A DNA stretch of 64,000 nt, taken from Synechococcus sp. MEDNS5 (GTDB lineage Bacteria > Cyanobacteriota > Cyanobacteriia > PCC-6307 > Cyanobiaceae). Below the pieces are notes generated by a model. It did not search any database, had not been told where the DNA came from, and was given only the letters and a program-made list of their open reading frames with translations. The stretch's first letter is position 1; the number at the start of each line of letters is the position of its first letter. The stretch covers positions 2,046,001 to 2,110,000 of the forward strand of contig NZ_CP047952.1 in the NCBI RefSeq assembly GCF_014279875.1, written 5' to 3'. Made by a program: the position numbers and the translations under genes. Below, in pieces: positions 1 through 64,000 of the stretch.

Positions 1-147
1 ACACTGTCCGAGTCGATCAGCATGGTCTGGATCCCTGGGGCCGAGCATGGCTTCAAACACCACATCCCCGCACTCAAAGAGGCTGTTGCGGGAGCTTGTC
101 AGACGATCCTCAAAGCATCCGATCCCCTCGCATCAGAGGCAGAATGA
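1..147 (+). CDS. C-terminal end of an alpha/beta-hydrolase-like protein (partial)
   Basis: Frame 1 is open from the window edge to a TGA at 145-147 and gives a 48-residue C-terminus. It contains WIPGAEHGFKHH followed by an amphipathic helix. A Pro-Gly-(Ala/Gly)-(Glu/Asp)-His segment near the C-terminus is how many small alpha/beta hydrolases of the dienelactone-hydrolase and KANL3/Tex30 groups carry their catalytic His; that assignment is inference, because the nucleophile region lies outside the window. The reading frame argues against starting the next gene as far upstream as 47, since that would overlap this gene by about 100 bp in another frame. Confidence 0.55.
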   Translation, partial: TLSESISMVWIPGAEHGFKHHIPALKEAVAGACQTILKASDPLASEAE

Positions 148-169
148 CAACCACGGCCTGCACCCCACC

Positions 170-547
170 TTGCGCTTCCTGACTCTTCTGCTCAGCCTCG
201 CGGTGTTGAGGGTTCCCGTCGCTCAAGCGAATGTTGACTACGTGCCGTTTCCCACGAAAGACGAGCTGCGCTCGCTTCAACTGCAGGCCTACGCCTGTTC
301 CCGGGAGAACGATGCTGAACTCTGCGATGCAACCCGGAAGACAGCTGACCCCTTAATGGACCACCCCCGGCTGCCCGCTGCCTGCAAGGACGCTGTGTGG
401 GAGCTCATTCAGGCATCCACTCCTGCGACGCCCAACTCGTTCCAGCGGCGCGACAGCATCGACAGGCCTGCACGCAGACTCACGGTCGTCTGCGCCAAAC
501 CGGTCAAGCCCCAGAAACAAGCGACTCCACCCCCTGGAAAGGCCTGA
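170..547 (+). CDS. Small secreted protein of unknown function
   Basis: About 125 residues if it starts at the TTG at 170. From there the protein opens with RFLTLLLSLAVL and an AQA-N junction, a clean signal peptide with a predicted cleavage site. The mature part has four cysteines (in YACSREN, AELCDA, PAACKD and VVCAKP) that could form two disulfides in the periplasm, and a Pro/Lys-rich tail. The frame is open back to an ATG at 47, but that start would put about 40 charged residues before the signal peptide and overlap the upstream gene, so I prefer 170. No strong Shine-Dalgarno precedes either start. I do not recognise the family. Confidence 0.6.
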   Translation: MRFLTLLLSLAVLRVPVAQANVDYVPFPTKDELRSLQLQAYACSRENDAELCDATRKTADPLMDHPRLPAACKDAVWELIQASTPATPNSFQRRDSIDRPARRLTVVCAKPVKPQKQATPPPGKA

Positions 548-553
548 AGATTC

Positions 554-793
554 TTAAGACCAGTCAAAACTGAAACGCTGGCCAGGAAGAAGCCGAGAGA
601 CTTCTGAACGCGCTTCGTTCAGCAACTGTGCGCTGATCAGGGGATGGCTCTTCAGATCTCGGATCAATTCGTTCATGTCATCGCTGGTCAGGCCATGGCT
701 GGACACCATGGATTCCAGACGCTTGCGGAATCCATCAAGCACTGCCTTTTGCTCCTCCGATAGAGGTTCTGCATTCGGGTGATCGATCTGCAT
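554..793 (-). CDS. Small alpha-helical protein of unknown function
   Basis: A 79-residue acidic, helical protein with no membrane segment or signal peptide, starting MQIDHPNAEPLSEEQKAVL and ending in a short aromatic tail (RFSFDWS). The frame stays open far upstream because it is antisense to phosphoglucomutase; only the part downstream of the ATG at 793 lies in the gap before that gene. It converges tail to tail with the secreted protein ending at 547, only 6 bp away, and is divergent from phosphoglucomutase. Function unknown. The gene call rests on its fit to the intergenic space and its protein-like composition. Confidence 0.6.
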   Translation of the reverse strand: MQIDHPNAEPLSEEQKAVLDGFRKRLESMVSSHGLTSDDMNELIRDLKSHPLISAQLLNEARSEVSRLLPGQRFSFDWS

Positions 794-904
794 ACGACGT
801 AACTTCCACTTATGAATCAAAGGTAGCTGCAACAACTGGTTGTGCCGAACACCCCTTACGCCTTCAGACGTGTTTAGGTTCCCGGTGAACCGCTGCCTGA
901 TGGG

Positions 905-2563
905 ATGACCGCATCCGCCTCGGCCGAACCGACGCACACCCTTGTTCGTCTGGACGCTCCCTTCACTGATCAGAAACCCGGCACGTCCGGACTGCGCAAA
1001 AGCAGCCGCCAGTTCGAACAACCGCATTATCTGGAAAGCTTTGTTGAGGCAGTGTTTCGCACCCTCCCAGGGGTTCAGGGCGGCACCTTCGTGCTGGGGG
1101 GCGACGGTCGCTATGGAAATACCCGAGCGATCGACGTGATTCTGCGCATGGGCGCAGCTCACGGTCTCAGCAAGGTGATCGTCACCACCGCTGGAATCCT
1201 CTCCACACCTGCGGCATCCAACCTGATCCGCAAGCGTCAGGCGATCGGCGGGATCATCCTCTCGGCCAGTCACAACCCAGGTGGTGCCGATGGGGATTTC
1301 GGCGTGAAGGTGAACGGTGCCAACGGAGGCCCGACGCCTGCCTCCTTTACGGATGCCGTCTTCGAGTGCACCAAGACACTCGAGCGATACACCATCGTTG
1401 AAACCCAAACCCCCAGCCTTGATGCCCCTGGAAAGCATTCCATCGGTGCCATGGACGTGGAGGTGATCAATGGCGTTGATGATTTCGTGGAGCTGATGCA
1501 GCAGCTTTTCGATTTCGATCGGATCAGCGACCTCATCCGCGGCGACTTTCCCCTGGCCTTCGATGCCATGCATGCCGTGACCGGCCCCTATGCGCGTCGC
1601 CTGCTGGAAGGTCTGCTCGGTGCACCGGCTGGAAGCGTGCGCCATGGCACGCCCCTCGAGGACTTCGGCGGTGGACACCCAGACCCCAACCTCACCTACG
1701 CCCATGAACTGGCGGATCTCTTGCTGAACGGCGACGGCTTCCGTTTCGGTGCGGCCTGCGACGGCGACGGTGACCGCAACATGATTCTGGGCCACCGTTG
1801 CTTTGTGAATCCCAGCGACAGCCTGGCTGTGCTCACCGCCAACGCCACGGTGGCACCGGCCTATGCCGGCGGACTCGCCGGAGTGGCTCGCTCCATGCCG
1901 ACAAGTGCCGCGGTGGACGTGGTGGCGAAGGATCTCAACATCGACTGTTACGAAACTCCCACGGGCTGGAAGTTCTTCGGCAATCTTCTCGATGCCGGCA
2001 AGATCACGCTCTGCGGTGAAGAAAGCTTTGGCACCGGCAGCAACCATGTGCGCGAGAAAGATGGCCTCTGGGCCGTGCTGTTCTGGCTGCAGATCCTGGC
2101 CGAACGCCGCTGCAGCGTGGCCGAGATCATGAACAACCACTGGAATCGATTTGGGCGGCACTACTACTCCCGCCATGATTACGAGGCCGTTCCCAGCGAC
2201 GCGGCCCATGGTCTTTACGACCGATTGGAATCCATGCTGCCCTCACTCGCGGGACAGTCCTTCGCCGGACGCAGCATCAGCAGCGCTGACAATTTCAGCT
2301 ACAGCGATCCGATCGACAAGTCCGTGACGAAAGGGCAGGGACTACGCATCCTTCTCGAAGACGGCAGCCGGGTGGTGGTGCGGTTATCGGGTACCGGCAC
2401 CAAGGGGGCCACGATCCGTGTGTATCTGGAGAGCTATGTCGCCAGCGGTGGCAACCTCAATCAGGATCCTCAGATCGCCCTTGCGGACATGATCAGCGGC
2501 ATCAATGCCCTGGCTGAGATCAAGGCGCGCACCGGCATGGACAAGCCCACGGTGATCACCTGA
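905..2563 (+). CDS. pgm: Alpha-D-phosphoglucomutase
   Basis: Interconverts glucose-1-phosphate and glucose-6-phosphate, linking glycogen metabolism with central carbon flow in the cytosol. The 552-residue length fits the long PGM1-type branch. The phosphoserine loop is SASHNPGG near residues 120-127, the metal-binding loop is CDGDGDRN near 284-291, the substrate loop is GEESFGTGSNH near 370-380, and the phosphate-binding RLSGTGTKG lies near 493. The ATG at 905 is the first start after a divergent spacer and keeps the conserved GTSGLRK motif near residue 27. A rho-independent terminator follows directly. All catalytic segments are intact. Confidence 0.96.
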   Translation: MTASASAEPTHTLVRLDAPFTDQKPGTSGLRKSSRQFEQPHYLESFVEAVFRTLPGVQGGTFVLGGDGRYGNTRAIDVILRMGAAHGLSKVIVTTAGILSTPAASNLIRKRQAIGGIILSASHNPGGADGDFGVKVNGANGGPTPASFTDAVFECTKTLERYTIVETQTPSLDAPGKHSIGAMDVEVINGVDDFVELMQQLFDFDRISDLIRGDFPLAFDAMHAVTGPYARRLLEGLLGAPAGSVRHGTPLEDFGGGHPDPNLTYAHELADLLLNGDGFRFGAACDGDGDRNMILGHRCFVNPSDSLAVLTANATVAPAYAGGLAGVARSMPTSAAVDVVAKDLNIDCYETPTGWKFFGNLLDAGKITLCGEESFGTGSNHVREKDGLWAVLFWLQILAERRCSVAEIMNNHWNRFGRHYYSRHDYEAVPSDAAHGLYDRLESMLPSLAGQSFAGRSISSADNFSYSDPIDKSVTKGQGLRILLEDGSRVVVRLSGTGTKGATIRVYLESYVASGGNLNQDPQIALADMISGINALAEIKARTGMDKPTVIT

Positions 2564-2590
2564 ACGAGGCTTCTGCGCGCAACCAACCAA

Positions 2591-2618
2591 GCCTCCCGCA
2601 AGGGGGGCCTTTTTATTT
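2591..2618 (+). terminator. Rho-independent terminator after pgm
   Basis: Inverted repeat GCCTCCC-GCAA-GGGGGGC (one T-G wobble) followed by CTTTTTATTT, 27 bp after the phosphoglucomutase stop. It ends inside the last codons of the convergent small membrane protein, so the two genes share this boundary. Confidence 0.8.
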
Positions 2619-2879
2619 GCGACGACCGCGTTGCTTGTGGTGATACTCCTTTTCAGGTGATGCTTCCTGGAGTTGGCGCATGCTCTCGATGGATGAGCCG
2701 AACAGGGCCGCCGATGCCACCACCACGCCGTAAAGATAGGTGAGGCGATTCTTGGACAGATCCGCAGGGGTGTTGCGAATGAAGGTTTCGAGGAAAAACG
2801 CGAGCACAAGGCCGATCCCGGCACCAACAAACGCCGACCAAAACACTTTGAAGCCATTGAATTCTTGAGGCTGGCTCAT
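2613..2879 (-). CDS. Small membrane protein, last gene of an RND efflux operon
   Basis: 88 residues. Two hydrophobic stretches (about residues 10-30 and 45-62) suggest two membrane helices, with a strongly basic C-terminus (KEYHHKQRGRRK). The start overlaps the stop of the upstream RND transporter by 4 bp, so it is probably translationally coupled and expressed with the pump. Small hydrophobic accessory subunits of RND pumps exist in other bacteria (AcrZ, for example), but I see no sequence likeness to them. Its role as a pump partner is inference from position only. Confidence 0.7.
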   Translation of the reverse strand: MSQPQEFNGFKVFWSAFVGAGIGLVLAFFLETFIRNTPADLSKNRLTYLYGVVVASAALFGSSIESMRQLQEASPEKEYHHKQRGRRK

Positions 2880-5800
2880 GAGCTGACCTCCGCTTCCGCC
2901 TGCCCCTCCGCCTCACCCAAGAGGGTCTTCATCACCACGTAAAAGACGGGAACCACGAAGAGAGACAGCACAGTGGCGATCAGCAGACCACCGAACACCA
3001 CCGCACCGAGCGATGTCTGACTGCGGGCACCAGCACCACTGGCAAACACCAAGGGGATAAAGCCGAACAGCGATGAAATCGCCGTCATCAGAATCGGTCT
3101 GAGCCTGGATCCTGCTGCAAAGCGTGCAGCTTCCAGAGCATTGGCACCGGCCTGCATGCGCTGGTTGGCCATGTCAACGATCAGGATGCCGTTACCGGCA
3201 GCGAGCCCGATCAGCATCACCAGGCCCACCTGCGCGTACACATTCAGCACCTCACCCCGCAGCGCCAGAAACACCAGAGCCCCGAGCATTGCCGTCGGAA
3301 CCGTCATCAGGATGATCAACGGATCTGAATAGCTTTCGTATTGAGCCGAGAGCACCAGGTACACCGCAAGGATGCCCAGAGCAAAAATCACGACCGCCAG
3401 AGCCCCCGCTTTCACCTCTTCACGGGAAATACCCGTCCAATCGAAACTGAGCCCTTGGGGATTCAAGGTTTGGAAAGTGCCCTTCATTGCGGTGATCGCC
3501 TGGCCAGAACTCTTGCCAGCGGCTGGCGTGCCCTCGATTTTGATCGCCCGGTAAAGGTTGAAATGTGGAACAACCGTTGGACCGAGAGTTTCGCGAACGG
3601 TGAAGAACTCGGACAACGGAATCTGCTCACCGGCCTGATCCTTCACGTAAATCGATGAGAGTTTCTCGGGTGTGGCCCTGCTCTCCGCATCAGCTTGCAC
3701 ATAAACACGTCGCACCTTGCCTTCCTGGAAGGTGTCGTTCACATACAGACCTCCAAAATTGACGCTGAAGGTCTGCATCGCAGAGCCAAAGTCCACATCG
3801 ACGGCCGCCATGCGCTCACGATCAACCTTGATCTCGATCTGGGGAGACTCAGGGGAGAAAAGGGTGTAAACCCTGTTGAGATCAGGATCGGCATTGCCTG
3901 CCTGCACGAGGCGTCCAGCCGTGGCATAGAGATCAGCAAGGTTGTAAGCACCCCCGCTTTGATCCAACAATTGGAATTCAAAGCCGCCTCCGGTTCCGTA
4001 ACCAGGAATGGCAGGAGGCTCAACCACGATGACCCGTGCACCATCAATCGAAGCAGCCAATTTCTGATTGAGTCGCTCAACGATGGCGCCCACGTTCTGG
4101 TCTCTTTCCTTGCGATCAGACCAATTCTTCGTACCGAAGAAAAACAGACCCTTATTCGGGCTGTTTCCATCAAGGCTGGCTCCGCTGAACACCGATGCGG
4201 CTGTGATGTCTTTCTCGGTTCTCAAGACAGCGGCCACCTTTTGGTTGATGGCTTCAGTCACCTGGGTGGACACACCTTCAGGAGCCTGGACAACTCCGAT
4301 GGCATAGCCCTGGTCCTCAATCGGGACGAAGCCCCCGGGGATCGCACGGAACGCAACAGCGGTGAGAAGGATGCCTACGCCCAGAATCCCCATCACAAGC
4401 CGGCGTGATTCCAGGGCCCAGTTCAAAGCAGAGGAATAGCGGCTTTCCATCGCCGCATAGAAGCGATTGAAGTTGCTGAAGATCACCGGAGTGAACCAAC
4501 CGAGAGTGAGGCCTAAAGCGGGATAGAAAATCACCGGAAGAATCCGGCTCACACCCACAAGCACCAACCCGGCAATGGCTCCACCGATGGTGAAGGGGAG
4601 AACAGCAGGACGTTGAAGGAAGCGAGAGAGGAGCAGCCCGATCAGGGCGCCAACGATGGTCGGCACCAGCACCAGCGCCGCACCATCACCCACCACCAGA
4701 AGTCCATAGATGAAACCGATCACGGCTCCAGCGATGGAATACACCTTGCGGCCAGGGTCCTTCGATTCCCGCGCCAGCAAGAGAGCCGAAAGCATCGGCG
4801 AGAACGTGAGCGCGTTGAAGGTGGAAATGGCAATCGAGAAAATCACCGTGGCAGCGAATTGCTTGTAGATCGTTCCTGTCGCGCCTGGGAAGAAGAGCAC
4901 CGGCAAGAACACGGCGAATTTCACAAGAGAGGTGGCGATGATGGCTGAGAACAACTCGTCCATCGTTGATTTGGCCGCATCAAGTGCACTCATTCCCTCC
5001 GACTTTTTGCTGGAGGTGTCTTCAATCACCGTGATCGCATCATCAACAACGAGACCTGTGGCCAAAACAAGGCCGAAGAGGGTGAGCTGATTCAGCGAGA
5101 AACCAAAGGCCAAAACCAGCCCGAAGGTTCCAATCAGTGCGACAGGAATTGCAATTCCAGGAACCAGGGTCGCCTTCCAGTTCTGCAGAAACAGAAACAG
5201 AATCAGTACCACCAGAATCACAGCATCCCGAAGGGAGTTCACGACTCCTTTGATCGATGCTGTGATGAAGTCGGTGTTGTCATAGATCTTCTCCATCTTC
5301 ATGCCGATCGGCATGGTCTTCTCGAATTCAGCCAGCACCTTCTTGACACCGTCTGACACTTCAAGCGCGTTACTGCCTGTGAGCTGATAAACAGCGAGGC
5401 CCACCGATGGCACTCCCTGGAGATCCGTGGCGCTGACCGCATAGGACTCACCACCGAGCTGCACGCTGCCCACATCGCGCAACCGCACCAGACCACCTTC
5501 GTCGGCCGTCCGCACGATCATGTTTTCAAATTCTTCAACGCTGCGCAGACGCCCCTGAAGCTGAACGGTGAAGGTGAACTCCTGCCCCTTCGGCGACGGT
5601 TCACCGCCCACCTGGCCGGCTGGAACCAGTCGGTTCTGACTGCTGAGCTGGTTCACCACATCCGTGGAGGTGAGCCCAAATGTGGACAACTTGTTTGGAT
5701 CGAGCCAAAGACGGAAGGCCAGTTTGCGATTGCCGAAATAAGTGAGGTCACCCACACCGGTGACCCGTTTGATCGAGTCAGTGAGCTTGAGATCGAGAAG

Positions 5801-6283
5801 ACCACTGATCGTTTCCGCGCTGTAGAGAATCTGCTCGGGATCAGCGCTGCCGAAGTTGTAAACCAGCAGGATGGAATTGGATGCCTTATTAACGGTGACT
5901 CCAGCCTTTCGCACCTCCTCGGGGAGCTGCGGTTCTGCCAGCGACACCCTGTTCTGAACGTTCACCTGGTTGATGTCGCCATCAGTGCCACTGGCGAAGG
6001 CAACATCGATTGCACTTACGCCATCGGAAGAACTGTTGGATTTGATGAAATCCATGTTCTCCACACCGTTGATCTGCTGTTCCAGAACGGTGGTGACGCC
6101 TTCTTCAACGGACACCGCATCAGCACCGGTGTAAGTCGCTCTCACCTTCACCGTGGGTGGAGCAATGTCTGGAAGGTTCTCAATCGGCAGGATTGGGATA
6201 GCAATCAGGCCAACAATCACAATGAGAATGCTGCAAACCGTTGTGAGAACCGGTCGCGTAATGAAGTTATTGGATGCAGACAT
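2876..6283 (-). CDS. RND multidrug efflux transporter, AcrB/HAE1 family
   Basis: Inner-membrane proton-driven pump that takes substrates from membrane or periplasm and passes them to a fusion protein and outer-membrane channel. The N-terminal helix (residues 10-32), the porter-domain start LPDIAPPTVKV and the proton-relay pair D414-D415 in GLVVDDAITVIED are intact, and the C-terminal half repeats the architecture with a normal final helix bundle. At 1135 residues it is about 90 longer than E. coli AcrB. The excess sits near residues 510-605, where several extra hydrophobic stretches lie between the usual TM6 end (SPMLSALLL) and the FNRFYAAMESRYSSAL helix. The gene is 11 bp downstream of its fusion-protein gene. 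No TolC gene is adjacent. Confidence 0.93.
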   Translation of the reverse strand: MSASNNFITRPVLTTVCSILIVIVGLIAIPILPIENLPDIAPPTVKVRATYTGADAVSVEEGVTTVLEQQINGVENMDFIKSNSSSDGVSAIDVAFASGTDGDINQVNVQNRVSLAEPQLPEEVRKAGVTVNKASNSILLVYNFGSADPEQILYSAETISGLLDLKLTDSIKRVTGVGDLTYFGNRKLAFRLWLDPNKLSTFGLTSTDVVNQLSSQNRLVPAGQVGGEPSPKGQEFTFTVQLQGRLRSVEEFENMIVRTADEGGLVRLRDVGSVQLGGESYAVSATDLQGVPSVGLAVYQLTGSNALEVSDGVKKVLAEFEKTMPIGMKMEKIYDNTDFITASIKGVVNSLRDAVILVVLILFLFLQNWKATLVPGIAIPVALIGTFGLVLAFGFSLNQLTLFGLVLATGLVVDDAITVIEDTSSKKSEGMSALDAAKSTMDELFSAIIATSLVKFAVFLPVLFFPGATGTIYKQFAATVIFSIAISTFNALTFSPMLSALLLARESKDPGRKVYSIAGAVIGFIYGLLVVGDGAALVLVPTIVGALIGLLLSRFLQRPAVLPFTIGGAIAGLVLVGVSRILPVIFYPALGLTLGWFTPVIFSNFNRFYAAMESRYSSALNWALESRRLVMGILGVGILLTAVAFRAIPGGFVPIEDQGYAIGVVQAPEGVSTQVTEAINQKVAAVLRTEKDITAASVFSGASLDGNSPNKGLFFFGTKNWSDRKERDQNVGAIVERLNQKLAASIDGARVIVVEPPAIPGYGTGGGFEFQLLDQSGGAYNLADLYATAGRLVQAGNADPDLNRVYTLFSPESPQIEIKVDRERMAAVDVDFGSAMQTFSVNFGGLYVNDTFQEGKVRRVYVQADAESRATPEKLSSIYVKDQAGEQIPLSEFFTVRETLGPTVVPHFNLYRAIKIEGTPAAGKSSGQAITAMKGTFQTLNPQGLSFDWTGISREEVKAGALAVVIFALGILAVYLVLSAQYESYSDPLIILMTVPTAMLGALVFLALRGEVLNVYAQVGLVMLIGLAAGNGILIVDMANQRMQAGANALEAARFAAGSRLRPILMTAISSLFGFIPLVFASGAGARSQTSLGAVVFGGLLIATVLSLFVVPVFYVVMKTLLGEAEGQAEAEVSS

Positions 6284-6294
6284 GATTTAGATCC

Positions 6295-7401
6295 TCAGCC
6301 CTTCACCTTGACGGGCACACCGTGACGCAAGCTCAGCAAATTGCTGGTGATGACCTTCTGGCCAAGTTTGAGTCCCTTGGTAACGGGGTAACGGTTGTTC
6401 TGGAGAGACCCAAGGGTGACCGGAGTCTGCAGAGCGAACAGCGTTGTGGAAGGAATCTTGCCCACTTCGATTCCCTTCTTGATGCGGGCAAGATCAGCTT
6501 TCCCGGGCTGGGCCTCAAGTTCCTTGAAGGTGCCGAGCCGGAACACGAAACTCTGCCCGGAGGATTGGGTCACAGCGGAAAAAGGCACGGAGGGTTCCTT
6601 GCGTTCCTCGAGCTGCAAACGCGTTCGCAGACGCTGACCATTGCGCAGTTTCCCGTCAGGGTTGGGGAACACGGCGAGGGCCAGCAAAGCCTGAGTGTCC
6701 GAGGCGATGTTGGGATCCACCGAGAGCACGGTGCTCTTGGCGAGCACCTCGTCAGTGCCCGGGAGGCTGAGCAGCACGGGCAACCCGACCTTCACGCGGG
6801 TTGCTGAGGTGGAGGGAATTTCCACACGCGCTTCCAGCGTGTTGTTACGGATCAACTTGGTGAATGGGTCTCCTGAACGCACCACATCACCCACCTTCAC
6901 GGAGACATCAGCCACCGTGCCGCCAATCGGTGATTTCAAGTTGCTGTAAGCAAGCGTGGCCTCCTGCGCCCGTACCTGCGCCCGCGAGGCGATGTAGATG
7001 GCTCGCCGCTGGTCACGCTCGGACGCCTCGGCAGCTCCCAGGGGGACGAGAAACTCGTAGCGCTTCAGTTCCAGCAGATCCTTTTGCTCCTGGGCCCTTG
7101 CGGAAGCCAGTCGCGCCTGCTCCTGGGCCTGATCCAGAACCATCAGCAGTTGCCCCGGCTCGACCTTGTCGCCTTGAGCGATCTTGAGTTCGAGAACTCT
7201 CCCCGTGGCCTGTGCTGCCAGCTGAACCAGATCGTTGGCCTCCAGGGTGCTCACCGTGTCGATGTCGTCCGTGAAGGACGCCTCGGTCACTGAAGCCTGC
7301 TGGACCTCGGGCAGCGGTCTTTGCGCCTCACCCTTTCCGCCACAGGCACTGAGTGCAACGGTGGTCAGTGCCAAGGCCAGGAAGGGAGAGAGCGCTCGCA
7401 C
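6295..7401 (-). CDS. RND efflux membrane-fusion lipoprotein (HlyD/AcrA family)
   Basis: Periplasmic adaptor that bridges the RND pump to an outer-membrane channel. Starts MRALSPFLALALTTVALSACGG, a lipoprotein signal with lipobox LSAC, so it is probably anchored in the inner membrane through Cys19 lipid. A lipoyl/biotinyl half-motif (QATGRVLELKIAQGDKVEPG) is followed by a helical hairpin of about residues 90-140, the second lipoyl half (LKSPIGGTVADVSVKVGDVV), a beta-barrel domain and a membrane-proximal domain. 368 residues is normal for the family. First gene of the efflux operon, 11 bp before the pump gene, and divergent from rarA. Confidence 0.93.
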   Translation of the reverse strand: MRALSPFLALALTTVALSACGGKGEAQRPLPEVQQASVTEASFTDDIDTVSTLEANDLVQLAAQATGRVLELKIAQGDKVEPGQLLMVLDQAQEQARLASARAQEQKDLLELKRYEFLVPLGAAEASERDQRRAIYIASRAQVRAQEATLAYSNLKSPIGGTVADVSVKVGDVVRSGDPFTKLIRNNTLEARVEIPSTSATRVKVGLPVLLSLPGTDEVLAKSTVLSVDPNIASDTQALLALAVFPNPDGKLRNGQRLRTRLQLEERKEPSVPFSAVTQSSGQSFVFRLGTFKELEAQPGKADLARIKKGIEVGKIPSTTLFALQTPVTLGSLQNNRYPVTKGLKLGQKVITSNLLSLRHGVPVKVKG

Positions 7402-7492
7402 GTTTTAGTTCCGGTCGGGCGCATTATGACCGCGATTCAGGAACTGGCTGGGCCGTTTCGGGCAAGAATCGGCTCATGCACATCAAACGGTC

Positions 7493-9706
7493 TTGAGCGG
7501 ATCGCAGGATTCCGATCTATTCAGTCATCAACGGGAGGCCTTGCTGCGGCGACAGGCTCCTCTCGCTGATCGATTGCGCCCGCGCAATCTCGATGAATTC
7601 GTTGGCCAGGGAGCGATCCTTGCGGAGGGCCGTTTACTACGCCGTGCTATCGCCGCGGATCGGGTCGGCAATTTGATCCTGCACGGCCCACCGGGTGTCG
7701 GGAAGACAACCTTGGCCCGCATCATTGCCAATCACACCAGGGCCCATTTCAGCTCCCTTAATGCCGTTCTCGCCGGGGTGAAGGACCTGCGAACCGAAGT
7801 GAGCGAAGCCGGACGGCGACTGGAACGCCATGGCCTGCGCACCATCCTGTTCATCGATGAAGTGCATCGCTTCAACAGTGCGCAACAGGATGCTCTGCTC
7901 CCCTGGGTGGAAAACGGCACGCTCACCCTGATCGGAGCCACCACTGAAAACCCCTATTTCGAAGTCAACAAGGCACTCGTCAGCCGCTCCCGTCTGTTCC
8001 GTCTTCAAGCGCTCACGCCCGAAGACCTCAACAAACTCCTGGAAAGCGCCTTAATGGATCCCGAGCGTGGCTATGGCGGTCGCCAGATCAAACTCGAGCC
8101 GGAGGCCGCGGCCCATCTCGTGGATGTGGCGTCCGGAGATGCGCGCAGCCTCCTGAATGCCCTTGAGCTGGCGGTGGACAGCACTCCAACGGATGACAAC
8201 GGCGTGATCCGCATCGATCTGGGAATTGCTGAGGAATCCATTCAGCAGAGAGCTGTTCTTTACGACAAGCAGGGGGATGCGCACTTCGACACGATCAGCG
8301 CATTCATCAAGTCGATCCGAGGCTCCGATGCTGATGCGGCCCTGTTCTGGTTGGCTCGAATGATCGAGGCAGGAGAGAACCCCCGGTTCATCTTCAGGCG
8401 CATGCTGATTTCTGCCGGCGAGGATGTGGGTCTCGCGGATCCTCAGGCTGTGGTGGTGGTCGAAGCCTGTGCCGCTGCCTTTGAACGCATTGGCCTGCCC
8501 GAAGGCCTCTACCCCTTGGCCCAGGCAGCTCTCTACCTGGCCTGCACTGAAAAGAGCAACAGCACCGGTGGTTTCTTCGAGGCTCTTCGACAGGTTCGGA
8601 ACGCCCAGCGCCAGGATGTTCCCTCCCATCTGCGCGATGCCAATCGTGATGGGGACGCCTTCGGCGATGGCCAGGGATACCGCTATCCCCATGCCTTCCG
8701 GGAGCATTGGGTGGCCCAGCAATACCTTCCCGATGCACTTCAGGGAGAAGCGTTCTGGGCACCAAGCCACCAAGGATGGGAAGGTCAGCGGCGGGAACGG
8801 ATCCTCGAGCGCCGAGCAGCCCAGCTGGCCGCCGCAGTGGAAGCCGAAGATGCCCATCCACTTCTGGTGAGCAGCGGCCCCGATCAACCCCAGCTAGAAC
8901 GTTGGCTTCAACGGCAACTGGCTATCGACGGTGAACGGCTCCAGACCCTCCGCCAGCGGCTCTGGGCTGATTTGAACTGGCGCCGTACAGATCGTGTCTT
9001 GATGCTCGGAGGCCGGTCTCTGCTCTGGAGCTTGGACCCCTTGGCCGCTGTTGCGGAGGGGGGAGTGATGATTCTGTGCGGTTCAGCAACGGATCAGCCG
9101 CGGTTGGAAGCACAGCTCAACCTGCTGGATCCCCTGCAGAGGCCAGCCTTGATGGGCAAACCGAACGATCTCGATGCTCTGAGCAAGAACCACAACTTTG
9201 AGGTCATCGGCGGACGCCTCAATCAGGACGATCTCAAGTCGTCAACGCTGATGGAGCTGTGGCCCACCATCGCCGAACGGACATCCTCAGGAGCCCAGCT
9301 TCGGCTTCTGCTGAGTGAATCTGAACTTGGCCCTGCTTCGGCTCTCTTGGAGCACAGCCAGGGTGCTTTAGCCCCCGAAATCGCCAATGCGCTGAATGGC
9401 TTGCAAGGACTGGAAACCCAATGGCTCAGCCAGAAATCGGAGCGTGAAGCCCTGAGGCAACAACTTGAAGCCAGCGGCTGGAGCCTTGAAAGCACCAACT
9501 GGCAGGAATCCTCCAGCCTGCGCCTGGATCAATCCTTGATGAACCGCTGGCTGGGTGAAGGACGGCCTTACCGCTTGGCTGTTGAACGCCAGACCCGTGG
9601 CCATCCTTCGGCTCTTGCCACCTTGAAAAATGAACTGATGAAACGTGTTGGTCAACAGCTGCCCATGCGGCTGCAGCACTGGCGGATCGATGGTCGCCGT
9701 CGCTGA
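7493..9706 (+). CDS. rarA: RarA/MgsA-type AAA+ ATPase fused to a large C-terminal domain
   Basis: Residues 1-430 are a replication-associated recombination protein A (MgsA/WRNIP1 family): Walker [10 protein letters not shown] near residue 65, Walker B FIDEVHRF near 118, sensor 1 GATTENP, then the helical tetramerisation region ending around YRYPHAF. RarA acts at stalled forks and single-strand gaps. Beyond that, about 300 residues are not part of bacterial RarA. They contain [18 protein letters not shown] and GGVMILCGS, which look like a Rossmann-type, possibly methyltransferase-like, fold with no obvious catalytic motif. Start is TTG at 7493; no better start keeps the N-terminal [17 protein letters not shown]. 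Confidence 0.9.
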
Positions 9707-9711
9707 AAGAC

Positions 9712-9738
9712 ATAAAAAAACCCCGGCGAAGCCGGGGT
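9712..9738 (-). terminator. Rho-independent terminator of the DUF1400 gene
   Basis: Perfect stem CCCCGGC-gaa-GCCGGGG with a run of seven A on the plus-strand left side, which is a U-run when read on the minus strand. It lies 36 bp after the DUF1400 stop. On the plus strand the same hairpin is followed by only TT, so it would act weakly for the convergent rarA. Confidence 0.8.
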
Positions 9739-9774
9739 TCGTGCGATGCAGTGAAATCCTAAGATTTCAGAGGA

Positions 9775-10443
9775 TCACCAGAGGCCCCGAACGGGAGCAG
9801 CGGCGCGAGGAGCGGGAGCTGCGGGAAGGATCTGGTTGGCCTGCACACAAGCGGGCAGGAACACATACCAGGAAAGCAGCGAGGTGGCCTGAGCGCCGTC
9901 GAGGCCGTCCTTGCAGACGTTCTGAGAACCATCAGAAGAGCCGTTGTCGTTCAGACGGAAGGCAACGGGCAGCTGCTTCATGATGCCGGCAGAAGAGATC
10001 TTGCCGTCAGCAGAGTCGAGGATGATGGCGGAGCGAAGAGCCACAACAGCGGTCTTCTTCTTCTGCCAGTAGGGGAAGTAGGAGCGGGTCTGATCCTTCA
10101 GGAACTTGACGCCATCCTTGGAGTAGAGGAAGCGGGACACGCCCACCAGATCAACTTCATAGGTCTTGGTCATGCCCTCTTGAATCTCATCGGCAGTCCA
10201 ACCGGAGTTGTTGATGCCGGCCTCAAGAGCGCGGTCGGTGATTTCACCGTTCTTGAAGAACTTTTTGAAGGCTTTGGACTTGGTGGTCCAGACAGCACCA
10301 CCGGACACCCAGCGCACAGGGCGCTTGGTGCCAGCTTCAGCGGCGACAGCCAGAGTGGAGATGGAAGCGGCGGCGAGAGCGCCAGCAGCGAATCGGGTAA
10401 GCACGGACGGCGAGAAAAGACGTCTTTTTAAATCTAGTCGCAA
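9775..10443 (-). CDS. Secreted DUF1400-domain protein
   Basis: 222 residues with an N-terminal signal peptide (basic MRLDLKRR, then a hydrophobic stretch to AVAAEA). The segment from about residue 48 to 165 follows the DUF1400 pattern: a short helix with FKKFFKNGEITD, then VDLVGVSRFLYSKDG, then ALRSAIILDSADGKISSAGIM. In other cyanobacteria DUF1400 precedes an alpha/beta-hydrolase domain; here the protein ends soon after in an Ala/Pro-rich tail (PAAPAPRAAAPVRGLW) with no hydrolase. A single gene with its own terminator. The family call comes from memory of the domain pattern and its role is unknown. Confidence 0.75.
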   Translation of the reverse strand: MRLDLKRRLFSPSVLTRFAAGALAAASISTLAVAAEAGTKRPVRWVSGGAVWTTKSKAFKKFFKNGEITDRALEAGINNSGWTADEIQEGMTKTYEVDLVGVSRFLYSKDGVKFLKDQTRSYFPYWQKKKTAVVALRSAIILDSADGKISSAGIMKQLPVAFRLNDNGSSDGSQNVCKDGLDGAQATSLLSWYVFLPACVQANQILPAAPAPRAAAPVRGLW

Positions 10444-10567
10444 GAAATACCAATGCCAACAACTTCCCCTGGATCAGTACGGGAACTCACGAAAAATCGC
10501 GCAAACAGGATCATGCATCTTGGGTCTCAGGAATCTCGCGAGGCCCGCAAATCTCTTCTTGAAACTC

Positions 10568-11062
10568 TTAGGGAGATGTTTTTAATAGGGGTTTCCAGCT
10601 AGGAGGGCATTGGCCTGCCTTTGGTTCAACTTCACCCACCGAGGTCCCCCTGCAATGAAGTCGTTCAAGCTTTTCGCCGTTGAAGCTGACTTGAGCCAGA
10701 TAGGCCTCTGCACCCCGCTGAGGGGTCAGCCATAGCCGGGTCGCACCCTCTGCATTCTCAACGCGAACATCAAGAGACGGATCAGCCGTGAGGCCGAGAT
10801 CAGCCAGTGTCGGGGCGAAATGTCCCCAGTAGTGGCGTGTGAGCTGTCCTTTCGTGAATGCCGCGAGCAACTCCTCCACTCTCCTGCGTTGATGCAACGT
10901 GGCATCCCTTTCATCCAAGCGGCTGTAGTCCGGGTCTGCACCATTCCAAGCACTCTGCAAGCCCTGGCTGGACGGAGCGCTCACCATTGCCGCGAGTCCA
11001 AAGCCAGCCAGGACTACCGCACTGGCCAGGGTCGGAAGGCTGGACAAGCCGGCGGCAGGCAC
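10568..11062 (-). CDS. Small membrane-anchored protein of unknown function
   Basis: 164 residues from a GTG start. One hydrophobic helix at about residues 8-30 is followed by a soluble domain with DERDATLHQRRRVEELLAAF and a beta-rich C-terminal part with two cysteines (HCRGTS and GQCPPSW) that could pair outside the cytoplasm. The layout of one N-terminal helix plus a small disulfide-bearing globular domain is pilin-like in outline, but I see no prepilin cleavage motif and do not assign it. It lies 26 bp downstream of the phosphopantetheinyl transferase on the same strand and may share its transcript. Confidence 0.65.
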   Translation of the reverse strand: MPAAGLSSLPTLASAVVLAGFGLAAMVSAPSSQGLQSAWNGADPDYSRLDERDATLHQRRRVEELLAAFTKGQLTRHYWGHFAPTLADLGLTADPSLDVRVENAEGATRLWLTPQRGAEAYLAQVSFNGEKLERLHCRGTSVGEVEPKAGQCPPSWKPLLKTSP

Positions 11063-11087
11063 TGGAATCAGCGCAAAACAACTGAAT

Positions 11088-11753
11088 TCAGGTTAGGCAG
11101 AGGGCGAGGGATTGCAGAACTTGTTGATCTGCCGCCACGACGGCGAACTCCCAGGAGTCATAGCCATGCAGCACAGCGGCAAGCTTTTGATGGCTGCGTT
11201 GATGAACCACGCTGCTCATCCCAGGACAGACCTCCCAAAAGCGCAAATCACGGGCAATCGACCCCTGCTGCCACTTGATCGAGGCCTCCTTGATCAACCA
11301 GTGCTTCAACACAGCCTGTCGGAGGTCTTCAGCGCACAGGTGTTGCAGCCGTTTCCGTTCCCCGTGGCCATACGACCGTTGCAGAATCGAGGCCGCAGGA
11401 ATCATCCGGTCGCGGCGCTCGAGATCCAAACCAATCGCATGCTTGGAACAGCCCAGCAGAAGGGCATCAGGGCAATGACTCAGGCTCAGGAAACCCCAGC
11501 CACTCGGCAGGGTGGGGGGTTCACCAGGTGGCGCCTGCAAAGGCACCGCCTTGGGAGACAAGCTGAAGCGCTCAGCCAAGCAAGCTCTCATCCAGACCCG
11601 CGAACGGATGAAAACATCGGAGCGAACTTTTGGCAGACGCGACGACCACTGCTGTTCCTGCATCGATAAACAGCTGGCATCACAGGTCAGCGGAGCGGAC
11701 ATCCGCCGAAACCAAAGGGCCGTTACGCTTCCGCCACTCCATCCCTGATCCAT
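11088..11753 (-). CDS. 4'-phosphopantetheinyl transferase, Sfp/HetI type
   Basis: Moves the 4'-phosphopantetheine arm from coenzyme A onto acyl or peptidyl carrier proteins. Conserved motifs are present: IGLDLERRDR carries the magnesium-binding Asp, and HWLIKEASIKWQQG matches WxxKEAxxK. 221 residues from the ATG at 11753 is normal length. That start shares a CATG palindrome with the divergent bcp start; a second ATG at 11702 is possible but would cut the N-terminal VTALWF strand. No carrier-protein or polyketide/peptide synthetase gene is nearby, so the likely substrate is the fatty-acid acyl carrier protein. Confidence 0.88.
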   Translation of the reverse strand: MDQGWSGGSVTALWFRRMSAPLTCDASCLSMQEQQWSSRLPKVRSDVFIRSRVWMRACLAERFSLSPKAVPLQAPPGEPPTLPSGWGFLSLSHCPDALLLGCSKHAIGLDLERRDRMIPAASILQRSYGHGERKRLQHLCAEDLRQAVLKHWLIKEASIKWQQGSIARDLRFWEVCPGMSSVVHQRSHQKLAAVLHGYDSWEFAVVAADQQVLQSLALCLT

Positions 11754-12219
11754 GACCTTGCAGATCGGTGATCCAGCCCCGGACTTCACGCTTCCAAACG
11801 AGAAGGAAGAGCCTGTGACCTTGTCATCACTCAAAGGCCAGCGGGTCGTGATCTACTTCTACCCGAAGGACGCCACGCCCGGGTGCACCAAGGAAGCCTG
11901 CAATTTCCGCGACCGCTGGGACCAATTCGAAGACCATGGCATTCGGGTGCTGGGTATCAGCAAAGACAACGCCGCATCGCACACTCGCTTCATCAGCAAA
12001 CAGGAGCTGCCCTTCACCCTTCTCACCGACGTCGAGCCTTGCCTCGTCGCCAGCGCCTATGAAAGCTATGGGCTCAAGAAGTTCATGGGTCGCGAGTACA
12101 TGGGCATGATGCGCCACACCTTTGTTGTGGATGCTGAGGGAAATCTGGAGCTGATCTACCGCAAAGTGAAAGCAGAGATCATGGCGGACCAGATCCTCAA
12201 TGACCTTGGCCTCAGCTAG
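11752..12219 (+). CDS. bcp: Thiol peroxidase Bcp (peroxiredoxin Q)
   Basis: Thioredoxin-dependent peroxidase that reduces hydrogen peroxide and organic peroxides. The peroxidatic Cys45 and resolving Cys50 sit in DATPGCTKEACNFRD, the atypical 2-Cys arrangement of the BCP/PrxQ group. 155 residues is standard length. It is divergent from the phosphopantetheinyl transferase with overlapping start codons, and converges on coaX with a shared CTAG at the stops. In cyanobacteria PrxQ proteins protect against photosynthetic oxidative stress. Confidence 0.95.
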   Translation: MTLQIGDPAPDFTLPNEKEEPVTLSSLKGQRVVIYFYPKDATPGCTKEACNFRDRWDQFEDHGIRVLGISKDNAASHTRFISKQELPFTLLTDVEPCLVASAYESYGLKKFMGREYMGMMRHTFVVDAEGNLELIYRKVKAEIMADQILNDLGLS

Positions 12220-12914
12220 CTGACAAGGTCGACAAACGTTTCCATCACAAGATCCGGGGTGTGCTGAACATCAACACCCCGGGCCACCAGCTCGGGCAAG
12301 AGAAGCGGGGCGTCTCCTCCGCAAAGCCAGACAGTGCTAGGGCAACGGCGATGAGCACCATGGATCAAACCCAACAGGCTTTGAAGCACACCCTGGGTCA
12401 TGGCACTCGCTGTGTCAGCCGGGAGGTTCGGGCTTGAATCGATGCTGGGCACATCAGGCCCCACCACGGGCAAGGCGACAGTCCCCTCAGTCATGGCCTG
12501 CAGCTGAAGACGCAACCCCGCGCAGAGCCATCCTCCGCCAAAGCATCCAGCCGCGGTGACGCGCGTCAGGCTGAGCACCGTTCCTGCATCAACCACCATC
12601 AAATCGTTACCGCCCCCGGATCGAAGCCAGGCCCCCCATCCTGCGAGGGCACGATCGATACCCAGCCACGGCGGCACATCGTTCAGGGGCACCTGATCAA
12701 GTTGCAATTGCTGGTCACCATGGCGCGAGAACGCAGCAGGAACCCTTCCGACTGCAGCCCATCGCTCAGGCACTGGAGCATCCAGCTGTTGTTCAACGAT
12801 CGGATCGGTGTGACGAAAACTCCAGCGGGATGAATCAGCGCGTTCGGCCCAATGCCAGCGTGAATTGCCGATCAGAAGGCATCGCTGGGGAATCACTTCC
12901 TTAAATGCCGTCAC
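12216..12914 (-). CDS. coaX: Type III pantothenate kinase
   Basis: Phosphorylates pantothenate in the first step of coenzyme A synthesis. The CoaX/ASKHA signatures are visible: LLIGNSRWHWA at the N-terminus (phosphate-1 loop) and VDAGTVLSLT for the pantothenate and metal site, with FGGGWLCAGL downstream. 232 residues, slightly shorter than many CoaX proteins. The GTG start overlaps the end of cysH by 14 bp, so the two are probably translated from one message. A second GTG six codons downstream is possible. It converges with bcp, and the two stops overlap on a CTAG. Confidence 0.88.
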   Translation of the reverse strand: MTAFKEVIPQRCLLIGNSRWHWAERADSSRWSFRHTDPIVEQQLDAPVPERWAAVGRVPAAFSRHGDQQLQLDQVPLNDVPPWLGIDRALAGWGAWLRSGGGNDLMVVDAGTVLSLTRVTAAGCFGGGWLCAGLRLQLQAMTEGTVALPVVGPDVPSIDSSPNLPADTASAMTQGVLQSLLGLIHGAHRRCPSTVWLCGGDAPLLLPELVARGVDVQHTPDLVMETFVDLVS

Positions 12915-13653
12915 CCATCACCCCAGGCACGTGAATGCCACACTCCTGTCTCTGGCCACCGAAACGGGTGCTGCGTCCCTCGGAATCCACACCGTCTGGA
13001 GCACTGGAATGCCAGTCACCAACTGTGGAAAATCCCTGATCAAATAAGGGATGCTGGGGCAGCTCGTGTTCCTGCATGTAATAGAAGACGTCTTTATTGG
13101 TCCAATGCAGGAGCGGCCTGAGGGAGAGGCGACCACGAATCGGATCGAGCACCGTCATCGTGCTTCTGAGGTCGGTCTGTCCGCTGCGCACCCCACTGCC
13201 CCAGCAGCGCACAGCGAGGCGGTCGAGAGCGCTCTCGAGGGGCTCAACTTTGCGTAGACGTAAATAGAGATCAAGGTCACTGTCGCTTCCTGTTTCCCAA
13301 AGTCGCCCATGCAGAGCCTCCATTCTTGCTGGGGAGAGAGACGACTGAACGACGACGGGCTGAAGGCCGAGACGGTCGCAGAGAGTTTTGGCGTAGCGAT
13401 AGGTCTCTGGGAGTAGATATCCGGTATCCACCCAGATCACCGGCACCGATTCGGAGCCTGGCAAGCCTGCAAGCATGTGTAGGAGCACGGACGACTGGAT
13501 CCCGAAGCTCGTGGTCATTGCGAATCCCGACCCGAATTGCTCGCGCGCCCACTGCAACCGCTGAGCAGGCTCCAGTGCCTCAAGCGCCTCCCTCTGAAGC
13601 GCCAGCATGGCGGTTTCACCGCCGGAGTCCAAGCCCGCGGCAGCGCTTGTCAT
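12901..13653 (-). CDS. cysH: Phosphoadenylyl-sulfate (PAPS) reductase
   Basis: Reduces activated sulfate to sulfite in assimilatory sulfur metabolism, using thioredoxin. The P-loop-like TTSFGIQSSVLLHML and the VDTGYLLPETY motif are present. The catalytic cysteine lies in the C-terminal GGQRQECGIH. The paired cysteines that bind a 4Fe-4S cluster in APS reductases are absent, so PAPS is the expected substrate. The ATG at 13653 (MTSAAAGLD) gives 250 residues, normal for CysH; the frame is open to 13812, but that would run deep into the divergent NADH dehydrogenase gene. Followed by coaX with a 14-bp overlap. Confidence 0.93.
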   Translation of the reverse strand: MTSAAAGLDSGGETAMLALQREALEALEPAQRLQWAREQFGSGFAMTTSFGIQSSVLLHMLAGLPGSESVPVIWVDTGYLLPETYRYAKTLCDRLGLQPVVVQSSLSPARMEALHGRLWETGSDSDLDLYLRLRKVEPLESALDRLAVRCWGSGVRSGQTDLRSTMTVLDPIRGRLSLRPLLHWTNKDVFYYMQEHELPQHPLFDQGFSTVGDWHSSAPDGVDSEGRSTRFGGQRQECGIHVPGVMGDGI

Positions 13654-13718
13654 CGGAATGATGCCGTTCCTCATCAGTGCATTCTCATACGCCGGGGTGA
13701 CCGGGGGCCTGCCTAAGG

Positions 13719-14918
13719 TTGAAGAAAGAACATGCGGATCCATTGACGCAAGCACCCAATCCGCAGGAGCACCCGATCCTTGTGGTTGGGGGAGGATTTG
13801 CAGGGCTATCAACCCTGCAAGCGTTCAGTAGGGTGCATCCCCGACCACCCCTCGTCTTGATCGAACCCCGATCAAGGTTCGTCTTTGTTCCCCTTCTCTA
13901 CGAACTGCTCAGCGGGGAGCTGCAGGGATGGGAAGTCGCCCCCGACTACGGGCAACTCTTGCAAGGGCGGGGGATCAGTCACATTCAGGACTCGGTCTGC
14001 TCCGTCAACTTTGAAGATCACGTCGTCACAACAGCAGGTGGTCACCAGTTGCCTTACAGCCAACTGGTTCTGGCCACTGGAGCAGTACCGGATGACTTCG
14101 GAATCCCTGGCGTCCGAGAGCACGCCTTGCGCTTCCATGCCTTGGAAGACCTTCCGCCACTTCATGCTCGCTTGAGGGACCTGCGCAACCGTCCCTCCGG
14201 AACAAGCACGCTCGTGATTGTTGGGGCTGGTGCCACGGGCGTAGAACTCGCTTGCAAACTCGTTGACCTGCTTGACGGAGCAGCTCGCGTTCATCTCATC
14301 GAACAGGGAGATCAGATCCTCGCTCGCTCACGGGCCTTCAACCGAGAGCAAGCTGAACAAGCCTTGAAAAAGCGCGACATCACAGTTCATTTGAAGACAC
14401 GCGTTCTCAACGTGGCTCCAAATGCTGTGCGATGGAGTGGTGTTGACGGCGACATGGAACAGCCCCACGACGGTCTGATCTGGACGGCAGGCAGTCGGCC
14501 CAACATCCCTGATTTGATACCTTCCGCCTCACCCCATCACAAGCGCCTGCCCGTGGATGGAAGCCTGCGACTGCTTGGCCAACCCGACGTTCTTGTCCTT
14601 GGAGACATCGCCAGCCAGCACTCCATCGATGAAGGTCAATCTCCCTGGCCCTTGTCGGCCCAGGTCGCCATCCAGCAAGGGCAAGCCGCGGCCCGCAGCC
14701 TTCAGGCACGTCGAGACGGCAACACTCCAGATCCTTTTGTGTTCCAGGATCTCGGTGAAATGCTCAGCCTGGGGATCGGCGACGCCACACTCACCGGTAT
14801 GGGTGTCACCTTGGCGGGGCCCCTTGCCTTCAAATTGAGACGCTTGGCATACCTCACCCGCATGCCCGGACTGTCCCTTGGTCTGCGCTCTGCTGGGGCC
14901 TGGTTGTTCAGTTCTTGA
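13719..14918 (+). CDS. Type II NAD(P)H dehydrogenase (NDH-2 family)
   Basis: FAD enzyme that passes electrons from NAD(P)H to the quinone pool without pumping protons. The FAD-binding LVVGGGFAGLS is near residue 22 and the NAD(P)-binding VIVGAGATGVELA near residue 165; the ATGAVPDDFG and LGDIAS segments are typical of the disulfide-oxidoreductase-like fold. At 399 residues it lacks a long C-terminal membrane anchor and may be peripheral. Start is TTG at 13719, or TTG at 13743. The stop overlaps the TTG start of hflX, opening a five-gene coupled run. Which of the cyanobacterial ndb types this is cannot be told from motifs alone. Confidence 0.87.
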   Translation: MKKEHADPLTQAPNPQEHPILVVGGGFAGLSTLQAFSRVHPRPPLVLIEPRSRFVFVPLLYELLSGELQGWEVAPDYGQLLQGRGISHIQDSVCSVNFEDHVVTTAGGHQLPYSQLVLATGAVPDDFGIPGVREHALRFHALEDLPPLHARLRDLRNRPSGTSTLVIVGAGATGVELACKLVDLLDGAARVHLIEQGDQILARSRAFNREQAEQALKKRDITVHLKTRVLNVAPNAVRWSGVDGDMEQPHDGLIWTAGSRPNIPDLIPSASPHHKRLPVDGSLRLLGQPDVLVLGDIASQHSIDEGQSPWPLSAQVAIQQGQAAARSLQARRDGNTPDPFVFQDLGEMLSLGIGDATLTGMGVTLAGPLAFKLRRLAYLTRMPGLSLGLRSAGAWLFSS

Positions 14919-16621
14919 AGCAGGCCCACCTAGCAGGACGCACGCGCGGGCTAAGGCCATCCCAGCTCCGTCAGCTGGAGAGGCTCAGCCACCGGCGTCA
15001 TCCGCAGAACGCGGGCGCCGATCTGTTCACCCTTGAGCGCCTGGCCGAACTCACCCTCGAACTCAAGCAGTCTCTGCATCTTCTGATCGATGCACGCGGT
15101 GTGAGCAGGCTGCTGTGGGTTGGCCCCCTCGGAGAGTCCGACCGGCTTGATGGCCATCTTTCCGGAGGGACGCGACGCCGCCAACGCTGGCGTCTGGTGA
15201 GTGCATTGCCAGGCACACAAGGAGTGGATCTGAAACCGGAAGGACGCGACGCCGTCATCGCGATGGATGTGGCCCCCAGCATCTGGCTACGGCTCCAAGC
15301 AGCCGCCACCGCCTCGGGAACGCGGCCTGCCGCGCTCTGGCGCACCGATGCCTCTGCCGCGATCGGCTGGCGCTGCGATGCCACGGGCGCGCTGTCTGTG
15401 CTTTGTGCAGCTGAGACGACGGAGCCCGTTTCCGAGCTGGCCGCTGTGAAGGGAACCGTCTACTCTCCCCATCAACAGGAGGAACGCGTCCTGCTGCTGA
15501 CACTGATTGGCTCAGACCCTGACGGCAATGAGCGCGAGCTCGCTGAACTGGAGGGGCTGACACGCAGTGCCGGTGCCTGCCCCGTGGCAGTGTGTCGTCA
15601 GCGCCTCGGCCAGATCAATCCACAAACTCTCTGGGGAACAGGAAAACTCCAGGAGGCTGCCGTTGATGTGCGCCGCCATGCTGCGTCTCTCGTGATAACC
15701 GACAGGGAACTGACCCCAGTGCAGGCGAGAAACCTCGAGCGGCTTCTGGATTGCCCTGTGATGGACCGCAGCGAGCTCATTTTGGATATTTTCGCCCAGC
15801 GCGCCACAAGCTCGGCCGGCCGACTTCAGGTAGAGCTGGCCCAACTGCGCTACAGGCTTCCACGCCTGACCGGCCGCGGTCTCAGCCTGTCGCGCCAAGG
15901 AGGTGGCATCGGCACCCGGGGACCGGGGGAAACCCAGCTCGAGAAGGACCGCCGTGCCATCAGCCGCCGCATCGAGCATCTTGGCCGGGAATTGCGGCAG
16001 CTGGGGGCGCATCGCGCCCGGCTGCGGCAACAACGCAGCACGCTTCCGAGAGTTGCGCTGGTCGGCTACACCAATGCTGGAAAGTCATCTCTTCTCAATG
16101 CGCTCTGTGCCCTTGATCAAGGGCGTGCTGTGGAAGCGAAAAACAGTCTCTTTGCAACGCTTGACCCCACCACCAGGCGGTTGTGCCTTCCGCAGTCAGG
16201 CTCTGCACCCAAAGAGCTTCTGATCACCGACACAGTCGGATTCATTCGGGAGCTGCCCGGACCGTTGATGCAGGCGTTCATGGCCACGCTTGAAGAAACC
16301 CGCGAAGCCGACCAGCTTCTTCTGGTGGTGGATCTCGGAGATCCCGACTGGCAAGGCCAACTGAGTGCCGTTCATTCCATTCTGAATGGGCTCAACTGCC
16401 AGCAACCGCGGCAGGTGATCGCCAATCAAATCGATCGCTGCAAAGCTTCGGAACTCGAACTGATCAGAACTCTTGAACCGCACGCCCTCTATCTGTCAGC
16501 AACACAGGGGACAGGATTGAAAGGTCTGCGAGCATGGCTCGAGCAAACGTTCTGGGGGACCTCACCAGAACAAGTCTGCAAAGCCCCCTCCCATCAGACC
16601 AGCGCACGCGCCAATGGCTGA
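14915..16621 (+). CDS. hflX: Ribosome-associated GTPase HflX
   Basis: Binds the large ribosomal subunit and in other bacteria splits stalled or hibernating ribosomes. The C-terminal G domain has G1 GYTNAGKSS near residue 384, G3 DTVGFI near 439 and a G4-like ANQID near 503. Before it come the N-terminal nucleotide-binding domain (GTGKLQEA region) and the glycine-rich linker SRQGGGIGTRGPGETQLE that is the HflX signature. 568 residues is long because of an extra N-terminal region of about 180 residues. The start overlaps the NDH-2 stop by 4 bp and the end overlaps the SLC13 permease by 8 bp. Confidence 0.93.
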   Translation: MKQAHLAGRTRGLRPSQLRQLERLSHRRHPQNAGADLFTLERLAELTLELKQSLHLLIDARGVSRLLWVGPLGESDRLDGHLSGGTRRRQRWRLVSALPGTQGVDLKPEGRDAVIAMDVAPSIWLRLQAAATASGTRPAALWRTDASAAIGWRCDATGALSVLCAAETTEPVSELAAVKGTVYSPHQQEERVLLLTLIGSDPDGNERELAELEGLTRSAGACPVAVCRQRLGQINPQTLWGTGKLQEAAVDVRRHAASLVITDRELTPVQARNLERLLDCPVMDRSELILDIFAQRATSSAGRLQVELAQLRYRLPRLTGRGLSLSRQGGGIGTRGPGETQLEKDRRAISRRIEHLGRELRQLGAHRARLRQQRSTLPRVALVGYTNAGKSSLLNALCALDQGRAVEAKNSLFATLDPTTRRLCLPQSGSAPKELLITDTVGFIRELPGPLMQAFMATLEETREADQLLLVVDLGDPDWQGQLSAVHSILNGLNCQQPRQVIANQIDRCKASELELIRTLEPHALYLSATQGTGLKGLRAWLEQTFWGTSPEQVCKAPSHQTSARANG

Positions 16622-18416
16622 GCTCAGTGCCGCTCTTCAAAACGGGGATGCTCAGATCACCCTTGCGGTGCTTGTGCTGGCCGTTGCTCTCTTCATCAGC
16701 GGCGTCATCGCCCCCGAGCTTGTGGGGCTTCTCAGTCTGGCGCTCCTGATGATCGGGGGTGTCCTGACACCCCTTCAAGCGTTGGCAGGGTTTGGGAGCC
16801 CCGCTTTGATCACACTGATGGGCCTGTTCGCGGTCTCCGCGGCCCTCTTCCGCAGCGGAGCCCTCGATCGACTTCGAGAGCAAATCGCATCCGACCGGAT
16901 TCGCTCCCCCCGCCGACTGATTGCGCTTCTCGGTCTGGTAGTAGCACCCGTGTCAGGGGTCGTGCCCAACACACCGGTTGTGGCCACTCTTCTCCCAGTC
17001 CTGGAGGCTTGGTGCCGGCGACGGCGGGTGGCGCCATCGAGGGTGCTGCTTCCCCTGTCCTTCGCCACGCTGCTGGGAGGGACCCTGACCCTGCTTGGCA
17101 GCTCGGTGAATCTGCTGGCAAGCGACATCAGTGAACAGCTTGGATACGGGCCGCTTCAACTCTTCAGCTTCACAAGCATCGGAATTCCTGTGTGGCTCAC
17201 AGGAGTCGCCTACATGCTCCTGGCCCCCCGTGGACTCCTGCCTGATCGAGGACTCGAGGCCAATTCACTGACGGCCGACCAGAACCTTGAGGGTTACTTC
17301 ACCGAAGTCACCATCCCAGGCAGCTCAAGCCTTGTGGGTCAAACACTCCGCCACAGCAGGCTGCAGAGGCGGTTTGATGTGGATGTTCTCGAGCTACAGC
17401 GGGAGGGAGAACGGCTGATGCCTCCCCTCGCTGATCGCCAACTGGAGGCGGGCGATCGACTCCTGCTGAGGATCACACGCGATGACCTCCTGCGGCTTCA
17501 GCAGGATAAAACGGTTTTGTTGGCCGCAGATTCCCTGGCCCACCCCCCTGCGGAAGGGGGACAGACGATGGTTGAGGTTCTGCTCCCCTCAGGCTCGACC
17601 CTGGCCGGGGCCAGTCTTCGTGAACTGCGTTTTCGCCAGCGTTACAACGCAACGGTTCTGGCCCTGCGCCGCGGCCAGCAGACCGTGCAGGAGCGACTTG
17701 GACAAGCCGTGCTCAAAGAAGGCGATGTGCTCCTGATTCAAGCGCCGGTGGATGCCATTCGAGGCCTGCAGTCCAACCATGATCTTCTCGTGCTTGATGA
17801 GCTGGAGAACGACCTGCCAACGGTTCGCCGCAAACCGCTGTCAATCGCGATCACTGCCGGCATGCTGTTGCTGCCAACAATGACATCCATCCCCCTCGTG
17901 GCCTCAGTGCTTCTCGCTGTGGTGCTGATGGTGATTGGAGGTTGTCTGCGCTCAGGGGAGATGCTGCGGTCGATCCGTCTGGATGTGATCCTGCTTCTGG
18001 GAGCGCTCCCGAGCTTCAGTGTGGCCATGCAGCGCACAGGCCTTGCTGATGGACTGGCCGCCTCCCTGCGTGTGCTTTTGGTGAACTGGCCTGATTACGC
18101 CGCCTTGCTTGTGATTTTCCTCAGTACCACGCTGCTCACGGAAGTCCTCAGCAACGCCGCATCCGTCGCCCTGCTGATTCCAGTGGCGACCCAACTGGCC
18201 GCCCCCCTCAACCTGCCGCCCCAAGCCCTTCTGCTCACTGTTCTGTTCGGAGCAAGCCAGTCCTTCCTCACACCGATGGGGTATCAGACCAATCTGATGG
18301 TGTTCGGACCGGGGCGTTACCGCTTCTTTGACGTGGCCCGCTACGGACTGGGACTCACAGTTTTGATGACTCTGCTCGTGCCTTGGTTGATCCTCAACCA
18401 GATGGGGGGAGCATGA
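16614..18416 (+). CDS. SLC13/DASS-family permease with two TrkA-C domains
   Basis: Membrane transporter of the divalent anion:sodium symporter type, related to the cyanobacterial Sac1-like and plant SLT1-like sulfate or anion transporters. About 10-12 hydrophobic helices form two halves (residues 15-210 and 405-600), each with a conserved asparagine/proline turn (VVPNTPVVATLLP; LSNAASVALLIP). Between them are two RCK_C/TrkA-C ligand-binding domains, near residues 225-300 and 320-395, each starting with a ...GSSLVGQTL or GSTLAGASL type strand. Overlaps hflX by 8 bp and ktrB by 4 bp. The substrate is not readable from sequence; sulfate is only one possibility. Confidence 0.85.
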   Translation: MAELSAALQNGDAQITLAVLVLAVALFISGVIAPELVGLLSLALLMIGGVLTPLQALAGFGSPALITLMGLFAVSAALFRSGALDRLREQIASDRIRSPRRLIALLGLVVAPVSGVVPNTPVVATLLPVLEAWCRRRRVAPSRVLLPLSFATLLGGTLTLLGSSVNLLASDISEQLGYGPLQLFSFTSIGIPVWLTGVAYMLLAPRGLLPDRGLEANSLTADQNLEGYFTEVTIPGSSSLVGQTLRHSRLQRRFDVDVLELQREGERLMPPLADRQLEAGDRLLLRITRDDLLRLQQDKTVLLAADSLAHPPAEGGQTMVEVLLPSGSTLAGASLRELRFRQRYNATVLALRRGQQTVQERLGQAVLKEGDVLLIQAPVDAIRGLQSNHDLLVLDELENDLPTVRRKPLSIAITAGMLLLPTMTSIPLVASVLLAVVLMVIGGCLRSGEMLRSIRLDVILLLGALPSFSVAMQRTGLADGLAASLRVLLVNWPDYAALLVIFLSTTLLTEVLSNAASVALLIPVATQLAAPLNLPPQALLLTVLFGASQSFLTPMGYQTNLMVFGPGRYRFFDVARYGLGLTVLMTLLVPWLILNQMGGA

Positions 18417-19825
18417 AGCCGATGCCTCTGCCCAAGGCCATTCACCGAACCCAGGCCTGGTATCGACGCCTCTCCGTAGCTCAGTTCACGGTGGTGACGG
18501 GCCTGCTGGTGATCACCACCGGAACGTTTCTTCTGGCAAGCCCCGTTTGCTCTGCCACCAATGTGGGGCTCTGGGAAGCGCTGTTCACAGCAACGTCCGC
18601 CGTCACGGTGACTGGACTGACGGTGATCGACGTCGGTCGCGATCTAACACCCTTCGGCCAAGGGGTGTTGGCTTTCATGATCCTCGTGGGCGGGCTGGGA
18701 TTAATGGCCATCACCACCTTTCTGCAGGGGTTCGTGGTGCGTGGGGCCTCTCTTCGCCGGCGACTGGATCGGGGGCAGACACTGGATCAATTCGGCGTCG
18801 GCGGTATCGGCAGCACCTTCAGAAGCATTGCTCTCACGGCAGCCGTCCTGATCCTGATAGGAGCTGTTGTGCTGTACACCTTCGGATTCTCAGATCTGCC
18901 TGCGGGAGGTTCCAGGGCCTGGGCGTCTCTTTTTCACAGCATTTCGGCCTACAACAATGCAGGCTTCGGCCTTTGGAACGACAGCCTCGAGGGCTATCGG
19001 ACCAATCGCGCGGTCAATGCGGTGATCATGCTTCTGATCGTGTTGGGAGGCTTGGGATGGCGGGTGACCAACGATCTCTGGAGCAACAGGCAACGGCTTA
19101 AGCGCCGGAACCTGAGTCTTCACACCAGGCTCGTGCTCCGCACATCAGCACTCCTGATCCTGATCGGCATGGTCGGACTGACGCTGACTGAATCCCTCTC
19201 CAAAGGCCACATCCTCACCACCATGGGCTGGCAGGAGAGAGTGATGAGTACCTTGTTCGGCTCAGTGAGTGCGCGCACAGCAGGTTTCACCACAGTGCCT
19301 CTGTCGATCCAGAGCATTTCGGATTCAGGCCTGCTGCTCCTGATGACGCTGATGTTCATCGGCGCCAGTCCCGGAGGGACTGGCGGGGGCATCAAAACCA
19401 CCACGGTGGCTGCATTGATGGCCACCACCCGCTCCACCCTTCGCGGCCACGATGATGTTGTGATCCGTCATCGCCAGATTCCCGACAAGGTGGTGCTGAG
19501 GGCCGTGAGCATCACGGTGGCCTCCCTGCTGTTCGTGCTGATGATGGCCTTGCTGCTCGCTCTGATCAGTGACCCCACGGGCGAAGATCCGCTGTCGTTT
19601 TTGGAACTGATGTTCACCTGCATCTCTGCCTTCGCCACGGTGGGCCTCGATCTCGGCGTGACCGAACAACTCGGTCACCTTGGGCAGCTGATCTTGGTGG
19701 TGGGTATGTTCGTAGGTCGGCTCGGCATCCTGCTGTTGCTCAGCGCCATCTGGGAAAGCTTCGAGCGCGACCAGATCCAACGCCAGAATCGTGTTGGTTA
19801 TCCCCGTGAGGATCTGTATGTCTGA
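18413..19825 (+). CDS. ktrB: Potassium uptake channel subunit, KtrB/TrkH family
   Basis: Membrane subunit of a Ktr-type potassium (sodium-coupled) uptake system. 470 residues from the ATG at 18413 with four pore-loop repeats, for example TSAVTVTGLTVIDVG, NNAGFGLW, SARTAGFTTV and STFATVGLD-like FATVGLDLG; each has the filter glycine expected in KtrB/TrkH proteins. The start lies inside the stop of the SLC13 gene (ATGA), and ktrA follows 24 bp later, so pore and regulatory subunits are made together. A third subunit (KtrE), known from Synechocystis, is not present here. Confidence 0.9.
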   Translation: MKPMPLPKAIHRTQAWYRRLSVAQFTVVTGLLVITTGTFLLASPVCSATNVGLWEALFTATSAVTVTGLTVIDVGRDLTPFGQGVLAFMILVGGLGLMAITTFLQGFVVRGASLRRRLDRGQTLDQFGVGGIGSTFRSIALTAAVLILIGAVVLYTFGFSDLPAGGSRAWASLFHSISAYNNAGFGLWNDSLEGYRTNRAVNAVIMLLIVLGGLGWRVTNDLWSNRQRLKRRNLSLHTRLVLRTSALLILIGMVGLTLTESLSKGHILTTMGWQERVMSTLFGSVSARTAGFTTVPLSIQSISDSGLLLLMTLMFIGASPGGTGGGIKTTTVAALMATTRSTLRGHDDVVIRHRQIPDKVVLRAVSITVASLLFVLMMALLLALISDPTGEDPLSFLELMFTCISAFATVGLDLGVTEQLGHLGQLILVVGMFVGRLGILLLLSAIWESFERDQIQRQNRVGYPREDLYV

Positions 19826-19849
19826 CCGAGGTTCCTTGGAGAGGCTGTC

Positions 19850-20554
19850 ATGAGGGACTGGTGGAATTGGTCGCAGTCCACCGAAAGCGATCCACAGAGC
19901 TTCGGGATTGTCGGCGTCGGGCGTTTCGGGAGCGCGGTCTGTCGTCAGCTGATGCAGAACGGCGCTGAAGTGCTGGCCGTCGATCGCTCCTCCAAGGCGA
20001 TTGAGGAACTGCGCCAGCTCGAACCCTCCATCGAAGCGCGGGTGGTGGATTGCACCGATGAGGAGTCACTGCGTGAAGCAGGCATCCTCGATATGGACAT
20101 CGTGGTGGTAGCCATCAGTGAACCGATCGAAGCCAGCATCACGGCCACTCTGATCGCGAAGGACAGCGCAGGAACCCGGGTCCGCCAGGTGATTGCAAGA
20201 GCCACAAGCGATCTGCACGAGAAGATGCTGAAGCGTGTTGGCGCTGATCGGGTGGTGTTCCCCTCACGGATGCAGGGTGAACGTTTGGGGATCGAGCTTG
20301 TTCGCCCCAATTTGATGGAGCGGCTGGAACTCGATGAGCATCACTCGATTGAGGAGATCAAAGTTCCTGAACGCTTTGTGGGCCGGTCACTGCGCGATCT
20401 GAATTTGCGCAAAAACCACAGGGTGAACGTTCTTGCTGCTGGCCCTGCAGGGGAACTGCTGGTGAATCCGCCCGCCTCGCACATTCTTCTGAACGGCCAT
20501 GTGCTGGTCGTCATGGGCCTCACCGAAGACCTTCAGAATCTTCCACGAACCTGA
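19850..20554 (+). CDS. ktrA: Potassium uptake regulatory subunit, KtrA/TrkA family
   Basis: Cytoplasmic RCK protein that forms a ring on KtrB and gates it in response to nucleotide. The Rossmann motif GIVGVGRFGSAVCRQL (residues 20-35) and the acidic VDRSSKAIEEL binding strand are followed by a C-terminal TrkA-C domain from about residue 150. 234 residues is normal. It sits 24 bp after ktrB with a GAG-rich ribosome site (TTGGAGAGG) just upstream of the ATG. Confidence 0.92.
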   Translation: MRDWWNWSQSTESDPQSFGIVGVGRFGSAVCRQLMQNGAEVLAVDRSSKAIEELRQLEPSIEARVVDCTDEESLREAGILDMDIVVVAISEPIEASITATLIAKDSAGTRVRQVIARATSDLHEKMLKRVGADRVVFPSRMQGERLGIELVRPNLMERLELDEHHSIEEIKVPERFVGRSLRDLNLRKNHRVNVLAAGPAGELLVNPPASHILLNGHVLVVMGLTEDLQNLPRT

Positions 20555-20567
20555 GCAGCTCTCGATC

Positions 20568-21731
20568 ATGCGCGTGCTCGGCTTGATGAGCGGTACCAGT
20601 GCCGATGGGGTTGACGCGGCGCTCGCGCAGTTCAAGGGCAGACCTGAGGCCCCGGACTGGGCTCTGCTGAACACCGCATCGGTGCCCTACCCCCCAGGCC
20701 TTAAACAGCGACTGATTCGCATGGCCCAGGGTGAACCCACCAGCGCCTGCGATCTCCTGGAGATGTCCGAAGCCGTGACTGAGATGCAGGCGACAGCAGC
20801 CCATCTCTGCGATCCTGAGCGCTCGGCCTCCTTGCTGGGCTGCCATGGCCAGACGATTTGGCACCGCCCCCCTGCTCCTGCAAGCAAGCAGTCGAAAGAG
20901 TCCAGGCGCCGAGGCTCCAGTTGGCAGATGCTCCAGGCTCCACTCCTGGCGCACCTGAGCGGTCAACCGGTGATTCATGACTTCCGAGCCGCCGATCTTG
21001 CGCTTGGAGGTCAAGGCGCACCCTTAGTTCCCATGGCGGATGCCGCTCTGATGGGTCGCATCGATGGCTGGCGAGGGCTCCTGAATCTGGGTGGCATCGC
21101 CAACATCACGCTGATCCCACCAAACGCCGGGCCAGATCGCCAGCGCTCTGTACTGGGCTGGGATTGCGGTCCTGCCAACACCTTGATGGACCTGGCCATG
21201 ACCCGCCTCAGCCAAGGGCAGGACACATTCGACACGGATGGAGCGCTGGCGGGCCGCGGGACCGTTTCCGAGGAGACTCTCGAGCGATGGCTTCAGGAAC
21301 CTTATTTCCTGAGCTCGCCGCCGAAATCCACTGGACGGGAAGTGTTCGGGCAGGAGGATCTCAACCGGCGACTCCAACAGCTGGCAACCCAGGCACCCGC
21401 AGATCAGCTGGCCTCCCTCACCGCCTTCAGCGCCGCTGTGGTGGCACAGGATCTACGCCGGCTGGCATCGACAGGCCAGCCTCTGCCTGTGGAGCTGCTG
21501 GTTGCGGGCGGGGGCTGCAGGAATCGAACCCTGATGCGGCAGCTCAGGCAGCGGTGCCTTGGGGTGCACGTTCGCCCGAGCAGTGAATTGAATCTCCCCA
21601 CCCAGTTCCGCGAAGCACTCGTCTTCGCGCTTCTGGCCTGGTGGCACCACTGCGGGCACCCCGGCAACGCTCCTGCAATTACTGGTGCATCGAAGTCAAC
21701 TGTTCTCGGGCTTCGGGCCGACCCTGCCTGA
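20568..21731 (+). CDS. anmK: Anhydro-N-acetylmuramic acid kinase
   Basis: Converts 1,6-anhydro-MurNAc to MurNAc-6-phosphate, returning cell-wall turnover products to metabolism. The phosphate-binding GLMSGTSADGVDAAL starts at residue 5; NLGGIANIT, DCGPANTLMD and VAGGGCRNRTLM are the other family signatures. 387 residues from the ATG at 20568. It is 13 bp after ktrA and may be the last gene of the same transcript. The GH3 glucosaminidase at 59766 could supply the upstream step, so both ends of an anhydro-muropeptide recycling route appear in this window. Confidence 0.94.
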   Translation: MRVLGLMSGTSADGVDAALAQFKGRPEAPDWALLNTASVPYPPGLKQRLIRMAQGEPTSACDLLEMSEAVTEMQATAAHLCDPERSASLLGCHGQTIWHRPPAPASKQSKESRRRGSSWQMLQAPLLAHLSGQPVIHDFRAADLALGGQGAPLVPMADAALMGRIDGWRGLLNLGGIANITLIPPNAGPDRQRSVLGWDCGPANTLMDLAMTRLSQGQDTFDTDGALAGRGTVSEETLERWLQEPYFLSSPPKSTGREVFGQEDLNRRLQQLATQAPADQLASLTAFSAAVVAQDLRRLASTGQPLPVELLVAGGGCRNRTLMRQLRQRCLGVHVRPSSELNLPTQFREALVFALLAWWHHCGHPGNAPAITGASKSTVLGLRADPA

Positions 21732-22052
21732 TCAGGCGCCCGGGCCATTGGGGCGATACAACCGCACCCTGCGAGGCGCCCCTCGCAACCGCCTCGGCTG
21801 CTGGGCCTCGAGGGCTGAGCGCAGACGATCGGTCGGAGATTGAGGAGGTGCAGACGCGCTGGGGCGAGGGGCAGCTTCCCCCTGCTCCAAACGCTGAACC
21901 CCCTGCTGAATCAACACCTTGGCCATGTTGCTCACGGTGCGGGATTCCTGTTCGGCAAGAGCCGTTAGGCGCAGGCAGAGATCTTCCGGCAGCACCACCT
22001 GAATTCGTGGCGACTTCGGCTTCCCGCTGGATGAAGTTTGGCGGGTTGCCAC
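21732..22052 (-). CDS. Ribbon-helix-helix (CopG-like) DNA-binding protein
   Basis: The core SPRIQVVLPEDLCLRLTALA followed by EQESRTVSNMAKVLIQQGV is a textbook ribbon-helix-helix: one strand that would enter the major groove and two helices. The remaining C-terminal half is Pro/Ala/Arg-rich and likely disordered. I place the start at the GTG at 22052, giving 106 residues, because a good promoter candidate lies at 22099-22126, downstream of the alternative ATG at 22157. It converges with anmK (the two genes abut) and is divergent from the 104-aa gene at 22231. Targets unknown; autoregulation of the divergent region is a reasonable guess. Confidence 0.75.
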   Translation of the reverse strand: MATRQTSSSGKPKSPRIQVVLPEDLCLRLTALAEQESRTVSNMAKVLIQQGVQRLEQGEAAPRPSASAPPQSPTDRLRSALEAQQPRRLRGAPRRVRLYRPNGPGA

Positions 22053-22098
22053 GACCGCAAAGGCAGAGCTACTGAAAAGTGTACAGAGATGCGCAAGG

Positions 22099-22126
22099 AT
22101 AGTATCCAGCACTATGCTGCTGTCAT
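22099..22126 (-). promoter_or_regulatory. Candidate sigma-70-type promoter for the ribbon-helix-helix gene
   Basis: On the minus strand ATGACA (22126-22121), a 16-bp spacer and TACTAT (22104-22099) resemble -35 and -10 boxes. Transcription would begin near 22092, about 40 bp before the GTG at 22052. Confidence 0.4.
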
Positions 22127-22157
22127 CGATCCGACCCCTGACGCGCGATTCATTCAC

Positions 22158-22190
22158 CGGTTCATCTCAACGGTTCATCTCAACGGCTCA
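22158..22190. repeat. 13-bp tandem repeat, about 2.5 copies
   Basis: CGGTTCATCTCAA occurs at 22158-22170 and 22171-22183, and a partial copy CGGCTCA follows. It lies in the spacer between two divergent genes, one of which encodes a ribbon-helix-helix protein; such proteins bind tandem short repeats, so an operator is possible but unproven. Confidence 0.6.
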
Positions 22191-22230
22191 TTCATCTGCC
22201 CTCCCCTCTCGACGTTCAGCCAGGACTGCC

Positions 22231-22545
22231 ATGCCCCGTTCCACCAGCCAGGCCACCAGCACCCGCCAGCCGACGCCTCGCAGCAGGCGGACAGGCGGGA
22301 CTCGCCGGACCCGTCGTGCCGCTGAAAACAGTGATGTCCTGGTCTCTGCAGTCATCAGCACCTACCTGCTGACCCATTTGCACCATGTTCTTCAGCGCGC
22401 TGAATACGGCGCCGTTCAGGAAGGACGTTCATCCCAGGCAGCCAATTACGCCCAGTTGCGCAAAGTTCTCTGCATGGATGCCCGCAGCATGGAAGACGCC
22501 TCAGCGGCAGGCCTGAAGGAGGCGGATCTCGACCAAGCCGCTTAA
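22231..22545 (+). CDS. Small protein with basic Ser/Thr/Arg-rich N-terminus
   Basis: 104 residues from the ATG at 22231. The first 38 are Arg/Ser/Thr/Pro-rich and probably disordered, possibly nucleic-acid binding. The rest is helical (SDVLVSAVISTYLLTHLHHV, then YAQLRKVLCMDARSMEDA) without a membrane segment. I do not recognise the family. It is divergent from the ribbon-helix-helix gene and separated from it by the 13-bp tandem repeats. A longer frame reaches 22114, but it would include the repeats as coding and overlap the opposite promoter. Confidence 0.6.
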   Translation: MPRSTSQATSTRQPTPRSRRTGGTRRTRRAAENSDVLVSAVISTYLLTHLHHVLQRAEYGAVQEGRSSQAANYAQLRKVLCMDARSMEDASAAGLKEADLDQAA

Positions 22546-22560
22546 ACAGAATTTGCGGTT

Positions 22561-22588
22561 TTGGGCTGATCCACGCGGCGTGAATACT
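22561..22588 (+). promoter_or_regulatory. Candidate promoter for the Nif11-like gene
   Basis: TTGGGC (22561-22566), a 16-bp spacer and AATACT (22583-22588) resemble -35 and -10 boxes. The predicted start of transcription is near the GTG at 22594, which favours translation from the ATG at 22612. Confidence 0.35.
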
Positions 22589-22611
22589 GTGCGGTGAGAC
22601 ATGGGTGTGCC

Positions 22612-22839
22612 ATGGGCAACGCAGCCGCGCTCTACGAACGCATCGAAGGTGATCGTGATCTCACCCGTTCACTCTTCCGGCAGGCACTACAGAACCCTGC
22701 TGGAGCCATCGACGCCATCTGCGCGATCGGTGAACAACTGAGGCTTCCGGTGACAGCCGACGAGGTGAAGGCTCACATCAGCAATCTTGATGATGACCTC
22801 AGCAAGCAGTGGCTGGTCAAAGCGAGAGGGGGGCTTTGA
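22612..22839 (+). CDS. Nif11-like small protein ending in Gly-Gly-Leu
   Basis: 75 residues. The core ALYERIEGDRDLTRSLFRQA, then AIDAICAIGEQLRLPVTADEV, follows the Nif11 pattern (short helices, an Ala-rich middle, Gly, then a strand leading to an S/T-x-(D/E)-E-(L/V) element). Nif11 domains occur as leader peptides of RiPP precursors such as prochlorosins in marine cyanobacteria, where a Gly-Gly site separates leader from core. Here the chain reads DDLSKQWLVKARGGL and stops, so there is no core peptide. It may be a stand-alone Nif11 protein. No LanM-like synthetase or peptidase-transporter is in the window. The family call is moderate. Confidence 0.6.
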   Translation: MGNAAALYERIEGDRDLTRSLFRQALQNPAGAIDAICAIGEQLRLPVTADEVKAHISNLDDDLSKQWLVKARGGL

Positions 22840-22987
22840 CCGGCACGGAAGCCTGAGGTGCGGGCGACGGATCCACACGACGTTCACGCGTGCCGCCACC
22901 GCCTGCCCAACTAAAGAACAACCAGTAACTCACCAGAGCCAACCCTGCAGCGACAACAAGAGCTGCCACCTGCTCAAGCCTCCGCAT
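22817..22987 (-). CDS. Small single-helix membrane protein
   Basis: 56 residues from the ATG at 22987 (MRRLEQVAALVVAAG): a basic N-terminus, one hydrophobic helix at about residues 7-28 ending in a WLFFSW aromatic patch, then a Gly-rich turn and a Pro-rich tail. It is divergent from the ABC-F gene and its stop overlaps the end of the Nif11-like gene by 23 bp. No family recognised. The call rests on the protein-like topology and its placement in an otherwise empty 190-bp gap. Confidence 0.5.
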   Translation of the reverse strand: MRRLEQVAALVVAAGLALVSYWLFFSWAGGGGTRERRVDPSPAPQASVPVKAPLSL

Positions 22988-23033
22988 CACCGCCGCCTCG
23001 TCGATCCCCAGTCTGCCCTCACCCCGGCACGGG

Positions 23034-24785
23034 ATGATGAGTGCATCTGCCTTCGCCCCTGTGCTGCGACTTGAGCGCGTCAGCAAGATCTATCCGACGG
23101 GGGAGGTGCTCCGTGATGTGACCTGGGAGGTGAAAGACGGCGACCGCATTGGCCTTGTCGGCGTGAACGGCGCGGGGAAATCCACACAGATGAAACTGAT
23201 CGCCGGGCTGGAGGAGCCCACTAGCGGTCAAATCGTTCGTCAGGGAGAACCGCGAATCGCCTTTCTTCAGCAGGAATTCGACGTGGACCCCGAGCGAACG
23301 GTTCGTGAAGAGCTGTTCCAGGCGTTTGGCGAAGCAGCGCAGGTGCTGCGTGAACAGAAACAGGTGGAGCTGGCCATGGCATCCGAGCAGGCTGCCTCCG
23401 ATCCAGAGCATCTCGACCAGCTCATTCACCGCCTCGGGGCCCTTCAGACCCGATTTGAATCCCTGCACGGCTATGAGCTGGATGCTCGAATCGACAAACT
23501 GCTTCCCACCATCGGCTTCACAGCAGAAGCTGCCGAACGGCTCGTGAAGGACTATTCCGGTGGCTGGCAAATGCGCATCGCCCTCGGCAAGATCCTCCTC
23601 CAAGATCCAGATCTGCTGCTTCTCGACGAGCCGACCAATCACCTGGATGTGGAAACGATCCAATGGCTGGAGGACTACCTCAAGACGCAGACCGCGGCCT
23701 TGGTGGTGATCAGTCACGATCGAGCCTTTCTCGACCAGGTCTGCAATCAGATCGTGTCCACCGAGCGGGGAATCTCCCGCGCATACCTGGGGAACTACAC
23801 AGCTCACCTCGAGCAGAAAGCTCTTGAACAGGAGGCCACCCAAGCTGCGTTTGATCGCCAGCAGAAGGACATCGCTGCCCAGCAGGCCTACATCGACCGC
23901 TTCCGCGCCAGTGCCACCCGCAGCACCCAGGCGAAAAGCCGGGAAAAACAGCTTGAGAAGGTGGATCGCGTGGAAGCACCGATCGAATCAGTCGCAGGGC
24001 CAAGCTTCCGCTTTCCCCCGGCACCTCGTTCCGGAGCCCAGGTGGCTCTGATCGACAACCTCACCCACAGCTATGGAGACAAAATCCTCTTCCTTGGCGC
24101 TGAGCTTGAAGTGGAGCGAGGGGACCGGATCGCCTTCGTTGGGCCTAATGGTGCGGGCAAATCCACTCTGTTGCGCCTGGTGATGGGGCTGGAAACGCCT
24201 GACGAAGGGGCCGCCACCCTTGGCGAACACAACATCGTGGCGAGCTATTTCGAACAGAACCAGGCGGAGGCGCTGGATCTCGGTAAAAAAGTGATCGACA
24301 CCATGTTCGAAGCCGTACCGGACTGGACACAGACCCAGGTGCGCTCTCTTCTCGGAAGCTTTTGCTTCAGCAACGACAGCGTCTTCAAAGACGTGGGACA
24401 GCTCAGCGGCGGCGAGAAAGCACGCCTGGCCCTGGCCCTGATGCTTCTTACCCCCTGCAATCTGCTGGTTCTCGATGAGCCGACCAACCACCTCGACATT
24501 CCTGCCAAGCAAATGCTGGAGGACGCACTCTGTGCCTACGAGGGGGCAGCCCTACTCGTGTCCCACGACCGATATTTCATTTCCCGGGTCGCGAACCGGA
24601 TCGTGGAACTCCGCGATGGAGAGCTTGTGCTCTACCGGGGGGATTACAACTACTACCTCGAGAAGAAAACGGAGGAGCGCCAAGCTACCGACGAGGCATT
24701 GCAGAAGGCGGAGCAGGAGGCCAAGCGCCAAGCCAAACGCGACAAGCAAAAAGAGCGCGATAGCCGTCGCAAAAAAGTTGCATAA
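23034..24785 (+). CDS. ABC-F family ATPase (Uup/EttA-like translation factor)
   Basis: Two ABC cassettes on one chain without membrane domains, the ABC-F layout of ribosome-binding factors. Walker A motifs are GVNGAGKST near residue 43 and GPNGAGKST near 370; signatures are DYSGGWQMR and QLSGGEKAR; Walker B motifs are LLLLDEPTNHLD and LVLDEPTNHLD. The linker between cassettes is highly charged and helical. The C-terminus is a Lys/Arg/Gln/Glu-rich coiled coil (ATDEALQKAEQEAKRQAKR), as in Uup. 583 residues. The exact subfamily is not resolved; the C-terminal coil favours Uup or a cyanobacterial equivalent. Confidence 0.92.
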   Translation: MMSASAFAPVLRLERVSKIYPTGEVLRDVTWEVKDGDRIGLVGVNGAGKSTQMKLIAGLEEPTSGQIVRQGEPRIAFLQQEFDVDPERTVREELFQAFGEAAQVLREQKQVELAMASEQAASDPEHLDQLIHRLGALQTRFESLHGYELDARIDKLLPTIGFTAEAAERLVKDYSGGWQMRIALGKILLQDPDLLLLDEPTNHLDVETIQWLEDYLKTQTAALVVISHDRAFLDQVCNQIVSTERGISRAYLGNYTAHLEQKALEQEATQAAFDRQQKDIAAQQAYIDRFRASATRSTQAKSREKQLEKVDRVEAPIESVAGPSFRFPPAPRSGAQVALIDNLTHSYGDKILFLGAELEVERGDRIAFVGPNGAGKSTLLRLVMGLETPDEGAATLGEHNIVASYFEQNQAEALDLGKKVIDTMFEAVPDWTQTQVRSLLGSFCFSNDSVFKDVGQLSGGEKARLALALMLLTPCNLLVLDEPTNHLDIPAKQMLEDALCAYEGAALLVSHDRYFISRVANRIVELRDGELVLYRGDYNYYLEKKTEERQATDEALQKAEQEAKRQAKRDKQKERDSRRKKVA

Positions 24786-24900
24786 CGCAGCAATTCGACA
24801 CGGCAAGGTGAAACTTCACGAACAGCTAGGAAGGAAGACTCATTTCCCTTTACCCACACAGAACGTGTGCATAAGCTGACATTACTGATCCCGGCAGCTG

Positions 24901-25080
24901 ATGACACACCAAGGAACCCTGCCCGCCGGCCTCCCCCAGAGCCAGGCCAATGGAGCGGACCATGAACAGACCTGGGATGCAGTTGAAACCTATTTCGAAT
25001 GCATCACCACGTGCAATCTCGACGACGGCGAATGCATTACGCGCTGTGTCGAGCAGCTGCGTGATGCTGATGAGGATTGA
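24901..25080 (+). CDS. 59-aa acidic protein with twin CX3C motifs
   Basis: Starts at the ATG at 24901 and ends at the TGA at 25078-25080, immediately abutting the stop of the convergent htrA. The sequence has a Gln/Pro-rich N-terminus, then TWDAVETYFECITTCNLDDG and ECITRCVEQLRDADED, an acidic helical hairpin with two CX3C motifs (Cys34/Cys38 and Cys44/Cys48). Such paired cysteines can form two disulfides across a helical hairpin or bind metal. There is no signal peptide. The regular motif spacing is good evidence that it is coding despite its size. Function unknown. Confidence 0.7.
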   Translation: MTHQGTLPAGLPQSQANGADHEQTWDAVETYFECITTCNLDDGECITRCVEQLRDADED

Positions 25081-26256
25081 TCAGCGCATCTTCAGTGCGC
25101 GCATGTCCACAGGCGTCACCGTGATGGGAACCGAACGGCCCTGACGCTCGACCCGGAGCTCCAGAGGTCGCCCCACTCCACTGCGGTCGATCGCTGTCAC
25201 CACCTCGGCAGGGCTCTTCACGGCAACACCTGCCACGGCCACGATCACATCATCCACCTGCAGCCCCCCCCGTGCGGCAGGACCACCGGAAACGACGGAG
25301 CGAACGACGGCTCCTGGAGGTGTTCTGCCTCCGGGAGTGGATGCAGGGATTGAGGAAAGACCAATTCCGACCATCGGATGGCTGGCACGCCCCTGCTCGA
25401 CGAGCTGCATGGCGATGGTCTTGGCACGGTTGATCGGGATCGCAAATCCCAGGCCAGCGCCCGGTCCTGATCGCACAAGCGTGTTGATGCCCACGACCTC
25501 TCCATTGGCATTGAGAAGGGGGCCGCCTGAGTTTCCTGGATTGATGGCTGCATCCGTTTGGATCAGATCCAGGCGTTTGCCCTGAATTCCCAGCTGGGAC
25601 ACATTGCGATTGAGATTGCTCACAATCCCCAAGGTGACCGTGTTCTCAAGCCCGAAAGGATTGCCGACAGCAATCGCCCAATCTCCAACACGGAGCTGAT
25701 CGGAATTGCCGAGCGGTGCCGTTGGCCAGCTGCTTCCACCCTCCAGTTTCACCACAGCCAGATCCGTCACGGAATCTTGCCCCACCACCTGACCAGACAC
25801 ACGACGGCCATCTGGAAGACCCACCATCACCTGGTCGGTGTTTTCCACGACGTGTGCATTGGTCAGGACGAGGCCCTGGGCATCAAAGATCACACCACTT
25901 CCCTGGCCGCGCTCAACACGAGAGCGGGGAGAAGCCTGACCCTGCAGACCGAAAAACCGTTGAAAGAAGGGGTCCATCAGCAGCCCCTGTGGAAGGCCAT
26001 TGCCTGTTGATGTCCTCACCGTGCGTTGGGTCTCGAGTGTGACGACGGCAGGACCGCTGCGAGCCACTGCTCCGGCAACAAACGATTGAGAGGACAGCAC
26101 AGATGAAGGCGCTGGGACGGCCTTCGCAGGTCTGGCCCCCCATGGCCCCACCAAGGGGCCAAACAATGACGCCGTCACCATCAGAGAAATCAGGCCACTC
26201 CTGTTGCTGACGCGTCGCGCCGAAATCCGAAGAGCGGAAGGATCAGCCACAGCCAT
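25081..26256 (-). CDS. HtrA/DegP-type periplasmic serine protease
   Basis: Degrades or refolds damaged proteins in the cell envelope. Counting from the ATG at 26256, the catalytic triad is His135 (TNAHVVEN), Asp165 (VTDLAVVKLE) and Ser243 (NPGNSGGPLLN). One PDZ domain follows from about residue 285 with a PPGAVVRSVVSGGPAARGGL core. An N-terminal hydrophobic segment (about residues 21-42) ending before KAVPAPS acts as signal or anchor. Cyanobacteria carry three related proteases (HtrA, HhoA, HhoB); a single PDZ is common to all, so I do not choose. The frame is open to 26424, but the start at 26256 leaves room for a divergent promoter. Confidence 0.93.
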   Translation of the reverse strand: MAVADPSALRISARRVSNRSGLISLMVTASLFGPLVGPWGARPAKAVPAPSSVLSSQSFVAGAVARSGPAVVTLETQRTVRTSTGNGLPQGLLMDPFFQRFFGLQGQASPRSRVERGQGSGVIFDAQGLVLTNAHVVENTDQVMVGLPDGRRVSGQVVGQDSVTDLAVVKLEGGSSWPTAPLGNSDQLRVGDWAIAVGNPFGLENTVTLGIVSNLNRNVSQLGIQGKRLDLIQTDAAINPGNSGGPLLNANGEVVGINTLVRSGPGAGLGFAIPINRAKTIAMQLVEQGRASHPMVGIGLSSIPASTPGGRTPPGAVVRSVVSGGPAARGGLQVDDVIVAVAGVAVKSPAEVVTAIDRSGVGRPLELRVERQGRSVPITVTPVDMRALKMR

Positions 26257-26437
26257 GGGCGGAGGGGCGTTGAATCTTGCATTTGACCGTAGGGAGCAAT
26301 CCCGGGACAGGCCAGAGGGAAGCCCGACCGTTTCATGACCGGATGCGACCGGCGGGATTGGAATGATGCCGCTTTCTGCTGTCTGCAGCGATGATGAACA
26401 GGGAGGACCGCCCCCGATTGCCATTCAGGCTTCCGCC

Positions 26438-26698
26438 ATGCTGAGTAGTCTTTTTCCACTGATTTATGGACTGATCTTCCTGGCCCTGCTCTGGCAGGCG
26501 TTCAAAGTGATGGGTCGGGGTTTCAGTGCAGCAGGACGGCCGCTTAATGCACCTGCAAGCCGCAATGATCGAACTGGAAAAGTGACCATCCATCCCGAGC
26601 TACTGGATGGCGAAGGCCGCCTGACCGAAGAAAATCTGCTGACGGTTCGTTTCAGCGACGACGACGAGGGAGAACCTGCTGATCGCTCTGGTGAATAA
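26438..26698 (+). CDS. DUF2973-like small membrane protein
   Basis: 86 residues from the ATG at 26438. An N-terminal hydrophobic helix (MLSSLFPLIYGLIFLALLW) is followed by a soluble tail with KVTIHPELLDGEGRLTEENL and an acidic C-terminus. The layout and the conserved HPELLD segment fit the cyanobacterial DUF2973 family, from memory of the pattern. It is divergent from htrA and 9 bp ahead of the next gene on the same strand. Role unknown. Confidence 0.7.
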   Translation: MLSSLFPLIYGLIFLALLWQAFKVMGRGFSAAGRPLNAPASRNDRTGKVTIHPELLDGEGRLTEENLLTVRFSDDDEGEPADRSGE

Positions 26699-26707
26699 GT
26701 TGGATGG

Positions 26708-27139
26708 ATGAGCTGCAAGACGGCTCGTTTCGGACTCGTAGGGGGGAACTTCCTGGTGGACCAAAGAACACGGATCGTTGCTGCAGTGATCAAATCCGTG
26801 AAGTTGCCGCCGCGTTTCCGGCTTCGCCTTCTCAAAGAGGATCCCGTTCGGCTGGAACTGAGCCTGACACCTGCCTACGGCAAAGATCCCGTGCAGGTTG
26901 GCCTGGTTGAGTCTCTCGACCTCGTGGCCCGCAGGGATCGCGAAGGACGCATCCCGAGAGACCTTCAGGGGACATGGGACTGGACGGTGCGCCATGGGCA
27001 GGTGAGCACCGGTGGCTGGAACCCTTATCTGAAGGAAGCCCTTCAGACCATGTTTGAAACGGGACTTCCAGCCATCGTTTACGAAGAGCTCACGGGAGAG
27101 GAGTATCACCCTGTGGATGGCGCCAGACACGTGCGTTGA
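26708..27139 (+). CDS. Conserved cyanobacterial protein of unknown function
   Basis: 143 residues with no signal peptide or membrane helix. Beta-rich N-terminal half (RIVAAVIKSVKLPPRFRLRL) and a well-ordered C-terminal region containing RDLQGTWDWTVRHGQV and YEELTGEEYHPVDG. The ATG lies 9 bp after the DUF2973 gene, so co-transcription is likely. I do not recognise the family; composition and even codon use make it a convincing gene. Confidence 0.75.
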   Translation: MSCKTARFGLVGGNFLVDQRTRIVAAVIKSVKLPPRFRLRLLKEDPVRLELSLTPAYGKDPVQVGLVESLDLVARRDREGRIPRDLQGTWDWTVRHGQVSTGGWNPYLKEALQTMFETGLPAIVYEELTGEEYHPVDGARHVR

Positions 27140-27235
27140 CCATTCGCACGATCTGTGAAGCCCTGCAAAGCGGAGCTGGTGCAAAAAGACGCATCGGACT
27201 AGAACAGAGTCACTTCGGCCTTTAAGGTTTTCTTC

Positions 27236-27340
27236 ATGGCCACACTCCGTTTTCGTTTCGCGCCTCTTGTGCGCCTCCTCGCTGCCATGGGAGCACTCAG
27301 CAGCCTTCTCCTACTGGGAGTTCTCGAGCTGTTCAGCTAA
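27236..27340 (+). CDS. 34-aa single-helix membrane peptide (candidate)
   Basis: ATG at 27236 to TAA at 27338-27340. Basic N-terminus (MATLRFRFAPLVRLL) then a Leu-rich helix AAMGALSSLLLLGVLELFS. An AAGG ribosome-site candidate lies about 9 bp upstream. It resembles the small single-span subunits of photosynthetic complexes in size and shape but matches none that I know. Its stop is in the same frame as hrpB, directly ahead of that gene's conserved N-terminus, so it could also act as a short upstream frame that couples to hrpB translation. Confidence 0.45.
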   Translation: MATLRFRFAPLVRLLAAMGALSSLLLLGVLELFS

Positions 27341-27352
27341 CGGGAGCAGCCC

Positions 27353-29893
27353 CTGACGGGTCCCTTCCCCATCGATTCCCTGCTGCCGGAGCTGCAGTCC
27401 CTGCTTGTACCAGGGGCCACCGTGATCCTGCAGGCTCCTCCAGGAGCTGGAAAAACCACCCGCGTTCCCCTGGCGCTGATCGGCGAGCTTGCCGATGGCG
27501 CATCCATGGAGGGCAAGATCCTCCTTATTGAGCCCAGGCGACTTGCAGCGAGGGCAGCAGCAGCTCGTCTTGCGGACTCTCTCGGCGAACCCGTCGGCGG
27601 ACGCGTGGGTTACTCGGTACGAAACGAACAAAGGCGTTCCCCAAAGACCCGCATTGAAGCCATCACCGATGGCTTATTTCTGCGCAGGCTTCAGGCACAA
27701 CCCGACCTCCCAGGGGTGACCTGTGTGATCTTCGACGAGTTTCATGAGCGTCGTCGCGACAGCGACGTGGCCCTGGCACTGCTACGCGAGGCGAGGGACC
27801 TGCTCAGGCCGGATCTGAGGGTCCTGCTGATGTCGGCGACGCTGCAGCTCGGTGACCTCAGTCGACAGTTGGATGGAGCCAGGACCCTGCGCAGCGAGGG
27901 ACGGGCCTTTCCCGTCGACACCCTCCACTGTCCACCGCGCAACCAGGAGTCCCTGGATCTGCATGTGCTCCGCGCGCTCGAGGCGGAGCTGGCTTATCTC
28001 GAGAACGAACGGCTCATCAGCACCCATCCCCCGGTTGTTCTGGTGTTCCTGCCGGGTCTCAAGGAAATCGACCGCTGCCTCAGGCGGATCAAGGGCTCTA
28101 ACCGGCTGCAGGACTGGGAGAGCATTCCCCTTCACGGCCAGCTTTCTCTCAGTCAGCAGTCCTACGCACTTCAACCCTGCAATCGCGAATGGGATGGCCG
28201 TGTGGTGCTCGCCACATCGATTGCTGAAAGCTCACTCACCCTCGACGGCGTTCGACTGGTGATCGATGCCGGCATGAGCCGTCACACACGGTTTGATCCG
28301 GGCACGGGCATGGAGGGGCTGGAGACCATCCCGGCAAGTCAAGCCAGTGCTGATCAACGACGGGGGCGTGCGGGTCGACAGGCCCCAGGACGCTGCATCC
28401 GCCTGTGGTCTTCTGCTGATCAGCAGCGACGCCCTGTGCAGGATCTACCCGAACTCCAACGGGCCGATCCACAGCCAACCCTGCTCGATCTCGCCCGCTG
28501 GGGAGCTGGATTAGGGGAGGACTTGGCATGGCTTGAACCACCTCCGCAAGCCCTCTTTCTTGAAGGGCGTCAGCAGCTGCAGCAGCTCGGCCTCATTGAT
28601 CCAGAAGGGCAGATCACCAAAGAGGGTCGCCATGTGGCGACGTTCGGCGTTCATCCCAGGCTGGGGTTGATGATGGTTGAAGCCCGTCGCAGGGGGGTCG
28701 AGCAGCTTGGCTGCGATCTCGCAGCCCTGTTGAGCGAACGAAATCTCCCTGGCATTCGCTCTGAAGGGTGCGACCTCCTTCGTGGGCTTCAGACACTCCG
28801 GCAATCAAAGCGGCGGGGGGAAACAACAGGTTCTGCCGCCATCCTTCAGCAGAGCAAGCAATGGCAAAGGGAGCTGGACAGGCTCTCGGACATTCCCCGC
28901 AGCACCTCCCCGCACGAGGCATGGGACTGGATGGCTGGACTCCTGGTGGCCAAGGCTTTCCCCGAATGGCTAGCTCTCGCTCGCGACCAACGCCCAGGGA
29001 AGTTTCTGCTGAGGCAAGGACGAGGAGCAACCCTTCAAGACGACGATGCGTTGAGCCATGCCGAAGCGCTCGCCGTGGCTCAGCTCGATCTCAGTGGTCG
29101 CGACGCACGGATCCGCCTGGCCATCCCCATGCCAAAGAGCTGGCTTGAAAGCCTCGCTGAAGCCGACGGGCAGTGGCGGGAAGACGTCGACTGGGACGAC
29201 CGCCAACAGAAAATCCGCGCAGAACGAATTCTGTCTCTCGGCGCTCTTGAGCTGAAACGTCAGCCTTGGCCCAAGCCTTCAGCCGAGGCCATTAGCGATG
29301 TCTTACTAGAACGGCTCAGGCGTGAGGGGTTAGTGCTCTTGCCCTGGAGTCAACACAGCGAGCAACTCCGCCGACGGCTTCAGCTGGCCCACGCGCGCAT
29401 CGGCACACCTTGGCCATGCCGCGAGAAGCCCTTTCTCCAAAATCATCCAGAGCATTGGCTCAAAGAAGCAAGCCTGGAATCCCGCAGCTGGGGGGAGCTG
29501 AATGAAGCGAGCCTGATTGAGGCCCTCTGGGGAGACATTGCGTGGGGCTTTCGGCGCAATCTTGATGCGTTGCTGCCCACAACAATTCGCATCCCGAGTG
29601 GGCGCGATGCGGCACTGACGTACGAAGAGGATGGGGTCGTTCTCGCCGTGAAGCTTCAGGAGATGTTCGGCTGCACAGACAGTCCTCGCCTGCTGAGTGG
29701 ACACCTTCCGATCACCCTGGAACTGCTCTCTCCTGCGGGCCGCCCCCTTCAGCGCACCGGAGACCTGCGGGGATTCTGGGAGGGCAGCTATCACGACGTT
29801 CGCAAGGAGATGCGTGGTCGGTACCCCAAACACCCATGGCCTGATTCCCCAGCGGATGCCGTTGCAACGCGCAAAACCAAAAATGCCTCGTGA
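27353..29893 (+). CDS. hrpB: ATP-dependent DExH helicase HrpB
   Basis: DEAH/RHA-like RNA helicase; HrpB proteins are widespread but their exact job is unsettled. Walker A is QAPPGAGKTTRVPL and motif II is FDEFHERR, the DEFHER variant specific to HrpB. Later motifs SATLQ, LVFLPGLKEI, ATSIAESSLTLDGV and QRRGRAGR are intact, and the HrpB C-terminal domain fills the rest. The first ATG/GTG/TTG is a GTG at 27422, which would begin one residue before the Walker A strand. The typical preceding helix (PIDSLLPELQSLLVPG) is encoded upstream, bounded by an in-frame TAA at 27338. The CTG at 27353, 6 bp after GGGAG, is the best start and gives 846 residues. Confidence 0.9.
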   Translation: MTGPFPIDSLLPELQSLLVPGATVILQAPPGAGKTTRVPLALIGELADGASMEGKILLIEPRRLAARAAAARLADSLGEPVGGRVGYSVRNEQRRSPKTRIEAITDGLFLRRLQAQPDLPGVTCVIFDEFHERRRDSDVALALLREARDLLRPDLRVLLMSATLQLGDLSRQLDGARTLRSEGRAFPVDTLHCPPRNQESLDLHVLRALEAELAYLENERLISTHPPVVLVFLPGLKEIDRCLRRIKGSNRLQDWESIPLHGQLSLSQQSYALQPCNREWDGRVVLATSIAESSLTLDGVRLVIDAGMSRHTRFDPGTGMEGLETIPASQASADQRRGRAGRQAPGRCIRLWSSADQQRRPVQDLPELQRADPQPTLLDLARWGAGLGEDLAWLEPPPQALFLEGRQQLQQLGLIDPEGQITKEGRHVATFGVHPRLGLMMVEARRRGVEQLGCDLAALLSERNLPGIRSEGCDLLRGLQTLRQSKRRGETTGSAAILQQSKQWQRELDRLSDIPRSTSPHEAWDWMAGLLVAKAFPEWLALARDQRPGKFLLRQGRGATLQDDDALSHAEALAVAQLDLSGRDARIRLAIPMPKSWLESLAEADGQWREDVDWDDRQQKIRAERILSLGALELKRQPWPKPSAEAISDVLLERLRREGLVLLPWSQHSEQLRRRLQLAHARIGTPWPCREKPFLQNHPEHWLKEASLESRSWGELNEASLIEALWGDIAWGFRRNLDALLPTTIRIPSGRDAALTYEEDGVVLAVKLQEMFGCTDSPRLLSGHLPITLELLSPAGRPLQRTGDLRGFWEGSYHDVRKEMRGRYPKHPWPDSPADAVATRKTKNAS

Positions 29894-29961
29894 TGTCGCC
29901 ATAGCGACAGTCAATAAAAGTCAACCCTTTGTTACATTGGACCCGTTAGGGACTTTCCAAC

Positions 29962-30108
29962 ATGTCTGACTCCGCACAACCCCGCTTCGGCTTCGTCAAC
30001 TTTGCTGAAACCTGGAACGGCCGTCTGGCCATGCTCGGTTTCGTAATCGGTCTTGGCACCGAGCTGCTCACCGGCCAGGGCATCCTGACCCAGATCGGCC
30101 TCGGCTGA
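29962..30108 (+). CDS. hli: High-light-inducible protein (one-helix Lhc-like)
   Basis: 48 residues: MSDSAQPRFGFVNFAETWNG leading into the chlorophyll-binding helix motif ETWNGRLAMLGFVIGLGTEL, then TGQGILTQIGLG. ExxNGRxAMxGF is the diagnostic Hlip/Lhc signature, where Glu and Asn are magnesium ligands of chlorophyll. These thylakoid proteins protect against excess light and help photosystem II assembly. A terminator follows 30 bp downstream, so it is a single-gene transcript. Upstream, GTTACATT at 29931-29938 resembles half of the HLR1 element bound by RpaB; a second copy is not evident. Confidence 0.93.
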   Translation: MSDSAQPRFGFVNFAETWNGRLAMLGFVIGLGTELLTGQGILTQIGLG

Positions 30109-30137
30109 TTTCAGCGTCAAGCTCCAATCTCTCTCTT

Positions 30138-30166
30138 AAGCCCACTGGACCACCGGTGGGCTTTTT
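30138..30166 (+). terminator. Rho-independent terminator after hli
   Basis: AAGCCCACTGG-acca-CCGGTGGGCTT (one T-G wobble) followed by TTT. It begins 30 bp after the hli stop and separates it from the xseA operon. Confidence 0.85.
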
Positions 30167-30203
30167 CATGGCAACCGCTCTGCGAGAGAGTGAAGGTCGC
30201 ATT

Positions 30204-30389
30204 GTGAGTCGATTGCTTCCATTTTTTGCCAAGAACCGACGCGATGGAGCGAGGTTGCTCAGCAGTGCACTGGTGATTCTTGCCATTGCGCTCACGCAAC
30301 TGACCCAACCCTGGGGGCAGATCGTCAGTGTGTTGGCCAGTGCCCTCTGCCTTTATTGGTGGTTCGCTTACCGCCGTCTTGAACGCTGA
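30204..30389 (+). CDS. Small two-helix membrane protein
   Basis: 61 residues from the GTG at 30204, which has a good GAAGG ribosome site 9 bp upstream. A short basic N-terminus (SRLLPFFAKNRRDGARLL) precedes two hydrophobic segments separated by TQPWGQ, and it ends WWFAYRRLER. The ATG at 30168 is in frame but sits against the hli terminator. Its stop overlaps the start of xseA by 11 bp, so it leads an operon with xseA and xseB. No family recognised. Confidence 0.65.
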   Translation: MSRLLPFFAKNRRDGARLLSSALVILAIALTQLTQPWGQIVSVLASALCLYWWFAYRRLER

Positions 30390-31527
30390 CACCATTCCCA
30401 GCTACTCCGTTCAGGAGTTAAATACTTCCGTGGGTGCACTTCTCGAACGAGGTTTTGCTCCCAGGTTTCTTGTGCACGGCAGTGCCCTGCGTCCGCAGAT
30501 CAAGAAAGGACATCTCTGGCTGACGCTCAGCGACGGGAGCGCAAGCATCACTGTTGTTTGCTGGGCTTCAAGGCTGCAACAACTGAACTTCGTCCCCGCT
30601 GAAGGCGAAGGCGTCACGGTGGTGGGAAAGCTGAACTTCTGGGCCGCTCGAGCCAGCCTTGCCGTACAGGCGATCGACTTGCGTCCTAGCAGGAGCACGA
30701 TCGAGCGACGCTTCGAGGCGGTGAAAGCGCTTCTCAGCAAAGAAGGATTGATTGATTCCTCAAGACAGAGGTCCCTTCCACTTGCACCCCAGCGGATCGC
30801 CCTGCTCACAAGCGTTCCGAGCTCAGCTCTCGCCGACATGTTGCGCACAGCGAAGGAACGCTGGCCTTTGACCGAGCTCCTCGTGATTCCTATCCCCGTA
30901 CAGGGAGATGTTGCACCAAAGATCTGCTCTGTGCTGGAGCGCCTGGCACAACAAGTGGAGTCATTGCGTGTGAATGCGGTCGTCTTGGCGCGAGGGGGAG
31001 GAAGCCGAGAGGACCTGATGGTCTTCGACGATGAAGTCCTCTGCAGAACGTTGGCGCACTTCCCAGTCCCGGTGGTGACAGGACTGGGGCATGAGGACGA
31101 CCTCACCGTCGCAGATCTTGTCGCCGATTTCCGGGCAGCCACGCCAACTGCTGCGATTGTGAGCCTTTTGCCCACCCGTTCCGCAGCATTGCAGTTCCTC
31201 AGCCAATGCCGAAGGCAACTGCTGCAGTCACAAATCTGGAGACTACGCAGGGAGGAGGAACGATTGATCCAGAGACGAGACGCTCTGATTCAAGCCAGTC
31301 CTACAGCAGTTGTCGTACGGAGACGTGAACACTTGGAACAACGCGGACAGCTGCTGCAGGCGCTGTCTCCCCAACGATGGCTGGCCCGTGGTTTCGCCAC
31401 CGTGACCCGCAGCGACGGACACCTGCTTCAAACCGTCGCTGATGCCAGCCCGTCTCAGCCACTGGTCATTCACCTCAGCGACGGAGAGATCGACGTCAGC
31501 ACAGTGGCCATCAGGAGCAATTCCTGA
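30379..31527 (+). CDS. xseA: Exodeoxyribonuclease VII large subunit
   Basis: Catalytic subunit of the single-strand-specific exonuclease VII. The N-terminal OB-fold begins IPSYSVQELN and continues with HLWLTLSDGSASITVVCW. The catalytic core has ALLTSVPSSALADML, VLARGGGSREDLMVFDDE and GLGHEDDLTVADLVADFRA, followed by an arginine-rich helical region. 382 residues from the TTG at 30379, chosen because the family N-terminus starts just after it; the ATG at 30328 would add foreign residues overlapping the previous gene. xseB follows 47 bp later. Confidence 0.93.
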   Translation: MNADTIPSYSVQELNTSVGALLERGFAPRFLVHGSALRPQIKKGHLWLTLSDGSASITVVCWASRLQQLNFVPAEGEGVTVVGKLNFWAARASLAVQAIDLRPSRSTIERRFEAVKALLSKEGLIDSSRQRSLPLAPQRIALLTSVPSSALADMLRTAKERWPLTELLVIPIPVQGDVAPKICSVLERLAQQVESLRVNAVVLARGGGSREDLMVFDDEVLCRTLAHFPVPVVTGLGHEDDLTVADLVADFRAATPTAAIVSLLPTRSAALQFLSQCRRQLLQSQIWRLRREEERLIQRRDALIQASPTAVVVRRREHLEQRGQLLQALSPQRWLARGFATVTRSDGHLLQTVADASPSQPLVIHLSDGEIDVSTVAIRSNS

Positions 31528-31574
31528 GGCCCCTCCACCTGAAACCAACCGCACAACCTCAGCCAACCATTCCG

Positions 31575-31856
31575 ATGCCACGCAAATCGAAACGATCACA
31601 CGACGATGAACAAAGCCAGTGGAGAGAGGATGCCGCATCTCTGAGCTACGAGGAGTCTCTCCAGGCACTGGATCTGCTGCTAACGAAACTTCAGGATGAT
31701 TCGCTTCCATTGGCTGAACTGCAAGGAAGTCATCAGCGGGCCGAGATCTATCTGAGCCGATGCGAAGAACTGCTTGAAGAAGTCGAACAGAGCGTTGCCC
31801 TACTCAACCCCGATACGCTGGAACGAGAATCGATTGATTGTCCGCCTCGTGTCTAG
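31575..31856 (+). CDS. xseB: Exodeoxyribonuclease VII small subunit
   Basis: 93-residue helical-hairpin protein that binds the C-terminal helices of XseA. The family core is LSYEESLQALDLLLTKLQDD then LPLAELQGSHQRAEIYLSRC. It is the partner of the gene just upstream, as in most bacteria. The stop overlaps the probable GTG start of the DUF2834 gene. Confidence 0.93.
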   Translation: MPRKSKRSHDDEQSQWREDAASLSYEESLQALDLLLTKLQDDSLPLAELQGSHQRAEIYLSRCEELLEEVEQSVALLNPDTLERESIDCPPRV

Positions 31857-32226
31857 AACGTTGCCCTGGATTTATCTAACGCTGGCAGTGCTCGGCGCCG
31901 TTCTTCCATGGCAAGCCAATCTTGAATTCATGCAATCCAGCGCAGCAGCTGGTTTTGACCTCGCAGGCTTCATCAAAGACGCCAATCTCACTGCAGCTTC
32001 TCGTTCACTAAGCCGTGATCTCTTAGTAGCTGCGAGCGCATTCTCGATCTGGATTGTCCTCGAAGGACGCCGCCTGGAGGTGAAGGGCTGGCGACTCACA
32101 CTTCTTGCATGTGTGACCGTTTCCTTTGCCTGCGGAGGCCCTCTCTTTCTTTATCTACGGGAACGACGGCTTAACGAACTGGCAGCAGACGTGTCTGCGG
32201 CTTCTTGTGAAAAGTCTTCTGTCTGA
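31849..32226 (+). CDS. DUF2834-like membrane protein
   Basis: 125 residues from the GTG at 31849, overlapping xseB by 8 bp. Three hydrophobic segments: WIYLTLAVLGAVLPW, LLVAASAFSIWIVLEG and LTLLACVTVSFACGGPLFLY. Between the first two is the loop GFDLAGFIKDAN, and the order of elements fits the DUF2834 family. The family call is from the pattern. Function unknown. Further in-frame starts lie upstream inside xseB (TTG at 31834 and ATG at 31774). Confidence 0.75.
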   Translation: MSRTLPWIYLTLAVLGAVLPWQANLEFMQSSAAAGFDLAGFIKDANLTAASRSLSRDLLVAASAFSIWIVLEGRRLEVKGWRLTLLACVTVSFACGGPLFLYLRERRLNELAADVSAASCEKSSV

Positions 32227-32244
32227 TCGGACAGAATTGAGTTT

Positions 32245-32592
32245 TCAAGAGTCCACATCCTCAGCGGTGATGTCAATCGTTGCGGAACTGGCTGGCGTGG
32301 CGTCGGCATCGAATGAACCATTCGCCGATGGTTGGGAGCCGATATCCAGAGCCGAGCCACAGGCAACACAGACCGTCGCCGAACCAAGGTTGGTGGCGCC
32401 GCAATTACCGCAGACCTTGAACTGGCTTTTCATTCGCTTCCAGCCCAACCAACCAAGGCCCCCCAAAACCAGGGAGAGGCTCAGCAATAGAAGGGCTGCT
32501 CCGCCAAAAACCCCAACCAAAGCGCGTCCTGCTGTCGTGGGTAGCAACAGAAGCAGAGCTAAAAGCCAGACAAGAGGAGGAACACGACCCAT
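32245..32592 (-). CDS. Membrane protein with a C-terminal zinc ribbon
   Basis: 115 residues. Two hydrophobic segments near the N-terminus (VWLLALLLLLP and LLLLSLSLVLGGLGWLGW), then KVCGNCGATNLGSATVCVAC, a CxxC-x11-CxxC zinc ribbon of the rubredoxin-like or zf-ribbon type on the cytoplasmic side, and an acidic disordered tail. It converges on the DUF2834 gene and lies downstream of the BrkB-family gene. No function can be assigned. Confidence 0.75.
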   Translation of the reverse strand: MGRVPPLVWLLALLLLLPTTAGRALVGVFGGAALLLLSLSLVLGGLGWLGWKRMKSQFKVCGNCGATNLGSATVCVACGSALDIGSQPSANGSFDADATPASSATIDITAEDVDS

Positions 32593-32642
32593 TCACAACC
32601 TCACACGAAACGAACAGAATTCATAATGACTTGGTTCACCGA

Positions 32643-33575
32643 TCAGTGGATGTGAGAGGCGAGAGGATCAACACTCTGCTTCTGCCTCAGCAAAGCAAGT
32701 TCAACACTCCAACACTGACCAAAATAAATCACAACACCCACCATGTACACCCATAATGTAAGCACCAAAACGCCACCAATGACGCCATAAGCCTGAAAAC
32801 GAGCCCCTAGGGAAAGGATACTTCGACTCACCGCAAGATTCAAAACTGTCAGCAAAAACCCGATCAACAACGAGCCAGGGATCAAAGGGATGAAAGGCAC
32901 ACGACGACTTGGCAGAAGAGCCTGCAACAGCAGAGCCATGGCAGAAAATCCTACAAAAGAAAACAACACACGCCCAACCTGGATCAAGGGAAAGCCATCA
33001 AGGAAATCAGCGAACCAAGGGAGAGATTGCTGCAAATCTTCGAGTGCACCAGCGGGAATCATGCGCAAATTGGCACCAATCTGATCCGCAACAATCAAGA
33101 GACCAATCAGAATGACGACAAAAAAGGCTTCGATACGCACGCGCACAAACTGAAAAGCTTGAGCCCCCAGAGGAATGGAATCCGGCATCGGCCGAAGAGC
33201 ATCTCTCCAAAGACGATCTGCCCCCCTCTGAAGCGTTAGATAGACATTCCCTGCCGTTACAAGCAACACTGCAGCACCGAGAAGTCCTGCACCAAAACCC
33301 TGCTGCACCAGCTGAATCAACGTCTGCCGCACGATTGCGACAGCAGAAGGCGGCAAAACGCCACTGGCGTAACTAATGATTTCTTGATCGAGATTATCCT
33401 GCCTTCCCAACAAGAATGAGGCAAGGGACAATGAAATCAGAAGGATCGGAAAAATCGACTGCAGTGTGTAATACGCAAAAGCAGCACTGAGATCCACACA
33501 GTCAGTTCCCGCCCAACGTTGATAGGCCAACCAGAGGGATCGCAAGATGCGGCGCAGAAGTAGCCGTTTGGCCAT
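32643..33575 (-). CDS. YihY/BrkB-family inner-membrane protein
   Basis: 310 residues from the ATG at 33575. Six hydrophobic segments and the conserved N-terminal block CVDLSAAFAYYTLQSIFPIL, followed by VYLTLQRGADRLWRDAL, place it in the YihY/virulence-factor BrkB family, once misassigned as ribonuclease BN. The in-frame ATG at 33644 lies inside the rRNA operon terminator, so the later start is preferred. It is the first gene downstream of the rRNA operon on the same strand. The role of the family is not established. Confidence 0.88.
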   Translation of the reverse strand: MAKRLLLRRILRSLWLAYQRWAGTDCVDLSAAFAYYTLQSIFPILLISLSLASFLLGRQDNLDQEIISYASGVLPPSAVAIVRQTLIQLVQQGFGAGLLGAAVLLVTAGNVYLTLQRGADRLWRDALRPMPDSIPLGAQAFQFVRVRIEAFFVVILIGLLIVADQIGANLRMIPAGALEDLQQSLPWFADFLDGFPLIQVGRVLFSFVGFSAMALLLQALLPSRRVPFIPLIPGSLLIGFLLTVLNLAVSRSILSLGARFQAYGVIGGVLVLTLWVYMVGVVIYFGQCWSVELALLRQKQSVDPLASHIH

Positions 33576-33626
33576 CAGATCAAGATTGCACCGTACCTCC
33601 AAACTAGCGCGCAAGAAAGAAGCCAC

Positions 33627-33654
33627 AAAAAAAGCCACCCGCATGGGTGGCTTT
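33627..33654 (-). terminator. Rho-independent terminator of the rRNA operon
   Basis: Perfect 10-bp stem AAAGCCACCC-gcat-GGGTGGCTTT with a run of seven A on the plus-strand left (U-run on the minus strand). It lies 20 bp after the 3' end of 5S rRNA. Confidence 0.9.
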
Positions 33655-33673
33655 CTTCGTTTGGAATGTTTTA

Positions 33674-33790
33674 CCTGGCATCGAGCTATTTTCTCAGGGG
33701 GCTACCCCCCAAATATCGTCGCCGCTGCTGCGTTTCACAACCGAGTTCGAGATGGATCGGAGTGGTTCCACAGCGCCATGGACACCAGGA
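33674..33790 (-). rRNA. rrf: 5S ribosomal RNA
   Basis: Minus-strand sequence begins TCCTGGTGTCCATGGCG and ends AGCTCGATGCCAGG; the two ends pair as helix I of 5S rRNA. The internal GAACCACTCCGATC and CGAACTCGGTTGTGAAAC segments match loop B/C of bacterial 5S. About 117 nt. It lies about 117 bp after the 23S 3' end. Confidence 0.95.
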
Positions 33791-33906
33791 TAGTTTCATT
33801 CCCAAGGATTGAACCCTGAGAACTGCATAGGTCATTACACAAAGCTCTCGCTTCACATAACGTGTCTGTCTGAATAAAACTTGCCTCAGACAAGAGCCAA
33901 ATTAAT

Positions 33907-36771
<2,865 letters not shown>

Positions 36772-37217
36772 TATAATCTCCAACACGCTTGCTGTCGTTG
36801 AAACAGATTTTCCCTGATTCATTGCTGAATCAAGAATCAAACTCTTGATTGCTCGACACAATCAAAAGAACGTGATGGAGTCTCGGCTCTTGCTCTATAG
36901 AATTCGCAATCACTCCTTTTAATCATCCTTTCGGATCATTATCTAGAGTCATCGCATCATCCATGAGATGCTTTATTCTTTCCAGACTTACCTATGCAGT
37001 TGTCAAGGTTCTGCTAGAACTTCAAATCAAACCATCAATTGCTTGATCATTTGACTTGAGCCCAGCATCTTATCAACCAAACACAACAAGCAAAACTCTC
37101 TTTGCTTTCATTTGGAATGACAGGAAGCTGGGGTCATCCAGCGGACACGTCTAAAATCACACTCCAATCGAACTCATACTCCAATTCCTTTTGGAGATGG
37201 GGATACAGTTCGGTCAG
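36772..37217 (-). other. Internal transcribed spacer, tRNA-Ala to 23S
   Basis: 446 bp without a protein gene. AT-richer than the surroundings and transcribed as part of the rRNA precursor. It should hold the processing stem that flanks 23S and the antitermination boxes. I see no further tRNA or open frame of interest. Confidence 0.85.
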
Positions 37218-37290
37218 TGGAGGTTAGGAGACTCGAACTCCTGACATCCTGCTTGCAAAGCAGGCGCTCTACCAACTGAGCTAAACCCCC
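37218..37290 (-). tRNA. tRNA-Ala (TGC)
   Basis: 73 nt. Acceptor GGGGGTT pairs with AACCTCC (one G-T), D-arm AGCTCAGTTGGTAGAGC, anticodon stem-loop CTGCTTTGCAAGCAG with TGC, T-arm AGGAGTTCGAGTCTCCT. CCA is not encoded. Usual second tRNA of cyanobacterial rRNA spacers. Confidence 0.97.
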
Positions 37291-37299
37291 AACACCGAA

Positions 37300-37373
<74 letters not shown>

Positions 37374-37560
37374 AGGAGTCTCATCCCTTCAGGGGTGTGA
37401 CCTAGACAAAGTTTAGGAACTAAAAATCTCCACCATCCTCACTTGCATCGCTGCAAACTTGATGGCTTCAAAGCTGAGGTACCGATCGACCTAAGGTGAC
37501 AGGATTTCGGCCTAAGAATAAAAACACTCAGACATCAAAATCGTTGTTTGTCTCCCTGTT
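37374..37560 (-). other. Internal transcribed spacer, 16S to tRNA-Ile
   Basis: 187 bp between the 16S 3' end and tRNA-Ile. No open frame of interest. The segment GACCTAGACAAAGTTTAGG near 37400-37420 includes an inverted repeat (CCTAAA...), compatible with spacer stem structures. Useful for strain typing. Confidence 0.8.
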
Positions 37561-39043
<1,483 letters not shown>

Positions 39044-39641
39044 AGATCAAGTCCTCTCGATAACTCGCGCTATCTCAACTTGATTTGCGTCACCCACTAC
39101 TCAGACATACTGGTAATAGTTGAGGCCTCCTTCCGCTGACACAGAAAGGGTTCTTAAGAGTGCACATCTAGATTTCTCTATCTATGACTTTCCAGGATCT
39201 CAGATCCGGTTGTTGCTCCACATTGCGCACACCGACAACTCCAAAGCTCGTGAAAACTCTCAAGCTGTAAGCGCAATGCTTCTTTGCAACGAATAATTGT
39301 TGACGGGACCTCACACCTTCATCGCTCTTTCATTCATCACTCACTCCTCAACCTCGCAGTTGATTCATCAGTAACAAACGCAATGAAAGCGTCAGTTCCT
39401 AAACTTTTCAGTTGTCCAGGTTCTGCCATCGCACTCCCTTTCAAGAGCGGTTGGCGGTGCAGCCTCGCGGCCGCTTGTGAAACTTACAACACCGTGGGAT
39501 CGCTCCCCTTTGGCCTTGTAAGCACTTCCAAACACTACAAGCTCTCGCTCTAAGCATCTAAAAGCTGCGCTTCGGGCCTCAGCCCCCGCGCAGTCCATAA
39601 CCATAACACCTCCTCACCCCTTCAACGCAACAACACAAGCC
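39044..39641 (-). promoter_or_regulatory. rRNA operon leader and promoter region (598 bp without a gene)
   Basis: No convincing open frame on either strand. It must contain the rRNA promoter and leader, since 16S starts at its right-hand (minus-strand downstream) end and the next gene ends at 39642. On the minus strand, CTGACG followed 16 bp later by TACTGA (near 39370-39400), and a TTGTAG/TTACAA pair (near 39510-39545), are possible promoter boxes; neither is close to consensus and I do not choose between them. Confidence 0.6.
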
Positions 39642-40445
39642 CTAAGGCAGCAACAAAGACTCGCCCCAAGGCCTGAGCCGCGTCAGCTGGTCCTCGGAAC
39701 TGGCAGCGAGCACAGGAAAACCCACATCAGAGAGATCGCGACCGGGGACAAGAGCGGTTGGATCTTCCCGCAACCAGAGCACAGGGCAACCCAGCTCAGA
39801 CAGCACCAACCAGGCCGCCGCGAGATCCCAGATCTTGGGGGTGGCCTCCAAAGCCGCCACGGTCTGCCCCATCGCCACACTCACAAGATTGAGGCTCGCA
39901 ACCCCAAGAAGACGAATCTTGCCTGGGAAAGGCTCTTGATGACGGCGCTGCAGCACACGAATCGCTCGGCTGCAGAGCGAAACGCAAGCACTTCCAGCCG
40001 CCAGACGGGTTTCAACAGTGAGCCGTTTGCCATTGCGCCAGGCACCACGGCCCCGAATCGCCACGATGCGCTGTTTCAAAGAAGGGATGTCAAGAAACGC
40101 TTCCGTCGGCTGACCATCCACAAATCGCGCAACAGAAATTGCCCAATAGGGAATGCCTGCCGCAAAATTCGTCGTGCCATCCAGTGGATCCACCACCCAG
40201 AACGCCGACGTGGTGGGGCAATGCTTCTCACCTTCCTCACTCAGCGTGCTCTCTCCTGAGGAAAGCTGAGCAAGACCCCGCACGAGAGTCTCATCACTCC
40301 AACGATCACAGGCGGTGATCAAACTGCCGTCGGGCTTCACATCGGAGACGATGTGACCAAAATCATGCCGTTGTCTTTCAGCAACGCCATCAAGAAGTTG
40401 ATGAACAGCCAGCAGCTGCGCCGGAGAGAGGGGAGCTGAAGTCAC
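39642..40445 (-). CDS. Inositol monophosphatase-family phosphatase
   Basis: Lithium-sensitive phosphatase fold. Metal and substrate motifs: SEEGE (metal Glu), VDPLDGTTNFAAGIPYWAIS (DPxDGTxN) and KIWDLAAAWLVLSELG (WDxAA). 267 residues from the GTG at 40445; an earlier GTG at 40484 would overlap the TolC-family gene by 26 bp. Family members hydrolyse inositol phosphates, histidinol phosphate or PAP; the KPDGSLITACDRWSD N-terminal metal motif does not settle which. Last gene of a minus-strand run that begins with uppP. Confidence 0.9.
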   Translation of the reverse strand: MTSAPLSPAQLLAVHQLLDGVAERQRHDFGHIVSDVKPDGSLITACDRWSDETLVRGLAQLSSGESTLSEEGEKHCPTTSAFWVVDPLDGTTNFAAGIPYWAISVARFVDGQPTEAFLDIPSLKQRIVAIRGRGAWRNGKRLTVETRLAAGSACVSLCSRAIRVLQRRHQEPFPGKIRLLGVASLNLVSVAMGQTVAALEATPKIWDLAAAWLVLSELGCPVLWLREDPTALVPGRDLSDVGFPVLAASSEDQLTRLRPWGESLLLP

Positions 40446-40458
40446 AGTCCGAGAGGGC

Positions 40459-42180
40459 TCAAGCGCCGAGCTGAGACGCCTCACAAGCTGGCGTATTGGG
40501 AGCCGGTTCGATGGGAACAGACTCCATTCGGTCTACCTCAGGCTTCTTGCCGGGCAGATTGAGCGGCGGGCAAGCTTTTACTTGGTCCAAACCTGTACGC
40601 CGCCTCAACTCCGCCAGGCTGGCGTTGTAAGAAAGAACTGCATCGGCATAACGCACCTCGGCACTGGTGAGGTCACGCTGGTTATCGACGACCTCACGCT
40701 GGGTTGTTACCCCTGCTTGAAAACGCAGCCTGGCCAGGCGCAGAGATTCAGTCGCCGATAAGACCTCTCGCGTTGTCGTGCGGATGTTTTGCTGTGAATC
40801 TCTCAGATCGTAGAAACTCTGTTCCACTTCCCTGCGGATGCTGTCGCGCTGGGAAGCGAAGTTGTACTGACTCTCCTCGGCAGCCTGCTTGTTGCGGCGG
40901 TACTCGGCGCGGGCTCGACCACCATCAAAAATATTCCAGGTCGCCGACAACCCCACAGTGTTATCCAGGCTCCATCCATACACCTCGGTGCTCACTGGAG
41001 GCCGCGCGTTGGTCTCACCCTGAAAACGCTGGGACGTGAAATTGTTAAAGATACTCAGCACAGGCTGAACAGCAGCTAGGGCTGCGTTGGCATTGCTGTT
41101 ATTGATCGAGATATCCAGAAGGAATTGATCGAGTTCCTCCCGAAAGGTATAGGCCGCGATGATGCTTTCCTGAAGCGATGGTTCCCACAGCCCGAGCACA
41201 CGAGCAGGCGCAGCGGATGTGGGGGTGATGTCCTGAGGAAGATCCATGAGCGATGCCAAGGATCGACGCGCATTCACCTGGTCGCCAAGAGCAGTGGTGA
41301 GGAGCTGTTGGTCACGAGCGAGCTGAGTTTCGGCTTCTAATACTTCGAGTTTGGTCGCCACACCCGCTTGGTAACGGGCTCGGGCGTCGCGAAGACTCAC
41401 CAGTGAAGCTCGAACGGATTGTTGACCGATTCGAACCTGCTCGTCTTGACGCTGAAGCTGGAAATAGGAAATTGCTGCTTCGAGACGTATCTCACGCAAA
41501 GCGATCAGATAGGTATCTCGGGTGCGTTCGTAGTTATCTCTTGCAGCCGCAATCTGAGGAACCCTGGCCGGGTCGATCAAGTTCCAGTTCAATTGGGCTC
41601 CAAAATTGGCGGACCAGACCGCCGAATTCGTGAGTCGATCTTCAGGCTGTTCGAGACCCGTCACCGGGTTCACAATCTCAGAGCGGCTCCGATCGAAGGT
41701 TTGCTGCTCTCCGGCTAGGTACTGGGGAAGACCGTTGGCATTGAGATTCAGTGTGGGGTACCAAGCCGAGAGGGCCGCACGCAGACTTGATTTGGCCTGT
41801 TGAACCTGGCTTGCCACCGCTTTCAGGCTGGGATTGTTGACCTCAACCAGACGCTCTACCTCGGCAAGCGTGAGGGGGCGCAGCTCACGAATTCTGACCT
41901 GGTCCGGCTTGTCAGGCAGAGCAAGGCTCGGAGGGGCTTTGAGCGATTCTTGATTCTCTGGAAGTGTGGTTGCTGCGGGGGGAAGAACCGAGGGATCTGC
42001 TTTCGGCCTTGACCCCTTGATCTCAGTCGCAGTGGGGAGCGTCGACTGATCGATCAGCGCAGAACCATCCGCTGCCGCCGAAGCATCAACGCTCGAGGCG
42101 TCCTGCGCACTTACCGCTACACCAATGACAGAGGGCAATACTCCTGCGATCAACAGAAGACGTGCAGCAGTCCGACGCAC
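40459..42180 (-). CDS. TolC-family outer-membrane efflux channel
   Basis: 573 residues. Signal peptide MRRTAARLLLIAGVLPSVIG with cleavage near VSAQD, then a low-complexity Ser/Ala/Pro segment. Two OEP repeats of about 190 residues follow, rich in long heptad helices (for example RARYQAGVATKLEVLEAETQ and RLRFQAGVTTQREVVDNQRD, the duplicated hallmark). The duplication shows the usual TolC architecture. It is the likely partner of the RND pump and fusion protein at 2876-7401, and also a candidate for type I secretion. It sits 13 bp upstream of the phosphatase gene. Confidence 0.93.
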   Translation of the reverse strand: MRRTAARLLLIAGVLPSVIGVAVSAQDASSVDASAAADGSALIDQSTLPTATEIKGSRPKADPSVLPPAATTLPENQESLKAPPSLALPDKPDQVRIRELRPLTLAEVERLVEVNNPSLKAVASQVQQAKSSLRAALSAWYPTLNLNANGLPQYLAGEQQTFDRSRSEIVNPVTGLEQPEDRLTNSAVWSANFGAQLNWNLIDPARVPQIAAARDNYERTRDTYLIALREIRLEAAISYFQLQRQDEQVRIGQQSVRASLVSLRDARARYQAGVATKLEVLEAETQLARDQQLLTTALGDQVNARRSLASLMDLPQDITPTSAAPARVLGLWEPSLQESIIAAYTFREELDQFLLDISINNSNANAALAAVQPVLSIFNNFTSQRFQGETNARPPVSTEVYGWSLDNTVGLSATWNIFDGGRARAEYRRNKQAAEESQYNFASQRDSIRREVEQSFYDLRDSQQNIRTTTREVLSATESLRLARLRFQAGVTTQREVVDNQRDLTSAEVRYADAVLSYNASLAELRRRTGLDQVKACPPLNLPGKKPEVDRMESVPIEPAPNTPACEASQLGA

Positions 42181-42204
42181 AACAAATCCAGGGCTGGGCG
42201 GAGC

Positions 42205-43602
42205 TTAGGGGGTTTTGGGCTGCTGACCGAGAACAGCAGCCACGATGTCAGCTGCTCCATGCACGATCCGGATCGGCACCGGCAACTTGCTTTGCAATTG
42301 ATCCAGTGTCATGTCATCCAGAAACACAGGCTGGCCCTGGCGGAGCATCACAGAGGGGAGAAGCAGCTGATCCCCCAACGGTTGATCCGCGAGTCCTTTC
42401 ACAAGGTCTTCTCCGGTCAAGAGGCCTGTCACCACCTGATCCTGGCCCCAGTAAGGGCTCGGCAATCCATGCAACGTCAGCGAGACGCCGTTCACCCGAT
42501 TCAAGCGTGCTTGCACCGGTGCCAAAGCCCGATCCACCAGACGGCCCACCACCCAACTGCTGTGAAGAGGCGAGTCGATCCTCTCGGGAAGCATCACTGT
42601 GGCCTGGTCGAGAGCTTCAAGGAAAGCCCGAATCGTGCCGACACCATTTTCCTGTTGAGGAAGATCTTCGTAGTCACCCCTCGGAGGCAAGGGCTGACCA
42701 GCCATCAGATACCACTCATCAGACAGCCAGGCGAACCGACTACCGATCTGTTGCTGGAATCGGGCTTGGAGCAATTCCACAGCCTCAATCACTGTGCGTG
42801 CATCCGCAGGTGTAACAGCCCGCAGTCCATCCTCAGCAGGCCGGAAGCGCGTCAATCCCACGGGAACAACCGCGGCTGAGAGAACGGCGGGCCATTCCCC
42901 AGTCCCAAACTGCGCCAGGTCGGTGAGTGTGCGAACCAAAGCCTCGCCATCGTTGAGCCCTGGGCAGACCACCACCTGGGCATGAATCTGCAACCCACGG
43001 CGCGCGAACCAGTCGAGCTGATGGAGCAGATCACCCGCCCGGGGGTTGTCGAGCAGTCGGGAACGCAGACCTGGCTCTGTGGCATGCACCGACACGAACA
43101 GGGGAGTAAGGCGTTGCTCTTCGATGCGACTCCAGTCGCTTTCGCTGAGATTGGTCAGCGTTAGGTAGGAGCCGTACAGAAAACTGAGCCTGTAGTCGTC
43201 GTCTTTCAGATAAAGGCTGTCGCGATGCCCAGGCGGCTGCTGATCGATGAAACAGAACGGGCAGCGGTTGGTGCATTGCCGCAAGCCATCAAACAGCGCC
43301 TCGGTGAACGCAAGCCCGAGGCCATCATCCGCATCCTTTTCGAGTTGAACGCGATGGAGCTCCCCAGCGCTGTCTTGTACCTCGAGGATGAGATCCTCCT
43401 CAACCGTCAAATAACGGTAATCAATCAGATCACGCGGGCGAACACCATTAACGCTGAGCAGCTGGTCGCCGGGTTCGAAGCCGAGCTCCTCACCGATCGA
43501 ACCAGGCTCCACCGATGCGACAACCGCAGGCTGGGGCTGACGCCCAGCGCTGGACGGATCGAGAGCGGCAACGGCCACACCTGCGGAGGGTTCATTCCAC
43601 AC
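42205..43602 (-). CDS. PDZ-like/radical-SAM Fe-S protein of the cyanobacterial TIGR03279 type
   Basis: 465 residues. The N-terminal PDZ-like part contains VVASVEPGSIGEELGFEPGD and LLSVNGVRPRDLIDY. Then comes CTNRCPFCFIDQQPPGHRDS, whose CxxxCxxC would ligate a radical-SAM 4Fe-4S cluster, a DUF512 region with VSVHATEPGLRSRLL, and a C-terminal part ending in RIVHGAADIVAAVLG. The family is conserved in cyanobacteria but, as far as I know, without an assigned reaction. It lies 24 bp after (and oriented like) the TolC-family gene and 19 bp after uppP. Confidence 0.9.
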   Translation of the reverse strand: MWNEPSAGVAVAALDPSSAGRQPQPAVVASVEPGSIGEELGFEPGDQLLSVNGVRPRDLIDYRYLTVEEDLILEVQDSAGELHRVQLEKDADDGLGLAFTEALFDGLRQCTNRCPFCFIDQQPPGHRDSLYLKDDDYRLSFLYGSYLTLTNLSESDWSRIEEQRLTPLFVSVHATEPGLRSRLLDNPRAGDLLHQLDWFARRGLQIHAQVVVCPGLNDGEALVRTLTDLAQFGTGEWPAVLSAAVVPVGLTRFRPAEDGLRAVTPADARTVIEAVELLQARFQQQIGSRFAWLSDEWYLMAGQPLPPRGDYEDLPQQENGVGTIRAFLEALDQATVMLPERIDSPLHSSWVVGRLVDRALAPVQARLNRVNGVSLTLHGLPSPYWGQDQVVTGLLTGEDLVKGLADQPLGDQLLLPSVMLRQGQPVFLDDMTLDQLQSKLPVPIRIVHGAADIVAAVLGQQPKTP

Positions 43603-43621
43603 AAAATGGATCCAACTGATT

Positions 43622-44482
43622 TCAGTTTGAGCCAGAGCCAGCCCACCAGGCCAGCAAAAGAACCCCGAAAAGCAATCGATAAATCACAAACACCCAGGTG
43701 CTGTGTCGCTGCAGGAACTTGAGCAACCAGTCGATGGCCAACCATGAGACCACTGCTGCGGAAGCGATCCCAACCATCAGGGGCAGCACCCCCCCCGCAC
43801 TGGGCTCAGTGAACGCATCCTTGAGCTCCACCAGTCCCGCAATGGTGATCGCAGGAATGCCCAGCAGAAAAGAAAATCGTGCTGCGTCGGGCCGTTTCCA
43901 ACTGTCAAACAGCGACGCGGTGAGTGTGCTGCCGGAGCGAGAAACACCGGGAATCAGGGCCAGAACCTGGGCCAATCCCACAACCAGCCCATCCCGGCCC
44001 TGCACCTGATCGAGCTGCTTGGAGCGCGGTCCCAGGCGTTCGGCGAGGGCAAGAAGCAGGGCCATCAGGATGGACACCCCAGCGATTGCGGGCACGCTGC
44101 GTAGCGGCGAGGTTTCGTAGCCAGGCCAATACAGCTTGATAGCGAGTCCGGCAAAAAGAATGGGCAAGGTACCGATCGCCATGGCGATTCCCAGTCGCGC
44201 CTCCGGCTCCCGCCACTGCCCCCTCAGCACAGCACCACTGACCCCGCGCAAAACGCCGGCCAGATCTGCCCTGAAGTAGGCGATCACCGCAACGATGCTG
44301 CCCAGTTGAATCACAGCGGTCACCGAGACGCCTGGATCGCCCCAACCGGCAAGCACCGGCACAATTTTGAGATGGGCTGTGCTGCTGATGGGCAGAAACT
44401 CAGTGAGGCCCTGCACAACGCCGAGAACGAAATCTCTCCAGATGGCTTCAAGAAGACCGGGCTCCGACACCGCAGATTCCAA
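43622..44482 (-). CDS. uppP: Undecaprenyl-diphosphatase (BacA family)
   Basis: Membrane enzyme that dephosphorylates undecaprenyl diphosphate, recycling the lipid carrier for peptidoglycan and other envelope polymers. The motifs GVVQGLTEFLPISSTAHL and PGVSRSGSTLTASL carry the catalytic Glu/Ser/Arg residues, and seven to eight hydrophobic helices follow. 286 residues is standard. First gene of a minus-strand run; divergent from the DUF3120 gene. Confidence 0.96.
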   Translation of the reverse strand: MESAVSEPGLLEAIWRDFVLGVVQGLTEFLPISSTAHLKIVPVLAGWGDPGVSVTAVIQLGSIVAVIAYFRADLAGVLRGVSGAVLRGQWREPEARLGIAMAIGTLPILFAGLAIKLYWPGYETSPLRSVPAIAGVSILMALLLALAERLGPRSKQLDQVQGRDGLVVGLAQVLALIPGVSRSGSTLTASLFDSWKRPDAARFSFLLGIPAITIAGLVELKDAFTEPSAGGVLPLMVGIASAAVVSWLAIDWLLKFLQRHSTWVFVIYRLLFGVLLLAWWAGSGSN

Positions 44483-44602
44483 TGGTTAGGTGGTCGGACG
44501 CTATGCCCAACGGGCTTCGGATGCCAGTGCTGCTGAACATTGAGCGTGCACCCCTCGCTCACGCTCAGATCTTCTAAGGTTTCGTCTCTTTCTTCACATA
44601 CC

Positions 44603-44617
44603 GGAGGTGACGCCTTG
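44603..44617 (+). promoter_or_regulatory. Strong Shine-Dalgarno selecting a TTG start
   Basis: GGAGGTGA matches the 16S 3' end (TCACCTCC at 37561) over eight bases. It decides the TTG at 44615 as the start of the DUF3120 gene; most genes in the window have much weaker sites. Confidence 0.75.
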
Positions 44618-45349
44618 TCCAGTGGGCTGATGCAAAACCCGGCCCTGGGCAGGCGGAGGCTTCCTACAGCTGCAGTTCTGGCGTCCCTCCCCTTTTGGGC
44701 ATCTGCTCTGGTGGTGATGCCTGTGTTCGTGCAGGCGCCATGGGTCCGTCACCAACCATTCAGTTCCTGTCTGTTCGGGCTCTTTCTTGCTGTTGCGGGA
44801 ATCCTGTTGAGCCTTAACGCGGAGCGGAGCCAACAGCGCGATCTTGGAGCCCTCATCTTGGGATTCAGCGGCAGTTGGATGGCGGGAAGTTTGTTTTGGG
44901 GATGGTTGTCTGCGCACCCAGTTCTGCATTTGCCGGTTGAGGCGTTCGCGCTTCCTCTGGCGGTCGCAGGACTGAACACCCGCTGGCGTTGCGCATGTGC
45001 TTTTTACCTGGCGTCTTTGGTTGGAACTGTCTTCACTGACCTCTCGATGGCCATCTCCGGGGTGATGACTCTCTGGCCCGACGTGGTGACGGCTACGGCC
45101 GACCAAGCGCCTGTCCTGCTGCAAAAAGCAGCATCTCAGGTCTTAACACCAAAGTCTCTCCTGGTCGTGATCCTGGCTGCGGCATTGATTACGAGACTGG
45201 TGGCTGAATGCCGTTCCAGAGCTGATCAGTTTGGAGACGGTTCTTCAGCATGGGCAGTCGCAACCTCTGTGCTGTTCACCACCTTGGTGATTGATGGTGT
45301 GTTCCTGGGGATTTCTTTGCTGGCACCAGGCCTGAGCGGGCTCATCTGA
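44615..45349 (+). CDS. DUF3120 multi-pass membrane protein
   Basis: 244 residues with about six hydrophobic segments (for example AVLASLPFWASALVVMPVFV and LLVVILAAALITRLV). The family is cyanobacterial and uncharacterised; the call comes from the overall pattern (PVFVQAPWVRHQPF and TDLSMAISGVMTLWP). The start is set by a near-perfect ribosome site: GGAGGTGA at 44603-44610 stands 4 bp before the TTG at 44615. The ATG at 44630 is in frame but badly spaced, and frames open further upstream lack such a site. Confidence 0.8.
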   Translation: MSSGLMQNPALGRRRLPTAAVLASLPFWASALVVMPVFVQAPWVRHQPFSSCLFGLFLAVAGILLSLNAERSQQRDLGALILGFSGSWMAGSLFWGWLSAHPVLHLPVEAFALPLAVAGLNTRWRCACAFYLASLVGTVFTDLSMAISGVMTLWPDVVTATADQAPVLLQKAASQVLTPKSLLVVILAAALITRLVAECRSRADQFGDGSSAWAVATSVLFTTLVIDGVFLGISLLAPGLSGLI

Positions 45350-45461
45350 AACGAACTGCAAAAACCCTGCGGTTTTATGCGATGCCTGGGGAGAGCACTT
45401 GTAAGGTTTGCTGGTCGGTTCTGCCGGCATATCCCGTTCCGATTCTCAGACGGAGAATTTC

Positions 45462-45839
45462 ATGAAGCGTCTGCTGTCCTGGCTGACAGGTCTCGTCGTC
45501 ATGGCTGGCTTGCTGATGACTCTGGCCATGCCCTCTGATGTCCAGGCCGCTGACATCCGCAATGTGGCTGACGACAAGATCGCCGAACGTGGCGACAAGG
45601 TTGATCTGAATAACTCATCCGTGCGGCGCTTCCAGCAATTCCCCGGGATGTACCCAACCCTGGCCGGAAAAATCGTGCTGGGCGGTCCTTACGAGAGTGT
45701 GGATGATGTGCTCTCTCTTGATCTCACCGACCGCCAGAAGGAACTGTTCGAGAAATATCGCGATAATTTCACTGTGACTGCACCCTCGATTGCCCTGAAC
45801 GAAGGCTTCGACAGGATTAACGACGGGCAGTACCGCTAA
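45462..45839 (+). CDS. psbU: Photosystem II extrinsic protein PsbU (12 kDa)
   Basis: Lumenal extrinsic subunit that stabilises the oxygen-evolving cluster together with PsbV. 125 residues with a signal peptide (basic MKRLLSWL, hydrophobic core, cleavage after DVQA). The mature part begins ADIRNVADDKIAERGDKVDL and carries the helix-hairpin-helix-like FQQFPGMYPTLAGKIVLGGP of the family. GGAG precedes the ATG at 45462. nadB follows 54 bp later on the same strand. Confidence 0.97.
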   Translation: MKRLLSWLTGLVVMAGLLMTLAMPSDVQAADIRNVADDKIAERGDKVDLNNSSVRRFQQFPGMYPTLAGKIVLGGPYESVDDVLSLDLTDRQKELFEKYRDNFTVTAPSIALNEGFDRINDGQYR

Positions 45840-45892
45840 GAATGCGTCATGGTTGAAACGCCGGATCCACCGGTGGTTTACGACAAGCTCCA

Positions 45893-47572
45893 ATGAGCAG
45901 AGAGCGATCAACATCCCAGGATCCGATCCACAACGGCCCCTGGGATGTTGTGGTTGTTGGAGCAGGCGCAGCGGGTCTGATGACCTGCCTGGAGCTCCCT
46001 CCCGAGCTGAACGTTCTGCTTCTCAACAGGAACGCAGGTCGGCGCTCTTCAAGCCGCTGGGCGCAAGGGGGCATCGCCGCGGTGACGGGTCCTGGAGACT
46101 CTCGTTTCCTCCATGGGGAGGACACCCTGAAGGCCGGAGCAGGCCTCTGTGATGGCGATGCCGTCCGTCTCCTGGTGGACCAGGCGCCCCACTGCGTCGA
46201 ACGGTTGCTTTCCCTGGGCATGGCGTTCGACCGCAATCCCGATGGGTCCCTTGCGACCACCCTTGAAGCAGCCCACAGCCAGCATCGTGTATTGCACGTG
46301 CAGGACCGCACCGGAAGGGCTTTGGTGGATGTCCTCCGAGAGCGTGTCGAAGCCAGACCCGGCCTGGTGCATCGTCGAGGCGTCCGGGTCACCCAACTCT
46401 GGGTCGAAGACCAACGCTGCTGCGGTGTTCAGATTCTTGATGGCCCATGGCTTCACTGGGTTCCAGCCCGAGCGGTTGTGCTGGCCACTGGAGGAGGAGG
46501 CCATCTCTACACCAACACCACGAATCCACCTCAGGCCTGTGGTGAAGGCGTTGTGCTCTCGTGGCAAGCCGGTGCTGCAGTTGACGATCTCGAATTTGTT
46601 CAGTTCCATCCCACAGCGCTCAAACTCGCTGAGGCGCCCTGCTTCCTGATCTCAGAAGCCGTGCGTGGCGAAGGCGCCGTCTTGGTGGATCCCTCAGGAC
46701 GAAGTCCTGTGGGATCTCTTCCCCAACGCGATCTTGCCCCACGCGATCAGGTGAGCCGAGCCCTGCTGCGATGCATGCGCTCCCAGGGATTGAGCAGTCT
46801 GGGGCTGGATCTCTCACCCATTCCCGCGGAACGGGCCGAACGACGCTTTCCGACGATTCTTGAACGCTGCCGGGAGTACGGACTCCATCCTTTGCAGAAT
46901 CCGATCCCGGTGGCACCTGCCGCGCACTACTGGATGGGAGGTGTGGCCACGGATCTACAGGCCGCTACAACCATTCCCGGCCTTTTCGCCGTTGGGGAGG
47001 TGGCATGCACCGGGGTGCATGGTGCTAACAGGCTGGCCAGCAACTCATTGATGGAGTGTCTTGTGTTTGCTGGAAGACTCAGGGACATCGCGCTGAACGA
47101 CCGAAGCGCACCAACCATCTCCAGCAAAGGTCCGGAACCTTTCAGTATCGAGACCCCGATGCCATCGCCAGGGCATGCTGAAACCCTGCACCGATCGATC
47201 AACGCGCTGCGATCAGTCTGCTGGAACATGGCCGGAGTTGATCGACGCGTGAGCGGGATGCAGCAGACCCTGCGAGAGCTCCTTAAGGGAAACGACGCGC
47301 TGCGATGCAGCCCGTTGCTTGAGGAGATGCGCAACCAGGACAAAGATCGTTGCTTCCAACTTGAGGAAACCTGTCGCAGCAACATCAATCTTCTCCTCGA
47401 CCTTCACCACCGCCAGCAGGCAAGCCAACTGCTATTGGAGGCTTGCCTCTTCCGTACCGAAAGCCGTGGAGGCCACTTCCGCAGTGATGCCCCAACACCG
47501 CTTCCGCAGTGGCGTTGCCACAGTCGCCAGGTGAAGGGCGCCCGCATCCACACCCGGCCAGTCACCGATTAA
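45893..47572 (+). CDS. nadB: L-aspartate oxidase
   Basis: FAD enzyme that oxidises L-aspartate to iminoaspartate, the first step of de novo NAD synthesis. The dinucleotide-binding VVVGAGAAGLMTCLELP is at residue 17; RWAQGGIAAV, EFVQFHPTALKL and HGANRLASNSLMECLVFAGR are the flavoprotein and active-site segments shared with succinate dehydrogenase/fumarate reductase. The C-terminal helical domain is present but short. 559 residues. It converges on the VKOR gene with 25 bp between stops. Confidence 0.96.
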   Translation: MSRERSTSQDPIHNGPWDVVVVGAGAAGLMTCLELPPELNVLLLNRNAGRRSSSRWAQGGIAAVTGPGDSRFLHGEDTLKAGAGLCDGDAVRLLVDQAPHCVERLLSLGMAFDRNPDGSLATTLEAAHSQHRVLHVQDRTGRALVDVLRERVEARPGLVHRRGVRVTQLWVEDQRCCGVQILDGPWLHWVPARAVVLATGGGGHLYTNTTNPPQACGEGVVLSWQAGAAVDDLEFVQFHPTALKLAEAPCFLISEAVRGEGAVLVDPSGRSPVGSLPQRDLAPRDQVSRALLRCMRSQGLSSLGLDLSPIPAERAERRFPTILERCREYGLHPLQNPIPVAPAAHYWMGGVATDLQAATTIPGLFAVGEVACTGVHGANRLASNSLMECLVFAGRLRDIALNDRSAPTISSKGPEPFSIETPMPSPGHAETLHRSINALRSVCWNMAGVDRRVSGMQQTLRELLKGNDALRCSPLLEEMRNQDKDRCFQLEETCRSNINLLLDLHHRQQASQLLLEACLFRTESRGGHFRSDAPTPLPQWRCHSRQVKGARIHTRPVTD

Positions 47573-47597
47573 GCCGGCCGGACAGGCCGCTCAACCA

Positions 47598-48539
47598 CTA
47601 AAAGTTGCTGTCCCCCTTAAAGCCAGACAGACGCGCAAGCACCTTCAAAGGCTTGACGCCGGAATCAAGCTTGCCGTTGATCTCCCAGGTGGGGAAACCC
47701 TCGATTTTCTTACTCTCACAGAGTGCACGCTGATTGTTCTGGCCATCCGCAGCACACTCGATCACCGTGAGCTTCTGCGCTGCTTCTTTTCCAAACGCCT
47801 CCTTTTGCTCATGACAATGGGGGCACCAGTAAGCGCTGTACATCACGGCACCGTTAGCGGTGAGATGTTCTGCCAAAGCCACTTTGCTCGGCGTGCTTTC
47901 GGTGGTCACCACAGGAGGAGCACCAGCACCCGTCACAGCGGCATCCGGACGCTCCGGATCGAGAACGGAGGCCCAGATCAAACTTCCCAGCAACACGGCA
48001 AGAGCCAGTAGAAATCCACGGAAGAACAGCTTGGATGGGTCGTCCCAGCCCCCGCCAGCCACGGCGAGAATCGAGAGAAGGATGGCAAGAGTGGCTGACA
48101 GCACGCAAAAGAAACAGAACGCCTGAATCTTGAACACCATCAAGCCAACCAGCACGAGGCTGAAGACCGCCATCCCCAGGGACACGGTGAAGAGCCCCCA
48201 CCACGTGCGTCGGGCGAGATCACCGCGGTTTTCGGACAATCCTGGAAGCAGAGGAACCAGGGCCATGATCAACACGGCCGAGTAAGCCAGAAAACCCGCA
48301 AACGAGAGCGGCACACTCAAACCATCGCCCTGAAAGAGAGTTCCCCAAGGACTGTTGAGCACCTTGTCGCAACCGTCTGCACCCAATGGGCAGGTGAGGT
48401 TGCCCAGCAGGCCCCAACGCTTCAGGGTGATCGAACCGGTGTCAATCACCCCCACGGTGGCCAGCACGGCCATGACGATCCGTACCCATTTGGAGCCCTG
48501 GTCCTGGCGACGGCGGCTGGTGAGTCTGCTGGCGGCCAT
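47598..48539 (-). CDS. Vitamin K epoxide reductase-thioredoxin fusion
   Basis: Makes disulfides in the lumen or periplasm by passing electrons from a thioredoxin-like domain through a membrane VKOR domain to a quinone. Residues 1-195 hold four to five hydrophobic segments with the VKOR loop cysteines (LTCPLGADGCDKVLNSPWGT) and the membrane CxxC (AFCFFCVLSATLAI). Residues 215-313 are a thioredoxin fold with CPHC in MYSAYWCPHCHEQKEAFGKE and the cis-Pro strand EGFPTWEING. 313 residues is the usual cyanobacterial size; the plant homologue LTO1 assists photosystem II assembly. Confidence 0.94.
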   Translation of the reverse strand: MAASRLTSRRRQDQGSKWVRIVMAVLATVGVIDTGSITLKRWGLLGNLTCPLGADGCDKVLNSPWGTLFQGDGLSVPLSFAGFLAYSAVLIMALVPLLPGLSENRGDLARRTWWGLFTVSLGMAVFSLVLVGLMVFKIQAFCFFCVLSATLAILLSILAVAGGGWDDPSKLFFRGFLLALAVLLGSLIWASVLDPERPDAAVTGAGAPPVVTTESTPSKVALAEHLTANGAVMYSAYWCPHCHEQKEAFGKEAAQKLTVIECAADGQNNQRALCESKKIEGFPTWEINGKLDSGVKPLKVLARLSGFKGDSNF

Positions 48540-48609
48540 GCGAGCTGCAGAGAATGGGTGAATTGTGGCAGGAGTGGGAACGGGATTTATGGTGATTGAT
48601 TAATTCGCC

Positions 48610-50016
48610 ATGCTCATGTCCCCGGACCGAAGTCCTGGCCGAGACGGGGCCAGCACCAGACCAACCGTGGCGTTTTCCCATTTGGGCTGCGAGAAGAACC
48701 GAGTCGATACCGAACACATGCTCGGTCTTCTGAGTGAAGCGGGCTACGGCGTGAGCAGCGATGAATCCGACGCCAGTGTGGTGGTTGTGAACACCTGCAG
48801 CTTCATCCAAGACGCCAGGGAGGAATCCGTCAGGACGCTGGTCGGGCTGGCAGAACAAGGGAAGGATCTGATCATCGCGGGATGCCTGGCCCAGCACTTT
48901 CAGGAAGAGCTTCTGGAGTCCCTCCCCGAAGCGAAGGCCATTGTGGGGACTGGCGACTACCAGCACATCGTGGAAGTGCTGGAAAGGGTGGAGGCCGGCG
49001 AACGCGTGAATCGGGTAAGCAGCACGCCGACGTTCGTGGCCGATGAGCGACTACCGCGCTATCGCACCACCGGCGAGGCCGTGGCGTACCTGAAAGTTGC
49101 CGAGGGCTGCGACTATCGCTGCGCTTTCTGCATCATTCCCCACCTCCGTGGGAATCAGCGCTCGCGACCGATCGAATCGATCGTGGCAGAAGCGCATCAG
49201 CTGGCCGCGGAAGGTGTGAAAGAACTGATCTTGATCAGCCAGATCACCACCAATTACGGCCTGGATCTCTATGGGCGCCCCCGCTTGGCAGACCTGCTGC
49301 ACGCCCTCGGGGACGTGGAGATTCCCTGGATCCGTGTTCATTACGCCTACCCAACAGGCCTGACGAACGAGGTCATCAGTGCGTACAGGGACGTGCCCAA
49401 TGTGCTGCCTTACTTGGACTTGCCACTGCAACACAGCCATCCGGAGGTGCTGCGCGCCATGAATCGCCCCTGGCAAGCCGATGTGAACGAGCGCCTGCTT
49501 GATCAGATCAGAAGCCAGTTACCCGACGCGGTGCTGCGCACCACCTTGATTGTGGGTTTCCCAGGAGAAACTCAGGAGCAGTTCGAGCATTTGGCGAGTT
49601 TTCTGGAGCGGCAGCGGTTCGATCACGTCGGGGTGTTCACCTTTTCTCCGGAGCAGGGAACGGCCGCAGCCGAATTGCCCAATCCCGTCGATGCCGACAT
49701 CGCCACAGCCAGGAAAGATCGCCTAATGATGCTTCAGCAACCCATCTCTGCTGCGGCCAATGCTCGCTGGGTCGGCCGTACGGTCGATGCTCTAGTCGAA
49801 CAGCACAACCCTGCAACCGGCGCAATGATCGGTCGCTGTGCCCGCTTCGCACCCGAGGTGGATGGGGAGGTTCATATCGAACCCAGGGCCGACGGACTGC
49901 AGGCAGCACCAGGAACCATGATCCCAGTCCAAATCACAGGATCTGACATCTACGACCTCCGCGCAGAGATCGTGGGAGCTGCGTCGATGGTCGCCTCGGC
50001 TCGGTCTGCCCTGTGA
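48610..50016 (+). CDS. rimO: Ribosomal protein uS12 methylthiotransferase RimO
   Basis: Radical-SAM enzyme that adds a methylthio group to the conserved Asp of ribosomal protein S12. The N-terminal UPF0004 domain has its three cluster cysteines in [17 protein letters not shown] and AGCLAQ. The radical-SAM cluster is [17 protein letters not shown] near residue 167, and a TRAM domain ([16 protein letters not shown]) closes the protein. The [13 protein letters not shown] start distinguishes RimO from MiaB. 468 residues. The stop overlaps the GTG start of the MFS gene by 4 bp. Confidence 0.95.
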
Positions 50017-51242
50017 GCAGACGGGGAGGACTGCATGAACGCCAACGCATCATTTTCCTGATCGCCTCTGGCGTCAGCACCGCCGGATCCTTCGCCGGAT
50101 TGACAGCGAAGGGGTGGATCCTCATGGATGAGACGGCAGCGCCCATGGTGCTGGCACTGCACTTCGCAGCACTCTCACTGCCAACGCTTCTGGTGAGCGG
50201 TCCGGCAGGTGTGCGCACCGATCGCATCGGCTGTGAAACGGTGTTGATCCAGGCGCAATGGGCGCTACTGGGAGCCGGTCTGATCGGAGCAGTGGCCATC
50301 CCTTGGCTGGATGGACTGCCCCAGGTGCTGATATTGCTGGCCAGCACGCTCCTAGTGGGAATTGCAGGGGCCTACGAACTCACAGCTCGAAACAAATATT
50401 GCGCTCTTCTGGTTGACGACAACGCCCAGCTCGCTCCATTTCTGACCAGTTTCTCCGTGGTGTTCAACGTGGGCAAATTGGTGGGTCCACCCATTGGTGG
50501 CTGGCTGGTCACACTCACGGGTCCGGCCACGGCATTAACCCTCGATGCAGCCACCTATCTTCTGCCGATCGCCAGCGTGATCTGGCTTCTGCATCCGAGG
50601 CTTGAGCAAGAGCAGCGCAGCACATCGGCCGAGGGATCGTCGCTTGCAGTGGCGTGGAGAGACTGCGGCTCAACCTTGCGCCACGTGGTTGTGTTTACTG
50701 GATTGATGTGTGTTGTGGGCTTTTTCCACCCTGGCCTGGCCCCTTTGATTGCCGCTCAGGAGTTGGGAACAGACCCGATGGACCTGGGGCTGTTCACCAG
50801 TGTCCTGGCCTTGGGAAGCATCGCCGGAGGGCTCATCCTTCAACGCAACAGTCACCGCTTCTGCAGGCGCCCATCCCTCACGCTGGCGGGATTTGGCCTA
50901 GTCACTGCTGTGGCTCAACTGGGCATGGCACGAGGGGGGACTGTGCCTTTCATCCTCTTCATGACGCTGTTGATTGGTGCTGGGACCGCGGGATTACTCA
51001 GCAGCAGCAATCTCATGACCCAGGTGGGATCCAGTCAGATCTTGAGGGGCCGGATGGCCGGTCTCAGTCAGATCGCCTTCCTTGGCGGCGGTGGAATCAG
51101 CGGCCTGATTGCCGCACAGCTGAGCATCAGCGTTGGGCTTCCCACCACATTTGCCATTACTGGTGGAATCGGGGTTGTGCTGGCGTTGATAGAAATTCGC
51201 CGCCGAGGCAGCACCGTGCTTACGGAGATCAGATCAGTTTGA
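50013..51242 (+). CDS. Major facilitator superfamily transporter
   Basis: 409 residues, about 11-12 hydrophobic helices, of the MFS_3 / enterobactin-exporter-like group. The loop [16 protein letters not shown] corresponds to the conserved MFS motif A between helices 2 and 3; [10 protein letters not shown] and SIAGGLIL mark later helices. The GTG start sits in the rimO stop (GTGA), so translation is coupled. The substrate is not readable. It converges on the probable petL gene with a 14-bp overlap. Confidence 0.88.
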
Positions 51243-51321
51243 TCCTGCGCAACACCAAGCTGATACCAGCAGCGGTGACAAGACCTGCTCCGACCAGACC
51301 CAGATAGATGACAACTCCCAT
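51229..51321 (-). CDS. petL: Probable cytochrome b6-f complex subunit PetL
   Basis: 30 residues from the ATG at 51321: MGVVIYLGLVGAGLVTAAGI then [11 protein letters not shown] single hydrophobic helix with an early Tyr-x-Gly and a terminal (K/R)-I-(K/R)-L-I is the shape of chloroplast and cyanobacterial PetL, for example the ...LSKIRLI ending of plant PetL. PetL stabilises the b6-f dimer. The frame is open to 51462, and an ATG at 51345 would add eight residues. The assignment is by pattern; no b6-f genes are nearby. Confidence 0.65.
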   Translation of the reverse strand: MGVVIYLGLVGAGLVTAAGISLVLRRIKLI

Positions 51322-51477
51322 TGCAATCACAGAATGCTGATCCATTAGATCAGAAATCGGGCCTCCAGACGACGGATCCCGCCTAAGCTTGCGAGCATCG
51401 AAATCAAAAGGAACCGGACGGGTCTGCAAGCAGGGTCGACCGTCAGCACCAGAGCACAACAAACGCGACTTCGGATT

Positions 51478-53052
51478 ATGCGCACGCTGTTCATCTATCC
51501 CCTGTTCCCGAAGACGTTCTGGAGCTACGAAAAAATCCTTGAACTGGTGAACCGCAAGGTTCTGCTGCCGCCCCTGGGACTGGTCACCGTGGCAGCGCTT
51601 CTCCCCCAGGAATGGGAGATGAAGCTGGTAGACCGCAATGTTCGAGAGGTCACCGACGCTGAATGGGACTGGGCCGAATTGGTGGTGATCTCAGGAATGA
51701 TCGTCCAGAAGGACGACATGCAGGTACAGATCGAAGAAGCGAAGCGTCGCGGACTTCCAGTAGCCGTCGGAGGCCCCTACGCCAGCTCAACACCTGATGC
51801 CCCTGAAATCGCGGATGCTGATTTCAAGGTGCTGGACGAAGGAGAAATTACCCTCCCGATGTTTATCGAGGCCATCCAAAGGGGAGACAGAGGCGGGCGA
51901 TTCAGCTCGGAAGGTGAAAAACCTGATGTCACATCCACCCCCATCCCCCGCTTCGATTTGCTCGAACTCGACGCTTATGACTCCATGAGCGTGCAGTTTT
52001 CCCGGGGCTGCCCCTTCAACTGCGAGTTCTGCGACATCATCGTTCTCTACGGCCGTAAGCCCCGCACCAAAACGCCAGACCAGCTGGTGGCCGAGCTTCA
52101 GAGCCTGTACGACCTCGGCTGGAGACGATCGATCTTCCTCGTGGATGACAACTTCATTGGCAATAAGCGCAATGCCAAGTTGCTGCTTCCGGAGATCAAA
52201 CGCTGGCAGGAAGAGCGTGGTTATCCCTTCAGCTTCGCCACAGAGGCTTCAGTGGATCTTGCCGATGACGAAGAGATGATGCGCATGATGCATGAGGCTC
52301 GTTTCGAAAGTGTGTTCCTCGGCATTGAAACGCCCGATGAAGCCAGCCTCGAAACCTCCCGCAAGATTCAAAACACTCGCAATCCACTGGATGCGGCCGT
52401 GGATCGCATCACTGCCAACGGCATCCGAGTCATGGCTGGATTCATCATCGGTTTCGATGGTGAAAAAGATGGTGCCGGACGTCGCATCGTGGACTTTGTC
52501 ACGCGTACAGGAATTCCCGCGGCGATGATGGGCATGTTGCAGGCTCTACCCAATACAGCTCTCTGGTATCGCCTCGAGAAGGAAGGCCGCCTGATCCAAG
52601 ACAAGGACGCTGCGAAAGGCGTGAATCAGACCAACCTCCTGAATTTCAAACCGACGAGACCGATCCGGGACATCGCCAATGAGTACGTCGAAGCATTCTG
52701 CGCTCTGTACGAGCCCAATGCCTACATGGACAGGGTCTATTCCTATTACCTGAAGATGGGCGCTCCACGCTGGAAGGGATCCACCCAGCTGCCGAGCTTG
52801 ACCGATCTCAAAGCTCTTTCGATCGTGATCTGGAGACAGGGCCTCAAGAGAAACACCCGTGGACGCTTCTGGCGTTACATGTTTGGCATGGCCACCCAGA
52901 ATCCAGCACTTCTGGAGCAGTTCCTCGTGGTTTTGGCGCATAACGAGCACTTCCTCGAGTACCGCTCCATTGTTCAAAGCGAAATCAGGGAACAGTTGGA
53001 ATCACTTCCACCAGAGGAGCCAAGCACGTCCAAGGAACTTCAACCCGTCTGA
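51478..53052 (+). CDS. B12-binding radical-SAM protein with DUF4070 C-terminus
   Basis: 524 residues. An N-terminal cobalamin-binding Rossmann domain (FIYPLFPKTFWSYEK; VISGMIVQKDDMQVQIEEAK; VAVGGPYASSTPDAPE) precedes the radical-SAM core, with SRGCPFNCEFCDIIVLYGRK near residues 174-193 carrying CxxxCxxC. The C-terminal DUF4070-type helical domain includes GAPRWKGSTQLPSL. Such enzymes methylate or rearrange unactivated carbons, and relatives act in hopanoid and porphyrin-like pathways. No hopanoid gene is adjacent, so the substrate is unknown. Confidence 0.88.
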   Translation: MRTLFIYPLFPKTFWSYEKILELVNRKVLLPPLGLVTVAALLPQEWEMKLVDRNVREVTDAEWDWAELVVISGMIVQKDDMQVQIEEAKRRGLPVAVGGPYASSTPDAPEIADADFKVLDEGEITLPMFIEAIQRGDRGGRFSSEGEKPDVTSTPIPRFDLLELDAYDSMSVQFSRGCPFNCEFCDIIVLYGRKPRTKTPDQLVAELQSLYDLGWRRSIFLVDDNFIGNKRNAKLLLPEIKRWQEERGYPFSFATEASVDLADDEEMMRMMHEARFESVFLGIETPDEASLETSRKIQNTRNPLDAAVDRITANGIRVMAGFIIGFDGEKDGAGRRIVDFVTRTGIPAAMMGMLQALPNTALWYRLEKEGRLIQDKDAAKGVNQTNLLNFKPTRPIRDIANEYVEAFCALYEPNAYMDRVYSYYLKMGAPRWKGSTQLPSLTDLKALSIVIWRQGLKRNTRGRFWRYMFGMATQNPALLEQFLVVLAHNEHFLEYRSIVQSEIREQLESLPPEEPSTSKELQPV

Positions 53053-53076
53053 AAACGAGAGCCAATTGAGATCTGA

Positions 53077-53451
53077 TCAATCCTGGACGTAAGTCCTCCC
53101 CTGGAGTAGGCAAGCTTCCGCTTTCTGAAGTTCCCGGCCGAGATAGAGCGCATGATCAAGACGACTGACCGGATGGGGCCCTTCTCCTTCGGTTAATACA
53201 ATCCCCAGCTCCTTTGCGGTTCGGCCTCGATAACAAACGGCTGGTGCGCGTTCGCTCCCGCCTCGGCAACTGAGCACCTCACCGGTCTCTGGATCGGTGG
53301 CGCGGCCCTTGGAATCAACGTCATTCCTGTAATGCTCCGCCACGAGCTCCCCTGCGCTCGGATCCACCCGGATCAGAAAGTAGCCGCTTGGATCCAGGGC
53401 AATGAAGCGCTGGGAAAGCTGGTCATCGAGGGAATGGGTGCCGTCTGTCAT
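53077..53451 (-). CDS. DUF4346-family protein
   Basis: 124 residues. The pattern LDPSGYFLIRVDPSAGELVA then EHYRNDV, AKELGIVLTEGE, SRLDHALYLGRELQKAEACL and YVQD matches the cyanobacterial DUF4346 family, sometimes labelled as resembling a tetrahydromethanopterin methyltransferase subunit. That label is not a demonstrated function. It converges on the radical-SAM gene with 24 bp between stops and follows the acyltransferase-like gene on the same strand by 24 bp. Confidence 0.82.
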   Translation of the reverse strand: MTDGTHSLDDQLSQRFIALDPSGYFLIRVDPSAGELVAEHYRNDVDSKGRATDPETGEVLSCRGGSERAPAVCYRGRTAKELGIVLTEGEGPHPVSRLDHALYLGRELQKAEACLLQGRTYVQD

Positions 53452-53475
53452 CTCGTCACCCTACGAATCAGCTGG

Positions 53476-54672
53476 TCAACGCCCAAGTTCTGGAGGCTGG
53501 GCCCGGAACGGCAAGTCCGCATTGATGGCCTCGATCTCCTCCTGCATCAACGCATTGGCCCGAGGCAGCCAGGAACGAATCAAAGCATCTATCTGAGGGT
53601 CGTACCAGCGATGAAGACTGGTTCGGGCCTTTGCAACGAAACCCCTGCGGCGCTTGTGACTGCCACCGGCTCCTGGATCAAAGCTCACCAACCCCTGCTG
53701 CAGGGCCCACTCAATCGGGGCGTAGTAGCAAACCTCGAAATGCAAACAATCAATCTCCTCATCGCTCCCCCAGTAGCGCCCCCAGAGGTGCTGGGCGTCC
53801 CTGACGCAGAGCGACATGGCGACCGGGTCTTCAACCTCACCACGGTGGGCATTGAAAAGAACGACATGCGCTGCCAGTGAGGGTTCACAAAGCCGATCAA
53901 AAAAGCTGGCATCCAGGTATTTGCTACCCCAAGGCCCCCAACGGGCGCAATGTTGCTCGTAGAAATCATGCATCCTGGACACCAAAGCAGGGGTGAGGGC
54001 GTCCCCTGTAACCGGTGTCACGGTGAGGCCAGCATCACGCACAGCCTTGCGTTCCCGTTTGATGTTGCGACGCTGATTGGCGTTGAAACCAGCGAGATAG
54101 TCGTTGAAGGTTTGCTGACCATCTGAAGACCACAAACTTTGCTGATTCAGCCAGCCGGCACAACCGGCTGCTTGAGCGAGGGGCTGCCAGGCGGGATCCA
54201 CATAAAGAAAATTGCAACTGAGAATTCCGTGTCGTGCTGCGAAGTCATCGATCAGGCCGAGCATCAGTTTGGTGAGCTCCAGAGCGTCTTCGCTGGCGGC
54301 CACATGGAAGCGGTAACCCTGCACGGGGCTGACCGGGCTCATCCCGATCAATTTCGGGTAATAACGCAGACCCAGATCACCGGCCAGGCGCGCGAAAGAC
54401 TGATCAAACACAAATTCGCCATAGCTGTGACCCTTGAGGTAAAGAGGGGCCACGGCAACGAGCTGGTCGTTGTCCCGCCACAACGACAGGTGCAGTGGCT
54501 GCCAACCCTGATCAGGGGCCACGCTTCCGGACCGTTCCAACGCCAGCAGCCAGGTCCAGCGATAAAAGGGGCAGATCTGATCGCCCAGCAGCTGGTCCCA
54601 CTGCTCTTCTGGGATCTCGCTGATGCTTCGATGCCAGCGGGCCGAGAGCGACGCCATCCCAGGCCAATTCAC
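53476..54672 (-). CDS. FemAB/GNAT-like acyltransferase (PF04339 type)
   Basis: 398 residues. The family signature runs from ICPFYRWTWLLALERSGSV through PLYLKGHSYGEFVFD to FNANQRRNIKRERKAV and FEVCYYAPIEWALQQGLVSF, ending in a GAGGSHKRRRGF motif. These proteins are often named 'peptidogalycan biosynthesis' or GNAT; the fold is related to FemAB aminoacyl transferases, but the acceptor is unknown. The start may be the ATG at 54672 or MASLSARWH at 54657. Divergent from the secreted protein at 54741. Confidence 0.85.
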   Translation of the reverse strand: MNWPGMASLSARWHRSISEIPEEQWDQLLGDQICPFYRWTWLLALERSGSVAPDQGWQPLHLSLWRDNDQLVAVAPLYLKGHSYGEFVFDQSFARLAGDLGLRYYPKLIGMSPVSPVQGYRFHVAASEDALELTKLMLGLIDDFAARHGILSCNFLYVDPAWQPLAQAAGCAGWLNQQSLWSSDGQQTFNDYLAGFNANQRRNIKRERKAVRDAGLTVTPVTGDALTPALVSRMHDFYEQHCARWGPWGSKYLDASFFDRLCEPSLAAHVVLFNAHRGEVEDPVAMSLCVRDAQHLWGRYWGSDEEIDCLHFEVCYYAPIEWALQQGLVSFDPGAGGSHKRRRGFVAKARTSLHRWYDPQIDALIRSWLPRANALMQEEIEAINADLPFRAQPPELGR

Positions 54673-54740
54673 ATGCCGAAATCGAACCCTAACCAGGTGC
54701 GATCAAAGAGGCGAAGATCAAGGTTCAATGTCGTCGACCC

Positions 54741-55202
54741 TTGATCTGGAACAGGCCCTGGCAGGCACTACTGATGGCCTCCTTGGCCGTTGGCATCAGC
54801 ACGACAGCGATCGAGGCCAGGGCCGGACTGCTGAAGCCCTTGCTGCAGTTGATGCGCCCCAAGGTGGAGCAGCAGCTCGCAGGGGAATGCCAGCGGCTCG
54901 CCCAGCGGGCCATTGGCAGAATCGACACCAGTTCCCTGCCTGTGGGTGAACTGCTCTCCGGCATCGAGGAAACAGTTGTGCAACCCTGTCGTGACCTAGC
55001 GGTGCCAGCCAGTGAATGCTTGATCCGCGAAGCCTCGCGCAGCGGAAGAGAACTCGGCATCTTCAGTGAACTGATCAGCGGTCGTGTAGGCGACGACACC
55101 CAGGTGGTGATCAAACGCTGCCTGGCCTCTCTTCTGGGCTTGCCGGCCACAGGCCTTCAGGACCTTCCTCTCGAGGACTTGATGCTCCGGTTACGCCGGT
55201 AA
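54741..55202 (+). CDS. Secreted protein of unknown function
   Basis: 153 residues from the TTG at 54741, or 142 from the ATG at 54774. A hydrophobic stretch (ALLMASLAVGISTTAIEARA) is a signal peptide with cleavage near EARA. The mature part is helical with four cysteines (GECQRL, QPCRDL, SECLIRE and KRCLASL) that could form two disulfides. I do not recognise the family. Its end overlaps the convergent RibD-like gene by 46 bp. Confidence 0.65.
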   Translation: MIWNRPWQALLMASLAVGISTTAIEARAGLLKPLLQLMRPKVEQQLAGECQRLAQRAIGRIDTSSLPVGELLSGIEETVVQPCRDLAVPASECLIREASRSGRELGIFSELISGRVGDDTQVVIKRCLASLLGLPATGLQDLPLEDLMLRLRR

Positions 55203-55843
55203 CGCACAAGCAGCTCACCGCCGCCGAGAGGCTTGCTGTGCTCCAGCAACCAGGAATCAGCCGCGGCCAGGTTCTCAGGGAGTGCTGGGGCTGATGACGG
55301 AACCCAGCAGAAAGGACCACCAAGAACGCGCGGGCAGAGCGTGAGTTGCAGCTCGTCAACGGCATCGTCCGCCAGCATCGATGCGCAAAGACCAGCCCCT
55401 CCCAAGAGCACAACTCTCGACCAGCCACGGGCAGCCAAGCTGGCCAGAGACTCGGTCCAGGACGCAGCAAGGGGATGGCCATCGAGGAATCCTTCGGCAC
55501 TGCCGCCCTCCGGGGTGAGCAGGTAACGCGCAAAGGGCTGCTGAAAAAACGGCCAGTCCTGAGGGAAGTCCGCTTGGCGACTCACCACAAAAAGGTCGGG
55601 CTGTGGAGGACGGCACGCGGTTTGGCGCTGCTCAAGTAAATCCTGGTCATGAATCAGACAGCTGGAACGATGTGCCCGCAGCGTTCCAGCGCCGATCAAG
55701 GCCCCGTCCGACCAGGCCAAAGCTTCCTCTAAAGCCCTGCGATCACCGGGGCCACCAAGCTGGGAAGGGCCTCCCCGGGGATAGGCCAAACGTCCGTCCA
55801 GGCTGACGGCCAGCACCAGCCTGACTGTTGTCTGATGGGTCAT
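55157..55843 (-). CDS. RibD C-terminal-like (dihydrofolate-reductase-fold) reductase
   Basis: 228 residues. RLVLAVSLDGRLAYPRGGPS at the start and RVVLLGGAGLCASMLAD then VDELQLTLCPRVLGG near the end match the RibD_C/DHFR fold of pyrimidine reductases in riboflavin synthesis. The N-terminal deaminase domain of bifunctional RibD is absent, so this is either the separate reductase or a related NADPH enzyme. It sits 12 bp downstream of the pterin-synthase-like gene, hinting at a pterin or flavin context. Confidence 0.85.
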   Translation of the reverse strand: MTHQTTVRLVLAVSLDGRLAYPRGGPSQLGGPGDRRALEEALAWSDGALIGAGTLRAHRSSCLIHDQDLLEQRQTACRPPQPDLFVVSRQADFPQDWPFFQQPFARYLLTPEGGSAEGFLDGHPLAASWTESLASLAARGWSRVVLLGGAGLCASMLADDAVDELQLTLCPRVLGGPFCWVPSSAPALPENLAAADSWLLEHSKPLGGGELLVRYRRNRSIKSSRGRS

Positions 55844-55855
55844 CCAAGGACGCGA

Positions 55856-56776
55856 TCAGACCGGGGCGGTCGCTTCCAAGGTGGCTGGCGTCATTTCAAG
55901 TTGAGGCATCTCGGCGTACACCTCAGCCGCATTGTTGGGACTTTCCTGAAGGCGCACCTTGTGGAGCTGGGCACCGATGGCCCCCACTGGACCCGAAAGA
56001 CGGTCGGCGATGTGCAGGGCGATGTTTTCCGCGGTGGGCACGCACTCAGCGAAGAAGGGCACATCCTTGTTGAGAAAGGTGTGATCGAAGGGCTCCACCA
56101 CAAGATCATCCACAAGGCGCTGGAGCGCAGAGAGATCGCAGACCATGCCGGTGCGTGGATCGATGGCACCACGCACCGTCACATCCACCAGGTAGTTGTG
56201 GCCATGACCGTGAGGACGGGCACATTTGCCGTAGATGCGCTCGTTCTCTTCCTGGCTCAGCTCCGGTCTTGCCAGACGGTGGGCGGCAGCGAAGTGGGTG
56301 CGGATGGTGAGGAAGGCGTCCATGGGATGTCCGAGGTAGTCGGCCCAGAGGCCCGGTTGTTCGTAAAGGCGCAGTGCCGTGATCGGCAAATGCGGTGCAA
56401 GACGCTGCCAGATGCGGTGCACAAGCGCTTCGGTGGTCGGCAGGCAGCCTTCCGGCCTTGAGACATCAAAATCCGACCAGGCGTCGTTCAGGAATCGGAA
56501 ATTGAGCTGATCGGTGACCTCCTTGCGGATGGCGTGCTTCACCTCGGAGAGATTGAGCACCATGCCATCGGCATCAAGGCCACCAGCCATCGACACGATG
56601 AGCTCGTAGTTGTGCCCATGCCCGGGAGCCAGCGCACAGGCACCAAATCGCGCTGCGTTGTCATCAGCCGAAAGTTCCGGCAACCAGTAGCGATGACTGG
56701 CGCTGAAACAGGCTCGTCGGGTGATCACGCAACCGCGGCCCTGGCCGTGCCGGGCGATCGACTTCGTTTCAGTCAT
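55856..56776 (-). CDS. Tandem 6-pyruvoyltetrahydropterin synthase/QueD-like protein
   Basis: 306 residues made of two PTPS/QueD domains (about 16-145 and 153-290). Zinc histidines are present in both: His28 with His53/His55 (GHGHNYE), and His166 with His191/His193 (GHGHNYL). The catalytic cysteine is present in both (Cys47, Cys185). The catalytic Asp-His pair is Asp231-His232 in the second domain (PFDHTFLN), but the first has LNFRFLN at that spot, so Asp and His are replaced by Asn92 and Phe93. The second half is thus the likely active site. The product may be 6-carboxytetrahydropterin (queuosine route) or a tetrahydropterin; context does not decide. Divergent from aroK. Confidence 0.88.
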   Translation of the reverse strand: MTETKSIARHGQGRGCVITRRACFSASHRYWLPELSADDNAARFGACALAPGHGHNYELIVSMAGGLDADGMVLNLSEVKHAIRKEVTDQLNFRFLNDAWSDFDVSRPEGCLPTTEALVHRIWQRLAPHLPITALRLYEQPGLWADYLGHPMDAFLTIRTHFAAAHRLARPELSQEENERIYGKCARPHGHGHNYLVDVTVRGAIDPRTGMVCDLSALQRLVDDLVVEPFDHTFLNKDVPFFAECVPTAENIALHIADRLSGPVGAIGAQLHKVRLQESPNNAAEVYAEMPQLEMTPATLEATAPV

Positions 56777-56827
56777 GTGAAGGTCCGGCCGGAAGGCATC
56801 CTAATGAGCTAACGGCAATTCGGAGCC

Positions 56828-57403
56828 ATGCTGGATCCCGTCCCATCCCTCAGACAGCGGCTCGGCGGCCGCAACCTGTATCTCATCGGGATGATGGGGA
56901 GCGGCAAAACCAGCACCGGTCGGCCCCTCGCCCAACGCTTGCAGTACGGCTTTGTGGATGCCGATGCCGTGATTGAGCAGGCCGCTGGCTGCACCATTCC
57001 TGACATCTTCAAGCGCGATGGTGAAAGCGGTTTCCGAAGCCTCGAGACCCAGGTGCTCAGCGCGATTAGTCAGCGCCACTCCCTCGTTGTGGCCACAGGC
57101 GGCGGCGCGGTGACCCGCCCTGAAAACTGGGGAGCGATGCACCAGGGGATTGTGATCTGGCTGGACGTCAAGCACCAAGAGCTCTTGAGACGGCTGGAGC
57201 AGGACGACACCCCTCGACCCCTGCTGCAGGAACAGGACCCTGCCGTGGCCTTGAACAGGCTCTTGACGGCACGTCAGCCGATGTATGCAGAAGCCGATCT
57301 CACCGTGGTGATCGATGCTGAGCCGCCGGATGAGGTGGCAGACGGGATTCTGACCTTGCTGCCAACGCTGATCCAAGACCCACCGAAACAGCGACCCGAT
57401 TGA
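56828..57403 (+). CDS. aroK: Shikimate kinase
   Basis: Phosphorylates shikimate with ATP in aromatic amino acid synthesis. P-loop [20 protein letters not shown] near residues 18-37, the shikimate-binding [18 protein letters not shown], and [13 protein letters not shown] with the Walker B-like glycine run. 191 residues is normal. The stop lies 4 bp from the stop of the convergent small gene. Confidence 0.95.
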
Positions 57404-57406
57404 CCA

Positions 57407-57670
57407 TCAGCTCTGAGGCGGTTCCAGACGGACGGCATACCACTGCACGCAAACCCCTGGCGAGATCTCCAGTTCACAGGCGGTGTCGAGCAGGCGCTCT
57501 GCGGCTTCGGTTGCACCGTCGCATCCACGCAGATCCTCCGGCCATGGATCGAGAGCCACCAGTCGTTCAACCAGCCATGTCAAGGTGGCGGCCGCTGATA
57601 GAAGCTGTTCAGATTCACCGGGAACAAGCACCACGTAGTGATCAAGCGAGCGGATCAGGGGGTCTGACAT
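57407..57670 (-). CDS. Small conserved-looking protein of unknown function
   Basis: 87 residues from the ATG at 57670: MSDPLIRSLDHYVVLVPGES, then a helical region with TLTWLVERLVALDPWPEDL and a C-terminal strand VQWYAVRLEPPQS. No membrane helix. The start codon shares a CATG palindrome with the divergent gene at 57669. An ATG at 57703 is also open but would overlap that gene by 35 bp. No family recognised. Confidence 0.7.
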   Translation of the reverse strand: MSDPLIRSLDHYVVLVPGESEQLLSAAATLTWLVERLVALDPWPEDLRGCDGATEAAERLLDTACELEISPGVCVQWYAVRLEPPQS

Positions 57671-58391
57671 GAAGCGGTGGCTCTTAAGTGTGCTGTTCAC
57701 CATGCTGCTGCAGCTGTTGATGGTGATGGGTGCTGACGCTGCAGAACCAGCCCAGGCATCCCTGCTGGAGCAACGCGCGATGGAATGGCCCGAGTGGTCG
57801 CTTCCAGCACCTCTCCCCCGACCGCGTGCCCGTCAGGATCTGATTTATCCCGACTGGTTCGAGGGCGACTGGCAGGTGCAAAGCGACACGCTCGACCGTG
57901 ATGGTTCACGTCTTGAAAACGAATCCACGCTGCTGCACAAGGCACGCTTCCAGCGCAATCAGGCAGGACAGCTGGTGGGCGACCGAGCGTTCAACGCCAC
58001 GGCCATCGGCAAAGCGCTGCTGGGGGACAAGCTCCTGTCGGTCGAGCAGGATCCCGAGCGCGTGAACCGTCAGCTCGCAAGGCTCAGCGGCGATGTTCTC
58101 TTGGAGACCAGCGTGATCGGCCGCCGTCAGGCCGTGGTCTCAACAGACAGGGGCAGAGAAGAATTCTTGAGTGATGAGCTCGTGCTCCAGATCCTGCATG
58201 GCCCGGGAGCGCCCCGACTGAGCAGAATCGAAACGCTCACGCGCTACGAACAGTGCGGAGCCGAAATCTGCGCGGATCAGCTCCAGGTGAGTTACAAGGC
58301 TCCTGGGTTGCAGACGGATCAGACTCTGGCAGGGCGCAGCAGCCGATTTCGGCTGGTGCTCACTCGGTTGCCGCAGGATCCCGCTGTATGA
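57669..58391 (+). CDS. Secreted or lumenal protein, DUF6816-like
   Basis: 240 residues. Signal peptide MKRWLLSVLFTMLLQLLMVM with cleavage near ADAAEP, then RQDLIYPDWFEGDWQVQSDT, a motif common to a cyanobacterial family I associate with DUF6816. The rest is beta-strand-rich, consistent with a small barrel. A good ribosome site (AGGGGG, 6 bp spacing) supports the ATG at 57669. The 3' end overlaps the convergent GST gene by 32 bp. Location, thylakoid lumen or periplasm, is not decided by sequence. Confidence 0.75.
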   Translation: MKRWLLSVLFTMLLQLLMVMGADAAEPAQASLLEQRAMEWPEWSLPAPLPRPRARQDLIYPDWFEGDWQVQSDTLDRDGSRLENESTLLHKARFQRNQAGQLVGDRAFNATAIGKALLGDKLLSVEQDPERVNRQLARLSGDVLLETSVIGRRQAVVSTDRGREEFLSDELVLQILHGPGAPRLSRIETLTRYEQCGAEICADQLQVSYKAPGLQTDQTLAGRSSRFRLVLTRLPQDPAV

Positions 58392-59088
58392 GCTGCGCCT
58401 CGAGCTGATCGCGCCACCGGAACAACGACTGCAGGCGGGGATGATCGCTGAGGCCGGGAACGCCGCGGCCAGCCAAGGAGTCTCCGGAGGAGGCAGGAAA
58501 ACGCAGCAGGGAGAGCTGAGCGGCGACAGCAAGATCCGCCAGGGTGAGCGTGTTGCCAACCAGATAGCCGTTCTGATCGAGGCCTTCGGCAAGAGCCGTA
58601 AGACTGCTGAGCATGGAGGCCCTCTGCTCTTGACCGAGGAGATCGCCCAGCGTGCTCAACCAACCACCAGGCACCCCGGACATGACCTGACGCAGGGGCG
58701 CCGGCAGATCATCGGGCAGGAGAGCAAGTCTGAGTTGGGTGTCGTCAGCTGCAGCCTGCAGGAGCGCTGCCCGGGCTGATGCGGCCAGGGTGGTGTCTGC
58801 CCAATCCTCGATCAGCTCCACCTGAGCCCTCTGGAGCGGATCGGACGGAAGCAGGGCGGGATCGGGTTGCAGCGTTTCGAGATACCGGCAGATGGCGCTG
58901 GAGTCAGCAAACACCTGATCACCATCAACCAGAACCGGGACCTGTCGCTGACCCGACATCCGGAAAACAGACAGTTGGCCCAGTCCCGGAGTGACCTCCA
59001 CCTCACGGAAACTCAGGTCTTTCGCATGAAGCGTCATCCGCACCTTCAAGCAGAAGGCGGAGTGGCGGAACTGGTGGAGCTCCAGCAT
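58360..59088 (-). CDS. Glutathione S-transferase family protein
   Basis: 242 residues from the ATG at 59088 (MLELHQFRHSAFCLKVRMTL). The N-terminal thioredoxin-like domain has a Ser-Ala-Phe-Cys active-site loop in place of the usual Ser/Tyr/Cys patterns, then the cis-Pro QRQVPVLVDGDQVFADSSAI with the Glu/Asp-Ser glutathione motif (ADS). An all-helical C-terminal domain follows, with a NGYLVGNTLTLADLAVAAQL N-capping motif. An ATG at 59124 is in frame. Substrate unknown. Confidence 0.88.
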   Translation of the reverse strand: MLELHQFRHSAFCLKVRMTLHAKDLSFREVEVTPGLGQLSVFRMSGQRQVPVLVDGDQVFADSSAICRYLETLQPDPALLPSDPLQRAQVELIEDWADTTLAASARAALLQAAADDTQLRLALLPDDLPAPLRQVMSGVPGGWLSTLGDLLGQEQRASMLSSLTALAEGLDQNGYLVGNTLTLADLAVAAQLSLLRFPASSGDSLAGRGVPGLSDHPRLQSLFRWRDQLEAQLIQRDPAATE

Positions 59089-59148
59089 TGTCCAGACCGG
59101 GGCAGGGAACGGCAGAGTAGCCATGAGAAACGGATCAACGCCATCGCC

Positions 59149-59355
59149 ATGCGCGAGTTCTTCGTCAATGTGACCCGCTATCCGCGTTACCTGATCGCGT
59201 TCAGCCTCGGCGTGCTGAATTCCGTTGCGGAGCCGCTGGCGCGCCGCCGCAGCAATCCCGTGACCGCTGTGGCACTGATCGGAGCCTTGATCAGTGGCTT
59301 CATCAGCCTCGGACTGGTGTTGCGTGCCATGGTGTCTTCAGCACCAATGAGCTGA
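59149..59355 (+). CDS. Ycf33/DUF751-family membrane protein
   Basis: 68 residues: [20 protein letters not shown] opens the protein, then a second hydrophobic helix after [14 protein letters not shown]. The [18 protein letters not shown] element is the signature of the DUF751/Ycf33 family found in cyanobacteria and algal plastids. Function unknown; probably thylakoid or inner membrane. The stop lies 1 bp before the rbfA start, so it is in an operon with rbfA and the GH3 gene. This order is familiar from marine Synechococcus. Confidence 0.88.
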
Positions 59356-59356
59356 G

Positions 59357-59779
59357 ATGGCTCCTGGACGACGGGTCGAACGTGTTGCAGCTCTGATCCG
59401 CAAGGAGACGAGTGAACTGCTGATTCATGGCATCCGCGATGAGCGGGTGCATCAGGGGCTGATCAGCATTACCGGGGTGGAAGTGAGCGGGGATCTGCAG
59501 CACTGCAAAATCTTCGTGAGTGTGCTGGCCGATCCTGAAGGCAAGGCCCAGGTGATGGACGGTCTGCAGGCAGCCAGCAGCTTCCTGCGCGGGGAGCTCG
59601 GCCGTCGTCTGCAGATGCGGCGTGCACCGGAAGTGGTCTTTCATCTCGACCGTGGCCTGGAGAAGGGAGCCTCGGTTCTGGGACTGCTCGGGGACCTCGA
59701 GCGTGAACGCCAGGAGCGGGGAGAAATCCCGGCAGGCAGTGACGACGCTCAGGACAGCCACAACGATGAACGCAGTTGA
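59357..59779 (+). CDS. rbfA: Ribosome-binding factor A
   Basis: Assists late maturation of the 30S subunit and binds near the 16S 5' end helix. 140 residues with the KH-like fold: [20 protein letters not shown], then [20 protein letters not shown] and [20 protein letters not shown], followed by LDRGLEKG. A short acidic tail follows. Coupled to the gene before (1 bp gap) and the gene after (14-bp overlap). Confidence 0.96.
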
Positions 59780-61394
59780 GCAGCGGCGGGCGGTGTCCCA
59801 GCTGCTGGTGGTGAGGGCCAGCGGTCATGCCGGCGATCACCAACGGCGGTACCCCCGCTGGGAATTGAGCAACGGGGAGCTTCAACGCTTGCTGGCGAAA
59901 GGCATCGGCGGCGTGATTCTCCTGGGAGGCACAGCCACAGAACTGCAGCAGCGCTGCCGCACGCTGCGCTCCTGGGCGGGTCATGACGATCTGCTGCTCT
60001 GCGCCGACGTGGAGGAGGGGGTTGGTCAGCGCTTTGAGGGCGCCACCTGGCTGGTCCCGCCGATGGCCTTAGGGCGTCTGCAGTCAAACGACCCGGAAAA
60101 GGCGATGGTCCTTGCCGAACGTTACGGGCGCTGCACCGCTGACCAGGCCCGCCGATGCGGACTCAATTGGGTGCTGGCACCGGTCTGCGATGTCAACAGC
60201 AACCCAGCCAATCCAGTGATCAATGTGAGGGCTTGGGGCCAGATTCCTGAGGCCGCCGGTGCGCTAGCTGAAGCATTCCAGCGCGGCCTTCAGGCCGGAG
60301 GCGTTCTTGGTTGCGCCAAACATTTCCCCGGACACGGCGACACAGCCCAGGATTCCCATCTGGAACTGCCTGTGCTGAGGCATTCGCGGGAGCGGCTGGA
60401 ACAAATTGAACTCAGGCCGTTCCGTCGGCTCATCGCTGCAGGGGTGGACAGCGTGATGACCGCGCATTTGGTAGTTCCAGCCCTTGATGCCGAGCGGCCC
60501 GCGACCCTCTCTCCCAGGGTGCTGACAGACCTGCTCAGAGATTCTTTTGATTTCCAGGGACTCATCGTCACCGATGCCCTGGTAATGGAGGCGATCACAG
60601 GTCTGGTGGGTCCAGGAGAAGCTGCAGTACAGGCCTTCGAAGCCGGGGCGGACCTGATCCTGATGCCCGCCGATGCCGACAAGGCCATTGACGCCGTCTG
60701 CGCAGCCCTCGACAGCGGGCGCATTCCCTCCCTGCGCCTGGAGCAGTCTCTGCACAGACGTCGGGACGCCCTGCGACGCTGCAGCGGGGCCCAGGCCAGG
60801 AACGAAGCCGCTTCACCGCCTGACGCTGAAGAAACCTCAAACGAGCGCCAGCTCTCTCTCGAGTTGGTGAGCGCAACCCTCGAACGACAGGGAGGGACTC
60901 CGATTGAACCACCCGCTGGTGGCGGTGTAACCCTGATCCGGGTGGATGGTGTGCTGGCCTGCCCTTTCTTGCGCCCTGATGCTCCAGCCATCGGCTGGCC
61001 CACCAGCCGTGGATTCAGGCCGATCATCTGCCATGACCTCGGAATCAGCCCCTGGCATGAACCTCCACAGGGTGACAATCCTTTGGATCTGGATCGACTC
61101 GGTGACGGACCGGTCTTGCTGCAGCTGTTTCTGCGCGGCAATCCATTCCGCGCAGGCCGGGATCGTGATGAACCGTGGCCGGCAGCCATCCGCCAGCTTC
61201 TGAAGCTGAACCGTCTGGTGGGGATGGCTGTGTATGGCTGCCCCTACCGGTGGGAAAGCCTGCGAGTGCTTCTCCCCGACACGATCCCTGCCGCCTACAG
61301 CCCCGGCCAGATGGCTGATGCCCAGCAGATGCTGATGGGTCAGTTGCTGGGGGACAAGCAAACGCTGGAGCTGGGGAGCGAATTCACTGACTGA
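59766..61394 (+). CDS. GH3 beta-N-acetylglucosaminidase (NagZ-like)
   Basis: Removes GlcNAc from GlcNAc-anhydroMurNAc muropeptides during wall recycling. The GH3 barrel carries [20 protein letters not shown], then [20 protein letters not shown] with the NagZ-type Lys-His/His-Asp active-site loop, and [11 protein letters not shown] with the catalytic Asp near residue 269. 542 residues against about 340 for the Gram-negative enzyme. The extra C-terminal 200 residues begin after an Ala/Glu-rich linker and resemble the second domain of two-domain GH3 enzymes. Start at the ATG at 59766, overlapping rbfA. Confidence 0.9.
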
Positions 61395-61430
61395 ACGGCT
61401 CTAATCTCGGCGCCAGTGCAGGACGACGTC

Positions 61431-62639
61431 ATGCTCAGCCTCTCGATGATCGTCCGCGACGAAGCCAAGCGCATCGATGCCTGCCTGAACTCGGTAAAAG
61501 GCTTCGTCGACGAGATGGTTCTGCTCGACACCGGCTCAACGGACAACACAGTCGCGCTGGCTGAAGCTGCTGGTGCCCGGGTAGAACGGATGGACTGGCC
61601 CGGGGACTTCGCACCAGCAAGAAACGCGGCACTCGAGCACGTGAAGGGGGACTGGGTGCTGGTGCTGGACGCCGATGAACGCCTGCGCTCAGAGGCCATC
61701 CCAACGATCCGAGCACTGATGGCTCAACCCGATGTTCTGGTGATCAATCTGCTTCGCCATGAACTGGGTGCTGCCATGGCCCCGTATTCCAATGTGAGCC
61801 GGCTGTTCCGACGGGATCCCCGAATCCGCTGGAGTCGGCCTTATCACTCGATGATTGACGACAGCGTGACCGAGATCCTGAAGCAGGAACCTCACTGGCG
61901 GGTAGCGAACTGCGCTGAACCGGCGCTGCTGCACGACGGCTACCGCCCTGAACTCCTAAACCAAAGTGACAAGGCCGAGCGACTGCGTCGTTCGATGGAG
62001 CAGTGGCTGGAGGATCAGCCGAACGATCCCTATGCCTGCACCAAGCTCGGGGCACTGGAGGTGAGCAGTGGCAACCACGAGCGAGGCGTGAATCTCCTGC
62101 GCAAAGGGCTCGAGCAGCTGCAGGATGGAGCAGGAAGAACGGCTGAGCGCTACGAGTTGCTGCTCAATCTGGGGATCGCCTTGGCACCTGAAGATGCTGA
62201 TGCTGCTGAGAGTTACTACAGGCAGGCGCTGGATCTGGCCTTGGATGTGCGTTTGAGCCTCGGTGCCCGGCTGAACCTGGCCGCCTTGCTGATGCAGGCC
62301 AATCAGCTGGATGAGGCGATTCAGCTCACCACCACAGCCTGCCAGCGTGCCCCTGAAGTAGCGCTGGCCTGGTACAACCTCGGCTTGATGGAACGACGCC
62401 GGGGCGACCTCGCCGCATCCCTGCGCGCCTACGAGCGTTCACTCGAGCTCAATCCCGATCACGCGGAAAGCCACCAGAACTTCGCCGTCGCGCGGCTGAT
62501 GGGTGGCGACATCGATGGTGCGCGCGCCAGCTTCCGCGCAGCGATCGACAAGCTCCATCAACAGAACCGTGCCGAGGAGGCCGGGGCGCTTCAAGCCCAG
62601 GTGAGCGGGATTGTGAAGCTCGAGGGGAGTGCGCAATGA
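61431..62639 (+). CDS. Family 2 glycosyltransferase fused to TPR repeats
   Basis: 402 residues. The GT-A domain has LSLSMIVRDEAKRIDACL, the nucleotide-binding LLDTGSTDNTV and the metal-binding VLDADERLR. From about residue 195 there are three to four tetratricopeptide repeats (PYACTKLGALEVSSGNHERG; ALAWYNLGLMERRRGDLAAS; NPDHAESHQNFAVARLMGGD). This GT2-TPR layout is common in bacterial SunS-like and cell-surface glycosyltransferases; the acceptor is unknown. AGGA 7 bp upstream supports the ATG at 61431 over the GTG at 61416. The stop overlaps hemD (ATGA). Confidence 0.88.
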   Translation: MLSLSMIVRDEAKRIDACLNSVKGFVDEMVLLDTGSTDNTVALAEAAGARVERMDWPGDFAPARNAALEHVKGDWVLVLDADERLRSEAIPTIRALMAQPDVLVINLLRHELGAAMAPYSNVSRLFRRDPRIRWSRPYHSMIDDSVTEILKQEPHWRVANCAEPALLHDGYRPELLNQSDKAERLRRSMEQWLEDQPNDPYACTKLGALEVSSGNHERGVNLLRKGLEQLQDGAGRTAERYELLLNLGIALAPEDADAAESYYRQALDLALDVRLSLGARLNLAALLMQANQLDEAIQLTTTACQRAPEVALAWYNLGLMERRRGDLAASLRAYERSLELNPDHAESHQNFAVARLMGGDIDGARASFRAAIDKLHQQNRAEEAGALQAQVSGIVKLEGSAQ

Positions 62640-63454
62640 CGGGAGGCCAGGCCCCTGCGCTGACGGGACGCACGGTGTTGATGACCCGGGCGATGGAGCA
62701 GCAGAGTGAGGGCCGCCGACTGCTGGAGGCGCTCGGTGCCAAGGTTCTCGATTTGCCGGCTCTGGAGATCGGCCCTCCGGATCACTGGGGTGCACTCGAC
62801 GATGCTCTAGCGGAATGGGACAGCTTCCACTGGCTGATCTTCTCCAGTGCGAACGGCGTGGAAGCCGTTGAAGAGCGGCTGCAACAGCAGGGGAAGACCC
62901 TGGCCCATCGACCAGGCAGCCTCAAAATTGCAGCAGTGGGACGCAAGACCGCCAGGCGCCTGGAGGAGCTTGGCTCGGAGGCGGATTTCGTGCCCCCCGA
63001 GTTTGTCGCCGACAGCTTGATCGAACACTTCCCGGTGTCTGGCTGGGGGCTGCGCATCCTGCTGCCACGGGTCCAGAGCGGTGGACGCACCGTTCTGGCG
63101 GAAGCTTTCGGTGAAGCCGGCGCGCGGGTTGTGGAGGTGCCGGCTTATGAGTCTCGCTGTCCGGAGGCGATCCCCGCAGCAACGCTGGATGCCTTGCGAG
63201 CCGAGGCAGTGGATGCGATCTGTTTCACCAGCGGCAAAACGGTGCTGCACACCACACACCTGCTGGCACAGAGCATGGGGGAGGAGGAGGCGACGGCCAA
63301 GCTCAAACGGGCTGCCTTGGTGTCGATCGGTCCGCAAACCAGTGAACGTTGCCGCGAACTGCTGGGCCGTGTGGACCAGGAAGCCCATCCCCATGATCTC
63401 GAAGGCCTTGTGATGGCTTGTGTTCAGGCAATGCAGAACGGAACTTCGGTTTGA
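62636..63454 (+). CDS. hemD: Uroporphyrinogen-III synthase
   Basis: Closes hydroxymethylbilane with inversion of ring D to make uroporphyrinogen III, the precursor of haem, chlorophyll, phycobilins and cobalamin. 272 residues. The loosely conserved fold shows VLMTRAMEQQSEGRRLLEAL, WLIFSSANGVEA, VGRKTARRLEE, RILLPRVQSGGRTVLAE, DAICFTSGKTV and VSIGPQTSERCREL. The ATG overlaps the stop of the upstream gene. The 3' end overlaps the convergent lipoprotein by 31 bp. Confidence 0.92.
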   Translation: MTGGQAPALTGRTVLMTRAMEQQSEGRRLLEALGAKVLDLPALEIGPPDHWGALDDALAEWDSFHWLIFSSANGVEAVEERLQQQGKTLAHRPGSLKIAAVGRKTARRLEELGSEADFVPPEFVADSLIEHFPVSGWGLRILLPRVQSGGRTVLAEAFGEAGARVVEVPAYESRCPEAIPAATLDALRAEAVDAICFTSGKTVLHTTHLLAQSMGEEEATAKLKRAALVSIGPQTSERCRELLGRVDQEAHPHDLEGLVMACVQAMQNGTSV

Positions 63455-63993
63455 CCCGCCACCGAAACAGTGAGGCAGCCTCGGCGCAGGTCGATGGTCT
63501 GAACCACCCATCCCACCGGCAATAAACCGCTCGACTCGCCAGGGCAACGACCTCTCTCGCCGACACAGACCGGCCCTGAACCTTCTGATGTGGTCACCAG
63601 GGCGCGACGCTGACCACCAACTGACAGCACCCCTTGAACCTGGAGTCCCAGGCCAAGCGGTTGATCAGGAGCGGATGTTGAAACAGCAGCAGCCACGGGA
63701 GCGAAGGGATCTGGGCGGCCATCGGGAACCGCACTGAGCACCTGCTCGAGACTGGGCAGGGGCACAAAAGAGGAGGGAGGTGCCAGCCGGTCAAGACGAT
63801 CCCTGGAAGTTTTAGAAGCAACGTCCTCAGCCTCAAGCGGCTTTAACCCAGGAGCAGCGTTCTGAGTCGTGTCACTGCCGCAACCGCTGATCAGGATCCA
63901 GAGCAGTCCGGCCAAGCTCACCCCTCGCACGACAGCACGGGAAGAGACACTTCGGAGACTCCGTTCAGCCCCCAGACGCGTTTTCTCGCTCAA
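63424..63993 (-). CDS. Lipoprotein of unknown function
   Basis: 189 residues. A basic N-terminus then VSLAGLLWILISGCGSD, a lipoprotein signal with a lipobox ending at Cys38. The mature part has GRPDPFAPVAAA followed by a beta-rich C-terminus with QVQGVLSVGGQRRALVTTSE and two cysteine-bearing loops. The RxDPF...LxVQGVL combination recalls PilP-type pilus-biogenesis lipoproteins, but no pil genes are in view, so this is only a suggestion. The start is 7 bp from the window edge, so an upstream start cannot be excluded. Confidence 0.7.
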   Translation of the reverse strand: MSEKTRLGAERSLRSVSSRAVVRGVSLAGLLWILISGCGSDTTQNAAPGLKPLEAEDVASKTSRDRLDRLAPPSSFVPLPSLEQVLSAVPDGRPDPFAPVAAAVSTSAPDQPLGLGLQVQGVLSVGGQRRALVTTSEGSGPVCVGERGRCPGESSGLLPVGWVVQTIDLRRGCLTVSVAGQTEVPFCIA

Positions 63994-64000
63994 CCAGATC

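Follow-up and report, generated by a model that had tools for sequence, protein, structure and literature searches.

The gene at positions 55856..56776 (minus strand) of the window, the 64,000-nt stretch of the Synechococcus sp. MEDNS5 genome analysed here, encodes a two-domain synthase of the PTPS-II type. With moderate confidence, we propose that its second domain (D2) is catalytic and that its first domain (D1) is a non-catalytic partner which, standing beside D2, completes the ring and forms one portion of the D2 pocket wall. The enzyme would convert 7,8-dihydroneopterin triphosphate into 6-pyruvoyl-tetrahydropterin, towards tetrahydrobiopterin-type pterins, and the chemistry would take place in D2, with its zinc, Cys185, Asp231-His232 and Glu278. 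D1 would be a module fixed next to D2 within one ring, contributing to the wall of the D2 pocket much like bimodular QueF, in which a single active site is common to both modules. Residues of D1 such as Lys80 would then reach the D2 site or the interface, Cys185 may pair with the Asp-His of another D2, and the ring would hold an even number of domains. This kind of enzyme is already known, with assayed activity in a relative; what we think deserves follow-up is how the halves divide the work and how the one-, two- and three-domain forms are related.

The reading frame runs from 56776 to 55856 on the minus strand and specifies 306 aa, as an earlier note on this DNA had given it, and the two PTPS domains which that note saw on one chain are borne out by the Pfam PTPS model (PF01242), which matches twice (195.7 bits for the whole protein, 121.7 and 77.8 bits by domain). 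D1 extends over about residues 17-152 (56321..56728, minus strand) and D2 over about residues 155-290 (55907..56314, minus strand), the two being 33% identical. They are joined by a six-residue turn, residues 148-153 (56318..56335, minus strand), which in the AlphaFold2 model leads from the last strand of D1 to the first strand of D2. The site positions are H28, C47, H53, H55, N92, F93 and E139 in D1 and H166, C185, H191, H193, D231, H232 and E278 in D2. The residues had thus been read correctly: zinc histidines (H28/H53/H55 and H166/H191/H193) and a cysteine in both halves, Asp231-His232 in D2 only and Asn92-Phe93 in D1. The whole set of Cys, Asp-His, three zinc His and Glu comes together in D2, whereas D1 fails at the His.

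The earlier label of PTPS/QueD stands for the PTPS domains and falls for QueD. PTPS-II has been distinguished from QueD by the motif spacing CxxxxxHGH instead of CxxxHGH, according to a review (PMC5041015), and both MEDNS5 halves carry the longer spacing (C47-ALAPG-HGH and C185-ARPHG-HGH). In addition, seven QueD-like rows group apart from the PTPS-II rows (SH-aLRT 96, in a small set whose tree is rooted on them). Motif and tree together identify the protein as PTPS-II and rule out a QueD function, although the NCBIfam QueD model TIGR03367 gives 113.3 bits, above its cut-off of 89.25; a QueD model that passes its cut-off can therefore lead to a wrong pathway name. QueD (PTPS-I) shares the fold and differs in the motif. 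D2 is close to animal PTPS (E 6e-34 with the human enzyme, 3i2b, and 2e-33 with the rat enzyme, 1b66), with which it shares the zinc, Cys, Asp-His and Glu set, although animal chains contain one domain each. The genome's second PTPS homologue (L002, G000:C1:766117-766518, plus strand) has HGY replacing the HGH of the zinc motif and reaches 39.1 bits on the NCBIfam QueD model, far under the cut-off.

A dual-domain bacterial PTPS-II is already in print, as the title of Kong et al. (2006, FEBS Lett 580:4900) states, and the review credits PTPS-II of Synechococcus PCC 7942 with canonical PTPS activity in vitro, citing that work (PMC5041015). Primers for S. elongatus PTPS-2, checked on PCC 7942, are printed in another paper (PMC5227711). 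The forward primer matches genome G036, the reverse primer does not; in G146, a genome of the same genus, both primers find a match and enclose a 903-bp ORF of 300 aa, whose naming as S. elongatus PTPS-2 rests on these primers. The ORF has two PTPS domains in the same order as the MEDNS5 synthase and a first half that likewise lacks the His, with Asp-Tyr in D1, where MEDNS5 has Asn-Phe, and Asp-His in D2; there is no difference in kind. The architecture is thus known and tied, through the primers and the PCC 7942 assay, to the activity of a relative, and by analogy the MEDNS5 synthase presumably shares its 6-pyruvoyl-tetrahydropterin-forming activity. Our literature searches on bPTPS-II and on the catalytic Cys, His and Asp of PTPS returned no match, and we do not claim that the loss of half a site is unreported.

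How general is the difference between the halves? A PTPS-family match was found in 140 of the 146 genomes of a phylum sample, and tandem genes were obtained from at least 57 of them, the places being picked by long open frames among the matches listed. Once 7 identical copies had been removed, 127 distinct two-domain proteins and 7 three-domain proteins remained, 134 in all. The two-domain set is rich in close Prochlorococcus sequences, 61 proteins being left at <86% identity. Every two-domain protein (127/127) retains all seven D2 site residues (three zinc His, Cys, Asp, His and Glu). In D1, each of the three zinc His is kept in 124, the Glu in 124, the Asp in 115, the Cys in 102 and the His in none; its column holds F in 104, Y in 16, G in 3, N in 3 and C in 1. 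A half without the His is therefore built into the enzyme and is not decay in one strain. The absence of the D1 Cys (25/127) is unevenly spread: among the loci that we call picocyanobacterial (L004-L071 plus the query) both the Cys and a Phe at the His column are present in 66/66, and the Cys is retained in 36 of the remaining 61, a group that still includes some near kin of the window. The zinc ligands and the Glu are missing from D1 in only three proteins, all from one sampled family (f9), which may be Gloeobacter-like.

A scan for the gene in a species-genome collection confirmed 591 stretches, and the best 80, which were kept, give the same picture at closer range. Position 93 is Phe in 80/80, beyond what chance would give, and position 92 is Asp in 78/80 and Asn in 2/80, these counts referring to the 80 relatives in an 83-row alignment that includes the query three times. 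Asn92 is thus a local, minor change and the fixed change is the loss of the His. The D1 His loss is thus general, the Cys loss patchy and Asn92 local. The titles of these 80 stretches are all cyanobacterial except that of one bin named Bifidobacterium breve; there, the contig (L021) has cyanobacterial gene order, which likely reflects a binning or labelling error. A search of viral contigs for the synthase gave one distant relative, and a plasmid search gave 9 records, none reaching 80% query coverage.

We also searched D1 for an Asp/His pair at some other place. Apart from the zinc ligands, D1 has no universal His column among the 127 proteins; the next best are columns 81 (in 96), 129 (in 65) and 140 (in 55), so that a substitute for the lost His is at most possible. 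MEDNS5 itself has His81 and His129, and Gln at position 140, beside Glu139. The description of D1 as a dead-looking half holds in that D1 is the half from which catalytic parts have gone; among the 127 proteins, this extends to the Cys in 25 and to the zinc ligands and Glu in 3. The word dead is nevertheless too strong: R20, N75, S77, K80, W100 and E116 are each present in 134/134 first domains, those of the three-domain proteins included, and they persist in the three proteins without a D1 zinc site.

Two columns differ between the halves in the opposite sense, the more telling being that of Lys80. The Lys80 column is K in 127/127 D1 and K/R in 0/127 D2, and it is K/R in 47/48 free-standing homologues; animal PTPS has Lys there too (3/3 animal rows), which D2 has lost. 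The Trp123 column is W in 122/127 D1, aromatic in 1/127 D2 and aromatic in 47/48 free-standing homologues. The free-standing set (50 rows, two genes appearing twice, hence 48 distinct) is almost all QueD-like and comes from one phylum sample. In the single-domain cyanobacterial PTPS-II (3 rows, one gene appearing twice, hence 2 distinct), the Lys80 column is Arg in both, and the Trp123 column is Arg as well, not an aromatic residue, so a free-standing form can do without the aromatic. In a smaller set of 10 free-standing rows, 19 columns are fixed. Among these, neither half has kept the Thr at 140/279, and the aromatic at 121/255 has gone from D1 as well as from 27/46 D2; with so few columns, non-overlap of the losses between the halves can be chance. 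We therefore regard a reciprocal loss, in which D2 lacks what D1 keeps and D1 lacks the His that D2 keeps, as suggestive and not as proof. Alternatively, Lys80 may be an interface residue.

Why has a half without its catalytic His been kept? D1 might be a plain scaffold, a decayed copy maintained only for the ring and with no role in binding or catalysis. The stepwise character of the losses is what such decay would leave (His in 127/127, Cys in 25/127, zinc ligands and Glu in 3/127), and all 7 three-domain proteins, whose D1 is short of one zinc His, fit as well. We nonetheless consider this unlikely, because the zinc ligands and Glu survive in 124/127, because N75, S77, K80 and W100, which are D1-specific, are invariant in 134/134, and because D1 has a mean pairwise identity of 64% among 61 proteins, close to the 67% of D2. 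The near-constant zinc ligands and Glu, which also tell against the reading that we prefer, suggest that D1 itself binds something, and would allow that to be a different pterin.

Taken further, the same retention would make D1 an additional pterin site that does no catalysis and might, for instance, let the end product exert feedback; zinc and Glu139 would hold a ligand there without turnover. The invariable absence of the His agrees with this, and the Phe or Tyr that replaces it in 120/127 could stack on a pterin. However, the 7 three-domain proteins and the 3 proteins of family f9 have a broken D1 zinc site while the gene is still present, so that a site of this kind cannot be a general requirement; we judge this explanation quite improbable. 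Finally, the halves might swap parts, the Asp-His of D2 completing the zinc, Cys and Glu of D1 in trans, so that D1 would host the active site. An intersubunit catalytic triad in PTPS is announced in the title of Burgisser 1995, and the D1 Cys is present in 66/66 of the picocyanobacterial set. Its disappearance from 25 of the other 61 proteins, set against a D2 Cys in 127/127, rules out a trans-completed D1 site as a general rule and makes the idea as a whole very improbable indeed. We therefore keep to a catalytic D2 assisted by D1, for which there are precedents among fused T-fold domains. In bimodular QueF of E. coli and V. cholerae, which belongs to another family and performs a nitrile reduction, the fused T-fold domains rely on one another, the active site between them drawing necessary residues from both modules (PMC5372742). 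Plant GTP cyclohydrolase I, a different enzyme with the same fold as the synthase, has two tandem T-fold domains neither of which works alone (PMC6411382, citing Basset 2002). If the halves of the synthase share one site, it would join these two as a further interdependent T-fold fusion.

The AlphaFold2 model (residues 9-291, 29 rows) has a pLDDT of 93.8 and a pTM of 0.89. In its own numbering, strands 135-139 (the last of D1) and 146-158 (the first of D2) flank the six-residue turn at 140-145; strand 1 finishes with the first zinc His, and strand 2 begins with the other two. The linker, which connects the end of strand 4 to the start of strand 1, therefore lies opposite the zinc end of the sheet, and the fused pair should share one ring. 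PTPS is a dimer of three-membered rings, and in the rat enzyme the His comes from another subunit than the Cys, with the site near the trimer-trimer interface. Tandem T-fold chains such as uricase place both of their domains side by side in one ring, that of uricase being built of four domains from two chains. Since side-by-side pairs require an even number of domains per ring, a three-membered PTPS ring cannot be tiled with them. The earlier suggestion that three fused chains could form the hexamer is accordingly opposed by the six-residue linker and the side-by-side model, and two chains per ring, as in uricase, would be expected from the model.

Comparison of the model with known structures was carried out at two levels. 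By VIA-align, the whole two-domain model lies on uricase with Z 12.8 (224 residues, rmsd 4.1) and on GTP cyclohydrolase IB (GCYH-IB) with Z 11.6 (208 residues, rmsd 4.8), both tandem T-fold chains with 5-11% identity to the synthase and other reactions. Foldseek also ranks uricase and GTP cyclohydrolase IB chains, with a poor TM of ~0.4, and superposes uricase badly (TM 0.36-0.43, rmsd about 8-11). The single domains of the model fit PTPS (Z up to 18.6) better than the whole chain fits tandem T-folds. The Foldseek matches listed include archaeal QueF-like rows; bimodular QueF is absent among the 50 structure matches listed by Foldseek and VIA-align, which excludes nothing.

The phylogeny of the halves that the earlier note had called for was run as a quick tree of 125 domains and 142 columns, in which many forks are unresolved and some branches are long. 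It places D1 and D2 in separate groups: one holds every D1 and also the first domain of each three-domain protein (SH-aLRT 100), the other every D2, the second and third domains of the three-domain proteins and the single-domain form from two genomes (SH-aLRT 94). The simplest reading of this tree is that one duplication preceded the split of the sampled cyanobacteria and that D2 was later duplicated again in family f7. The three-domain PTPS proteins (L116-L122, frames of 430-439 aa) come from 7 genomes of that family and consist of a D1 that has lost one zinc His and, after it, two domains of D2 type whose sites are complete; the middle domain has the QueD-type CxxxHGH spacing. Two genomes of one genus have a single-domain PTPS-II beside the two-domain one (L134 and L185, 171-aa frames, L187 and L188). 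This series of one, two and three domains offers a test case of how the size of a T-fold ring follows domain fusion. A fuller scenario, which we put forward only tentatively, would be that reciprocal loss made the two halves into one interdomain site, that fusion forced an even-numbered ring and that, once D2 had been duplicated again, a three-domain chain could close a ring by itself.

With respect to the pathway, a RibD_C-family reductase (55157..55843, minus strand) starts 12 bp past the stop codon of the synthase and is likely co-transcribed with it. Among the best 80 of 591 stretches, a RibD_C homologue lies on the same strand ≤105 bp downstream at 68/80 loci; at 2 others the distance is 2.2-2.4 kb, and for the remaining 10 no homologue was found. 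A 380-aa frame elsewhere in the MEDNS5 genome gives a stronger RibD_C match, so the reductase next to the synthase is probably not needed for riboflavin; it is possible that it reduces the pterin made by the synthase. No match to a biopterin-dependent hydroxylase (PF00351) was obtained in the MEDNS5 genome, and the sepiapterin reductase model gave nothing above cut-off in MEDNS5 nor in any of 14 control genomes, which makes it uninformative. Elsewhere in the neighbourhood, a CRR7-family gene (57407-57703, minus strand) and a DUF6816 gene (57669-58391, plus strand) are divergent, and their starts overlap as listed.
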